From positions 9,420,790-9,484,789 of the forward strand of contig JAKZAN010000002.1 of assembly GCA_023053545.1 (NCBI GenBank): a stretch of DNA of 64,000 bases. Direction: 5' to 3'. Below the pieces are notes generated by a model. The model was given only the letters and a program-made list of their open reading frames with translations, had not been told where the DNA came from and searched no databases. The stretch comes from Lepidurus packardi. Its lineage: Eukaryota > Arthropoda > Branchiopoda > Notostraca > Triopsidae. Shown in pieces: positions 1 through 64,000 of the stretch. A program made the position numbers and the translations under genes. Numbering within the stretch: the first letter of the stretch is position 1; each line of letters starts with the position of its first letter.

Positions 1-93
1 AGGGAAATATGGGATATTGCCTTAATTATCCCAATATTTCCTATATTTTTAAAAACAAAGGACAACATATATATGTGAATTTTTAAAACTTAC

Positions 94-1970
94 GGCGTAT
101 CAGTCCATTCGACGATCTTGAGATTGTCCCATGTTCGCCAGGCAATGCCGGGTTCCGTAACGTCTTGCAAGAGCGGGAAGGGCAAGTATGTATGGACCCC
201 AGGCCCCGCCCACAAACCGTGAGATCCGTTGGCTGCATACGCCACGGGATGGGTTCCTTCAGCAACGCTGACTATAGGCGGGTATGTGGGACTCAAATCG
301 CGACGCCACTGACGTCGACGTTTAGGACCGGCACCCAATCTTTGTTGCTGAAATGAGGGAGAAGAACTTAGATTCGTTGTTGACAAAGGGAAGAGATGTA
401 GGCACAAGGTTTGTTACTTTTTGACGTAGTGTTTCTCCCTTGTAAAATTCAAACTGGAATGAGGATGCGTTCCATGCATAGTACGCACCGAAACTGTGCA
501 CTGACAAGTATAAGTCTATGGGCTCTCCATTCTGTAGAAAATTTAATCATAATTATGAAGCGAAACTCCAAGAATTGTCGCATTTTTAAATTTTCCCGTT
601 AATGGGATGTATTTTTATCGTTATATCACTAACTCGCTTCTAGATTCAAAATTTCAACCTCTAAGGAATTACTGCAAATTAAAGGTACTCAAATTCATGC
701 ATTTCTGACACTTCAAAGTGCTAAAATTGTGCAAATTGACCAAATTATATTATTATTTACTAAATCTATAAAATTGCACACCATTCGTAAAGGAGAGTAG
801 CTACTAAAAACAACTCAAAAGAAATAGTACCCAAATCTAATTTCTAGTGAGGCTTTCTTTTCGTTATGCGGCAACTAGTAATTAAACTATTAAAAAAAGA
901 ATATTATTTAAAAAAATAAGGTTTACATGACTTTGTAACGTCGCAGACGCCTTATCCATGATACCCCGACTTTGTTTACTGTTTTAAGCAAGGAAGTAAA
1001 CAGTAACCGTGGTAACCAGCGCCCAAAGCCACGCCATGACCCATCTTTGACGTCACGACCAAAAGTTTACCTGCCCATAACTCGTGAACGGTGAATCATA
1101 CTGTTTTCTTAAAAAAGAGCCTTTTTCTTTTTCCTAGAATAATGTAGATTAGGACCATCCATCAAGATAACAACATGTGATTTTGTTGGATACCTTTTAA
1201 GTATCCAGGAAAAATCTGACTTTTCCAAGATATTCTTCCAGAATTAGAAAGTGTATATTTTTAATTATTGTAAGAGTAATGTCAAGAGAGTTTAGCCTAA
1301 TTTTTTTTATGTTTAAAGTATTGCGAAACGTGTAACCTTACTTGAAAGCGCAAACTGGCATGTTCCCAATCGCCCACATGATTTCCGAACGAACCCCACG
1401 TGCCGATACAGTTACTGGCGTTACGGGGTGAGCCTGAGGCATTACTGCCACCACGTCCCCTTCGACTTCTTCGAATGCCCACGCAAACGTCCTTGCCCCT
1501 ATTGTAAGGGTAAAACGTGTGGTATGCCACATCGACGGTCTGATGAGCATCTTGGTACTCACGGACTAGTGCGTAAACAGGCACGGCCCCTGTTTCTACC
1601 CGTTGGCCCCAAAATATGGACGGGCCCAGACACGCCGGGCAAGCTATAAAAAGAAAATTGTTTTTTTCCTTGCTTGTTTTCATTGCCGTGATGCTTAAAT
1701 CCGTAAAAGATAGCAAACGGTTGTTACAAAGAACGAACCCAAAGACTCTCGTGTCTGTAAGTGCCAGTCGCGAGAAGGTTCGCCTCCGGCTAATGTACTC
1801 GGTATAGAGTAGGGCTGAAGCACGACCCCTTGGTTGTCTAATATGGAAACTCCGTCAAGGAAATAGTCCACACTGCTGGGGAAGAAAACTTCTTCCGAAT
1901 GCATCCATACTAACGGTGACCACGCCGAAACTAGTGAAGCGACTAGAAAAGATAGAAGGAACCGTATGAC
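94..1970 (-). CDS. Vps62/DUF946-like secreted protein, partial (3' exons lie beyond the window)
   Basis: Four exons are visible on the minus strand: about 1728-1970, 1342-1643, 418-531 and 94-347; the last ends at a GT donor, so the gene continues past position 1. The first exon encodes a hydrophobic leader (RFLLSFLVASLVSAW) then EEVFFPSSVDYFL. Exon 1342-1643 carries the family core VDVAYHTFYPYNRG and GNHVGDWEHASLRF; exon 418-531 reads LSVHSFGAYYAWN; exon 94-347 has HPVAYAANGSHGLWAGPG. This motif order is that of the Vps62/DUF946 family, known from fungi, plants and some invertebrates, with no firm biochemical role. Frames join cleanly between the last three exons. The 1728/1643 junction is not settled: the good GTAACA donor gives the wrong phase. 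The ATG is probably in a further upstream exon that I could not place. Confidence 0.72.
925..1195. repeat. Diverged dispersed repeat, copy 1 (copy 2 at 28915-29160)
   Basis: This stretch lies in an intron of the Vps62-like gene. It shares an ordered series of blocks with 28915-29160, for example TTTTAAGCAAGGAAGTAAAC against TTTTAAGCATGGAAATAAAC, and GACGTCACG in both at the same spacing. I see no coding potential and could not define termini. It is probably an old non-autonomous transposon. Confidence 0.5.
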
Positions 1971-4303
1971 CTAGACAATTAATTAATTAAATTGAATGAA
2001 ATGAGATGGTTAAATTCTAACTAAATGTCTAAATTCCAATTAAATAGTAAAAATATAAGTGGATACTTAAAGTCTAGTTAAAGGGTTGCCTCATCAAGAG
2101 ATTAGCGTTTTTGCAGAATTAATTTGCTAAGGAAATGGTTTATTGGTTGGCAATTACATTTACTTCAGTATTATAGCAGCACAGTACGAGCTTACAAAAC
2201 GGATACAAAAAGTGAAGTAATACTTGTGTGCTTATTTGAAAAGGAGAGCATGTGACGGATAGCAAGAAAAATGGGCTCAAATTGATTTAAATTGGGGTTT
2301 TTGGAACTTGATTGGGATTAATTAATTTGCCTTTATGTGTCTCGTACACATGCGGGGCCCCGTATCGCGCTACTGCTCTCTAAAAGTGCCATGATGCTGT
2401 TTTCTCTACAAATCGCACTCCAACTCATTGCACTTTTTCTTTGCCATAGAAAGTGAAAGTGGTTTCCAGTTGGGTTTTTGGAAGGGTCCTTGCTTAACTG
2501 CTAGAGTGAGATTTTAAATGCAGGCTAAAGCTAAAGGGACCGGTTTTCTTATGTGTATATACCTTTATACCTGCATTGGCTAAAGAGCAGTGGGGGAAAA
2601 AAAAACTTTCGCTTTCCTTTTTATGCATACATAACATCCTTTCCTCCTACCGTTTGTCAACGCTTGACCTTACCCTTGTTTCAATTCGTACCGGCCCAGG
2701 AAGTTCCGCTATTTCGTTAATTCGCACCGAGAAAGGCCGCGCAGTCGTTTTTTTTTCTGAGGGACTCATTTTTCTGCTTAAGCGTTTTCTTTCTCTGTTT
2801 CTTATTTAAGAAGGGTAGAGGTGAAGACTTGTGAGATTTCTTTGTTACGCAATGAAGAAAGCGAGCTTCTTTTGTGTATTAAAATAAACAAAAAAAAGTT
2901 GTGCTATGTACCTTGTGGCGATAATGCGTTGGCCCATGGGACGGAAAGGACAAAGACGCCCAAAAAGAGGAGGAGCAGATGCATGATCCGCACTCTGGGT
3001 ACACCAAGGGAGTGTTCGTGAGATGGTCCCTGTCGTGTACTTTTATAATGAACTTTTCACTAATACACACTCCACTACTAGCTTGTTTTGCACATCACAA
3101 AGGCTAGGAAACAACTCATGTGTGTTTGAAGACGACGGACTCTAAGTGACGTCCATGAGAATCCCAACACATGGTTTCAAATTCTTAGGAACTAATTGCT
3201 AATTTGAGGCAGTAAATCACACACACGTACACTTGAGCACTTGAGCAGAACAAAAGATGAAACACCTGCGTGTGTCAATTTAGAAAAGGTATTTGTTTTT
3301 CCTTTTTTATTGCTGAGCTTCATGGAGAACGTGCGCTACTTTTTTTCTACTTTTTTATTGTTTTTAATCAGATCGGTTTCAAAGAAAGGGTTGCGTTAGA
3401 GAAAAGAGTCCCGCGAACTCTCCGTCCGGGCTCTCCCGTGCCTGACGACTGATTTGGGATTGAAGGAAGGGAACTACTCTTGGTCCTAGCAAAGAGAAAA
3501 GAAAGTGCGCTGCAAGAATTACTGTAGTTTTGAACAGTGGGCTGGTACCGTGTAAGAAATCCGGCTGCTCCCAGTATCTCATTTTTAAACTCCGCCCTCT
3601 TTGGGGGTTTGCTAAGTATGTGGTGCTGCTGCGCAAGTATTGGGCTCACATTTCGTATAGAGGTCAAGGGTTCGGCCTTGCCGAACGCTCCAAGATAACA
3701 AGTTCAATCTAGCAATATAAAACATGGCGGAGTTTCTTGGACTCCTGCGGCTCATCATTTCGCTTTAAAATTGTATTTTAAGGGAATTTTCGAAAATGGA
3801 AATTCTTATTAATGTAAAGGGGCATGAGAATCAAAACTTGGGCACCGAGTTGTATTTTTGGTGGTGTTATGTGTATGTGCAACAAGGAAAAAGTATGACA
3901 TGTTAAAAAGGGTTCTATAAGGAAAACTTGTATATGTTCACTTTCGCTTTCTTGTTGGGAGTTGAAACGTTCCAAATGGGGAAGCTATTGGCCAAAAACG
4001 AAGGAAAAAAGAAAGAGAAGTTGCGACGACCGGAAGGTGTGAAAGGGGTAACTAAATGGGTGAAGTAGAGAGAGAAATCCCTCCCGCTTTTATTGCCAAG
4101 TCCAGAGGAAAGCAAAAGTGTTAGAAAGTTGGGGTTCGGGCATATGGAATGCGTAGAAGCGTGAGTAAGCACAAAAGCTGAGCAGCGTATTTTTCACAAA
4201 AAAGATTCTGGAGAGTTCTTTTGATTTTTTGTAAAGGAGGGAATGATTCATTAATTCTAATCTTTTTAAAAAATTTCTTTTCATACTTTCATTTTCGATA
4301 AAG
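1971..4303. other. Stretch without a recognised gene
   Basis: No frame here gives a convincing protein. The upstream exons expected for the PANK4-like gene that starts at 4304 were looked for on the plus strand and not found. The first exon of the Vps62-like gene should lie near the left side. Confidence 0.5.
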
Positions 4304-5349
4304 GTGCTTCTTTGTGCGAATGCTGAGCCGGCTTTAAACGACGTGACGGCATCGGAGTTGGAAGTGTTGTTGCAACAAACAGAGTTGGAAGAAGCGTGGC
4401 CAGGGTTTGCCCATGTGCGACAAGAGGGGCGTGTCCTTGTGGTCAACTCAGGTCAAGCATCGCCTTGTTTGGATCTCGGGTAAGCGTAGACACTTCGTTA
4501 GCCGATGTTTCCGATTTTGACAAGGCCACAGTGTGGGAAGACGAAGTTTTGTCCTTCACCCAAAGGGAAATTGGGCCGCCCTACTTACAAAAAATCTTTC
4601 TTTCTTTTACCCAGACGCATCAGTTCGTGCTTAGCGGAGGCCTTAACAGAGCATCAGGTGGATCTGATCGTACTAGAAGGGATGGGAAGGGCAATTCATA
4701 CCAACTTAAACGCCCAGTTCACTTGTGATGCCTTGAAAGTAAGATTTTAGACTTGGCGAAAACATTACCATTATTACCTTGACGTGCTCAAGGTTATAGA
4801 CCTGCGGTTTGTTGTTCCTACCTGTCAAGTGCCACCTTTAAAGGGAGATAGTTTCAGATATTTCTAATTTATTCCAAGTTACTTATTCCTCTTAATGTTT
4901 TTAAATACTTCTGGTCATCTGTTAAGGTTTTTAGTTAATATTCTTGTTAATTATTTTCATTATTTGAAAGTATTTCAAATATTATCTTATTTATTTTTAT
5001 GATGGTTTCGATTATCTGAGAATTTCTAAGATTTTCTGTTAAATCATTTGTTATGCCTCAATTGTCTAAATAGTTCTAAGATGTATAGTCATTAGTTTGA
5101 ATTAATATGAATTGGTATTTATTATGTATAATTTGTACTTTACTATATATAATTTGTAATTTATAATAACTTGTTATATATAAATATTCTAATTGTTATT
5201 TCTTTCGAAATTTTCTTTCCTGCTTTTAGGTAGCTGTAATTAAAAACAGATGGTTAGCAAGGCGATTAGGAGGAGCTGAAGGAGAGACTTGTTTCCCAGT
5301 GGTTTGTCGGTTTGAACCCGCTCCGAAAACCCTTTTACCTTCACTTTGA
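4304..5349 (+). CDS. PANK4-like C-terminal (DUF89 phosphatase) fragment, probably truncated gene
   Basis: Three exons, 4304-4479, 4614-4738 and 5230-5349, splice in frame into about 140 residues ending in TGA. The text matches the C-terminal end of pantothenate kinase 4: LLCANAEPALNDVT, then SGQASPCLDLG, VDLIVLEGMGRAIHTN, VAVIKNRWLARRLGG. In PANK4 this belongs to the DUF89 metal-dependent phosphatase half, a damage-control enzyme acting on phosphopantetheine-type metabolites. All splice sites are canonical (GTAAGC, GTAAGA donors; CAG and TAG acceptors) and there are no stops. However, the kinase-like half and the N-terminal part of DUF89 are not seen in the 2.3 kb upstream, where the opposite-strand neighbour already begins. 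Full-length PANK4 is about 770 residues. Either this is a relic or duplicate, or the 5' exons were missed. Confidence 0.7.
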
Positions 5350-5930
5350 TGCCGAGAAAACTCGTATTTGCCTCTTTTCAGCCTATTGTGATAACAAGGA
5401 GCCACGCAAGTGCATATAGTGAAAATTACTATACAATTGTTACTTCGGGAAGTTCTATTTAAACTTGATTGACCTTAGAAAGGGAAAGTAAACGGATATT
5501 CTCCTCATTTACATGAGTTTTGGAAGGGCAATTTTATTTTACAAAGAAAAGGAAACGGGCATGTTTCCGTTTTGTAGTAAAACATAGTTTAAAAATCTGT
5601 TTTCATTTGAGCGTTTTTAAAAAATAGGCCTCGAGGTTCAGTCACGTGTTAGAAAGAAACGTTTGACACCTTTTGTTTGTTAAGCCGGTGGCGAAGATTA
5701 GTATACAAGTCTTTTATTCGGGTGCCAGCGTATTTATCATGGTCAAATTAATTCAGGAGAGGAGAAATGGAAATTTATTTACGCCTATTCACATCAGACA
5801 ATGAGACAAGCACTTTTACATACAACTAAATTTGCACTATGGTAAAACGCTTGACTGGAATGTCTTGAAACTTGTATACAGAGACATTTAACGCGAAATT
5901 AATCCAAACAAAACAGTCGTAAGTTTTTCG
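5350..5930. other. Convergent intergenic spacer
   Basis: This is AT-rich 3'-flanking sequence between the PANK4-like fragment and ATP6AP2. No gene or repeat was recognised. Confidence 0.5.
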
Positions 5931-7289
5931 TTAGTTATCCTTTTTCAGGCCGCGTTGTGTGGTCATGCGGTAGATAATCGAGTCTCGTCCGGGATCCATA
6001 CTGCAGATGAACACTAAAAAGAAATTCATTATCAGTTAATGGGATGAAAGAATCAGTCAGACAATATCTACCTGAAATGGCAATTAGAGACGCAAAGATG
6101 ATCACGTTTGACCATAAAAGGATGTTGAAAATCACGGCGTAATCTTGTCCGTATTGTTTGGAAACGTTGAGTTTCTTATAATCAGTAGAATTCGAGCTTT
6201 CTCCTTCGAATGCTTGCAAGCTGCGGACGCGACGCACATGTGATTCGTCATTGGTGATCACAGCCAAGATAAATCGGTCGCCAAAGATCTTCTCCAAGGA
6301 AGGCAATACCCCTTGCTCAACAGCACTGCGGACCAACTTCTGGGCTTCCACAACCGCTTCAGACTTGGGACCATACATATTAGTCAAGTCTTGGATGCCT
6401 TTAATTCGGAACCACAACATCGAACCTTGTGGACCAGGCCCATAAGTTGCCATCTTAACAACAAAAATAATTATTAAAAATAAAACAAAATTGTAAACGT
6501 AATCGTACTTTCTCAAGGACACCCTTGAGGAGCTGGATCTCGCGTAAGAAGCTAACATCACCAGGTCTGTTGAGGTTCAGTTTATCGCCATCATAAGAAA
6601 GCTTTACTGAAACATCTTCCAAAAATTGGGGGTATTCTGTCAACTAGCAAATAAGCACATAACCTGTAAATCCTATACGAAACTGGGCTTAGAATTTGTC
6701 TACCAATGTGTCACTCGAGTCCAAATCCATGCTGACTAAGAGTCCGTTGCCAGTTAAGTCTCTTTCTTGTGTACGGGCCATTACAGAATCCCGAACGCGT
6801 TTCAAATCGGTGTTAACTTTCAAAGGATATTGATGACCGCTGACTTTCATGGTGCTAATACCATCGACAGTGATCACGACAATTGCTTTGGGATAATGGA
6901 AAGGGTTCGCAACAGATATGCCATTCCATCGGACTCCCTGCAGGGGAAAAAACATTTAATAATTGTGGTTGCGAAGGTAACGCAACTAAGGAAAATTACT
7001 TTGTGGACTGTGAAACCCATGCAAGCCGAGAGGATGTCTGGTAAGTCGCTGGCTTTCAGTCCATCATTTCCTGAGAATTTGACGGCCTGGGGACTGTGAA
7101 CTATGGAAAGTTCTCCAGCAGAATATACTGAAACCCCAGAGGGGGGAAATACATACTTTTAGATAAGTTTTAGACCATTTAACAAGCATAAATTCGTCTT
7201 TAGTGATTCAATAGCTCGTGCTTACCTAGCTGGAAGATACAGCAGGTTACAAAAACTGCGGTAATTTTCTGTAAAGCCGAGTTACGCAT
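5931..7289 (-). CDS. ATP6AP2: ATP6AP2 / (pro)renin receptor, V-ATPase accessory subunit
   Basis: Six exons: 7226-7289, 7000-7127, 6704-6937, 6509-6643, 6072-6453 and 5931-6013; summed they make 1,026 nt or 341 residues, close to the ~350 of animal ATP6AP2. The start ATG opens a signal peptide (ITAVFVTCCIFQL). The luminal domain follows (SAGELSIVHSPQAVKF; FHYPKAIVVITVDG). A minimal furin-type site RRVR lies at residues 261-264, where homologues are cleaved. One membrane segment spans about residues 292-317, followed by the family's short tail MDPGRDSIIYRM. The tail ends KKDN, a di-lysine endomembrane retrieval signal. The last exon only reads in frame from the TAG acceptor at 6014-6016, not from the closer CAG. 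The family assists V-ATPase assembly and Wnt receptor signalling in endolysosomal membranes. Confidence 0.95.
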
Positions 7290-8016
7290 GTTTTCGTCTG
7301 TTCAATAATCTCGTTTTTTTTACACTTTTGTTTATACGGCTTCAATCACCTGATTCTTATGAATCACATGATTCAGTTGCCAGATAGCAGTATTTATTAT
7401 TCCACAATTTTTGTTGGTTTAAGTAGGTTTCTTAAATAACTTTTAACATTAAATAGAATGTATAAAGTTAGTGACCACCAATAAAAATATTTTGTCTAAC
7501 TATTATTTCATAACTGACAACTTTGCATATAAGTAATAGGCGAACGCCGCCTTAGGGATGTCTGGCAGATGCGGTGTGTTTTCTCGTTTCTTTAGGCTAT
7601 TTTCAGCAAAATACTAGCTATGGATTAAGGTATTTCAGTACATGGTAAGTCTTGTTTCTTTCCTTATTCTTATCAATTTGTAAGATAAAAGTTGTGAAGT
7701 GCTATAGGACGAATTTTCGTTGTAGACATGCTCGCGCTTGTTTTGTTCCGCTTATCCAAAAGAAATATAAACTTATTTTGCGTGGCTTCTATATATTAAG
7801 AAATGTCTTATCTTTTGTATTTATAGGCTTTCTTTAGTCTTCGGCTTAGAGATCCTGGGAACTTATTACTCATTAACCTAGTCTGAGACTCATCGAGAAT
7901 TTGGTTCTTCTTCTTGGGGTGGTTCCTGTGTTATCCAAGGGGTGTGGGTGCAAGGCAAATAAATACTTGCACTTTTTCAAGAAGGGTGCGCATTTCTTAT
8001 GGTTTTTTGAAACAAT
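7290..8016. other. Divergent promoter region of ATP6AP2 and Nck
   Basis: This 727-bp spacer separates the two divergent start codons. It must hold both 5' leaders and promoters, but no specific element stands out. Confidence 0.45.
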
Positions 8017-9849
8017 ATGTCCAGTTTGAAAATGGGTAACTTTTCAACCAAAGCAATTTGTTAAGTATTGGTTTACCCATTCTTTTTGATTAGGCAAATC
8101 AGGCGAAGAATGCTATGTTGTGGCCAAGTATGACTATATAGCTCAAGGCCCTCAAGAGTTAGGACTACGAAAGCATGAAAGATTGTTAGTTTTGGATGAT
8201 TCGAAGCATTGGTGGCGCGTTCAAAACAGTCGCGGCCAAGCTGGTTTTGTCCCATCAAATTATGTTAAACGTGAAAAACCTTCCATATTTGACAGGTACG
8301 AACGCAGACAATTCCTTTGTACACAATGCTAATCGGTTTTTATAAATAGCATTAAGAAAAAAGTGAAGAAAGGTTCGAGCTTTACGAGCAAAACCCTCCC
8401 CAACTCTGGCTCTCCCGAATTGGAATCTCCCCTTAGTTCACGAAGAGAGCCAGCTCAGCCCTTACCTCAGTTACCTCCTGCTCAACCTGTCGCAGAAGGT
8501 CAAGGCTTGGGATACGCTTTAGTTCGTTATAACTATCAAGCCCAGCAATTGGATGAACTGTCCCTCAACAAAGGGACTCGCGTGATGATCCTCGAAAAAA
8601 GCAACGATGGATGGTGGAGAGGCCAGTACAATGGACAAGTAACTTTAACAACTAATAATTTGTTATCTTTAAACTTAAACATCAAAATTCATTCCTAGGT
8701 TGGCTGGTTTCCCTCCAATTACACAATGCAAGAATCCGAGGCTGTTTTTAACGCTGGACCTCCTTCCTTATCCGATATGGGAGCAATGGGTGGCGAGGAT
8801 GCCTCACATATGTACGCTCCCGCAGAGAACGTGCTGGACGTTGTAGTTGCCCTGTATCCTTTTGCAGCCCAAAACCAAGAAGAACTCAGTTTCCAGAAAG
8901 GGGAAAGGTTGGAGATCTTGGATCGGCCTCCTGCTGACCCGGATTGGTACCGTGCAAGAAACGCAATGGGTCACATTGGTTTGGTCCCCAAGAACTACTT
9001 ACAGGTAAGAAATGTACTTGCTTCATGTTTTATTTTATTTAAATTATATTGAAATTTTGTATTGATTGTCATAGGAGATTAGCGACTTTTTGACGGAACC
9101 TTTCCGCAGTCGAGGCATTAGTCAAAGTGGCCAGCACATGCTGCCTGGGCCATTAAGGGATGGACCTATGGATCGCTCTATGCCTGCACCTGCTGGATTA
9201 CCACCGAATAACACCAGTCATCCTACAGACCCTTCATTGCTTCGCAGTTTGGATTCCCTTAGCTTAGAACAACATCCCAAAATGGCTAGTGCAGACTATT
9301 CTCACTTGCAAGGAAAGTTGTGGTTTTATGGCAACATTACTCGAGCAGATTGTGACAACTTATTGAACCAGCACGGACAAGACGGGGATTTCCTCGTGCG
9401 GATCAGTGAAACCAATGTAAGCGTTTCGCGCCTTTGTATTTACGGACTCAGCGCCCCATTAACCTCCCACGGTTGTCTTACCTGAAAAGCTAACGTTTTT
9501 CTTTTACTTTTCTTTCTAGGTTGGCGCCTATTCAGTTTCGTTGAAGGCGCCAGGTCGCAATAAACATTTCAAGGTTTACGTGGAAGGAGCATTATACTGC
9601 ATAGGACAACGCCGTTTCCATTCCATGGACCAACTAGTAGACCATTACCAAAGGTCGCCGATCTTCACCAGCGAGAAAGGAGAAAAGTTGTATTTGATTC
9701 GGCCTTTACCTCGACCTCTAACCATGACTGGCGGAGGCGTGGTCTGGAATCCAGCTCCCTTGAATTCCATGCCAATGGCCAACCGACCAGCGCCTCCGTT
9801 GCAACAATCTATTGTTCGTATGCCGCAACCGTTGGGAGGTCAGAGTTGA
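8017..9849 (+). CDS. dock: Nck/Dreadlocks SH3-SH3-SH3-SH2 adaptor
   Basis: Six exons: 8017-8035, 8094-8295, 8350-8638, 8699-9004, 9075-9416 and 9520-9849 (1,488 nt, 495 residues). Three SH3 domains are plain: about residues 12-67 ([23 protein letters not shown]), 129-179 ([23 protein letters not shown]) and 215-271 ([24 protein letters not shown]). The SH2 domain runs from about 354 ([15 protein letters not shown]) with the phosphotyrosine-binding [10 protein letters not shown] proline-rich linker separates SH3-1 and SH3-2. This is the exact Nck/dock architecture: a cytoplasmic adaptor linking tyrosine-phosphorylated receptors to WASP/PAK actin regulators. The 19-nt first coding exon (MSSLKM) was chosen because its phase fits; an alternative first exon is possible. 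Confidence 0.96.
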
Positions 9850-9963
9850 ATTTGCCAACATTTAAGCGTTGGGTGAAAACGAAAGCGGGAGAGGCAGCTG
9901 AGCTTTTTAGCCAGGTTATCATTATTTGTTTCTGAAACTTTTGTTTTTTTCATTACTCATTAA

Positions 9964-9969
9964 AATAAA
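9964..9969 (+). promoter_or_regulatory. Polyadenylation signal of Nck/dock
   Basis: AATAAA occurs 115 bases after the stop codon and is followed by T/GT-rich sequence. It is the first such hexamer downstream of the gene. Confidence 0.5.
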
Positions 9970-10159
9970 CATCCCTGTTTAGTGTATTTTTGCTTGCGTG
10001 CTCATCTAGTCGTTATTGTTTGATTTGTACGGTTCTCCTTTCTGGTTAGTACCCCTTAAACAAATCCTCGGTTATTATTGTTCTGCCGTGTTTCTCACAA
10101 CGCGGCAGTACTTACCCCTTTTGCTGTGCTGAAAAGCGAAAAATGCAGTTTTGTCTTTT

Positions 10160-10189
10160 TATTATTATTATTATTATTATTATCATTAT
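10160..10189 (+). repeat. ATT trinucleotide microsatellite
   Basis: About nine ATT units in a row, interrupted once near the right end by ATC. Confidence 0.9.
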
Positions 10190-11189
10190 GGGGCTAACGA
10201 TAAAACGAAATGACCGTGTAGATTGTTTTGGCAGCGTACATTTTTAGCAAACAATTTAACGTAGCTGTTTTAAGTCGGCGAAGACTTTAGAATAACTGGT
10301 TGGCCTTCTATTAGAATCTTCATTAGGCGAACACTACTTATCACCTTCGGAATAATTTTTTAAGTAAGGATTTAAAGCTTTCTGTGTGCTTGAGACCAAA
10401 GTGTTCTGTGCACTATAAGACAGTGTTGAAAATAGTTTTCGGTAATTTTTTTTCCCTTTTCCATCCTTTGACGCAGTTTTATTGTATCATTAAACAACAA
10501 TTGTACGAAACTTGTATCGTTTAATCAAGCGTGTTAGCATAAGACCGATTTATTTCTGGTCGGATAACCAACCCTTTTATGTGAAATTACGATATCTTCG
10601 TTGATTACTCTTGAATATACCCATGTACTACTCCAACAAGTCAAGACAAGTATTGAGTTTTGGAATGCGTCCCAAGAAAGGTAAGTATTTCCAGTTCAAT
10701 TATGTAGGTGAACCTGCTTTTAATATTGTATTGAACAATCTTAAAGAAATTAGATTGAAAGTAAAGAAAATACAATTTGATTATATTTTGAAAAATGTTA
10801 TTAGTATTGTGCTTTGAGAGAACTTCCGTAGTACCGAACCTCATATTATGCTCATATTCCTAAATACTGCCGGTACAGGTGGTTCTCTTGGAAACAAGAA
10901 TCATTGGAATATATTCCGCTAACTTCTTTTGTTTTATGAACTTGGCAATTACAGGGTTATAAAGCAGTCGATTAATTGGCAAATAAAACAGTGGGTTAAT
11001 GTTTAAACGTGAGTTTGAAAATGTCAAAAAAAAAAATTCATTAAAAAAAAAGTACTGATCTGTTTGCTTTTAAATGAATGTGAAATGCATCATAAGTTCG
11101 CAGTTCACATTTTATCCACAACCTGAAATAAACAGTACTACCCAGGGGATGTGGCTCGCCCAAAAACAGTTCTATCAACACATACCGAA

Positions 11190-12444
11190 ATGATTCTTTT
11201 GGATATTAATAATAAGATCGTAGAAGACACGTTAACGGTTAAAATAAAAAATGCTTTAGCTGGGTAAGTGCTCATAATTTTTTAAAAAAATTATTGAGAA
11301 CTAATGGAATTGGGTTCGCTAGAAACAAGGCTGAATCGGTCAACGTCACCGTAGCAGATTTTGATGGGGTATTGTTTCACATATCGAACCCTGATAATGA
11401 CAAAAGCAAAGTTCGGGTAAAATTTTCTATCATATGTGACTGAAGAATTTTTATCTAACTTCATAATTCTTTCAATATAGGTGAGCATTTCGCTCAAGTT
11501 TTTCAAGGAATTGCAAGAACATGGAGCCGATGAGTTGTTAAAGCGTGAATATGGTTCCTTGCTTTCCGCTGCTGAAGAAAGCTATGATGTTTCAGTTGTG
11601 CTTAATTTGGAAGCGATTCCAGAGAACTGGGAGGAAGTTGTAAAGAAAGTTGGACTTTTGAAGCGGAATTGCTTCGCCTCTGTCTTTGAAAAGTACTTCG
11701 AATTCCAGGAAAAAGGCGAAGAAGGCCAGAAACGTGCCGTTATTCATTACCGGGATGAAGAAACCCTGTAAGTTATCTTCCTGTTTAGCTTTGTGGGTCT
11801 ACGAGCGTTACATTTACTGGCATTATTTGGTGTTTACAACCTTGGGCATTAAATTAGGTACGTGGAAGCCAAACCTGATCGGGTCACCGTCGTGTTTAGT
11901 ACAGTTTTCCGCGACGAAGATGATGTGGTATTAGGGAAAGTCTTTTTACAAGAATTGCGTGAAGGACGCCGAGCTTCACACACTGCCCCGCAAGTGCTTT
12001 TCTCTCATCGGGAGCCGCCCTTAGAGCTTAGTAATACCGACGCCAAAGTTGGGGATAACATGGGCTATATCACATTTGGTAAGGAAAAGATACGTTATCT
12101 CTTCCACTTTTCCCTTTCCGTTTCACTAATCTTTAATGTTTTATCTTTTTTTAGTGTTGTTTCCAAGACATACCAACAAAGCCACGCGAGACAACACAAT
12201 TAACTTGATTCATTTGTTCAGGGATTATCTGCATTACCACATCAAGTGCTCCAAGGCTTATATCCATTCCCGGATGAGAGCCAAAACCTCAGATTTCCTG
12301 AAAGTCTTGAACCGCGCCCGACCGGAACCCAAGAACGTTGAGAAGAAGACCATTACGTAAGTTTCACTTCCTTTTCTGTGTTGTGATAGCATATTTTCTA
12401 ATATTATTGTTTGTAGGGGCCGTACGTTTATTCGCACACCTTAA
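11190..12444 (+). CDS. ARPC2: Arp2/3 complex subunit 2 (p34-Arc)
   Basis: Six exons: 11190-11263, 11323-11416, 11481-11767, 11858-12078, 12155-12356 and 12417-12444 (906 nt, 301 residues; animal ARPC2 is about 300). The start [15 protein letters not shown] is the conserved family N-terminus. Further hallmarks are [80 protein letters not shown] and [18 protein letters not shown], in the expected order. The product is a core subunit of the actin-nucleating Arp2/3 complex and forms, with ARPC4, the surface that contacts the mother filament. It lies next to the Nck gene, whose product also feeds into Arp2/3 activation, though I read that as chance. Confidence 0.97.
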
Positions 12445-13760
12445 ACGCCGGGAAACAAACCAAATGTGGTTTTTCCGTTTGACAGTCAGAATTCCAAAAT
12501 TGAGCCTTCAAGGAAAAATTTCGTTTCATTAATAAGATTTTCATCGTCTTTCGTTTTCAGTTTTCAAATATTTTTTTTTCTTTATATTTTGGTTTCTTAA
12601 CGTTTTGTTAAAATAATTTGTGTCAGTTTTTAAAAGCCGTTTCATAATATTTTCGTTTTTTTTTTTTGGTGCTTCGACATTTCACAACTTTTCCTATCAG
12701 TTAATGATCTATGATTGTATTAAACTTGAAATGAAATCAAGTCTTAACGAAACCCAGTTTGCAATGTTTGGAAGGAATTGCTTATTAATTAGCAACTAAT
12801 AATTTTGAAATAGGAATTAAGAGTATAAGTAATTTGAACCCGAACAGGCGGAAGTTAAGTTGTAGCTGAGACATTTCCTTTTAAGGAAAACTACAGCCCT
12901 CATAAAACGTTTGGAAAGCACGGGAATTGGGCTGGAAATCTAGCGTACAGACGCCTTCCCTGCCTCATTCTCTGAAAAAACATACAAAGGTCCAAGTCGA
13001 AAAAGTTATTATTTATCGCTCTCAAATTTGGCTGCCAAGTGTTACCCTAATATAGCCTTAGTATCATTCTCACCTTTTCAGAAGATTGGATTTATGTAGC
13101 AAACTACGTTCTCATATTTCTTTCTACTCTGAAGAGTTCAGTGTTGTTTACTTCTACCGCTAGGATCTGAAAGTCACATGGTAAATTAATTAATTTGTTA
13201 TTAATATTGTTAATTGTTACCAATATAACATATTGTTAAATGTTAATTATTAATATTAAACTCATAATTAATTCTTGGAAACTTGTAAAGGATTTGCAAG
13301 GAAAGTTTGCATTAATTATTAGTGGTGTATGTAGAAACTCAATAAGAAAATTCTACCACTAACGGGCAAGTTAGTTAGAGAGTTTATTTTATATGAAGGG
13401 TTAGTCAAAAGCTGGGTTGCAAGGAGTGACAAAACAGTGCGAGTATGGACGTTACAAAAGTACAAAGCACTCTTGTGGTTATAGTAGGTACACGAATGGT
13501 GTACTACATTGTTTTTCTAAACATAATATAGAGTATAACGTCGTAAACAACTGTATACAGCATGTAGTAGAGTTATTGTCTTGAACACGCCATAATACAT
13601 TGAAAAACTCCATCCAGGAAGACAGATACAAAGGAATCTGAATATATGTATTTGGATTCATAAGCGGCTTTGCTTATGAGTGTAAACTTCCGCACCTGCA
13701 TTATTACTTTCTCTTTTGTGTTGGTGTTCTAAGCAGACCGAGAAGAATAAACAATAGGAT
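12445..13760. other. Convergent spacer, very AT-rich in part
   Basis: Between ARPC2 and the glycosyltransferase. About 13180-13330 is dominated by short TTAAT/ATTAA runs. Nothing coding was recognised. Confidence 0.5.
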
Positions 13761-14822
13761 TTACGAAGGAACACTGATGGGTGCAGAGGAGACAGCAGAT
13801 GTAGCATTGTCTGTCCGATTGTATACTAATAGGGCCATATCCCTGTACGTATATGGGAATTCTTTTATATTGTCTTCATTAAAACTGCGGAACCAGTAAA
13901 AGTTCTGAACATCTATGCGTTGATTAATATTCAAGTGAATCGTTTCTTGATTCCGCCATTCTGTCCAGTTGAACTGGTATAGCTCATACACCAATTCACT
14001 CCATCGCGAAGCGAATTTTTCGCGAACCACATGTACTAACTGGGGCGTATTTGCAATGACTTCATACGAAGGTTTCTCGCTGGCGTTGTACATCCATTTG
14101 TACCCTTTGTAGTCTTTGTAACATTCGAGCCATTTGCGAAGGAAACGCGAATCGCGGTGAGCAATGAGAACTTGTGTACCTAAGTACGTGAACTCCCAGC
14201 CTAAGACCATTTCGTAACGCCGGTAGTGGTGCAAATCTTTCACTACATACACATCGTTGTCTAAGTATATGCCACCGTATTTCATAAGAGTTTTGATTCG
14301 CATCACATCTGAGGCGTGCCAATAATGAAAACTCCGAGAAAACGGCTTTCCGAAAATTGTGTAGGGCAATCTAATGGGGAGTTTGCGAATGCGTCGGTAC
14401 AAATCCGGTACTTTCTTCAATTCGTCCCAGTAATATCCACCCAAGTCTGGTATGTTGATATGGAAGTAGATGTAGTCCGGTTTGAGGTGGTAGTAAGCTG
14501 ACTTGATGCACACCATGTCGTTAAACGTCAGATTGGGCGAATTGAAGCGAATGTAATGGACAATATTAGGAATAATGTACTCTCTTAAACCGGGTCCCCT
14601 GTTGTCCATTCGACTGAAGTCTCTCTCACCTTTTCGAGGTACTAAGTACGTCAGATCGTCCATGTATTCGTCAGCTAAAATGGAGTCATTCACTTTCACA
14701 GTACGGCCATAGTAATTATACCATAAAGAAGCAGCAATGCAACACAGAATTAGAAAAGGATAGCCGTAAGCTTTCCTAATGCGAAAACAGGGTCGTTTAC
14801 GGAAGAAAGTGCTGAAAAACAT
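13761..14822 (-). CDS. Type II membrane glycosyltransferase with DXD motif (GT32-like)
   Basis: A single uninterrupted frame of 353 codons. It has a short cytoplasmic N-terminus rich in Arg/Lys, a signal anchor at about residues 20-38 (YPFLILCCIAASLWYNYY) and a luminal domain. The signature HASDVMRIKTLMKYGGIYLD ending in the metal-binding DND at 188-190 is the mark of the 'sugar-binding region containing DXD' family (Gly_transf_sug, GT32 and relatives such as alpha-1,4-GlcNAc or alpha-1,4-Gal transferases). Several N-glycosylation sequons are present (NLT, NAS, NWT, NRT, NAT). It should act in the Golgi on glycoprotein or glycolipid chains; donor and acceptor cannot be told. It is the only multi-domain-length gene in the window without introns, which may point to an intronless family or an old retrocopy. 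Confidence 0.85.
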   Translation of the reverse strand: MFFSTFFRKRPCFRIRKAYGYPFLILCCIAASLWYNYYGRTVKVNDSILADEYMDDLTYLVPRKGERDFSRMDNRGPGLREYIIPNIVHYIRFNSPNLTFNDMVCIKSAYYHLKPDYIYFHINIPDLGGYYWDELKKVPDLYRRIRKLPIRLPYTIFGKPFSRSFHYWHASDVMRIKTLMKYGGIYLDNDVYVVKDLHHYRRYEMVLGWEFTYLGTQVLIAHRDSRFLRKWLECYKDYKGYKWMYNASEKPSYEVIANTPQLVHVVREKFASRWSELVYELYQFNWTEWRNQETIHLNINQRIDVQNFYWFRSFNEDNIKEFPYTYRDMALLVYNRTDNATSAVSSAPISVPS

Positions 14823-15965
14823 GATGATCTATTGTGTTCCGTAAACTGGATTTGAAACTGTTAATTAATATAAGCTCATAACGGGGCAGGTAAAAGCTTA
14901 CTAAAAGGGTCCTTTGAACAGGATGTGGTTTTATACCAAACCAGTTTGGTATGTGTCATTCACTCTTGTTAAGCTAGCAGACATTTGTATGTAATCTGTA
15001 AATGTCAAATTGATTTAATATATCAACAGAAAGGTTGGCAGATTTATTGGTATGAATACACTACGCGAAGAAAAAACAGTTAGTTGACAAGTTGTTTTTT
15101 CCATAACCACTTAGTTCATACAATCTTGTGGCAGACAATACATACATACTTCTGCACTTGGATAATCACAGTTAGTTATAGGCAATAAGGATAATTGGAT
15201 AATAAGGTAAGTTTTAATTATAAGCATTCCAGTTCCTTATAGCTATATAATAATACGATTACGAGAAGCAATTTGGGTCAGTGCTACGTATGAAGCAGCT
15301 ACTTGCTAATGTTGCCAAGGCTTTTGCGTAGCACAAAATAACTAATTTGTGATGACATTTCCAGTCAAGTAATGCGCAATATTTGACACTTTTTACATTT
15401 TGGCCGTTAGCGGTAGGTAGGTCACAAATCGAACAGAATGGGCTTTTAGCGTTCAAGTCCGGAGTATACTCTCCCGAGGGTCGTAATTTCATCCAGTACT
15501 CGTTTCTTTTTTTCCTCTTTATTGGAGAGAAGTTATACGTCACAGCTTGTTAAAAACCGAAATGGTAGTGCTAACCTTATACTTCCATTTTAGTTTTTAA
15601 GAAGCTCGTTTCACTTCTAAGTAAAAGAAGATATTTTTCGGAGGATATCCCAACATTTATTTTTCTCTGCCTTCCAAAATTGACACTTTTTTGGTAGAAT
15701 TATCTAGTATACCAGATTTATAGCAGAACACAATCACATTTCATACGTGGAATTTAACGTCAGTTTTTTTATAGGGGGTTAGTAGTATTTTATTTTGTTA
15801 CGCACATCAAGAAGACCCATTTTTGTTTGGATTAGAATGACAAAGTGTCTATACATGGAAAATTGTTCATTGGCCCTAGAACAACGTATATATTTGGAAC
15901 TTATAAACGGCAATTGCGAGATCGCTGTTGTCTTTTTGTTACTGTGGGAAAGCTTAACCAAACAC
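14823..15965. other. Intergenic spacer
   Basis: Upstream of the glycosyltransferase and downstream of the precursor gene, both on the minus strand. Small open frames here (for example 15259-15543) show no family features. No RNA gene or repeat was recognised. Confidence 0.45.
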
Positions 15966-18959
15966 TTAACGTTTCTTCAGATAACGAGCCACGCAAGCAT
16001 CTCTTTGGCAAGCCACTTTGGCCAAGTCAGCGTCTTCATCTTGTTCGTGTAATGACCGAAGAGCTTGGGCCATGCGACGAGCTCGGGAAAGACAGATGAG
16101 ATCCCCTTGGCAAATGGCTTGACTTTGTTCATTAAACGTCCATGTGCAGGCATTCGTTTCTTCGTCCTCATCCACCTGGTAGGAAACGTAATGAAATTAT
16201 AATACTAAAGCTGTATTCTCTCAAACTACATATAAAGTTCTTCCCATCCTCTTCTGGGAAGTCTAAAAGACCTCTCTTTTAAAAATATACTTACGCAAAG
16301 AAGACAGGCTTGGTGACGGTTGCATGTATCCATAAAGAGGTTATGATAATCTCCAGTAATCTGACTTACTACGTGGCACACTGGTAGGATTTGACGAAGT
16401 ACAGGACATTCTTCTTCATCTAGTAAACAATAAGCAAAATATGGTTACAGGACATGTTTTTATCGATCACTTTCATAAAATATAACAGTAAGGGGTTCTA
16501 GAAAACAGGTACCGCATGCATTACTGAGGGAACATTCCCTGTCATCGCTTTTAGGCCTCTTTTCGAGACTTATTGTTGCAGAAAGCTATCGTGTATCAGT
16601 AGACTAAAACCTGCAACATGCGTATAGTGACGTCTGGGATTATTTTATAGTATTGAACGTCTGGCAGTGTCTAGTAGACAAGCTTTTCTTATCTCGTACT
16701 AAATTACGCTAAAAAGAACCGTTCGCTTCCCAAAGCTGCGACCGTGGCGCGCAATCCCCATGTGTTCTCGCTCCATCATATGTTATCTCAGCAATACAAA
16801 CCACGTTTTGGAGCGTTGAGGTATCGTAAAGCATATAACGTATCTAGGATGCATTGTTCCTTCTTACTTTTTTGTTTCTTTTCTTTTTTCTTACCTGAAC
16901 GATGAGTGTCAAGGGAATAAAAGCCCGGCTCTTGCTCCAACCACTGTTGCATACCAGCTCGTTTAGCTACGTCGAAGGGATAGCGTTTTTTTAAGGAACG
17001 TTTCTTTTTTTTCGTTTTAAGATTGTCTTCATCCTCATCCTGATCGTCTTGCTCATCATCGTCCCACTGTTTTCCTGGGAGAAATCCTTCTCTCAGTTCA
17101 TTGTCTTCGTCATAATCTTCCCAATCGCGCTCGTTGGCCAAATGCCGTTGCAGACGTTGTTTCAGATCAGCCACCATCTCTTGTAACTGCGCCATGCTCA
17201 TACGGTCAATCAATTCGGCCATGTAATGTGCCTCGCTTTGCTGTCGGTCAGGGCTGTTTAATTGTCGTCGACGTCTTCGGCGAGACAGAACCGCATCGTC
17301 GTCGTTCCCATCGTTTCCGTCGTCCAATTCGTTAGTGTCGGGACCTTCGTTAACCAAACTTGAACTTTCCCAAGCAACCTCGTCGGATGTGGGACCAGCT
17401 TGTTGCTCCTCCCGTCCCCTCCATTTTTTCATGGTTTCCTCTTCGAATTCATCGCCTTCCTCGTCGTCTTCACCGTCTTCCATTTCGGTTAGATTAACAT
17501 CGTCCTGGCGATCCTGGTTACCGATATCGCTGTCCAGATGACGTGGGACAGAGTTTCTTTTCTTCATAACCTTGCCGTGTGAATGGTGGTCAAAGCGTTT
17601 ACGACGCGATACCAGTGAGCCGGCAATTGCTTTGTAGTATTCGGATTCTAGCCAGTCACGTAAATCCTCATCGGTGCGCTTATCGATACCGAAATAATCG
17701 TCCCAGTCCACCGACTTTTTCCGGATATTCTTAGTCTTGCTTTTCAGGGAATTCTCTCGGCGCGCCAAAGAAGAACTGATGGGTCGATGTTTCTTGGGAG
17801 CGTGGGTGGAGGTGCCGGTTAAATTCACCGTCTTGGAAGCATTGATCTGGACTTTTGCTTCCGCTAGGACGGGCAACGCTCGCGGTGGCTCCATTTCAAC
17901 TTGACGGCGTTTACGGATAGGGCGTTGCAAGGATGGCGTTTCGCCGGCCGATGACAAATGACTTGTGTGTTGCTGTAGCTGCTGGCCATTCTGTTTGCGC
18001 TGAGCACGCTGGACAGAGCGCTTTTTCATTTGCAGATGAGGATATTGATGCATGTTGCTCCAGCGCTTGCCAGCAGGCTTCCATTGTTCCCGGAAGCCAG
18101 CCCAATTACGATGAAATCCTCGACTGGGTCCTGCCTGACCATTGACGCCATTATCATCCTCGGATGATGAGCCATGTGGGTAGAGCATTCCGCCTTGGTC
18201 TTGGTCGGCTTCGGAGACGTAACGAGCCCGCCAACGAGCCGGAGCACGAGGCATAGCTCGTTTGCGCTCATCCATGAACTCGCTAAGGTTCTCGTCGTCG
18301 TCATCTGAATCAAGTCCTTCGGAGGCTAATTCTTGCAGTATGGCAGCAATGGCTTCATTTTCCGCTTCTTGGCTTTCTCCGTCTTGCTCATCGTCCGCGA
18401 CTAAAGGTCCTGGATCAGACTTATCGGAAAGAGTCATCTCTGGGGTTCGTTCTTGTTGTTGAAGGTGGCGGAGTAAAGCGAACCATGATTCATCGTCCAA
18501 TTTGCCCAGTAATTGCCGAAATTCCTGGCGGCCTTGACGAGTACGAGCGTAGTCGTTAAATGATTGGAAGGCGGCCTCCAAAGAACGTTCGGTCGGTTCC
18601 AAGTGCTGAGCGTGACGACGGAAACCGAATTGGTCCCGTACGTCCCCTATTAAAGGTTCAGGCTCATAATCGTTAACTGCTGCATCAGGACTTGGGTTAA
18701 AATAAGATCGTTTGATGTGGAGTGGGTAGCGATACCGGACCAAACCACGGGGTGTAGGACGGCGAACGTCTCGGCGAACCCGGGTAACGGCATCTAAGGC
18801 AGCTTTCAGGCTGGTTGAGTTTTCATTGTTGCTATTGCCCGTGAAATGAGCGTTCTCTGGTAAAGTATGAGGGGCGGCGGGTGCGGCGTCACTGTTTGGA
18901 CACCATTGATAGATGATCATCCAAATGACCATCCCACGCAAAGTTAGCCATAGTTTCAT
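15966..18959 (-). CDS. Secreted, dibasic-rich precursor with C-terminal 10-cysteine domain
   Basis: Three exons: 16895-18959, 16295-16419 and 15966-16175 (2,400 nt, 799 residues). An in-frame ATG at 19040 would add 27 residues, but the one at 18959 opens directly into a signal-like stretch (LTLRGMVIWMIIYQW), so I chose it. The middle is low-complexity, rich in Asp/Glu, Gln, Ser and basic clusters (VRRDVRR, RKRR, RRRRRR, KKR), like granin or prohormone precursors. It has no cysteine cluster until the end. The two small exons encode a compact domain from about residue 693 with ten cysteines (CPVLRQILPVC, DTCNRHQACLLC, NACTW, AICQGDLIC, VACQRDAC), presumably five disulphides. I do not recognise a named family. 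A regulated-secretory or extracellular protein is likely; a peptide-hormone role is inference only. Confidence 0.78.
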
Positions 18960-20063
18960 GCTGATGAAGCTTTGCTGCAACGCCCCAGCACTGTCTAGCG
19001 TCAACTTGAAATGTCTGTACCAAAGGAACATAAATTGCATGGAAGGTTAGAACCTGCAGTCATTTCAATCTGCATTACGGATTACGCCCATTTTCTTTTC
19101 TTAATCAAATAGATTTTGGATTTCGCTTTATGTTTTTTAAAGTGATAGTTATACGGCTTATTTCTAGTGCCATATAGACACTGTTAAATGTCCTTTTAGA
19201 GCAAGTTTTAAGTTCATGATTGACGAAGTTAAGGGCTTCAGAGACTTATAGTTTGAGCTTTGAGCTGAGAGGCTATGCGATCTATAGGAAAATCGGAGTT
19301 GCTACATGTTACACTGCGTGCGGCGTATTGTGTAGGTGCTTTTATGATACATTACGAGTAATTGCCAAACACCATAGCAACGCAATCATTGACACAGTAA
19401 AGTAGAGTAGAGGCAAGGTAGTGCTATTATGAGCCATATAAAAGCCTTTGCATTCTTTATAACTCCCAATTGACGATCATATACCATTTCCCATGGAGTC
19501 ACCCTGCTTATCCGTGGGATCATTACGGTGTGTCGGCATGAGGCAGGAATTTTTAACACAGCAGGAATGTCGGAATCATCTCGGGAATCTCGCTAGAATA
19601 TTTTCTCCTGAATTTCTATACCCATTACCGGACATGTTGAATCCCCCAATTCCAAGCTGTTTCCCAACAGCTTACGAAGTTCCTGAATCTAGTAAGCGTG
19701 CAATTTGGGCTTACGACATTTTTTTCTTCATAAAGTGGAGATGGAAAAGGAATGACAGAGACTGTATGTACCGGATTTCGATAAAGCTTGGCATGCTTAT
19801 ACGCCCATGCTTTATTCCTAGCTTTCGAAAAGGAGTACCTTTAAAAAAAAAAAACTAAGCCAATGTGCGAGGGAGATATATTGCATCAGCTACTTTCTTA
19901 ATACTTCTATAAGACGTTTGTGGAGTCAGGGGAACTTTCCCGTTGAGTAAAAGCAACATCGGCGCCCTTCAAAGACAACAAGCTAGTCTATAGCGAAAGC
20001 AAGCAAAGTAGGAGTCAGCAATCGATAATTTAAGGCGATCCTTCGGTATATCTCTCTGCAGAA

Positions 20064-20204
20064 ATGTGCTCTCTTTACCCACCAATATTACGACTTCATG
20101 CGAAGTTGTCGACAAGCGATCTTCAAAGTTTCATGCGTTTGCTTAGTTACCAAATGGAAACACGCAAATTTTCTGAGATCCTCCAAGCCTTACAGGTATT
20201 TTAG
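20064..20204 (+). CDS. Candidate small ORF, 46 codons (unsupported)
   Basis: The frame starts MCSLYPPILRLHAKLS and ends with an amphipathic, leucine-rich stretch (DLQSFMRLLSYQMETRKF, then SEILQALQ) just before a GTATTTTAG that could be a stop or a splice donor. Residue composition is more protein-like than in neighbouring frames. There is no homology that I recognise; it may be chance. Confidence 0.15.
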   Translation: MCSLYPPILRLHAKLSTSDLQSFMRLLSYQMETRKFSEILQALQVF

Positions 20205-21738
20205 GCTACGTCCCCATGCCTGCTACTAAATTTGTAATTCTAATTTATGTAAGTCAACTGGAAGTATATATTTATATAAAAAAAACACCAAAGATGCCCG
20301 TTACTGTTGGAACCCGGCGGGGTCCTTAATGTAGGATGCATTCAGATTACGTGGAAAGAGAGGGAGAAATAGAGTTTTTGTTTAATGAATCTTCGCCGTA
20401 TCAAGTAGATATTAGTGAAGGAACGGCGAATTTATCGAGCGAAAGCTGTGGGCTTTTCGAGTGGTCCAAATGAGCGGCAATGAGCTTTTGCTTATAGCTT
20501 GTCGGATCTCAAATTTCTTTTATTACCTCCCCTCAAAGATCATGAAGGCTGGGTGTGGGTCTAGCCGTAGAGTAGCAAGGACATTTACCTAATGCAACGT
20601 ATTGCATTGTGTCCTGGGCAATAGAAATTCAAGAATCTTCAACGAAGCTTTTAAGCGGATTGGAAGGACTATAAAATAGCGAGATCACTAAGGCAGTTTT
20701 GGCAAAAAGAAAGGCAGATTCACTGATTGGAATTGGAGAGAAGACCTTTGAATTGGAGAGAAAACACTAATCAGTCTGCAGCTCTTGTTTCTGCACTCCT
20801 CCCCTTTTAGTAGTCCTTAAGTAATGAGAAATAAGGTGGTCGCTAAGTGGAATTCTTTCTTTAAAAAGAAAAAACGGAGTCACGTTTTCTTTTTAGCTGC
20901 AAACTCTGTTGCCATAGGAAACGAAATGTGTTGAGTGCGTCAAGATACATCTGAGTGGTATATTTAATTCTAAACATTCTTCTATATTTTATATGCGTTC
21001 ACTTTTTCCACGAGTCATGTTTCGTGTTTCGCGTTTGTTAGTTTCATGTTCAGTGACGACAAGCTTCGTGTGGAAAGTGGTTTGGTTGTTGCAAAAGTGA
21101 AGAGCAGCGTCTTTTTTATGTACGTAGTGAGGGACCTTTTTTTTCCCCGAATCTCTGTTGTGGAGCAAAAGTCATAAGATAATATGAGACTGGCTTTCTA
21201 CAAAACGTACATCTAAGTAACTATAATCCTCTTTGCTCTATAAAGAAATTCTTGGTTTCCGGTAGTCAAGGTTACCTTCCTCCTAGGAATTATCGTACTT
21301 TTGATTGGAGCCGTTCGATAAAAACTGTTGGACTGAGTAAGCTCGTGGTTGGGTAAGCCAAGTGTGAACGGGTTTTGTCAATTATGTCAGCCTTTTCCTA
21401 GTGAAGATCAGGAAAATCTAGTCGAGCCCTAGGACATTTTTTGGTTCAATGCGGCATTGAATATCTGCCGCGTAACTTTTATTGGCCTTGGCTTAAGCCT
21501 TGTTGTGGCCTCTTTTTTGTTTATCTTGGGAGAAAAGACAGTAACAATGCTGAAGTATATAAAAGACTCGACAACGACAACGGGTCGCCAAGACGGTCCC
21601 TTTACGTTGGATCAATAATAGGTATATGTGCTTGCTCCAGATTTATTTTTCGTCATTTTGGACTCTGCTGGGTTACAGTGTATATGAGTCCCGAGAAGCT
21701 CTTCAAGGAAGGTTTTCCGATTCCAGCCTCGTGTGTTC

Positions 21739-21939
21739 TTACTGTTGCGTTGGTTATTAATGATTGTTCCTATAATGAAAGGTGAAACCGAAATTTTAGA
21801 ACTGCGCTTGGCTACCAGCTACCTTTATTTACCCAAATTATTACTGTTGCGTTGGTTATTAATGATCGTTCCTAATGAAAGGTGAAACCGAAATTATAAA
21901 ACTGTGCTTGGCTACCAGCTACCTTTATTTACCCAAATT
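21739..21939. repeat. Tandem duplication, two ~100-bp copies
   Basis: Copies 21739-21839 and 21841-21939 both start TTACTGTTGCGTTGG and end TTTATTTACCCAAATT, with only a few substitutions and small indels. This is a simple recent local duplication in noncoding DNA. Confidence 0.9.
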
Positions 21940-23509
21940 CACCAACTAGTGTGGCTAGGGTCGAAAGCTTAATAAACAAAAGTAATATTCCGCCCTATCA
22001 TCAATCTTATAGGGTATGGGATATCTGAGACGCAAGTTCGTTTTGTTATTGCAACTTCTCTTATATGCTAAGGTTATGGGTTAGTTTTTACTTGGTAATT
22101 TCTCTCTATCTTGAGTGTGTGGGGCTTTGCTTGCTTTTGGAACACTTGTTGCTCTATTGGGAACTTTAAGTGGTTGGTCTCAGTTGTGAAGGCAGCACCG
22201 GTTCGTTTTGTCTAGTCGATAGCGTGCCACCACCTTTCTTTTATCACGAAAGACAATATCTAGCAGCATTACTTACCTAATCTGTACGACGCAACGAAGT
22301 TGTTGATGCTGTCAACAAAAATAATTGCCTTGACGGTAACTATGCAAACTTAATGATATGTGTGGTAACTGTACTGTACATTAGGGGTTTCACGGACCTA
22401 CGGAAGACTCCCAATCTAAGCTTGCTTTATATAGTAAAAGCGACAGTAATTCGCGCAAGCGCCATTTTGCCTGCTGGGCTTCCAAGTTCCATGCGTGCAG
22501 ACCTCAACCGCCTCTCGCTGCTGGGCTGCAGTAATACTCCCGAAGTGTCAATTTTTCTTGTGTTGCTTTCCGTATTTAGCTCCAATATTGGGCCGATGTT
22601 TCTAGATACATGTGTAGCCTTTTTTCATTCTTACTCTTATTCTCAGAATAGAACAAAACCTTTTCTTTACTATAATTCCCTCAACCGTCCTAAATAAATC
22701 TAATAGACACAATGTTGCTTTGTACCTGACTTTAAGTAATGAACGTGAACACCTATAGGGCTATTATTATAGTCTACTCCTTTGTATTGTATTGTACCTT
22801 TCCTTCGTTTCCAGGCAAACAAATATCGAGGGCAAGGTAGTACTAAAAGAAGTATCAAGCTTTTCAAAGCCTCTTTAATGCTTCTTTACTTGTTTACCAG
22901 AGAAGCAAGCGTGGTACCGAAAAAGCATAGAATAGGATAGGGAAGCCGACACGGGAACGGGAATGAAGTGTCAAGGAATGCCTTTCATGCCCACAAGACA
23001 AATAAACTCGGAACCCAGCTACATATTAGAATTCCGGCATGAGCAGGAAAACATATTGAATGACTGACGACCTCTTTCGGTCTATTCTTGTTTTTCCCGT
23101 TTTGGTGTCTTTTGTTCTTCCGGTCTTCAGAATGACATTTTTGTTAGAATAAAATGGTTCAAACCTTATTCAAACTGAACCGCGTAGAGAGAGGAAAAAA
23201 ATTAAAATTCCCTAATGCATAATTTATGCCGAATAACATTTGTGCACGTTCGAAAGCTGTGAAGTGAAGGGCTACATCGAAGTGCTATTCCCAGTTGCGC
23301 TTGAAAGCTTGAAGATCTTTCTTTCTAGACCACGTTAGTCCAAGCGAATAGGCCAAGCAACCAAGCTTAGTATTCAGAAGCATACAAAGCTTATAATACC
23401 AGTTCGCCTGTCGCGGTTTAGTAGTTTTAATAAAAATAAAAGTCTGGAACGACTTCCGAGTGTTGGAAGTCGGTGTTACATTATAATTAAAGTGATTCGG
23501 TAACAGAAA

Positions 23510-26485
23510 ATGCTAAACAGACTCGCCAAAGCTCGCGTTCATTATGTCTGTACCAGGTAAGAGTGTAATCCCGAGTGACGAAAATATGTGTTCTTTATTA
23601 GTTATTCATTGTTGTGTTGTGATCGCAGGGCTGCGATATGGCACGATCAGCCGCGGTTTTCGAGTTCGGTACCGCCACAAATTAAGCCTATTAACAAAGT
23701 TTTAATTGCCAACCGAGGTGAAATTGCGTGCAGAGTCGTCAGAACTGCTAAACGTTTAGGAATCCGTACTGTGGCAGTTTACAGCGATGCAGATAAGAAT
23801 TCGATGCACGTCTCTATGGTACTGTAAAGAAGTACAATTATCGTTTTTAACATTTGATTAGACTTTCTGTTAAACAACTAGGCTGACGAAGCCTTCAGAA
23901 TTGGAGTGGCTGCTTCACAAGAAAGTTACTTGAGACAAGATCGCATTCTTGACGTAGCAAAGAAGACAGGGTCTCAAGCTATTCATCCAGGTTATGGCTT
24001 CCTATCAGAAAACACTGAATTTGCCGAGTTATGTGCTAAATCCGGCCTTATTTTTATCGGCCCACCTGCTTCGGCTATTAGAGATATGGGAATCAAAAGG
24101 TATTAAAAAGAAGCAACCTCCTTACATTGCTAAAGAACGTTAAATCTCTAAAACAAAAACCAAAAACTACTCTTAATAGTACATCCAAATATATTATGTC
24201 GAAAGCTGGAGTTCCTATCATTGAAGGCTACCACGGAGAAGACCAGTCTAATGAACGTCTCAGATCTGAAGCCGACCGTGTGGGTTTTCCTGTGATGATT
24301 AAAGCTGTACGGGGTGGCGGAGGCAAAGTAAATTGGATGCGTTTAACTCTTAGCAGTTAGCTTAAAAAACAAAAGGCTTCTATCTTGATGGTTTAGGGCA
24401 TGAGAATTTCTATGAAAGCGGAAGATTTCGAATCTCAATTAGAATCTGCTCGACGAGAAGCGATGAAATCCTTTGGTGACCAAGTTATGCTTATTGAGCG
24501 CTTTGTAGAGCGGCCGCGTCATGTAGAAGTCCAAGTTTTTGGCGACCATCATGGAAATTACGTGTATCTGTTTGAGCGAGATTGCAGTGTCCAACGCAGA
24601 CACCAAAAAATCATTGAAGAAGCTCCGGGCGTAAGTTGCTACCGCTTGCTTGTCCAAACGAACACGGCTCTAACTCTAAAATTGGTCTTGTTTGTCGTTG
24701 TGCACACGTGAAGCCCGGAATCAGCCCAGAAGTTCGTGTTAAATTGGGCGAAGCTGCAGTCAAGGCAGCACGAGCCGTAAATTACGTGGGCGCTGGGACA
24801 GTGGAATTTATTATGGATCCACACCACAACTTCTTTTTTATGGAAATGAATACCCGGCTTCAAGTGGAACACCCTGTCTCCGAGATGATTACTGGCACAG
24901 ATTTAGTAGAGTGGCAGTTAAGAGTAAGCTTTGCCGTCTAAAAGGTGAAAATTCCGATTTTTTTCTACGAAAAATCCTCAATTTTTATAGGTAGCGGCTG
25001 GCGAAACGTTGCCTTTACTGCAAAAAGATATCGAGCTCAAGGGCCATGCCTTTGAGGCTCGGATTTATGCTGAAGAACCTGGAAACAATTTCATGCCTGG
25101 AGCGGGACCTTTACATTACTTGGCCACGCCCCAGCCCCGATCTGATGTCCGTATTGAAACAGGTAAATATAACTATTACTTAAAAAATAAGTTGCGTAAA
25201 AACAAAACAAAATGTCTGATGTAATGTAATATATCAAGGTGTGAGACAAGGCGATGATGTATCTGTCCACTATGATCCTATGATTGCGAAACTTGTAGTC
25301 TGGGCTGAAGACAGAGCGAGTGCTCTGCGAAAATTACGATCTTGTCTAGCGGAGTACAACGTAATGTTTTTTATTTTTAATTCTTTTAGTCATTACGATT
25401 GATTCCTATTCTATCGTAGATTGTGGGGTTAAACACGAATGTAGACTTCCTTATGGATCTCTCCGGGCACCCCAGCTTCATGCTAGGCGACGTGCATACA
25501 GATTTTATTACACAACATTACCAAGAATTGTTTCCTGCGAAACCTATTACGGATCAGCAGCTCTGCCAGGTAACAGTGATCTGTTTAAATAATTTCACTC
25601 ATTTTATTATTTTTTTAAATTTTTTTAAGGCTGGGTTAGTGCACATTCTCACCGAGCAAGCTAAAGCCTTGAAACAGCAGCTAAAGCACCCCAACTCGTT
25701 TAGCCCTTTCGCAACTCTGCCAGGCTTTCGAGTTAATCACTTCTTGGAAAGAAAGCTGCAATTCACGGATGGGAAAACCAGCCACAGTCTGACCGTGAAA
25801 TATGAAGGCAGCAATGACTACCAATTTACTTTATCCAGTGGCCATACTTACAAATTGTCGGGTGCATTGCACCAGGAAGATAGCGTTCGTGAATTATCCA
25901 TCAACATAAGCGGACATGTTAGCAAAGTCCGGTTCGTTTATGACGGGGACCAGATCCACTTATTCACTCCTGTTAGTTGGATCTATCGTTTTACGAGTTT
26001 CTAAAGTTTATGGCGGCATCAAGAGTTTTCTAATGTGTTTGTTTTTTGGGGTGGGTGTTTCGCAGGATGGAAGCGTAGCTTTGAAACTGCCTCAGCCCGA
26101 GTTCCTTAGTCAAATAGATGCTTCAAAGAGCTCAGGAGATACTGTTGCTCCCATGCCGGGCATTGTCGATAAGATTATGGTCCAGGATGGTCAACAGGTC
26201 AATACCGGAGAGCCGCTGATGGTTATGATCGCCATGAAGATGGAGGTAAGTGTGTTGACCCAACTTTCAGATTTATCTTCCTATGCAGTCGGAAATAGCC
26301 TTTTGAAAGGCTTTTATTTATCTTTTCCCTCCTCCTTTTCTGCCTCTTTTTTTATATAATTCTAGTACGTAATCCGCGCTCCCCACGATGGCGTCATAGA
26401 AAAAGTATTATATAAAGTCGGCGATAACGTAGCTAAAAACGCAGCCTTGGTCCAATGGACTGCAGATTCAACTCCATCGGAGTGA
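23510..26485 (+). CDS. MCCC1: Methylcrotonoyl-CoA carboxylase subunit alpha, mitochondrial (biotin-containing)
   Basis: Twelve exons: 23510-23556, 23629-23818, 23882-24099, 24180-24327, 24397-24630, 24714-24923, 24991-25162, 25239-25360, 25420-25569, 25630-25971, 26066-26245 and 26366-26485 (2,133 nt, 710 residues; human about 725). The basic N-terminus ([16 protein letters not shown]) fits a mitochondrial presequence. Biotin-carboxylase marks: [26 protein letters not shown], the Gly-rich ATP loop VRGGGGKGM at about 195-203, [33 protein letters not shown]. The C-terminal biotinyl domain has MIAMKME with the biotin-acceptor Lys near 669. Details favour MCC over PCC or ACC ([31 protein letters not shown]). 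The enzyme acts in leucine breakdown, carboxylating 3-methylcrotonyl-CoA, with the beta subunit encoded elsewhere. Confidence 0.97.
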
Positions 26486-27243
26486 CATACAAGTGGAAAA
26501 CAAAAATATGAGACAAATACCGACTAGAATTGTTTGCTTTATATACAGTAATTCATTTTACAAAGATTCTCACAAGTCTCCCAAATATTATTGTGGACAT
26601 AAATAGCTTGCGTTTAGCCAGGCGAGTTTTACATTACAAATACGTATATGCCTTTGTGTATCTGTGTACTAAGCTGGATTGCGGCAGCAACAAATGTCAT
26701 GCTCTCCTGGCGAACTGTGCAAAAATACCCTGGTTTTAGAACATTTGCGGTTGGAGGTTGAGGCAGCCTTGAAAACGATATAAATACGTATATTGATTGC
26801 GAGCTGGAGCGAGAAAATTAGAGACGAATTCCTTTTTGCTCAAACTATGGGAGTGCTTCCGTTCCAATTCACATTAGCTCCATACCACCTGTTTTGAATC
26901 AGAAGAATTCAAACTTTTAATTTAATTCACGTGATGTTAACATTCACATGAATTAAATAAAAAAATTGAATTATGTAATTGAATTGTGAATTATTTTTAT
27001 TTAATTATTCATATAAATTAATTTGTTGTATTTTTGTTATTTTCTAACTATACTTTCTAGTTTTCAGTTATGTTAATTTTACTTTGTGTTGATAATTCTC
27101 TCCAGTAATGCAGAGTGAGGTTCGTCATTTTCACGGAGTACTTTGGTATTAACGGAGAGGGCAATTGGCGAAGTTTGATGGCAAGAACTCGTGTAATACG
27201 CCAACTCAAATCTATTTTTTTTTAAAAAAGTATCCAGTGAGGA
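26486..27243. other. Convergent spacer
   Basis: Between MCCC1 and the MINDY-4B-like gene. It includes an AT-rich patch with an imperfect palindrome around GTTAAC at 26921-26957. No gene was recognised. Confidence 0.5.
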
Positions 27244-30200
27244 TTATTGGGAAGTAATTGGCTTTGAAGGAGACAAAAAGAAGTACGCTACGTACTTGTA
27301 TTCCGCGTGGTAGTCTCTTAGTAAGTCTCGATTTTCGCTGAATAGAACGCCGCTATTGTCGTTCGTTATAGTGAGCCAAACAGGGTACGTGGGCGTTTTA
27401 AGTCGCGATCCAATTTGTAGTGTGTTCGTTTTATCTTCCGACCCCAACCAGACGAGCAATCCTAAAAGCGATCTGCTTGTAATCCCCACTTGAGCCACAG
27501 CCTGTACAATTTCCATTTCAAATTTTCCGTATTAAGAATCTGCTATTTTCTCTCCCTCTTCTTATTTTTTTTTAAATTTTCTTCATGCATAAAATAATTA
27601 AAAAAAACAAAAATATTAGAAGAAGTGAAAGGGAATTAAAGGAAATTAGGGTGCACTTACGAAGTTGTTTTCGTCGCCCACGTAAATTATGCTATTATGT
27701 AAATAAGGGGTCGCGCGTCCAGTAAGCATGAGAGTTATGACGCAGAAAGAAATATCCCCATTCAAATTAATCATTGGTGCGTTGAACGTGTGCCGCAAAC
27801 TGGCTGGTAAATTGCTTCTGCCCAGGTCGTCGTATATCCTATTTTAGAATTGTTTCTTTTTTACTTCTTTTCCTATAATTTCTAAGTGATTTTTTTATGG
27901 TTTCGAAGGGGTGAAATGTTCTTTCATTTCTTCCTTCTCTTTTTGCGTGGGTGTTTTTCATTACCTTGGAATGGTACGGGAAAGAATGGCGCTGTAGAGC
28001 AGTAATATCAAGGCCGGTCCAGGATCTGCTTGGAACTGTAAAGAATGGGTGTGGGGAGGGAGTAAAAAGAACTTTGTTTCATTTTGTTCTCTTTTTTGGG
28101 TGTTTTCTTTGGGTGTGAGGAGGCGATTTAATGTTAATGGACACTACTTAATTAAGTCCCAGGACAACTGTTATCAGAAGTAGAGCAAGCCTGATACTCG
28201 CACAGGAATCACACATATAAGCCAGTTTCTGTTCGTTGAGCTGGTATGGGTGGCTTACCAGATATAAGTAGCGTCTGACAAGGATGAAGAGATCGTCGTA
28301 TGTCTGTGCCACGAGTAAGTGAAGCTTTGGGCCAGAGCAGTGATATGCAGCATAACGATGCAAAAAGGAGCAAATGAATTTAGTTGGGCAATTTTTCTTG
28401 CTTTGTCTGTAGTCGTTAATACCTTCTCGGTGACGCCGTCCACGTTGTATGTCTCGCTTTCCGAGACGTATGCTTGAGATTGCGGAAGACATAACATCGC
28501 TTGATGGCTGTCTCCAGCAGCTTTCCAAAGAATATCCGTTAATGCTGTGCACAAAGCCTCTTGTTGCGCAGCCTTGCCCGGTTTCAAGGGACTGGGAATA
28601 ATAGCAAGACAAACCCCTATTAGACCTTTGTGTTTTTAGGACTTGGCAAACGTTCTAAGATAAAGTTGGACGAAAGAGAAGTCGGAACTAACTACTTTCT
28701 ACGGAAGCGCATACCTGGAGCACTCTACGAATTGAATAGTTAAACACGATTATAGAGGAAAAACTCGAAGTAAACTGAAACGAAGTCCCTTTAAGCAGCA
28801 ATAGCCACCCAACAAATAATTGTCTGAAAAACAGGATGAAATTTTGCTTCGAGTTTTATTTTTCTTTCCATCGTGCGCAAAGTAAGTAATTAAAATTTTG
28901 AACAGGGAAGCAAGATCATGTGGTTCTTTAACATCACAGAAGTACCGACCGTACGGTACCCGAGATATTTTTTTTTATGTTTTAAGCATGGAAATAAACA
29001 GTAACGGTGGTAGCAAGCGCCGCACGCCATGCCATGACACGCCTGTGACGTCACGGCCATAAATTTGCATGCCAATAGATTTTGAACGGCTGTCTTAGAA
29101 AAATTGTCTACAAGAATCTCTGAAAACCTCAACGTATGGTTTTGCTGGCTGTTGCCCTTTAATAGAAAGTCGTTATTGGTAAACATAAATTTCGTTTGTT
29201 TACAGATCGTGGGAAGGTCGTAAGGTTGGTGAAGGGCAATCTGAGGTATTACACTTTATGTAAGGAGTTTGCTAATGTATCAGTTTCAGTTTACTTTTAG
29301 TATAAGAAAAGTGAGGCATTTGGTTTTAAGTTTGAAAGTACGGCTCCTAAACCATTATTCATAGAAAAGGGCCAAGGTAAATAGCTCCTGTCACGTCATA
29401 TACGTGTAATGGAAGGAGCCGCTTTGTGCGCTTTCTTTACGTTGTAAACATTCTGGAGATAGCCATCGTATTTGTGCGTCCCACGCTTCGCAACATGCTG
29501 CTTTATACAAATACTCTAGGGTTTATTTATAACATGCTCTGTGCTCGCGAATTTTCTGCATTGGCAACAATATAATTGGGACGGTACCCCATGGCGTGAC
29601 AATAGCACATTGACCTTGCGTGACCTAGAAGCATTATTTCAAGGAAGCATTGCGTCTACACATATTTGGCATGCTTTTACAGCAGGTCTTGTCGAGGAAG
29701 AACGCTTAGTCACATATATAGGCGTGTTTAGTACGGAATAACTTATGGAAATCTATTTTAATCGTGAGGAAGTTGAAAGAGAACAAAAGAGCTTTGGAAA
29801 CTGTTTTAGAGGCTTACTGGATCGTGTCAGGTCTGAGGGAAGTAAAACTGCGAGACCGAAATAAGAGTGAAGAGCGTCGAGAAATACTGCCTCCGTAGAA
29901 GCCTCTGCTCACCATATTTTCAACCATTTTGGTAACGGAAACCGACTTGCTGTAGTGTATATATTATGTACATTGTGGGCACGATGGGTCGTAAAAAGAT
30001 ATAAACAAGAACAGAGAACAAACAAACGGGAGAAAAAGGCAAAAAACAATGAGGGCGAGTACACGAAAACGAAGAAGAAATTTATTCCTAAACGATTTTT
30101 GGCAGATCTAGCGTAGTTACTACGGAAAAGTTACTACGGTTACTACGGAAAAGTTCGATTCGAGTAACTGTAGACTCACGTCAAATCCTGGTCTAGTTCA

Positions 30201-32080
30201 ATCCGTATGGCCAGTTAGTGCAGTGCGAACGTTTCGGTAAATACGGAGCGCGCGCTTGTGTATAACGGGCAGTTAGTGTGTGGAAAGCGTTCGATTTCCG
30301 TTACCCGACTGACCTGTACCCCTCAGCGGAGCTTTCTTGCTCCCTTGCTGAAGCCTTGTAGCTTAAGCAAACACATGAAAGTTCGCTTGAAATCCAAGCT
30401 TCAGCTGCTTTAATTGATTAGTTTAACTTGACTCCTTCTGCTTGATCTAACCAAGGTTGCGGCAGGGTAAAAACAATTTGTACTTCTAAAATTTACTGGT
30501 CAGTTGGGTGGGGTCGGGATGTTACCAAAAATCGAATGTTTTGATTGGGAGAATTGTCCTTTTTGTTTTGCACGTCATTTTGTTCGATTGCGTCAGCAGA
30601 GACATGGTAACAGGCTTCGGATGTAAGAATTCAGCTTGGCGGGTTACGCTTGAAGTGCCCTATTGTATAATGACTGAAGTTCACATTCGTGAGTCTATTC
30701 TTAGGCTTTAGGAGAGTCAATAGGCTATAAAGTGGAGGAAGAAGAGCCTTTATAGATCGTCCTCGGAAGCCGTTGTGCCTTTCGTGTGCCGTTCCTCTTC
30801 TGACCAACCGTCGACCAAGCAATTTGTCTGGCTTTATTCTTTCAATAAATTTTATATATAGAAAAATAAAAAATTCTCTTCACTGCAGTCTTATCGTTAG
30901 GTCCTGTAATGTTCCACCTGTAATGCTATATAATACTGTCACAAATAAATTGTGTGCACTTCAAACGAAGTAAGAAAGAAAACAGTGTACAGCCGTGGTG
31001 ACCCAGCGAGAAATCTGCCTCAAATTTCATGGATCATAACGCAAGGCACAATCAAAAGAGCAACTTGTTGCAGTTCAGATTTTAAAAACTAAAAAAATAA
31101 CTAAAGGAAATAGAGAAAAACGGTTTTCTTACCTTTGCGTAGTCCGGTTTGGGCGTTTTTCGAAGAGTAGCATACGTAGAACATGGGCTTGGATCGCCAT
31201 TAACATGGATTTGATCACTGGCATTGTGGCGAAATTTCCCACCACGAGTCCATAACTCAAATCACGTTCGGGTTCGCGGAATACCAGACCGGGTCCATTA
31301 CCAAAGAAATCCAGGCGAATAGTCCCCGGACATTGGCCGAAAACCAGCTTTCTGAGAGCCTTCTCGTGGAGAAAAAAGAAAGAAGGGAGAAATTCGTTAC
31401 ATGTTAGTCAGAAATATGTAAACTCATCAACAAGCATTTTTATCTTCTTTTTTTGTTTTGCCAGAAAGCACTTAGTGCAGCCTGGAGTGCACTTTCTATT
31501 CGACTTACGATAGCAGTTTCTTCAGTTATGGGCGTGCCACCTGTCACGGGCATTTGATGGAGCACATTCCGTTCTCGGCGAGCGTATAGTACTCTACCTG
31601 GAATAGTATCATCAATTGAAACTTGTCAATTTTTTGTAGCAAAACATGGAATTGAATTAGTCAAGTTTTCAACTCTTCATTTAATCACGTTTTTTTTGTT
31701 TTTTCTTACCACTCATGGCTCCGATGGTCATGTCCGAGCCGGTTGCCAGCTCTGTCACTTGGGCAGCAATGGTGCTGAAGTCATTCTGAAAGGAATAGGT
31801 AAAAAGGAATCACCAAGAGATCAATATTGTAATAAGCTGGAAGGTCTGGATTAGTAATGGAGAAAACAAGCAATAGAAATTCCAACGACTGTTCCTGTCA
31901 ACATGGTTATGGCTTTAACGAATGACTTGTTTTCGTGCTCCTTAATTCCAAAGTTAACGACATACGAATTGTTGCTTGGAACTTTTTGTGTGTTTTTTAA
32001 AAGAAAAGAAATGAATGAAAAATAACAATAATTTGAATAAGACAATAAAAGGAAGAAAAAATTACCTTGCTACTTGCCAT
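27244..32080 (-). CDS. MINDY-4B-like protein, predicted inactive deubiquitinase
   Basis: Nine exons: 32066-32080, 31710-31785, 31509-31597, 31133-31362, 28423-28591, 28259-28324, 27965-28035, 27661-27838 and 27244-27501 (1,152 nt, 383 residues). It follows the MINDY-3/4 (FAM188) fold: GGTPITEETAIKALRKLVFG, LSYGLVVGNF, AIQAHVLRMLLFE, ALTDILWKAAGD, YDDLFILVRRYLY, ALILLLYSAILSR, INLNGDISFCVITLMLTGRA, LKTPTYPVWLTI, GVLFS. Active members have a GPCG catalytic-Cys motif before the AIQA helix and a His before the VLFS strand. Here those places read FATMPVIKS (about 104-112) and NDNSGVLFS (Asn347), so both catalytic residues are missing. Human MINDY-4B is likewise described as inactive. The frame is intact, so a non-catalytic ubiquitin-binding role is plausible. 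The tiny first exon (MASSK) is the least certain part. Confidence 0.85.
28592..31132 (-). other. Large intron of the MINDY-4B-like gene
   Basis: At 2.5 kb this intron is much longer than almost all others here. It holds copy 2 of a dispersed repeat (28915-29160) and, near 30117-30160, three short TTACTACGG-type direct repeats. No nested gene was recognised on either strand. Confidence 0.65.
28915..29160. repeat. Diverged dispersed repeat, copy 2
   Basis: Collinear, same-orientation match to 925-1195: TTTTAAGCATGGAAATAAAC, CCATGCCATGAC, GACGTCACG and GAACGG occur in the same order. Both copies are intronic. Confidence 0.5.
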
Positions 32081-34794
32081 AGTACTTGACGTTTTGTTAG
32101 AAACTATGCTTACAAGTACGAGAATCACATTAGCGTCGTAATGGAGACACTATTAAAGCAAGGTGCAGTGCTTTGCGATGTGACCGACCGACTGACCTAA
32201 GCGTAATATAAACCAGCTCAGGTAGAAACCACCTCGCAGGTAATACTAAAGACTATAGCACCCTACCTATGCCGCCGTACCCACCCTTATGCCTCCTGTT
32301 TTACGTTAGAGAACAAGGACAGGTAGGACCCGCCCCTTCTTCAGCAAAGAAAAAAGTCGTAGACGGGATAGAAATGGAGGGAGAAGGGGGTGCACGGGAA
32401 TCATCGATCAGCGATTTCGGTTCTCGCGCTTCGGCTCTAGTATGGCGTAGAACCTGGGAAGAAGTTTGGGAGCAGCTTTATATACAAAAAAAAACACAAG
32501 GTATAGAAACAGGAAGGTCGATAATCTTCTTACCCTTGTATTATAGACCGTACATTTTTTTATTCAACGTATGTTGACATGAGTGAGTCAGATCCCTCTT
32601 CACCTTCCTTTGACACCTTCAAAAAGTCTTCCCCTTTATCCCCCCTCCTTAGTTCCCCTCACCTACAACTTTTGCTTTCACTCTATGTTATGTGCTCTGA
32701 TTAATTAATAGCACTTTGGTGGTTAAATCACAATGCTTCCTTTATATAACCTTTTGTAACCGACTGCGATTTCCGACGACATTGTAAAACTATAGTCGGT
32801 TTGGCGCTCTTTTAATTTCTTTTTTGCTTAAATGTTTATTTTGATATGCCGCTTTAATATCTTAGAAACTTACGTACAGTTCCAAGCAATTAAGGAAGAA
32901 AAACAATACATAATAACCAAATTTTATAACCTTTGGATTTTTTTTTTTTACCCAGGTGGTGCTAAGCACGGAACGGAAATTTGCAGAATTAATGTATTTT
33001 TTGGATGGCAGCGTAAATTTTGTTGAAGGAAATTGAAAGGAAACAAAAACATCCACGAGTTTTTACTGGATGCAACACACGTTCGTTTTTAAGAAGGTTT
33101 AACTTGGCTCGTTATTGCGTGAAAGTTTAACGTGCTGTATACAATTTGTCAAGGTGACTAGTTATTATATCCTTCCTTTCTATTATAAGCGTTTTTGTTC
33201 CTCTTTTTGCCTTAAAGATGGATGTCGTGCATTCATGAAGAGGAATTAAGTGATACTTCCTAGGTTTATACGCTGTCTTTTTTGTACACAAGTCAAGTTT
33301 CTTAACAAGTCTTTATGAAATACTATATTTGCTTTGCTATGACAAGTTTCCGTCTGGTCCGTGAATAAAGAGACAGCCAAACTGGCCTCTAAACTGGCTT
33401 ATGGCTACCATTTAGAGCTCTCCGAGACGTCAAACGTCAGACGTTACATTAAACGGGCTCTATGCTATGCAGGATTATACTTCACTATAGTGTAGTAAAC
33501 TTCTCTTATACGTTGGAACGGTAATCTTGCTGTGTAATGACTTTATGGAAGGGGCAATTGACGCGTTCCAGCAAGGCAGAAACTAACAGGTACAGCATAA
33601 TAATTAGACAGGACGGACCAAAGGCACATGGCTCAAATTCCGTGGCAATGAATTCTAGCACGTCAAGCATATAAAGAAAGTCCAGTTGACTCTTAACGTT
33701 TTTCATGTTTGTTTTTGTAGGTGATGAGGTACAAGGCGAGCTAATATTTATTGATCAAGTTAAGATTAGCGGTTCTTAATGACGCCAGATTGTTTGCTTT
33801 TGTACAACAAAAACCCGTTGAACGATTTCCGTGTACAACAAGAAGCATTAAAAAATCCCGACTAGTTTCACGGGAGCACGCTAAGGGTTGTCTATAAGTT
33901 GGCTTCGAGGGGAACACGACAATTAGTACTCCATTTTGGAAGGATCGTATAATTGCTGCAGCCCAGGCGGAGTGTTGAAGGGTAATTATTACCACTGGTT
34001 CCGTGCTCTAGATCAATCTTGTTTCCCCATCACGAAACTTCGATTCTGTCCTAAAATTTACTTTCTAATATCGGGAACCTCGCTGAGCACAAGCATCAGC
34101 TCGAGCTAGTGGTTTTCTTCCTTTATATATAACATCGAAACAAACACGTTTTTCTTTTCGTTTTGTATTCTAGAAAACGTGCTCATTTTTATTGAGCTCT
34201 TATAGTATAGATTCAAGTTGTAATAAAGCAATATTCTGGTAACGACGGGACTTAAGTCTGCTCTTCTTTGACATCACCCCCTCCCCCTCCCCAGTGAGTT
34301 CAAACGTCAAAGACGTCAATGGCTTTGACCTAAATGGAGCTTCGGCGTATTTTAAAAGTGCAATACACTTCTGTTTGTTGGAATTGGCATTACATAAAGC
34401 CGTACCGGAATTAAACAAGGCTAGAGCCACGTTTTTTTTAAGATCGCTAAGGGGATCGGATATCTGGACCGCATGTGTCACTCCTTCTTACGTAAGATGG
34501 GTTTTGCTGTGCTCATGCGGTAGCTTCATAGACAGCATCCCACAGCTTGGAACCGCATCTTAAAAGTTGGGGGGAGGGGAAGACCCACATTGGTTTTAAA
34601 CATCGCAGTGAATGCGATGACTTTAGAACGTTGACAGCTCAAGGTTTCGGTTTCGTTCTCGAACTTTTAGTTTCATCCAAGCCGTTGCTTCTGACGAACG
34701 TGAAGGGACAAGTCCTCTTTGCAAAAGCACGTGTACCTTTTTATTGTGCCGTTTACCCTCAGGAAGTTTCAAATAAGTGATCTATCTGGAAATC
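32081..34794. other. Divergent intergenic region
   Basis: Between the MINDY-4B-like and laccase genes. The 102-codon frame at 32269-32577 shows no family features and is probably chance. C/T-rich and A-rich tracts are common. No repeat ends or RNA genes were recognised. Confidence 0.45.
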
Positions 34795-37700
34795 ATGCAA
34801 GCCAAAACAAATTTCCTACACGTCATTACACTAGTATTGCTGATTCAGTGCGTTTATGGTTACGGTAAGTTAGTTTGACACCATTTTTAAAATATTTAGT
34901 TCTGGTTGTTGTTACTATAGTAGTAACAAACCGAATTAGTGCTCAAGCTTTCAAAGGGAAGTTTTTATTAAGCTTAGTTTTTTCTTTTTCAATAAGTTTA
35001 ACTTTTATTTTCACATTTGATGACTTGCCAGTCCACGCTATAAAACTCGACTTTGACCTTCCCGACATGTCTAAGGGCTTTTGTTACGAAGCTCATGTCA
35101 ATGTAAAAGGAAATGCTTATTCTCTTCTAAGTTTATGAAAGGAACTCTGCAAGAATTTAAAGTCCGCATTGGGTTTCTCACAGATAAACACGAGTGCGAT
35201 CGTCCGTGTGTGGAAGGAGGATCGCGCAAGCTATGCCGGTACCATTTCAAGCTGGAGTATTATTTGACCTTAAGCAGGGCCTGTCGTAATTGCCCTTACA
35301 ATGCGACAGATTGTTACTTACCTCATTGTATCCCAGCCAATGGGGTAGAAAGAGGTGTGGCTGTCATCAATCGACAACTACCGGGACCAAGCATACAGGT
35401 AAACAACCTTATGGCATTACCATGTTACAGCAGTCCTCCAGTGTATTTTCTGTGCCATTTTGTACGAGTCATAGTCATGTGAATCATAATACCCTTGTTG
35501 CTCGAAGTGATTCAAAGACTCTAAGGAAAAATAATGGAATTACGGAACTCTATAGAATACCCAATGGGTAGATTTAATTCCTCACTACTGTACAGCAGTA
35601 TTTTTCTTCCTGTATATATCACCCTATATGCATATTGATTTTTTTAAATTGAAGTCCCTTGATGTTTAAAGTGTAGCAAGGATTATTCTGGGAAACGTTT
35701 GTTATTTTCTTGTTCGTGTTTTTCCTCTTTAAACAGGTTTGCCAAGGTGATGAAGTAGTAGTGGATGTGATGAACCACTTAGCTGGCGAGAGTAGTAGTT
35801 TGCATTGGCACGGATTGCACATGCTAGAAACGCCTTACATGGACGGGGTTCCGCATGTTACGCAATGTCCTATTCCGCCGCATACGACCTTTCGATACCG
35901 TTTCTGGGCTCGTGATCCGGGAACACATTTCTACCATTCCCACTCAGGTAAAGCTACGGACTTACACTAAACCTGACCTCAATTTTTAGCGAACGGCTTA
36001 ACCTTTAAACCACTTTCTCTGTCCCCTTCATTCTTTGGCTTCATTCGCCAACAGGTTTCCAGAGAGCTGATGGAGCCTATGGGCCTATTATTATTCGCCA
36101 AACCCGTGAAATGGACCCTCATGCAGATCTGTATGATCTAGACCTCGCAGAGCATGTAGTCATGATACAGGATTGGATGAGCGAGCTGGGTTTGGCCAAG
36201 TTCGTGGCGCACCATCATGATGATGGGGACAACAAACCGAGCAGTATGTTAATCAATGGCCATGGGAGATTTCACTTGCCCGAAAAGTACGAAGCCCCAG
36301 CTGGATTGATGCCTTTAGCGAGATTCGTAGTTGAACAAGTGAATTCTTAACTTTTTTTTTACCTTCTTATGCACATTAAAAAGCATTTGTTATCCTTCCA
36401 GGGGCACACATATCGGTTCAGGATCATTGGAACCGGTATTCTCAACTGTCCAGTACAAATGTCTATTGATAATCACACGGTATTGGTGATCGCAAGCGAT
36501 GGAAGTCCAATTAAGCCCGTTGAAGTGGATTCTTTGGTCATAAGCGCGGGAGAACGATTTGATTTTGTCTTCAATGCCAGTGCGGAAATAGACAATTATT
36601 GGATGAGATTTCACGGGCTCTTGGACTGCGCGTTTACAAAAACTTTCCAAGCGGCTGTTTTGCAGTACAAAGGAGTGGTAAATACCACTGGAGAGCCTGA
36701 AGGGATTTTGACGTATACAAACACCGTTCGGGATGGTAGAGTAAGAATATGCTTTTGAATATACACCCAGATTTTATCGTTATGACATTCTCCGTTTATG
36801 CCTTAGACCTTGAATCCCATGAATGTAGCTCCAGGAACTGAAGACGAAATTACTGTGGCGGAACTTAGTTCCTTAGACGAAACTGATGTATTGTTGGAAA
36901 AAAACCCGGATCATCAGTTTTACTTAGCGTATGATTTCAATCCAATTAATAACAAGAACTTCCATGACCCTTCACTTTATCCAATATTCGGAGGTAAGTA
37001 AAAATTTAATTATTGTTAGAAAAAAGTAATTAGTTAGATGAGAAGTAATTTATGGATGTGTTTAGTGGAAAAATCCCAAAGAACTTTTACGCCCCAGATC
37101 AACGATATCAGTATGCTAATGCCTCCGTTTCCTCCGCTTTCCCAACGAGATCAAATTACGCCGGATCTGTTTTGCAATGAATCCACAGTCTCCAATTGCA
37201 CGGAGGAGTATTGCAGTTGTCCTTATGTGCTCAACGTCGAGTTGAATTCTTTGGTCGAGTTATTCATTATAGACAAAGGTATTTTTAATTTTTGAAAATT
37301 ATTACGAACATTATTTTGTAATGTTAGGGGTCACTTTCGATGCCACGCATCCATTTCACCTTCACGGAGCTGCATTCCGGGTTGTAGCGATGGAACGCCT
37401 AGGCTCCACTACCACAGTGGAAGAAGTTAAAGCTCGTGATGCGAATGGCTTGATCAAACGTAAATATATTGGAGCGCCTATTAAAGACACCGTTTCGGTA
37501 CCTGATGGTGGTTATGTTATAGTGAGATTTCTTGCCAATAATCCAGGTATGTTTTCAGCCTTACGTAATTTAGGAGTGTTATAATCCTCGACGTTGAAAA
37601 TCTTAAAACCGTAACTTTGTGTAGGTTATTGGTTATTTCATTGCCACTTGTCGTTCCATATTGAAGTTGGAATGGGCTTGGTCTTTAAAGTAGGCGAGCA

Positions 37701-38031
37701 TTCGGATATGTTGCCTGTTCCTAAAGGTTTCCCGAAGTGTGGAAACTTTCTTCCGGACCTTGATGTTGATGAATCTTTCGAATGGATAAAGGAAGATGAG
37801 GAGCTGGGTAAGGATAATAGAATACCAGTTCATCGCATTCGTCATGGTCATGGTCAACATACCTATCACGACCCAAGCAATGAAATTCCTTTATTGAACC
37901 AAGAAGCGTTGGTTACAAGACCGGATAATTCAACGAACAACAACGTGCCAAAATCTGCGAGCTCTGTACTTTCCATACCGGTCTGGCTGCTAGTAATGGA
38001 AAGCTTGGTGTTATTTTCAAAGTCCAGGTGA
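34795..38031 (+). CDS. Laccase (multicopper oxidase), insect/crustacean type
   Basis: Nine exons: 34795-34864, 35142-35398, 35737-35947, 36055-36338, 36402-36740, 36807-36993, 37066-37278, 37328-37546 and 37625-38031 (2,187 nt, 728 residues). There is a signal peptide ([13 protein letters not shown]). The Cys-rich arthropod laccase region follows ([27 protein letters not shown]). All copper motifs are present: HWHG at 132-135, HFYHSHSG at 173-180, HPFHLHG at 528-534 and [12 protein letters not shown] at 599-610, the last with a Met axial ligand. The C-terminus is hydrophobic ([17 protein letters not shown]) and could be a GPI signal or anchor. The enzyme oxidises phenols with O2; laccase 2 does so in cuticle tanning. 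The exon 1-2 junction is uncertain: a possible cassette exon at 35033-35098 reads [17 protein letters not shown]. Confidence 0.93.
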
Positions 38032-40193
38032 TTGTTTAAAATGCCGGGATACCTACGTTTGAGTGTCAAAGATTAAAATGATTCAGTTTCATTTCTCGGT
38101 GTTTAGCAAAGAGGTCATTGTTCAAGGACCGAGTTGTGCCTTTTATAACCGAATGAGTATTATTTTTAAAGAAGACGAAATGAAAACGCTTAAGGTACGG
38201 TGTGGCTATCTTTGTTTTTCGATCTACAGTATTTTTACTAGCTGCATAAATAACATAGCATATAAGTTTCGAGGTGCGCATTTGGGAAGAATTGGAGGAT
38301 TTGGAATGCGACGACTTCTAATTCGTTACAGTATCGGATTCTTATATGTTCAGTTCGGTAAACTCCCTGTTGAGTGCTTTTCGTAAGATTATTTTTTCAA
38401 AGAACTTCTAAATTAAGTAAATGCACATCAATGAAAATGCAAAAAAAATCACAATCTAAAATCTGAAAAATGGCAGGTACTTGCTCGTTGGTAGGGATTT
38501 ACTCCCCCTTTCGGCTTTAAAGGGAAATTACCCTCTTTAGCCAGCCATGTTTTAACGCTAAAGGAATTGGGAGTGTTTTGTTTGTTGTTAAAACGGTAAT
38601 ACGCAGAAAAAATACGAATATTAATAATGATCACAGTGATTATAGAATAAAGAACTTTATAGCAGTTCTGTTTCGTTGTTATTATGAGAGAAAAAGCTAA
38701 TCCAACCCAGAAAAAAGCTCAGAATATATCCTTTCTTTTCGAAATTCTGGAATCTACTGTACCGTAAAATACATCGGTACATGTAAATGATCCGAGACAA
38801 CTGACAAGAACAGGACCGGTTACTATAGTAAGTCTACTCCGTTATTCTTAACAGATCTAGAACCAGGTATTAGAAATCACATACAGACAGTATGACAAGA
38901 TAAACAGTGACATTTAACGTGGGAAAGTGAGACTTTCGTCTTTGCCAATAAATTATTTGCAATCCAGTAATCAATCAATGTAAGCATTCGTAGAGCCTCC
39001 AAAAAAGGATTCTTTCAATCTCATGCTTCTATCTATTCCTGTCAAACAACCTTCTTTGTTTAGATTCCCCGTCTCTGCCCAATTTTGCCCACAGTTAATG
39101 GCTGAATTTTCCTTGAAATTTTGCCTGCTGAGATGTGCATCTTTTGTTGCTCTGTTAAAGGGTTTTCCAGAAACTAAGCCAACGTTTCAGTTTCGCTTCG
39201 CAGGTTCTAACAGAAACCAGATTGTGTTTGAAATAGCACAGACAATAGGTAACGTTTTTGTTTCTAAGGAACATGTAATGCAAATTAGGAGGATTTTGTT
39301 CTCTCCATCGGTTCCCAGAAAAAAACAGCGCATACTTTTACCACGTATAAAGTAATCAGCAATAGTTGAAGGAATTTCTCATGCTCCAGGTTGTTCATAC
39401 TGGCAAGTTAAGTCACTAAATAGGTCCACTCCATATGAATTACTTTTTCTAATCTGTTATGTTACTCTAAGAAAGAAAACTGTTTGCTAATCGCAGCTGT
39501 TTTCCTTCGAAATCGCAGGTATCCCCTGTTAGTCAAGTCTTGGGACAAAGTTATTTCTGTTGCAACACGTTGGACATTACTGTGAAAGTGCTGGGAGCAC
39601 ATACTAATTTAAGGTATACTTTGCTATATTTACGGGACGTTACGACCCTGATATCATCAGAGCTTATTTTCGTGTTGTACATGGTCTTGGCTTTATTCCA
39701 GAATATTTTACTCGCTACACTGCGAGGACATCTGGCTTGCCAGGAATAAAGTCACTTTATAATTAGGGAAATCGAGACTAATATAGCAGCAATTGAACTG
39801 CTACTCAAAGGAACACGTTTAACAGCCTGTAAATAAGGTACCGTACCTTCCTTACAGATAGATGTATCTGTAAGGAAGGTTAACAAATCCAGCAAGAATT
39901 TGTTTCAGCTAGCAAGCACTGATTTCGAAAGAGTAGCCTTCCAAGTATCGTTATCGTGCCAAGTCTTCTATTGTCCCGGCTGGTTTTGAAAATAATGGTG
40001 TGACTATGAGTATCACAATGCTTGAAACCTTATTTACGGACACGCTGACTCTGTGCTATGAATAATACTTCAGCTTGACGCGAATGAAATTTGAAAGAAG
40101 ACGTGGAATAGACACACTCCATTCATGAGCACATAACTAAATACAGAATACACTCGGGAATGTTTTAACCGCTATGTGTAGAACTCGGTTTCT
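38032..40193. other. Convergent intergenic region
   Basis: Between laccase and the first sulfotransferase. It holds a perfect 16-bp-stem hairpin at 39845-39880. The open frames at 38063-38386 and 39023-39355 have no recognisable features. Confidence 0.45.
39845..39880. repeat. Perfect inverted repeat (16-bp stem, 4-nt loop)
   Basis: The arm ACCTTCCTTACAGATA (39845-39860) is followed by GATG and its exact complement. The stem is too short for a canonical pre-miRNA. It is noncoding and of unknown role. Confidence 0.9.
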
Positions 40194-41567
40194 TTACAAC
40201 TGAAGCAAGAAAGTTAAATCAGTATTTGACAAATTACCTGCTATCCACTGGTCAACACGTTCATTCATAGTTTTGGAAAAATGGTTTTTCCAGTCTCCAC
40301 ATTCACCTTTTCGCATAAAGTGACCACTAGGATTCAAATATCCCATTTTCTTGCCTACTTCAGTATTAACTGCTGGATTCTCTTTAAAGTTTTTGAAACT
40401 CAGATGTTCCACTAAAGCTTCTACTTGTTTTTCTGTCAGAGATTTGTCCAGAAATAAAGCCAACCGTTGGATTTCACAGAGCAGATCCTAAAATGTAGTA
40501 AAACAGTTTTTACAAATTTTTCCTAAGCTGTTTTTATTTTATTGGATAATGTTCTACTGAATACCTTTTTCATGTCTTCATAAAACATGTAGTGCAAATT
40601 AGCATGGTCTCGCTTCTCCCAGGCTTCGAGAACGTGATGAAAGAAAGAACCGTAAACTGTTTCATCACGCATGAAGTAGTCTGCGAATTTCTCCATACTA
40701 ATGATACAGTCCTGGATTTTGATTAACTTGTGATGGTAGTAATAAGACGTAATAACATCCTTCGGATTCCGGGCCATGTACACTACTTTGGCCACATCGA
40801 GGAGATCAGGTGGAAGCAAGCGTAAAGGTAAATGTGTTTTGATTAAACGGGGAGATGGAAGATGTACCAAATCTTCAACTTTGAGCAGCTTTCTTCTTAT
40901 ATATTCGTTCCCGGGAGCGTTCATTCCAGGAAGTAAACTCACCCTAAATTTATTAAAACTTTTATCCTTTCTTTTAAGATTAACCATAACCATAAAAATA
41001 TTATACAAATTTAATAAAGGAAGAAAATTAGAGTAAATACAGAAAACTGGTCTGAACTGATATAAAATTAGTGGAAATTAATTTTTTCAAAATCTAAAAA
41101 AAATTGACAGTTGAAGAAGAATTTTAAAAAATAAACAAAAGTTTTAAGAATCGAAGACAAATTTCGAAAATTAATTACTTACTCCAAGAACGGAGAACGT
41201 AATTCGAGAGGTAATTTGGCTCCTATAAAGTCACAGTCAGTGCTAATTAGCCAAGCCATTTCTTGGGCCCAGGTTGTTCCTAATGATAATAACAAAAAAG
41301 TTTTACGTTTATAAAAGAGCGAGCGAGGATACATTAGCTTTTGATAGACTTGCCACATTTGGGAAAAGTGACGATCCAGACATCATCAGGTCTCACTTGC
41401 ATATTATAGATGCTGTCGGCTTTATCCCAGAATGCTGTTCCCATTAGAATACTTCCGGGCTCTCCGCGAACGAAATCTTCTTTATAATTTGGAAAATCAC
41501 GATTGATGGCTTCATTGCGAGAACTCTCCAAAGGAACTAACGTGACAGACAACCTTGCTTCAGCCAT
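40194..41567 (-). CDS. Cytosolic sulfotransferase SULT-A (intact)
   Basis: Four exons: 41354-41567, 41183-41279, 40565-40943 and 40194-40487 (214, 97, 379, 294 nt; 327 residues). PAPS-binding motifs: PKCGTTW at 69-75 (5'-phosphosulfate loop, Cys in place of the usual Ser), RNPKDVITS at 162-170 (3'-phosphate) and RKGECGDWKNHF at 289-300. The catalytic His is in IKTHLP, at about 141. No signal peptide is seen, so it should transfer sulfate from PAPS to small hydroxylated substrates in the cytosol; the substrate is unknown. Intron 1 starts with GC (TGTG|GCAAGT) where every readable paralogue has GT. No GT donor keeps the frame, so a GC-AG intron is needed. Confidence 0.93.
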
Positions 41568-42232
41568 TTCTTAAGAGAACAAAAAGGGTGTTTGTGTTTT
41601 ATTTTTCGAGACTTAAAATCTGCACTTTTCTTAACTGTGTTGTGTTTATAGTCCCATTGTCCGTATTGATTAGTTATCACAAGTCTCACTCTTCAATACG
41701 ACTGAGCAAAGTTTAGAGATAAAAGATCCAAGAGATCCGTTACTACGCAACCGATTTCGTATTGTGGTGGCCTAAGAAAAGACTCGGAGCGGTTTCGTTG
41801 CCTTATGTCGCGGTTTGAACAAACACCTGATTGAGATGTCGTTTTCTATTGCTAAACACACACACACAAGCAGACTGGAGCAACCGATCATATTCAAGAG
41901 TCTTTTGTTTTTTCTTCGCCACTTTATGAAAACTATACTGATGATTTTGGCGCGAATTTCGTAATTGTTCGCAAATTTGAATGATTTCTTCACTCAAATT
42001 ATCGTTTTCATTCATCCTAACACGTCTGAAAAAAAAACAATTATTGCAATTCGAATTTCGTGTTTATTGTTTCTTTTTACAGGTCTTGTTTTAAAGAACT
42101 CTTTAGAAGTAAATTTATCTCTCGCAATAAGGTTAATACGTTATTAGGAAATATCTTTGAGTGAAGTCGTATACCCTTAGGACATTGACAGTTTTTTTTT
42201 TTACAGTATGTACTACAGCAAACGTAAGACTA
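41568..42232. other. Spacer between SULT-A and SULT-B
   Basis: This is the SULT-A promoter side and SULT-B 3' flank. It includes a short ACACAC run near 41858. Nothing else was recognised. Confidence 0.5.
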
Positions 42233-44729
42233 TTATTGTAGACGGAAAGTTAGAGTCGTATTTGCCAAATTGTCTTCCATCCATTTATCGACGCGTTCGT
42301 TCAGACTCGGAGAAAAATGATTTTTCCAATCTCCTATTTCACCTTTCCGTATGAAATGACCGTCTTTATGGATAAACCCCGACTCTTTGTAGGCCTCGTT
42401 GTTAACTGCTGAATTTTCTTTGAAATTCTTGAAGGTAAGATGTTGCACCAAATCATCTTTTTGCTCGTGTGTCAAAGGCTTTCCCAGAAATGAAGCCAAT
42501 TTTTGAATTTCTCCTCTTAGATTCTAAAATGAACCAGAAATGCGTGTCGGTAAATGAATTTTGTTCGGTTATGTGAGGGAAATACCTTTTTCATCTCTTC
42601 ATAGAACATGAAATGCAAGTTAGGATGATCTTTCTTATTCCAGGCTTCTTTAACGTGTTGGAAGAAGGATCCGTAGACTATTTCGTCACGCATAAAGTAA
42701 TCAGCGAATAATTCTACGTCACCGATGCAGTTTTGGGCTTTCATTAACTGATGGTGATGGTAGAACGACGTAATTACATCTTTCGGATTTCTGGCTACAT
42801 AAACGACTTTGGCAACGTCCAGAAGGTCTGGCGGTAGTACAGAAAGCGGTAAGTGTGACTTGATCAAACGCGGAGATGACATCTTCTCAATGTCTTCAAC
42901 TGTAGTCAGCATTTTGCGGAACTCCTCTTTCCCTGGTCCACTCATTCCAGGAAGTAAAGTCATTCTATTTTATTATCCAATATTAGTCTATGTAAACAAG
43001 GCGATTCCAACAAGTTACTCCAAGTATGGAGAACGTTTGCCGAGAGGCACTTTGGCTCCTTCGAAATCACAGTCATTGCAAATTAGCCAAGTCATGTCTT
43101 GCGTCCACGTTGTTCCTATAGTATAACAAATTTCACACCGAATGAGTCGATAATTGTTTTAGCTTTATGAAATAATATGTCTGTTTTTTAGTAATATTTT
43201 TAATATATTTATTAATGTATCGCTTTTAATTGTTTAAAAAGCTGAACTTTTATTAGCTTCTATTTTTAATTTACAGTCGGCGCCGCTTATAGTGATCACG
43301 TTTGTCCAGCCAATTTTGATTCTTATAACCGAGCATCGGAAATATGTGTTTATATAGGTGGCAAATCTTTTAAATTTAACTTGTCGTAAGTTTCAATGAG
43401 TCGCAACTTCTCTTCTACATTTAAATCAACTCTTTTCTTGTTCGTCTCCATTTTTGTGCAACCACGCGTCCGAAACACAACTAACACTGCGCTTCTGAAG
43501 CCTAGTCCTAAACTTAGGTAGGTTCTCAACACGATATCCCTTCTAATTTACCTAGTCAGTTAAACGAACTGGTCATTCTGAATCGAATAACCTGCTCTTT
43601 AATTGACTAGGGAGTTTAGAGGGGATTCCCCCCTAAGCGTGTAGGCTGGAAATGCAACTTACCGCATTAGACAGGATTAGTCAAAACAACGTAAAAGCAA
43701 TGTCATTGGTCCATACGCAAAGTCCCTGTAGCTTTCACTATATACTCTGGTTTCGTTACTGTACTATACCTTCCAAAAAAAACGAGTATAGGGAAACCAC
43801 AGTGGTCTAATCCCCTACCCGTGGGATTAATTAAAGACTGCTTAACGAACCGATTTGTAGGTCTCCTGTCTAAAAACCAAACCGAAACGTATAGAAAGCG
43901 GAATCCGTTTTAACCCTGGGCTGTAGAAATTTATCGAAATACCACTATTTCTCATTCCAAGAATTTCTCCCTTTTTGTCTGATGTCAGATGAGGAGCCAT
44001 GTTTATTAGAAACTGACATGCAAGTGTGATATAGACTAGTAATATTACCTTTCACAAAAATAACCCCACCTCGGAGAAACTAGGATTCTACTTTCCTTAG
44101 TTTTGGTTTGGTTTTAGAGAGGAGCGGGTTCGACCGAGCAAATTTTAATTAATCCCACGGGTAAGGATTAGCCCGCTGTGGTTTCCCTATACTCGTTTTT
44201 TTTGGAAGGTATAGTACATGCGAAGATTCTTTTGAAATTGATTCTTATATACAAAAATGTGATTCTAACAACAGATGAAAATACCATGTATTTTATCATT
44301 TTGAATCGGTCCTTTAACATTTGATTCCTATAAGCGGCTGATTCTTTTAACCAGTGAGCACTATAAGCGACACCTACTCTTTTTAATTTTTATTCGCAAA
44401 TTATGTATACTTTATAACGGTTATTAGCTTTCACTATTCAATAGTTTCTTAGCTGTAAACTTTCTGTGAAGTTACTATATTTTTATAAGTTATAATCACT
44501 TGAAATACAACTTACCGCATTTGGGGTAAGTGACGATCCATACATCATCAGGTTTCACTTTCATGTTGTAGATTTTTTTGGCGTTATACCAGAATTCAGT
44601 ACCCATCAAAATACTTCCAGGTTCCCCCCGAACAAATGAGGCGTTATAATTAGGAAAATCGCGATTAATAGCGTCATTTCGCTCTCTTGGTATTGGAAGA
44701 AACTTGACTCGCTTCGTCAAATCCGACAT
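42233..44729 (-). CDS. Cytosolic sulfotransferase SULT-B (intact, transposon in intron 1)
   Basis: Exons 44516-44729, 43019-43115, 42586-42964 and 42233-42523 (214, 97, 379, 291 nt; 326 residues). It has TYPKCGTTW, the catalytic His in IKSHLP, ARNPKDVITS and RKGEIGDWKNHF. Exon phases equal those of SULT-A. Intron 1 is 1.4 kb, against about 60-75 bp in the sister genes, because it carries a pogo/Tigger-like element with a second element inside it. Splice sites around it are canonical (GTAAGT donor, TATAG acceptor), so the gene should still be functional. Confidence 0.92.
43274..44379 (-). mobile_element. Deleted pogo/Tigger-like DNA transposon
   Basis: The left end CAGTCGGCGCCGCTTATAGTG is matched in inverse orientation by the right end (AGTAGGTGTCGCTTATAGTG read from 44378 inward). 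The left flank is TA; the right TA is not intact. On the minus strand at about 43350-43451 a frame reads METNKKRVDLNVEEKLRLIE then YDKLNLKDLPPI and stops. This looks like the start of the CENP-B/Psq-type DNA-binding domain of pogo transposases. Nearly all the transposase is missing, so it cannot move by itself. Confidence 0.65.
43763..44215. mobile_element. MITE nested in the pogo-like element
   Basis: Terminal inverted repeats of about 70 bp run inward from both ends (CTATACCTTCCAAAAAAAAC, then GAGTATAGGGAAACCACAG and onwards to TACCCGTGGGATTAATTA). TA flanks both ends, as expected for the Tc1/mariner group. There is no coding capacity. Its position inside the larger element shows that it arrived later. 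Confidence 0.75.
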
Positions 44730-45108
44730 GTTTTAACTCTTCCTTGGTTAGTCACTTGGACAAATACAGACAAACTTAAGTTCTCAATTGAGCAGAGCTA
44801 GCACTTCTGAATGATAATGAGATAAGATATGCGTTTTATAGTTCTTGCCGTCTGAAGCGTTTTGTGTATTATTCAACCGATATCAGCGCTCAATGTCTCG
44901 AACAAGCGTATTTAATCTGCACATTTTCATTTCGTGCTCTTCGTGATAGATATGAAGCTACAGCACAGCTACAATTGAAGCTGTAGCTTGAATAAATGAA
45001 CTTTGATTTGAAATAAAGGATCATTTTAATCATCTTTGTGTAATAGCGGCTCAGTATTAGAAGCCATTTCAATCATCTCGCGTTTCTGCTGAAGTAAATA
45101 GAATATAA
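44730..45108. other. Spacer between SULT-B and SULT-C
   Basis: Short 5' flank of SULT-B and 3' flank of SULT-C. A 10-bp inverted pair AAGCTACAGC/GCTGTAGCTT occurs near 44952-44990. Nothing else was recognised. Confidence 0.5.
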
Positions 45109-46264
45109 TCATAACTCTTGACAAAAAGATAAAGTGGTATCAGCCAAGTTATCCGCAATCCATTGATCTAAACGGGCGTTCAAAGCAACTGCAAAATGGT
45201 TTTTCCAGTCTCCAGTTTCGCCTTTTCGAACGAAATGGCTGTCGGGGTTCCCGATACCAATTTCTTTCAAGAACTCCCCATTGACAGCTGGGTTTTCTTT
45301 GAATGTCTTGAAGCTAAGATGCTCCAGCAACGCATTCATCTGCTGTTCCGTAATACTTTTATTAAGAAAGGACGCCAATTTATGGATTTCGCTTCGCAGA
45401 TCCTAACGAATAAAAGAATTTTAAAAAATCAAGATTATCGAACAAGTTAGACGACTTATTCTTTGAACGCGTACTACTGTTGCGTACTACGATGTTATTA
45501 AAAATAAACACCTCGTCTATTTTACCTTCTTCATGTCTTCATAGAATATGTAATGTAAATTGGGATGATCTCGTTTCTCCCAAGCGTCTTTGGCATGATT
45601 GAAGAACGATCCGTACATGATATCGCCGCGCATAAAAAGTTCTGCAAACTGCTCCATAGTACCTTTGTACTCATCTTGTTTTATCAACTTGTGATGGTAG
45701 TAATAAGATGTAATAACATCTTTGGGGTTTCTGGTTACGTAGACAACTTTGGCCACCTCCAACAAATTCGGTGGGAGGAAATTAAAGGGTAAATGCGATT
45801 TAATATAACGAGGGGATGGCATCTTGTCTATTTCTTCGAAACTGGGCATAATTTTTATTGTTTCTTCTAGAATTGTAGCATCGGCTCCGATAATTATACT
45901 TGCTCTAGACATTTTGGTAAATAAGGTTGTAAATTTAACTACTTTATAACTTTAAATAGACTTCCTCTTCGCTCACTCCAAGTATGGGAAACGCTGTCCG
46001 AGAGCCACCTTGGCTGCTTCGAAATCGCAATTGTTGCTAATTAGCCAGGCCATCTCCTGTGTCCAAGTGGTTCCTAATATAAGAAACGTTTTTTTAATGA
46101 ATTCATTTTAGTTGGACACTTCAAAAACTTACCACATTTCGGAAAGGTAACGACCCAGGTATCATCTGGCCTTACTTTCATGTTATAAATTTTCTTGGCT
46201 GCGTCCCAGAACGTCTTACCCATTAAGAAGCCACCTGGATCACCGCGAATTAGGGTGCCCTTAA

Positions 46265-47323
46265 AGGGGGAGTAAGGTACGAAAAAATAAAAAAATATGT
46301 TATAGAGGAGACCAAAATAAGTGTTCTGGCTGAAGAACCCCTATGTCAATTATGCATATTAACCGAGTAATTAATTATTTAGCGGTTTAAGCTCCGCCCC
46401 TTTCCGCCAAATTTCAAATTTTCCTATCCTTATAACATTGGCGGACAGTTGGCCGGAGGCCTAGCGACTTTACCTGTGAGCGCATTCAAAATCGATCCCA
46501 GATCTCATAGGGACCGTACCGTGACCTTTCTTTTGAATGCTTAAGCAGTTTTTTACGCGCTTTGGTTACTTCACAAACTTAATCACAAAAAACCACTTTT
46601 TCTTCGCGCCACGACGGGAATGTTCCGTTCTGTGGCTCAACGAACGTCAACGCCGCGAGCGTGGAGCTCACAACCTGTGTCAGGATAGCCTGCCGGACTA
46701 ACATATTGGGGAGAGCTAGGCTAAGAAGCCTTGGAACGCGTGTTATCCAAAGTCGACATTCCAAAGCGTGGTCTTGTATACGTGCTGACTATTCGCTTGT
46801 TTAGTTTATTAGTTTGTGTCTTTATAAGCTTTGAATTAAAATGAGTGATAACGATAGTGTTTCAAGCGATTCTTCGGATTCTTCGGTTAGTCCGGCAGGC
46901 TATCCTGACACAGGTTGTGAGCTCCACGCTCGCGGCGTTGACGTTCGTTGAGCCACAGAACGGAACATTCCCGTCGTGGCGCGAAGAAAAAGTGGTTTTT
47001 TGTGATTAAGTTTGTGAAGTAACCAAAGCGCGTAAAAAACTGCTTAAGCATTCAAAAGAAAGGTCACGGTACGGTCCCTATGAGATCTGGGATCGATTTT
47101 GAATGCGCTCACAGGTAAAGTCGCTAGGCCTCCGGCCAACTGTCCGCCAATGTTATAAGGATAGGAAAATTTGAAATTTGGCGGAAAGGGGCGGAGCTTA
47201 AACCGCTAAATAATTAATTACTCGGTTAATATGCATAATTGACATAGGGGTTCTTCAGCCAGAACACTTATTTTGGTCTCCTCTATAACATATTTTTTTA
47301 TTTTTTCGTACCTTACTCCCCCT
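46265..47323. mobile_element. Palindromic TTAA transposon with 438-bp inverted arms (Kolobok- or piggyBac-type)
   Basis: Arms 46265-46702 and 46886-47323 are each 438 bp and appear identical in inverse orientation over all the sequence I compared. The spacer is 183 bp. The ends are AGGGGGAGTAAGG...CCTTACTCCCCCT, each flanked by TTAA (46261-46264 and 47324-47327). TTAA duplication is used by the piggyBac and Kolobok superfamilies; as I recall them, the purine-rich AGGG terminus fits Kolobok better than piggyBac (CCC-type ends). The spacer has a short ORF that looks like the N-terminus of a transposase. The arms look like a 5' half copied in inverse orientation, a non-autonomous foldback-like derivative. 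Confidence 0.85.
46841..46951 (+). pseudogene. Transposase N-terminal remnant inside the palindromic element
   Basis: The 36-codon frame starts MSDNDSVSSDSSDSSV in the spacer and runs into the right arm before TGA. An acidic, serine-rich N-terminus is common in TTAA-type transposases. No catalytic part is present. This is a weak call based on composition and position. Confidence 0.35.
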
Positions 47324-47928
47324 TTAAACTGAGGCATTTCACGATTAAGGGCAGCACTGTGGTTGCTGTCTAAAGGTACGCCCTTGACGGGCAACTCTAA
47401 TTCTGCCATTTCAACCACTCTTGTAACTTACGTTCCTATAGTAAACAGATCTCAGTGTTATAATTTAAAGACACTACCAATGTTTCTTGGGCTTTGGTAC
47501 GAACTGACCGTTTTTTGAACACTGGCTTATCTTATTTTGCGAAACGACTTAACATCTGTTTCTGGTCCAGCAAAAAGGGGCGAGAATTCGTATCGAAAAA
47601 TGAAAATGACCTTCGGATCTTTATTGAGACAGGCCTTTCCCTTGTGTACCTTATATCTTTAACTTTTTTTTTCTTAATTCTTATCGTACAACTTATGCGA
47701 GTTATCTCGTAACCTTACGTCCTTGATGCTCTTGTATCGCCTTGGTTTTATTCGTCTTCAAAACTTGAGCCCTAGCTTGGTTTTAATTGCGGAAATGAAC
47801 AATTTATTTTAAAAAAGGAAGTATCAATCTTGATTGTCAAGAACCACGTCTTTATTAGACATTACGTTAAAAACGGATATAATTAGGTAGTTCCTTGTGC
47901 TAAGAATCGTAAACGAATATTGTGCTTG

Positions 47929-48709
47929 CCACTGTTACAAAACTTCTGCGATTTGTGGAGAAAAACGTCCACGAAAAACGGGTAAACGAAAGTGCAGTGT
48001 TTTCTTCTCACTTTTTTCCGACTGCAGCACCCTCCCAATAACAGCAGTTTCCGAACTGCACTTTTAGAAGTCGTCGAGCTTCTAAAAGTGAACCTTCGAA
48101 TCTGCAGTTTTAGAAGCCGTCTGGCTTCTAAAACTGCAGTTTGAAATCTTCACTTTTTAAAGTCGTTGGGCTTCTAAAAGTGCACTTTGGAAACTCCACT
48201 TCTAGTAGTACTCGAGCTTCAATAACGTAAACCTTAATGTACAGTAAGTGAAATTCGTTTATTTGTTTTTTTTTGTCATTTTGTGTTGCAAACAACAAAA
48301 CAATAACAAACAACAAAAAATAAGCTTAATTACAAATAAACCATAAACGTAAAAATACAAACGTACAAAACGCACAACGATGTTTTACGAACATTAGAAC
48401 ATTAGAAACTACGAAACATTAGAACAACGAACATTAGAAACTCCAGGCGATGACTACGGACTTTCGAGACATGCTTTTGCCTCTGTGAGGAAAGGCAAGA
48501 ACGATACCAGCGAAACGCACATTTGCGTTTCCTTATCTTTAAATCCGAGGCATTCCGATTGTAGAAATAATAGAGTTGGCTTCACGTAAGAGGAGTATTT
48601 TGTGTTAAAGACGTAATACGCCGCCATCAATACTGTTACCGCTTCTGCTGAGCTATTACCGATGTAGATGGGTTCACTCCCATCTCCAACTACTGATAAG
48701 TCGGATCCC
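47929..48709. repeat. Long tandem repeat, copy 1
   Basis: It starts CACTGTTACAAAACTTCTGC and ends just before the same start of copy 2. It contains an ordered series of inverted repeats (48059-48090, 48102-48139, 48151-48182), each with TTCTAAAA-type stems and loops such as TCGTCGA or CCGTCTGG. The minus strand has an open frame, 48454-48708. Confidence 0.85.
48454..48708 (-). pseudogene. Repeat-borne ORF, copy 1 (85-codon conserved part)
   Basis: The frame reads GSDLSVVGDGSEPIYIGNSS, then AEAVTVLMAAYYVFNTKYSS, and ends in a stop after ACLESP. The downstream repeat copy has the same frame with only three or four residue changes. It resembles the tail of an uncharacterised element-borne protein; I cannot name it. 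It opens from the repeat junction without a clear start of its own. Confidence 0.4.
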
Positions 48710-49535
48710 ACACTGTTAAAAAACTTCTGCGATTTGTGGAGAAAAACGTCCACGAAAAACGGGTAAACGAAAGTGCAGTGTTTTCTTCTCACTTTTTTCC
48801 GACTGCAGCACCCTCCCAATAACAGCAGTTTCCGAACTGCACTTTTAGAAGTCGTCGAGCTTCTAAAAGTGAACCTTCGAATCTGCAGTTTTAGAAGCCG
48901 TCTGGCTTCTAAAATTGCAGTTTGAAATCTTCACTTTTTGAAGTCGTTGGGCTTCTAAAAGTGCACTTCAGAAACTCCACTTCTTGAAGTACTCGAGCTT
49001 CAATAACGTAAAACTTAATGTGCAGTAAGTGAAATTCATTTATTTCTTTTTTTGTCATTTTGGGTTGCAAACAACAAAACAAAAAACAATAACAAACAAC
49101 AAAACAAAAAACAGTAACAAACAACAAAAAATAACTGAATTACAAATAAACCATAAACGTAAAAATACAAACGTACAAAACGTACAACGATGTTTTATGA
49201 ACATTAGAACATTAGAACCTAGGAAACATTAGGAAACACTAGGAAACAACAAACATTGGAAAGTCCAGGCGGATGACTACGGACTTCCGAGACATGCTTT
49301 TGCCTCTGTGAGGAATGGCAAGAACGATACCAGTGAAACGCACATTTGCGTTTCCTTATCTTTAAATCCGAGGCATTCCGATTGTAGAAATAGTAGAGTT
49401 GGCTTCACGTAAGAGGAGTATTTTATGTCAAAGACGTAATACGCCGCCATCAATACCGTTACTGCTTCTGCTGAGCTATTACCGATGTAGATGGGTTCAC
49501 TCCCATCCACAACTACTGATAAATCGGACCCCACT
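48710..49535. repeat. Long tandem repeat, copy 2
   Basis: Same order of blocks as copy 1, starting CACTGTTAAAAAACTTCTGC, with hairpins at 48840-48871, 48883-48920 and 48932-48963. It is slightly longer because of AACAAAACAAAAAACA-type expansions near 49070-49130. Confidence 0.85.
49277..49534 (-). pseudogene. Repeat-borne ORF, copy 2
   Basis: 85 codons starting MGSDLSVVVDGSEPIYIGNS and ending ACLGSP. It is nearly the same as the frame in copy 1 (changes include G/V, NT/DI and E/G). Both copies stay open, which could simply mean that the duplication is recent. Confidence 0.4.
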
Positions 49536-50145
49536 GCAATTATAAAAGGTGGGCCCCTTTTTATTTCAGAAATTGAATCAAGCAGGTTTGCGGATTCCTT
49601 TCAAAAAGAGAAAACAATGTTACACAGACTTCTCAACCAAAGAAACGTTCAGTTACCTCTCGTATGTCAAATAAATGTCTCCATGCGTTCCTATCCTTCT
49701 TTTGCCCATGAGCATGCGAGGACGAATTTCCAAAACAAGGCGATAAGCCACTTCTAAAATTGGAGTTGGTGATGAATGCTAGTTAATTTTTTTCTAACTT
49801 GAACTACCTGATTCATTGTCGAACTCCTTATGCTTTATTTAACTTCGAATTCGTCCGTCTCCTCGGAAATCGCATTGTCTAACTCGACAAAAACTAGCTT
49901 GTTCTCGTCTACCATATTCCGTACTTTTAGGCACGCAGGGTTTTTCTAACTCTGTCAAAACTATACAAATATATTCAATCTATATTTAATAAGATTAAGA
50001 AATTTACAGAAACAAGTGTAAAACGGGTCAAACACGGGTCTTCAAAACGCCTTTCGCAGCAACAGTGAAAAATTTATATATATATATTTTATTTTTTCCA
50101 TTATTTTTTCCCGTGGTTACTTTGTTTGCTTACTTTTTAGCTTTT

Positions 50146-50365
50146 TTACTCTCTTTTTTCCTATGTGCGCATTATGAAACAAGCACTGCAGAAAAGTGTA
50201 AAATGGAACTGCTAAAAGTGCAGCCTTTTCCTCTCTTTTCCCCCGTAGCCGCATTCTGAAGCAGGCACTGCAGAAGGTGAAAACTGGAGCTGCCAAAAGT
50301 GCAGCTTTTTACTCTCTTTTTTCCTATGTGCGCTTTATGAAGCAGGCATTGCAGAAAGTGCAGCT
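50146..50365. repeat. Tandem repeat, ~80-bp unit, about 2.7 copies
   Basis: Units share the pattern CTCTCTTTT, CGCATTATGAAACAAGCACT, GCAGAAAAGTG, AACTGCTAAAAGTGCAG with moderate divergence. The AAAAGTGCAG motif also occurs in the hairpins of the long repeat to the left, so the two are probably related. Confidence 0.7.
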
Positions 50366-50509
50366 TGTATGCAGCAAGTGAAGCACTTTAAGTTGCGGTT
50401 TTCGGACCCCTTTTTAACAGTGTGGACAAACGTTTTTCTTTGCGAACTATTTATTCTTGTTAACTTTTTTTTCATGATGTATAAGAGAGGGTTACAGTTG
50501 GGGTGATTA

Positions 50510-51611
50510 GTTATTAGGCATCCGCATCCGTTTATACAAATGCGCATCGTAAAGCAACCGGCATTTTTCTTCCAGTCTCCGGTTTCACCTTTGCGAATAA
50601 AATTACTCAGGATTCGTTGCTATCTTTCACTATCTCTGCATTAACTGCTGGAATTTCTTGACAGTTTTTTAAGTTAAGATTTTTCATGCCGTTGCTCTTC
50701 GGTAATATTTTTGTTAAGAAAAGAAGCCAACGTTTGGCTTTCGCTACGCAAATTCTAACAAATGTAACACAATAGTGAATAACATATGAAGTTTCCTACA
50801 ATTTTTTTCGTAACATTTTTATTTGAAATTTTAGCTTCTCCATGTTTCGTAGCTGAAATTGATATTGGGATGACGTCGTTTTTCTCACGCTTATTTAGCA
50901 TGATTCAGGAAGGGGCCTTACACGATATCGTCACGCAGAAAGCAGAAAGCAGTCTGCAAACTGTCCCTTAGTACCCTTTGTATTGCTGTAGGTTCAACAG
51001 TCTATGGTCCTATAGTAATGGGATGTAATACCATCTTTACGATACCCTGGCTAGGTGGATTACTTTAGACAGCTCCAACAGATTCGCTGGCAGTAAATGA
51101 AAGGCGAATGCAATGTTAGTTTGACGAGGAGATTACATCTTCTCAATTACTTCAACATTTTGGCATCATTTTGAGCATGTTATCAGGTATTGGAACATCG
51201 CTTCCCATAATTAAGGCTCCCGTATACCTAAGCTTATTGATGCGAAACAGTCACAGATGCCACTGATGTTTTTTACCGTGTTGCAAACGCCTTGCGTATG
51301 AAAGTGTTAAAAAAAGAAACATACGACAGCTAATTGCCGGCGAATCCTCTCTTTCAAAGAACTTTTTTTTCAGTTCGAAATTACAGAAAATTACATTTAA
51401 GAAAAATGGCGATCCAAATGTCACCTGTTGTTACTTTCATGCTGTAAATTTTCTTGGCTGCATTCAAGAATTTCTTACCCCGTTAAAAAGCCATCTGGAT
51501 CGCCACGCACTAAGAGGTCCCTATATTGAATTCACGACTAATTGAATTAATTCAGCATTGTTGACTGCTGTCTAAAGATGCAGCCTTGACGGGCGACTAT
51601 AATTCTGCCAT
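50510..51611 (-). pseudogene. Sulfotransferase pseudogene SULT-D
   Basis: Degenerate exon 4 (about 50510-50757), exon 3 remnants (about 50800-51200) and exon 1 (about 51400-51611) in the usual order; exon 2 was not found. Exon 1 opens ATG GCA GAA TTA TAG, a stop at codon 5, and many indels follow. It is closest to SULT-C (matching CCTTGACGGGC(G/A)ACT near the start). The site equal to the SULT-C insertion carries no element, so that insertion came after these copies separated. Confidence 0.85.
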
Positions 51612-51830
51612 TTCACTCCACGAAAGGTACTGAAATACCTTAGCAACTGTTATCACTATTCATTAGACACTGCTCATGTAGCCTAACCTACTTGGTAACA
51701 CAGTGGCTGGTTTATTTAATGTCTTAGTATTTATCATTAAATGACTCAGCTTGATTTTCAGTTTCAAGCCCAAGGGCGCCAGCCCCCTTCCAACGCAATG
51801 ACCTCTAGGGAGACGTGCCTTTGAGTTTCA

Positions 51831-52826
<996 letters not shown>

Positions 52827-52851
52827 TGTACCGCTACTGTGCTGGACTTTT

Positions 52852-52895
52852 CTTGGCTTCATCCCAAAGCGATCTATGCATGAAAATACCAATCT
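52852..52895 (-). pseudogene. Detached SULT exon 1 scrap
   Basis: Reads GIFMHRSLWDEAK on the minus strand, matching GILIHRSFWDEAK of SULT-G exon 1. It lies alone just upstream of SULT-E, with unrelated sequence on both sides. Confidence 0.7.
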
Positions 52896-53195
52896 GTTTG
52901 AACGCATCCGTACGTCTGCACTCGTACTTGTCAACTTCTTGATAGTTTAACCACATTTGCGTGGCGGAGATCCATTATCTTGTGAACTTCTTTTTGAAGG
53001 ATAACACAGGAATTTGAACTTCGAACTGCTGTTGCTGGGTCACGTCGTACCCTCTCAATTCCGCCGACGTATTTTCCGTGATGGTTCGAAACAAGATCCT
53101 GGAAGCTTGAACTCAGATGGCAGAATTTTTTTTTATATTTTCCATCTTGGTTGCTAAGGCCCATACAGTATCTAACATAGTATAAACGTTTACAT

Positions 53196-53690
53196 AGTAG
53201 ACGAGGGTATCTTCCAATGTAAGGGTATTCGATCCTGCTTTTTTGGTCTCAATAGGATGTGGCAGTAGCCCTACTGAGGAACATAGGAGGGGATGGATTC
53301 ACAGTCTTGCCCATCGTACTAATCTACTGTGTAAACCTTTGTACTGTGGTACATAGGTTTCTCTGTAGGATAACAAGGGTATCTTCCAATGCAAAGGTTT
53401 TGGACCGACTCTCTAAGTCTCAATAGTATATTCAAGTAAAAGTCCAGAATATCAAAGGGTACACTCGAAAACCACCCAGTGCAGTTCAAAAAAGGTCACA
53501 ACGGTTTACAAAGCTCTCAGAGTTCTTAGAGTACGGATTAAGAGTGCCTACTTGGGGTTACGATGGGCACGGTCTGTGAATCCATACCTCCTACGTTCCT
53601 TAGTACCCGCACATCCTCCTGAGACCGAGAAGCCCGGTCCCAAAACCTTTACATTGGAAGATACCTTTTTGTTATCATACTGTAAAACTT
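53196..53690. mobile_element. Compound MITE with an extra internal end
   Basis: The left end (GGGTATCTTCCAATGTAAGG, from about 53207) is matched inverted by the right end (ACCTTTACATTGGAAGATACC, about 53645-53665). The inverted match extends inward: GGATTCACAG at 53294 pairs with CTGTGAATCC at 53573, and GCCCATCG pairs with CGATGGGC. A second left-type end (GGTATCTTCCAATGCAAAGG) sits inside at about 53380, so two copies are nested or one arm is duplicated. There is no coding frame. Confidence 0.75.
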
Positions 53691-54079
53691 ATACGATCCA
53701 TGTCTGAATTGGACACTGTTGAAAGTTAGGATAATTAGGCAAGTCTTTTCTTGCAAACTAGCAAAGGGAACTTCCAATCGAGCTCAATTTGCACCTGTAA
53801 AATGTAAATCTGTTTCAAACAGGGAAAGCTCTGGCAACAGTGTATTTGGTAGAGACATGGGGTGTACTCTTACAGTGGTTTACTGTAATCAATTCTGGTT
53901 TACAGTGAATTGCATGCTCTTGGACAAAATAAAGGTAGTAACATTACGAATTTTTACCACGTAAGCAAACAATTACCGGCTTCTGTACGGGAAAACAAAT
54001 ATCTGTAATAACACAAAACTGGCTTTAGGGCGTGCTTTCGCTTTCTCTGCTATTCCAAAGTATTCAGATTTGAAAAAGA
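53691..54079. other. Spacer with no recognised feature
   Basis: Lies between the compound MITE and SULT-F. The small plus-strand frame at 53719-53964 has no family features. Confidence 0.45.
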
Positions 54080-55250
54080 AAATTAAGGTCGCTGGTACCC
54101 AATCTATCTGCATTCCATTTATCAACCCTCGCGTTCATTTTGTCGGAGAAATGGTTCTGGCCTATCTCCTGTTTAGCCTTTTCGCATAAAAGTACCATCT
54201 TTGGTCAAAATCCCCGATGTTTTGCCGGACTCCCCGTTAAGGGCTGGATTGCCTTACAGCTCTGGAAGCTCAAGTGTTCCATCAAAGTAGGGATTTGTTC
54301 CTCCTAGACAGATTTGTCCAAAAATGAGGCCAACTTGTCGATTTCGGCGCGTAGGTCTTGGTATTTAGAAAACTCTCTTTCAGAACTTTCTCATCTAGTA
54401 GTGAGATAAACACATACTTGTTTCATATCTTCTTAGAACATGTAATGTAAATTTGGATGACCTGGTTTCTCCTAAGCTTCGAGGACATGATTAAAGAAGG
54501 AACCGTGCATGATTTCGCCACGCTTAAAATATTCCACAAACTGCTCCAGATTGTCTTCGTACTTATGCATTACAATTGACTTGTGATGTTAATAATAAGA
54601 TATAATGACGTCTTTCGGGTTTCTGGCGACGTACACTACTTGGCCACCTCCAAGAGGTTGGGTGGGAGTAAGTGAAACGGTAAATGGCGTTTCAATGAAT
54701 CGAGGTGATAGTATCCGTTCTATCTCTTCAATAGTGCCACACTTAATGTAGAAACGCTTCCATTTTTCCGTATGGGAACCGACAAGTATACTCCTCCTAA
54801 TGGGAATTAGTTATTATAGTTAGTTAAGAATAGAACTGTAGATTGCTTTTTATTCATTTATTTACTTTTAAATAGTCGTTAAGAATAGGAACATAAATCT
54901 ATGAACATAAATCCTCTTACTCTAAGAATGGAAAAATCCTATTGACAGGAAGTTTGGCTCCTTCATAGTCGCAGTTATTGCGTATAAGCCAAGTCATTTC
55001 TTGGGCCACGTGGTTCCTAAATGTGGGAAATTTGTTTTGGGTACTGAAAATAAAACTTGGATTGCTTTTCAGTTGGGGAGCTTACCGCATTTTGGGTAAG
55101 TGATAACCCAAACTGATTGTGTCTCACTTTCATGTTATAGATTGTTTTGGCTGACTCCCAGAACGTTTTAGCCATAAAGAAGCCACCGGGCTCACTAGAA
55201 ATAAAAGTCTCGGTTCTGTAATTGGGAAAATCTCGAGTACAGGCAACATT
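54080..55250 (-). pseudogene. Sulfotransferase pseudogene SULT-F
   Basis: All four exon regions are present: exon 1 about 55086-55250 (first codons missing), exon 2 about 54920-55017, exon 3 about 54417-54795 and exon 4 about 54080-54357. In exon 3 the conserved Met-Phe-Tyr-Glu codons read ATG TTC TAA GAA, a stop in place of Tyr. Further frameshifts and lost acceptors are seen. It is a sister of SULT-E. Confidence 0.88.
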
Positions 55251-55469
55251 TTAACAGATGTACACCTTTTAACTTTAAACAAAGTGTTGGATGTTCAAGG
55301 AATAAGTTAATAATTATTTCAATGATATTGTATAGAAAACAAAGACAAATTCCAATATTGTCAGTCAATCGTATATTAGGCTGCTTTAAGAAAAGAATAC
55401 ATATACCCTAATCTGAAGATATTTTTTACGTTCTGAGATGTATTTCAAGATGAGAGAGCAAGGCTACAA

Positions 55470-56628
55470 TTAAAGTGCGAAAGTTAGACTGCTAGTAGCT
55501 AAATTGTGCGAGATCCATTTATCGAAACAATCATTTATCCTGTCCGAGAAATGGTTTTTCCAATCTCCGGTTTCGCCCTTTCTAATGAAGTGACCTTCGC
55601 TGTTCACAAACCCTGTCACTTTGATGGGTTCGTAGTTAACGGCTGGATTTTTCTTGAAATTTTTTAAACTCAGATGCTCTAACAAGTCATTCGTTTGGTC
55701 TTCCGTCAACGGTTTGTTAAGAAAACGAGTTAACTTTTGAATTTCACACCGCAGATCCTAAGAAAATATTGTACTAATAGTTTAGTTGTTTTTTCGTGTG
55801 TCGAATTAATTCGAATTCGTACCCTTTTCATATCTTCATAAAACATGAACCACATATTGGGGTGATCGCGTACCTCCCATGCTCCTAACACATGGTTGAA
55901 GTAGGAACTATATGTGATCTCGTCCCGTAAGAAATGGTCAACGAATTGCTCCAGAGTACCGTTGTATTTTTGAATTTTGAAGAATTTATGATGGTACAAA
56001 TATGACGTGCTAACATCATTCGGGTTCCGAGCTACATAGACTACTTTGGTCACGTGCAAAATGGCGGGCGGAAGCAAGCGGAGGGGCAAATGTGTTTTTA
56101 TGAATCGAGGCGATGGCCTTCGTTCAATGTCTTCAACTGTGGGCAGGTTTTTGCGGAATTGCTCGTGTTCCGGAGCGTTCATTCCCGCAAGTAAACTAAG
56201 CCTAATAAGACGGTGTTTAAAAACCGTTAGAATAGCCTTCGTTTCCATTGTTCTTACTCTAAGAATGGAAATCGTGTCATTAGAGACTGCTTGGCTCCTT
56301 CGAAGTCGCAGTTATTAGCAATTAACCAAGTCATTTCTTGGGTCCAGGTTGTTCCTGTCATACATATGAAATTCAATACGAATGTAGGACGGTATATACA
56401 ATTGCGTATTGTACCACTTTTCGGGAAAGTAACTAGCCACACGTCATCCGGTCTCACTTTCATGTTGTAAATTTTCTTGGCTTCATCCCAAAACGATCTA
56501 TGTATCAGAATACCTCCGGGTTCCCCGCGAAGAAACGTGTCGTTGAAATTAGGAAAATCGCGACTGATAATGGCACCGCGGATGCTGTCAAGAGGAACCA
56601 GCTTGACTGGCAGCTCTAATTCTACCAT
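55470..56628 (-). CDS. Cytosolic sulfotransferase SULT-G (intact)
   Basis: Exons 56415-56628, 56258-56354, 55823-56201 and 55470-55757 (214, 97, 379, 288 nt; 325 residues). An upstream in-frame ATG at 56640 exists, but the start at 56628 (MVELELPVKLVPLDS) gives the 214-nt exon shared by the family. It keeps the usual PKSGTTW where the other intact copies have PKCGTTW. The 3'-phosphate motif reads RNPNDVSTS (Lys changed to Asn, binding Arg and Ser kept). IKTHLP and RKGETGDWKNHF are present. Intron 1 is only 60 bp and has no stop codon in frame, so intron retention would still give an open frame. Confidence 0.92.
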
Positions 56629-58189
56629 TTTCACTGCCAATATAATTATGTATATCCAACGGGTGGCACCTTTTTGACGGGTGCGGGCACGCTCTTAATT
56701 CCTCCCCGGACCGCTTTTACACTGCCGGGCTAACTGACTGTGAACATTTCCAAGTCGCGTCTTTTAACTAAACTCGACTGTTGTTAGTGTTCTTGTTGCT
56801 TTTGTTCCTGCAAGCCCATTTGCTGGATTGCCTATACACCAAAATGTTGTTGCCGAACGACGCGTCAGTATTTATCAGGAGCAACATACTTGCGGTCCCT
56901 AGATAAAGAGTGAACAATTTTGTTCCCACTCTTCCAGCTTTTGCGACCATACGTCGTCTTTATCATGCCCATTCAGTTGTGTTCAGACGTCTTCTAAATC
57001 TTCAACTCGAAGTAGCCAAGTAGGCTACACGCATTCAAGTTTACGAATGTGCGTTACGCGCTTTACGTACATGTACTAAGAAGCCACGTAATTTAAAGGG
57101 CTAAAAAAACTATACGGCAGTATGACGACTATATGAAATGTAATGTATAATTATATATTCGTTACGGAAAGATAGCACTTTGACTGAAATAGGTCCTGTA
57201 TTGTGTTGTGTTAAACTAATCCAGTGACATTGTGTCGCACCGAAAGACTACAAGAAATAGACTACTATTATAAGGTAAAAGACTACTATTATAACGTAAA
57301 ATGGAGATATCATTACTCGTCTACAGAGGCTTAACTTCGCATCCAAACTCTTGGTTTCCCTACAGAATATTCTACTTTTATGGTAGGAAGCATACAACAA
57401 ATCGTTAGGACAACGTATAAGAAAGGCAAGGTACGAAATACGGGGAAGGTTTTCTGGGGAACGAAATGTTGATAAAAAAGGGGGACTATAGGACACGTTA
57501 GTTCAAGCAAGTATTTTGGGAATCCTTATAGATATGCAAATTTATCAACAATAATTATACGACAGTATAAGAAATGTACGAAATATAATTCAATTATTGC
57601 AAAAATGTAATTTGGTTAGTGATCCATTGAATTGGAGCTTACGGAAAAGGGATCGCTGTGGTCAGGTCAGCGTGAAGAACGTCATGTTTAGGACAGTGTA
57701 GTTGCGTGTTACGTGCTTGACAAGGTACGTAAACTATATCCCCGATCTTACTGTATTGTCTTTGTTATTTGGCTCTAAATCATATACCTGCAATGTATGC
57801 AGTGCTTTTGACTTTCCAGGATGTATATTTTACTAAGAGAATAACAAGAAAGTTGACCCAGTTCTGATTTTATAGGTTTAGCGAATATTGCAGAATGGAA
57901 TGATGGAATGAGTGTTGGAATGAAAGGAAATCCGGGCAGCTTTCCTTGCTATTGGGCACAGATAACTCAACGCCCTCCCTAGGATATCATTCAAATCTAT
58001 GCTTCAAGCCATACTCTGTTCTAATGATACAATTTACAACAACAAACACCTTATATTCGAAAGTTGTTTGGCGATTATGAGTGTATTATGCTTAGAGAAA
58101 TAGCTTTCTCACTTAATAATTTATTATAATATATATTATTAATGTTTTTAGTGAGTTTTGTTCTAGCAGTGGGTGCAGATTATGATTCG
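56629..58189. other. SULT-G upstream region and spacer
   Basis: About 56680-57000 is the 5' flank of SULT-G and is related to 58865-59100, the flank of pseudogene H (shared ACCGCTTTTA.ACTGCC and CTTCCAGCTTT). The rest is AT-rich with no recognised feature. Confidence 0.5.
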
Positions 58190-58860
58190 GAATGTTTAGT
58201 CATTCTAGCTAAATTTCCCGCAATCCGCCCTGTCAAGGCGGTCATTCATACTGACTTAGAAACGGGTTTCCCAATCTCCGGTTTCACTTTTTCGAATGAA
58301 GCGACCTTGGCTGTTCGAAAACCCTACCCTTTTGGTGAATTCGTAACGGCTGGATTTCTCTGAATTCCCTTGAATTTCTTGAGACTCTATAGTAAATTGT
58401 TCGTTTGATCTTCTTTTCAAGTTTGACAAAACAAACTGCTTCAGAATACCATTGTACTGTTCAATTTATCAGAAAATTGATGGGGTAGAAATATGACGTA
58501 GTAACATATTCTAGGTTCCCGAATACGTCGAATGCTTCAGCCACGTGCAAGATGGCGGGCGGAAGTAACCACAATGACACGGTGAATGAAGTTAGGAAAA
58601 GGCTTCCATTCAATGTCTTACTCAACTGTGGGAAGAGTTTGCGGAATTTCTCAAGTTCCGGTTTATTGATTCCAGCAAGTAAATTAAATCTACAAAAGAG
58701 TGTTTTACGTACTCTTAGAATAGCTCTGTAGTTATCTTATTTACCATAGTAGTTATTTAACATTTATGAAAATGCAAAACTTTCTCCAAAAGACTGCTTT
58801 ACTCCTTCCTAAGTCAGTAGATAACCAAGTCATCTCTTGGGTCACGTTTACACATACGAG
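58190..58860 (-). pseudogene. Sulfotransferase pseudogene SULT-H
   Basis: Remnants of exon 4 (about 58215-58390), exon 3 (about 58430-58690) and exon 2 (about 58770-58855), with many indels and stops. Exon 1 is missing. Closest to SULT-G (shared CACGTGCAA.ATGGCGGGCGG). The upstream flank beyond the lost exon still resembles that of SULT-G, so exon 1 was deleted after a duplication that included the promoter. Confidence 0.85.
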
Positions 58861-60127
58861 CACCTTTTCTCTCAAATGGCCCTCCCCCCTGACCGCTTTT
58901 ATACTGCCAAGTTAACTGACATGTAATATTTCCTAGTCTCATACACATACTGGAATCTTGCTTTTGAAGGATACGCTAGAACTTGTCGGAGTCAATTCTT
59001 AAGATAAAGAAATGAACACTTTTTTCCTTTCTTCCAGCTTTACTGTCATGGTCTGTCTTCGCCAGAGTCATTGACCCCACTGTTTGTTTAGTTGTGTTGC
59101 CATTTCAGCATCTCATTTCTCGCATGTAATGTACATTACGAGAAATGATGGAATTAATTTAACTGGGAACTTAACGAAGTATATGAAATCGCAATGATCA
59201 GTTCGTAATGGAACAAACGCCATGTTCTGTTAGTTCAGTTGCGTGTGACGTTTGGTGACTTGCAAGATCACGCTATTGCATATTCGACTTTGACCATCCA
59301 AGTGAGTTCAAATTTTGGTCACGAAGCCATGGTCATTGCAAAGGATATACTCTATAAAGCAAAAACTTGATGCTAAAATGGTAAGGCGACAGTCCGTGTT
59401 AGGGATGGACAGCCTTTTTGAGGGTGATTCAAGCATGGGCTATTAACTGAGGCAATGTCTGTCCTAATTGTCCTTTGCAATTGTCTTGCACTTCATTGTT
59501 ACTCCTTGTTCAGTGAGGTAGAAAAGGGTGTGCCCGTGGTATATAGAGAAAATAAACGTTAGCAATGAGGTAAAATGGTACATTGTCTATCGTAGCGTGG
59601 TCCTTTGTCGTAGTTTTGCGTGTTGTTGCCCAAAAAAGAACACTATTGTTACATAGCAGAGGGTCATGGTGACAATGGACAAGAAAAATACTCAAGTGCT
59701 AAGGGCGTTTACTTGGCTGGACTATATAACAGCTTTTTACTCTCACTAGCCAACGTAAAGGTTTGCTCCCTGTCTGTTGCGCCAAATCATACGAGTCAAG
59801 GGAACAGATAAATAAGCATGCAGAGTGTTCTCAAAGTTGGGATTTTTAGCACAAATAGAAAGTGTAAGTTTCGAAAAACAATTTGGAGTAATGGTAGGAA
59901 TATTGTATTTTCACCATTTTTGGGTAGAGGCGTGTGGTCAAATGACAACACATAGGTGTTTACTCTTAGTTTTGTTTTCCCTTTTTCCGATACATTTGCA
60001 ATGTACGATTAGTGCACGCACGACTGCTAAGCTTGTAAAGGTACCACGATTTTATAAAGTTATGATAATATGTTTGTTTACATGTTTATTTATTCAGACT
60101 GCATTTCGTGTGTTCCAGAGAATGAGA
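58861..60127. other. Spacer between SULT-H and SULT-I
   Basis: The left 240 bp are duplicated SULT-G-type promoter sequence. The small plus-strand frames at 59620-59811 and 59825-60151 have no family features. Confidence 0.5.
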
Positions 60128-61307
60128 TTAGGCGTGAAGGCGGAAAGATAAACTGGTATTAGCCAAGTTATTTTCGATCCATTTATCAACGCGGTCATTC
60201 ATACTTGCTGAGAAGTGGTTCTTCCAGTCCCCAGCCTCTCCTTTTCGCATAAAGTTGCCTTCTTGGTTCATGAATCCTAACTCTTTGCCGAACTCTGCAT
60301 TGACTGCTGGATTATCTTTAAAGTTCTTGAAGCTCAAGTGATCCACCAAGGCCGTAATTTGCTCTTCCGAGAACGATTTGCCAAGGAAAGTGGTAAGTTT
60401 TTCGACTTCGCTACGTAAATCCTATAATTATAAATTATCATTAAATAAGTACATACTTTTCTAGGGCAGAAATATATACCTTCTTCATGTCTTCATAAAA
60501 CATGTAATGTAAATTGGGATGTTCTCGCTTCTCCCACGCTTCGAGGACGTGTTTGAAGAAAGACCCGTACATGAGCTCGTCACGCATGAAGTAATCTGCA
60601 AATTCCTCCATATTGCCATTAAAATGGTGGATTTTAATGAGCTTATGGTGATGGTAGAACGACGTAATGACGTCTTTAGGGTTCCTGGCTACGTAGACCA
60701 CCTTGGCCACGTCCAACAGATTAGGCGGGAGCATATGTAGCGGTAAATGCGATTTAAGGTAACGCGGTGATGGCATCTTTTCGATATCATCAACCGTGGA
60801 CAAGAGACTGCGGAATTGTTCCTGATCAGGACCGTTGATTCCGGAAATGTAAGTCATCCTAACAAAACCCGTTCGGTATAAATAATGTAATAGTAAATGT
60901 AGAATGCTCAACTTCCTTACTCTAAGAATGGAGAGCGAACTGGGAGAGGTAGTTTGGCGCCTTCGAAGTCGCAATCATGACCAATCAGCCACGTCATGTC
61001 TTGGGTCCAAGTTGTTCCTATACATAATAGAATATACATGTGCAACGTTCGCTTAGGATTTTTTTTTTATTTATTAAGGGTCGGATCACTTACCACATTT
61101 CGGATAAGTGACAACCCAAACATCGTCCGGTCTCACTTCCATGTTGTAGATTCGCTTGGCGGATTCCCAAAATCCTTTGCCCATCATAAAACCACCAGGT
61201 TCACCACGAATAAATGTGTCCTTGTAATTAGGGAAATCGCGATTAATGGCTTCATTGCGACTGCTTTCCAATGGAACGGTTTGAACGGGTAAATCAAGTT
61301 CTGGCAT
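60128..61307 (-). CDS. Cytosolic sulfotransferase SULT-I (intact)
   Basis: Exons 61094-61307, 60921-61017, 60480-60858 and 60128-60421 (214, 97, 379, 294 nt; 327 residues). It opens MPELDLPVQTVPLESSRNEA and has TYPKCGTTW, the catalytic His in LKSHLPLHMLPP, ARNPKDVITSFYHHH and RKGEAGDWKNHF. All donors are GT and all acceptors AG. It is the outermost copy of the array; beyond it no further SULT sequence is seen in the window. Like its sisters it should be a soluble PAPS-dependent enzyme of detoxification or hormone/amine sulfation; the acceptor is unknown. Confidence 0.94.
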
Positions 61308-64000
61308 TTTAGCACTACAGTATATACTTGATTAACAACGCGTAGGTAACAAAAAATGGCAACAGGATCTTCTCCTTGCCTGGTCGCTTTCACACTGATG
61401 GGGTTAGTGACTTGGATTGTCGACTTGGCATGACTAAGCAAAAATCTGATTGTCCAAGGGCGCGTCGAGTCCATAAGGAGATATGAATTCCCAGGTCGGA
61501 AGGATATCGAACTGAGTTTGTTTAGTACTGCCTAGTATTTCTTAGTATTTTTTAGTTTGTTTAGTATTTCTATGTTGAATATTAAAGCAGTATAATAAAA
61601 GTAAAATGCCTTACAGGAATTAGTTCATTTTGAATAGTGAAAAGATCTTGTATTACTACAATAAATTATAGAATCTACATTTTTATTATCCTTGTATTTC
61701 TGCTTTGTATTTTCTTTTTTTATTTGGTAGGGTTATTGTTTCTCGTAACAAAATCCATGCTTGGAACACTAATTATTTGCTTCTTGTGGCAAAATTCATT
61801 GTTGCTTGGGAACGAACTCATTGTAGTTAAACGAGGAGAAATCGGCTAATCAGTACGGTGCCTCTGCGTACTAAGATAAAAGCGGTTTTTTGAATAAACA
61901 ATTATAAGGCAGTTTTTCGAGTTTATCCGCATCAACGATAAGTGTGAAAGCCAAAGATGCCTGAAGTTCGATTGTGCGGAAAACGTAACAGATGCCGTGT
62001 CCGTTCCGGATAGTGGCGAGAATATCGTGCAATTTATCGCTAGTATACTCTAGGCTCGCGGTATCATTTTTCGCTGTGTTTTGGGGGCTTTCTCCTTTTG
62101 ACTTTAGCCAAAAACCTGGGGGCTGCTATTGCAATTAAAACGTTTACCCAAACGAGTCACAAAATGTAACAGAAAATTATCGCAGATTTTTATTATTAAT
62201 TTTTTCACCCGATTCGTGGACTACTATGATTTCTCAACCAAGATGTCCGACAGATGGCATGGTTTGTCAAATTTTCCATCTCCAAGACAAACCTGTCCAC
62301 ATTCCCATGGACTTATGCGTGACACATGCGTATGTCCTATTTCCCACAATTGCTTTAAGCGTGGAGAAATATCGATATGGGTTGTCATTTGTGTTGTTTA
62401 TATTATTTCTGTAATTGTTTTTTTTTTGTACACGTTTGGTTTCAGAATCGTGAGATAGTAATCTAAAGCCTTTCGTCTCGTGATGAAAATCGAAGGCCTT
62501 TTTAAACTAAAACAAAGACCTCCTACTAAAATTGCTTATGTTCTATTCGCACTAAACTAAAGATACAGGCATCTGCAAGATTGGTCAGGAAACGTGACAG
62601 TTTGCACGTGCCAAATAGCACGATTTGGTATGCATATACTGTAGTACCTTAGTCACCTTCGCCGGTCGAGTCATAAGTTAAAGGCCGTTTCCTTACAATA
62701 AAAGAACACCGTTATTACCTCCAGAGAATGGTATCAAGAAAGGTGTGGTGTCGAGAAACGATAAATTTTACTTTTTGTGCATGGTCATAATGGTCTAACC
62801 CTTAAACCTCCCCTCAATTTCCGTTTTCCACATCTCATGGTACAAAAAACTAAGGCAGTTAAAGCCAAAGTCGTTAACCAGCGGCGAAAGTGAAATTCAA
62901 AATTGGAAAACATGTTCCCTGTTGCGACAATAAGAAAAAGAACCAATGACGATTTTTTAGTCGTTTCACCACAGCTTTCACCCTTTCAAATGCTACTGCA
63001 TGTAATATAACAGGACCTTTGTATGGGCTTACCCCAGTTTTCACTCGCATATTATGAAAATAGTGTAGGAGAGAGTTTTCGTGACCGTTGCAGGACACAA
63101 GGTTGAGGGCGTTGCTTTTTTGCACAAATCTAGAGTAATAATGCATGCGACTGCGACCTGCCGGTTGGTCCCACCGGTCCGACGATTATTAGAGTATACA
63201 AGTGAACAAAGAGAAAAGAGAACGTACGGTCTGCAGTGCAATTTGCTGACTTGACGCTTTGACCACACCTTAACTATGAAAGCGCAAGTTGTCAATCCGT
63301 GCCACTTACCTGACATTCTTTAGTTGCTACAGCTAATTATTCTTTTTGTTTATTGAAACAGTCCTGTAAACACCGCCATTTATGGTCTATTGAAGCGTCT
63401 ATTAAGCCAATTGAGTACAATAAAGCCAGTCTGGTTCCAGGAATTTTTTTTGTTTAGGAAAATTGACACTAAACAAAAGTTTTTACTTCAATCGTTTTTT
63501 TCAGTTTTATGATGTCGTTTTTCCCCGTTTCTTTCTCATTTTGACGTGCTTACATTCCTAAGGCAGGTACATAAAGTACAGTATGTTTCCTTCCACGCCC
63601 TTAACATTCCTTTCAAAGGAAAAATATTTTCAAAACGCGCGTCTCTTCCTTATGCGCACAACTGAGTTGTATTAACCGGCAATGGACCAATACATAAAAA
63701 AAACTACACGAAAATCGCTTTCTCTGTTTGGCTTTGCTACGTTTAACATGAGACATGCTATACGTAAAATTGTCAGGTTTAAAAGATCAATTCGCGGATG
63801 AATGCCTATCAAGTTTTAGGTCATCTGAAATTCTGCATAGCCATGTCAGTGTGTCCACCTTTTAGGAAGGATTTTTTTATACGAAAAGAAAAAATAGTCC
63901 AAGACGGAAGCTGGTTGCGCTCTTGCAAGGAGTGAGACGACAAACTCTTTTTTTTATTTTTTAGAAGGAAGGTTTAATACTACTAAATCAGCAGGAGAGT
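61308..64000. other. Right-hand stretch without recognised gene
   Basis: After the SULT-I promoter, no frame on either strand shows family features. Short frames at 61637-61849 and 62129-62458 are hydrophobic or mixed and probably chance. No repeat ends or RNA genes were recognised. Confidence 0.45.

What the first reader, a model, noticed from the sequence alone, without database searches (positions are those of the whole stretch)
46261..47327. Transposon insertion in a SULT coding exon that is exactly reversible on paper
SULT-C is intact in every exon except for one element placed in exon 1 at a TTAA. Both copies of TTAA are perfect. Subtracting the element and one TTAA gives an exon of 214 nt, the same as in SULT-A, B, G and I, and keeps the reading frame. 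The homologous site in pseudogene D is empty. This suggests a very recent, possibly polymorphic knock-out. TTAA-type elements of the piggyBac group are known for precise excision, so the allele might revert.
Basis: partly seen in the sequence, partly recalled or inferred. Interest (0 to 1): 0.85.

Follow-up and report, generated by a model that had tools for sequence, protein, structure and literature searches.

The report
Mobile DNA hairpin breaking sulfotransferase gene
A 1,059-base piece of mobile DNA, almost a perfect mirror image of itself, has landed cleanly inside the first exon of an otherwise intact sulfotransferase gene and probably switches that copy off; its ends look like the Kolobok class of transposon rather than the suggested piggyBac class, so clean reversal should not be expected.

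Summary
SULT-C (minus strand) has four exons. Exon 1 (47409-46133) carries a 1059-bp element at 46265-47323 between two TTAA copies. Without the element and one TTAA the exon is 214 nt, as in A, B, G and I, and the gene has a 327-codon open frame. The element is a 442-nt perfect inverted repeat (TTAA included) around a 183-nt loop.

The piggyBac label is not supported: its ends are AG...CT, while piggyBac ends carry CCC or CC[C/T]T. TTAA plus RR...YY (AGGRR) ends is the Kolobok/T2-MITE signature. No transposase was seen, so this rests on ends alone. In KolobokP, excision deletes 1-5 flanking bp, which argues against exact reversal.

Unspliced, translation stops after 63 codons. Most likely this is a young loss-of-function insertion. 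An unmentioned alternative is splicing: donor GA|GTAAGG, pyrimidine tract, TTTAA|G, +6 nt in frame. But the acceptor is AAG (0 of 15 natural ones), a competing donor 5 nt away shifts the frame, and 81 of 2000 end shuffles pass. Polymorphism and reversion could not be tested.

The parts
46265..47323 (.). Transposable element, 1059 bp, ends AGGGGGAGTAAGG...CCTTACTCCCCCT; Kolobok-type by its ends
   Evidence: end signature
46261..46264 (.). TTAA target-site duplication, copy 1
47324..47327 (.). TTAA target-site duplication, copy 2
46261..46702 (+). Left arm of the inverted repeat (442 nt with TTAA)
46886..47327 (-). Right arm of the inverted repeat, 442 of 442 complementary
46703..46885 (+). Loop, 183 nt; holds an ATG at 46841 opening a 36-codon frame that runs into the right arm
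   Evidence: no Pfam match
47324..47409 (-). SULT-C exon 1, part before the element (86 nt with TTAA)
46133..46260 (-). SULT-C exon 1, part after the element (128 nt)
45977..46073 (-). SULT-C exon 2
45526..45904 (-). SULT-C exon 3
   Evidence: Sulfotransfer_1
45109..45402 (-). SULT-C exon 4 to the stop codon
46260..47316 (-). Hypothetical intron GTAAGG...TTTAAG (1057 nt) whose removal would leave exon 1 in frame, +6 nt
   Evidence: not shown to be used

Best explanation
A non-autonomous, fold-back DNA transposon of the Kolobok type (TTAA target, AGGGG...CCCCT ends) was pasted by a transposase supplied from elsewhere into a TTAA in exon 1 of SULT-C, duplicating the TTAA. Shown: the element, its palindromic structure, the target-site duplication and the otherwise intact gene. 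Inferred: the element is a mirror-image derivative of one end of a larger parent, because the loop holds an ATG and a Ser/Asp-rich start of a reading frame. Also inferred: the SULT-C transcript reads into the element, meets a stop after 63 codons and folds into a duplex of about 438 bp, so this allele makes no enzyme. The event is young on the scale of sequence change.
For: TTAA on both sides and a 214-nt exon without the insert. Intact 327-codon ORF in the empty-site form; pN/pS of C against A, B, G and I is 0.30-0.32, and 0.25-0.32 over all ten pairs, so C was constrained like its neighbours. 442 of 442 arm positions complementary. Kolobok makes TTAA duplications and, unlike piggyBac, has 5'-RR and YY-3' termini (PMC9587614 passages); T2-MITE has a TTAA target and terminal AGGRR, and one Xenopus Kolobok TIR is AGGGGAACTATCATGA (PMC6004289 passages). 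Unspliced reading stops after 63 codons. RNA fold of -939 kcal/mol, essentially one long duplex (no shuffle control above 1000 nt).
Against: No transposase and no second copy in the window (best other match E 0.016, 37 nt at 78%); no exact match of the end in viral or prokaryotic contigs, as expected for a eukaryote. The family call rests on the 4-bp TSD plus the ends. Sola3 also uses TTAA (recalled); its ends were not compared. The ends carry intron-like signals, so loss of function is not certain. Gene conversion between arms could hide age.
Confidence: 0.68

Rival explanations
1. The element behaves as a ready-made intron. On the gene's strand the donor GA|GTAAGG sits 7 nt inside the element and the acceptor is made from its pyrimidine-rich end plus the target (TTTAA|G). 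Splicing adds 6 nt and the enzyme is still made.
For: Donor score in the top 0.64% of 7298 window GTs when SULT-I intron 2 is in the training set; held out, it is 6.32, mid-range among the 14 leave-one-out natural donors (7 of 14 lower). GA|GTAAGG is also the donor of SULT-I intron 2, and 5 of 5 modelled SULT genes use GA|GT at intron 2. Pyrimidine fraction 0.88 against at most 0.76 in 15 natural SULT acceptors, with no AG between -61 and the junction. The occupied site is the only TTAAG among 26 TTAA in the five SULT coding sequences. 0 of 2000 whole-arm shuffles, and 1 of 2000 with the terminal AG kept, do as well. Introners adding 12 nt to a transcript are in print (PMC9860276 passages), and Kolobok-H sequence is reported in recently gained fungal introns (PMC8476143 passages).
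Against: The acceptor is AAG, while 15 of 15 natural SULT acceptors are YAG. Its matrix score of -5.5 is below all 15 leave-one-out natural scores (lowest -3.23), and 51% of 7417 window AGs score as well. With SULT-I intron 2 held out, 4.1% of window GTs match the in-frame donor, and the neighbouring AAG|GTACGA is stronger (8.75) and shifts the frame. Looser thresholds: 37 of 2000 whole-arm and 28 of 2000 AG-fixed shuffles pass; with only the terminal 40 nt shuffled, 81 of 2000 strict and 391 of 2000 lax pass. That test does not penalise AAG. By a first-AG rule 9 of 26 TTAA sites would be in frame anyway (one of the 26 had no usable AG and counts as a miss). 42 of 57 x 60 donor/acceptor combinations restore the frame. 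Both splice sites lie inside the duplex, and the intron would be 1057 nt where C's other introns are 59-123 nt. The TTAAG point is post hoc.
Confidence: 0.15
2. A piggyBac-superfamily MITE, able to leave precisely from TTAA to TTAA.
For: TTAA duplication. The Ser/Asp-rich start in the loop resembles piggyBac transposase N-termini (recalled, not tested).
Against: The ends AG...CT lack the CCC or CC[C/T]T motif given for piggyBac (PMC10813416 and PMC2872659 passages).
Confidence: 0.12
3. An assembly artefact (inverted duplication in reads).
For: Long perfect palindromes are a known artefact class (recalled); no reads were available.
Against: The palindrome ends exactly at a duplicated TTAA in an exon and encloses 183 nt of loop; an artefact would not be expected to give a target-site duplication.
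Confidence: 0.03

Closest known systems
T2-MITE / Kolobok superfamily (PMC6004289, PMC9587614; passages seen)
   Same: TTAA duplication; AGGRR / RR...YY ends; non-autonomous like T2-MITE
   Different: Published ends seen are short TIRs; here the arms are 438 nt and perfect, and no transposase or sister copy is in hand
Pokey and mPok MITEs of Daphnia (piggyBac; PMC3849761, passages seen)
   Same: TTAA insertion; non-autonomous derivatives (about 750 bp)
   Different: Imperfect 12 or 16 bp ITRs; superfamily with CCC-type ends
Introners (PMC9860276, passages seen)
   Same: TIR/TSD element in a coding exon; splice site can come partly from the TSD; one family adds 12 nt
   Different: Introner families have median lengths of 30-654 nt and at least 5 spliced copies; here one 1059-bp copy and no RNA evidence
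Kolobok-H sequence in recently gained fungal introns (PMC8476143, passage seen)
   Same: Kolobok-type DNA linked to new introns
   Different: Fungi, transposon remnants inside introns; no statement seen that the ends supply the splice sites
Mu killer of maize (recalled)
   Same: An inverted duplication of transposon sequence in transcribed DNA could make hairpin RNA against its parent family
   Different: No small-RNA data here; the arms appear untranslated rather than transposase coding sequence

Membership tests
Kolobok / T2-MITE | TTAA 4-bp target-site duplication | tested here: met
Kolobok / T2-MITE | 5'-RR...YY-3' termini; AGGRR in T2-MITE | tested here: met
   AGGGG...CCCCT against passages
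Kolobok / T2-MITE | DDE transposase with THAP/H2CH in an autonomous relative with the same ends | not testable with these tools
   no host genome is held; the 36-aa loop frame has no Pfam match
piggyBac | TTAA target-site duplication | tested here: met
piggyBac | CCC or CC[C/T]T terminal motif | tested here: not met
   ends are AGGGG...CCCCT; motif from passages
Sola3 | TTAA duplication (recalled) with Sola3-type ends | not tested
   the superfamily's ends were only in a figure that is not held
MITE | many similar short copies in the genome | not testable with these tools
   only the window is held; no second copy in it
Introner | element is spliced out of mRNA | not testable with these tools
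   no RNA data; splice-signal scores are mixed
Introner | multiple intron copies of one sequence in the genome | not testable with these tools
   no host genome is held
Sulfotransferase (PF00685) | domain match of exons 3-4 of SULT-C | tested here: met
   E 1.8e-62

The most novel reading that the evidence does not exclude
A Kolobok-type palindromic transposon whose mirrored ends carry, in either orientation, a donor (GA|GTAAGG) and a pyrimidine tract that turns any TTAAG target into an acceptor, always adding 6 nt in frame. It would be an intron-making TTAA element caught just after creating a new intron in an animal gene, at the only TTAAG of the five SULT coding sequences. In the library, 'introner' with 'piggyBac' occurs in one paper, where piggyBac is a comparison for insertion preference, and 'introner' with 'Kolobok' in one, which reports Kolobok-H in new fungal introns; neither describes this in the passages seen.
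Probability: 0.1. Interest if true: 0.65.

Novelty: new member of a known kind. Interest (0 to 1): 0.32.

Why it matters
As a plain insertion it is one more young transposon-made loss-of-function allele in a tandem gene family. It is a useful marker: a clean hit on one copy of a sulfotransferase array, with an exact empty-site test. Re-filing it from piggyBac to Kolobok changes the prediction about reversal from clean to scarred. If the splice-like ends do work, it would be an intron caught at birth in an animal gene, and the 'transposons make introns' model could be tested at a single locus.

Tried and rejected
Other copies: blastn of the element against the window with the element masked gave only weak matches (best E 0.016, 37 nt at 78%). 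Exact 24- and 21-nt end patterns found nothing in viral and prokaryotic contigs. Two near-matches to the end motif at 32647 and 38497 are not followed by TTAA. The pair TTAAAGGRR at 27636 / YYCCTTTAA at 28786 was read and shares little beyond the motif.

Rejected as proof of splicing: the frame alone (42 combinations restore it; 9 of 26 TTAA sites are in frame by a first-AG rule). Rejected as a date: the empty site in D, because D has no TTAA there now. The search for the string TTAAAGGRR in papers found nothing.

Errors of mine, corrected: the pattern for SULT-C intron 1 matched SULT-I's donor, giving a false length of 15020 (true length 59; the two donors have the same nine letters, so the matrix is unchanged). 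In one search exon 4 of C was read in the wrong frame because of the insert; redid it, and the pN/pS values quoted are those. I lowered interest-if-true slightly and left the probabilities unchanged.

Full report
Observation. The window holds a minus-strand array of sulfotransferase (SULT) genes. I modelled five copies with open frames (A, B, C, G, I), each with four exons. SULT-C exon 1 runs 47409-46133 and is 1277 nt long because 1063 nt are inserted: a 1059-bp element plus a second TTAA. Leaving these out gives 214 nt, equal to 4 of 4 of A, B, G and I. Exons 2-4 (46073-45977, 45904-45526, 45402-45109) continue the frame to a 327-codon protein; its exons 3-4 match Sulfotransfer_1 at E 1.8e-62.

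The element. Its ends form an inverted repeat of 442 nt (including TTAA) without one mismatch, around a 183-nt loop. The other 8 inverted-repeat pairs found in the window are at most 160 nt long and at most 96% complementary. On the plus strand the loop contains an ATG (46841) opening 36 codons, MSDNDSVSSDSSDSS..., that run into the right arm; they have no Pfam match. I read this as the start of a parent element's protein, and the right arm as a mirror copy of the parent's left end; that is inference.

Family. The piggyBac assignment rests on TTAA alone. piggyBac ends carry CCC (PMC10813416, passages) or CC[C/T]T (PMC2872659, passages); here they are AGGGG...CCCCT. Kolobok also makes TTAA duplications but, unlike piggyBac, has 5'-RR and YY-3' termini (PMC9587614, passages), and T2-MITEs show TTAA plus AGGRR (PMC6004289, passages). 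Kolobok-type is the better label, by ends only. Sola3, which also uses TTAA (recalled), was not tested.

Reversibility. No paper among the 25 of 119 listed, where papers with more of the terms come first, holds 'Kolobok', 'TTAA' and 'precise excision' together. PMC9587614 (passages) concludes that KolobokP excision removes 1-5 flanking base pairs on one side per event. KolobokP is a special lineage that its authors did not find in arthropods, so this is a lead, not a proof. It does point against an exact return to the empty exon.

Effect on the gene. Unspliced, translation stops after 63 codons, and the RNA would fold into one long duplex (-939 kcal/mol, no shuffle control). C had been constrained like its neighbours (pN/pS 0.30-0.32 for its four pairs, 0.25-0.32 over all ten; synonymous sites near saturation, pS 0.66-0.76). 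Loss of function is the likeliest outcome.

The overlooked alternative. On the gene's strand the element begins AGGGGGA|GTAAGGTACG and ends in a pyrimidine-rich stretch followed by TTTAA|G. Splicing there adds 6 nt and keeps the frame. For: GA|GTAAGG is the donor of SULT-I intron 2; the pyrimidine fraction of 0.88 exceeds all 15 natural acceptors (at most 0.76); the held-out donor score of 6.32 is mid-range for leave-one-out natural donors (7 of 14 lower); the occupied site is the only TTAAG among 26 coding TTAA sites; 0 of 2000 whole-arm and 1 of 2000 AG-fixed shuffles equal it. Against: AAG is used by 0 of 15 natural acceptors, and this acceptor scores below all 15 (-5.5 against a lowest of -3.23), like the median AG of the window; the frame-shifting donor 5 nt downstream scores higher when SULT-I intron 2 is held out (8.75); with looser thresholds 37 and 28 of 2000 pass, and with only the terminal 40 nt shuffled 81 (strict) and 391 (lax) of 2000 pass (the test does not penalise AAG); 9 of 26 TTAA sites would be in frame by a first-AG rule. 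I give the splicing rival 0.15, and the bolder claim of a general intron-making cassette 0.1.

Age. Zero differences in 442 arm positions gives a 95% upper bound of about 0.007 per site between the arms, if there was no gene conversion. The decayed neighbour D is empty at the site but has no TTAA there now, so it adds little. Polymorphism is untested: no genome of this host is held.

Host. Not named by any tool. Renin-receptor, SH3, multicopper-oxidase and biotin-carrier matches and short introns fit an arthropod; a Daphnia-like genome is my guess from recall. One D. magna paper lists Kolobok-H, PiggyBac and Sola-3 in D. pulex at 0.05-0.07% of the assembly and at 0.00% in D. magna (PMC8594854, passages).

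Conclusion. A real, clean, probably young insertion of a Kolobok-like fold-back element that most likely disables one sulfotransferase copy. It is ordinary in kind, with one cheap RNA test that could make it much more interesting.

Noticed in passing
43116-44515: SULT-B intron 1 is 1400 nt where A, C, G and I have 59-76 nt; it contains a 54-nt, 96% complementary inverted-repeat pair spanning 43760-44218, so another mobile element may have entered the same array.
   Followed up: partly
41280-41353: SULT-A intron 1 has a GC donor (GTG|GCAAGT); the other modelled copies have GT there.
   Followed up: no
47930-49540: Between SULT-C and pseudogene D a sequence of roughly 780 bp appears twice in direct orientation (by eye), with internal palindromic segments (pairs I2-I4).
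   Followed up: no
53206-53668: Degenerate inverted repeats (56- and 29-nt arms, 79% and 93%) in the array.
   Followed up: no
16788-19046: A 752-codon open frame on the minus strand, rich in charged stretches, with no Pfam match at E 0.01; possibly a secreted precursor protein.
   Followed up: no
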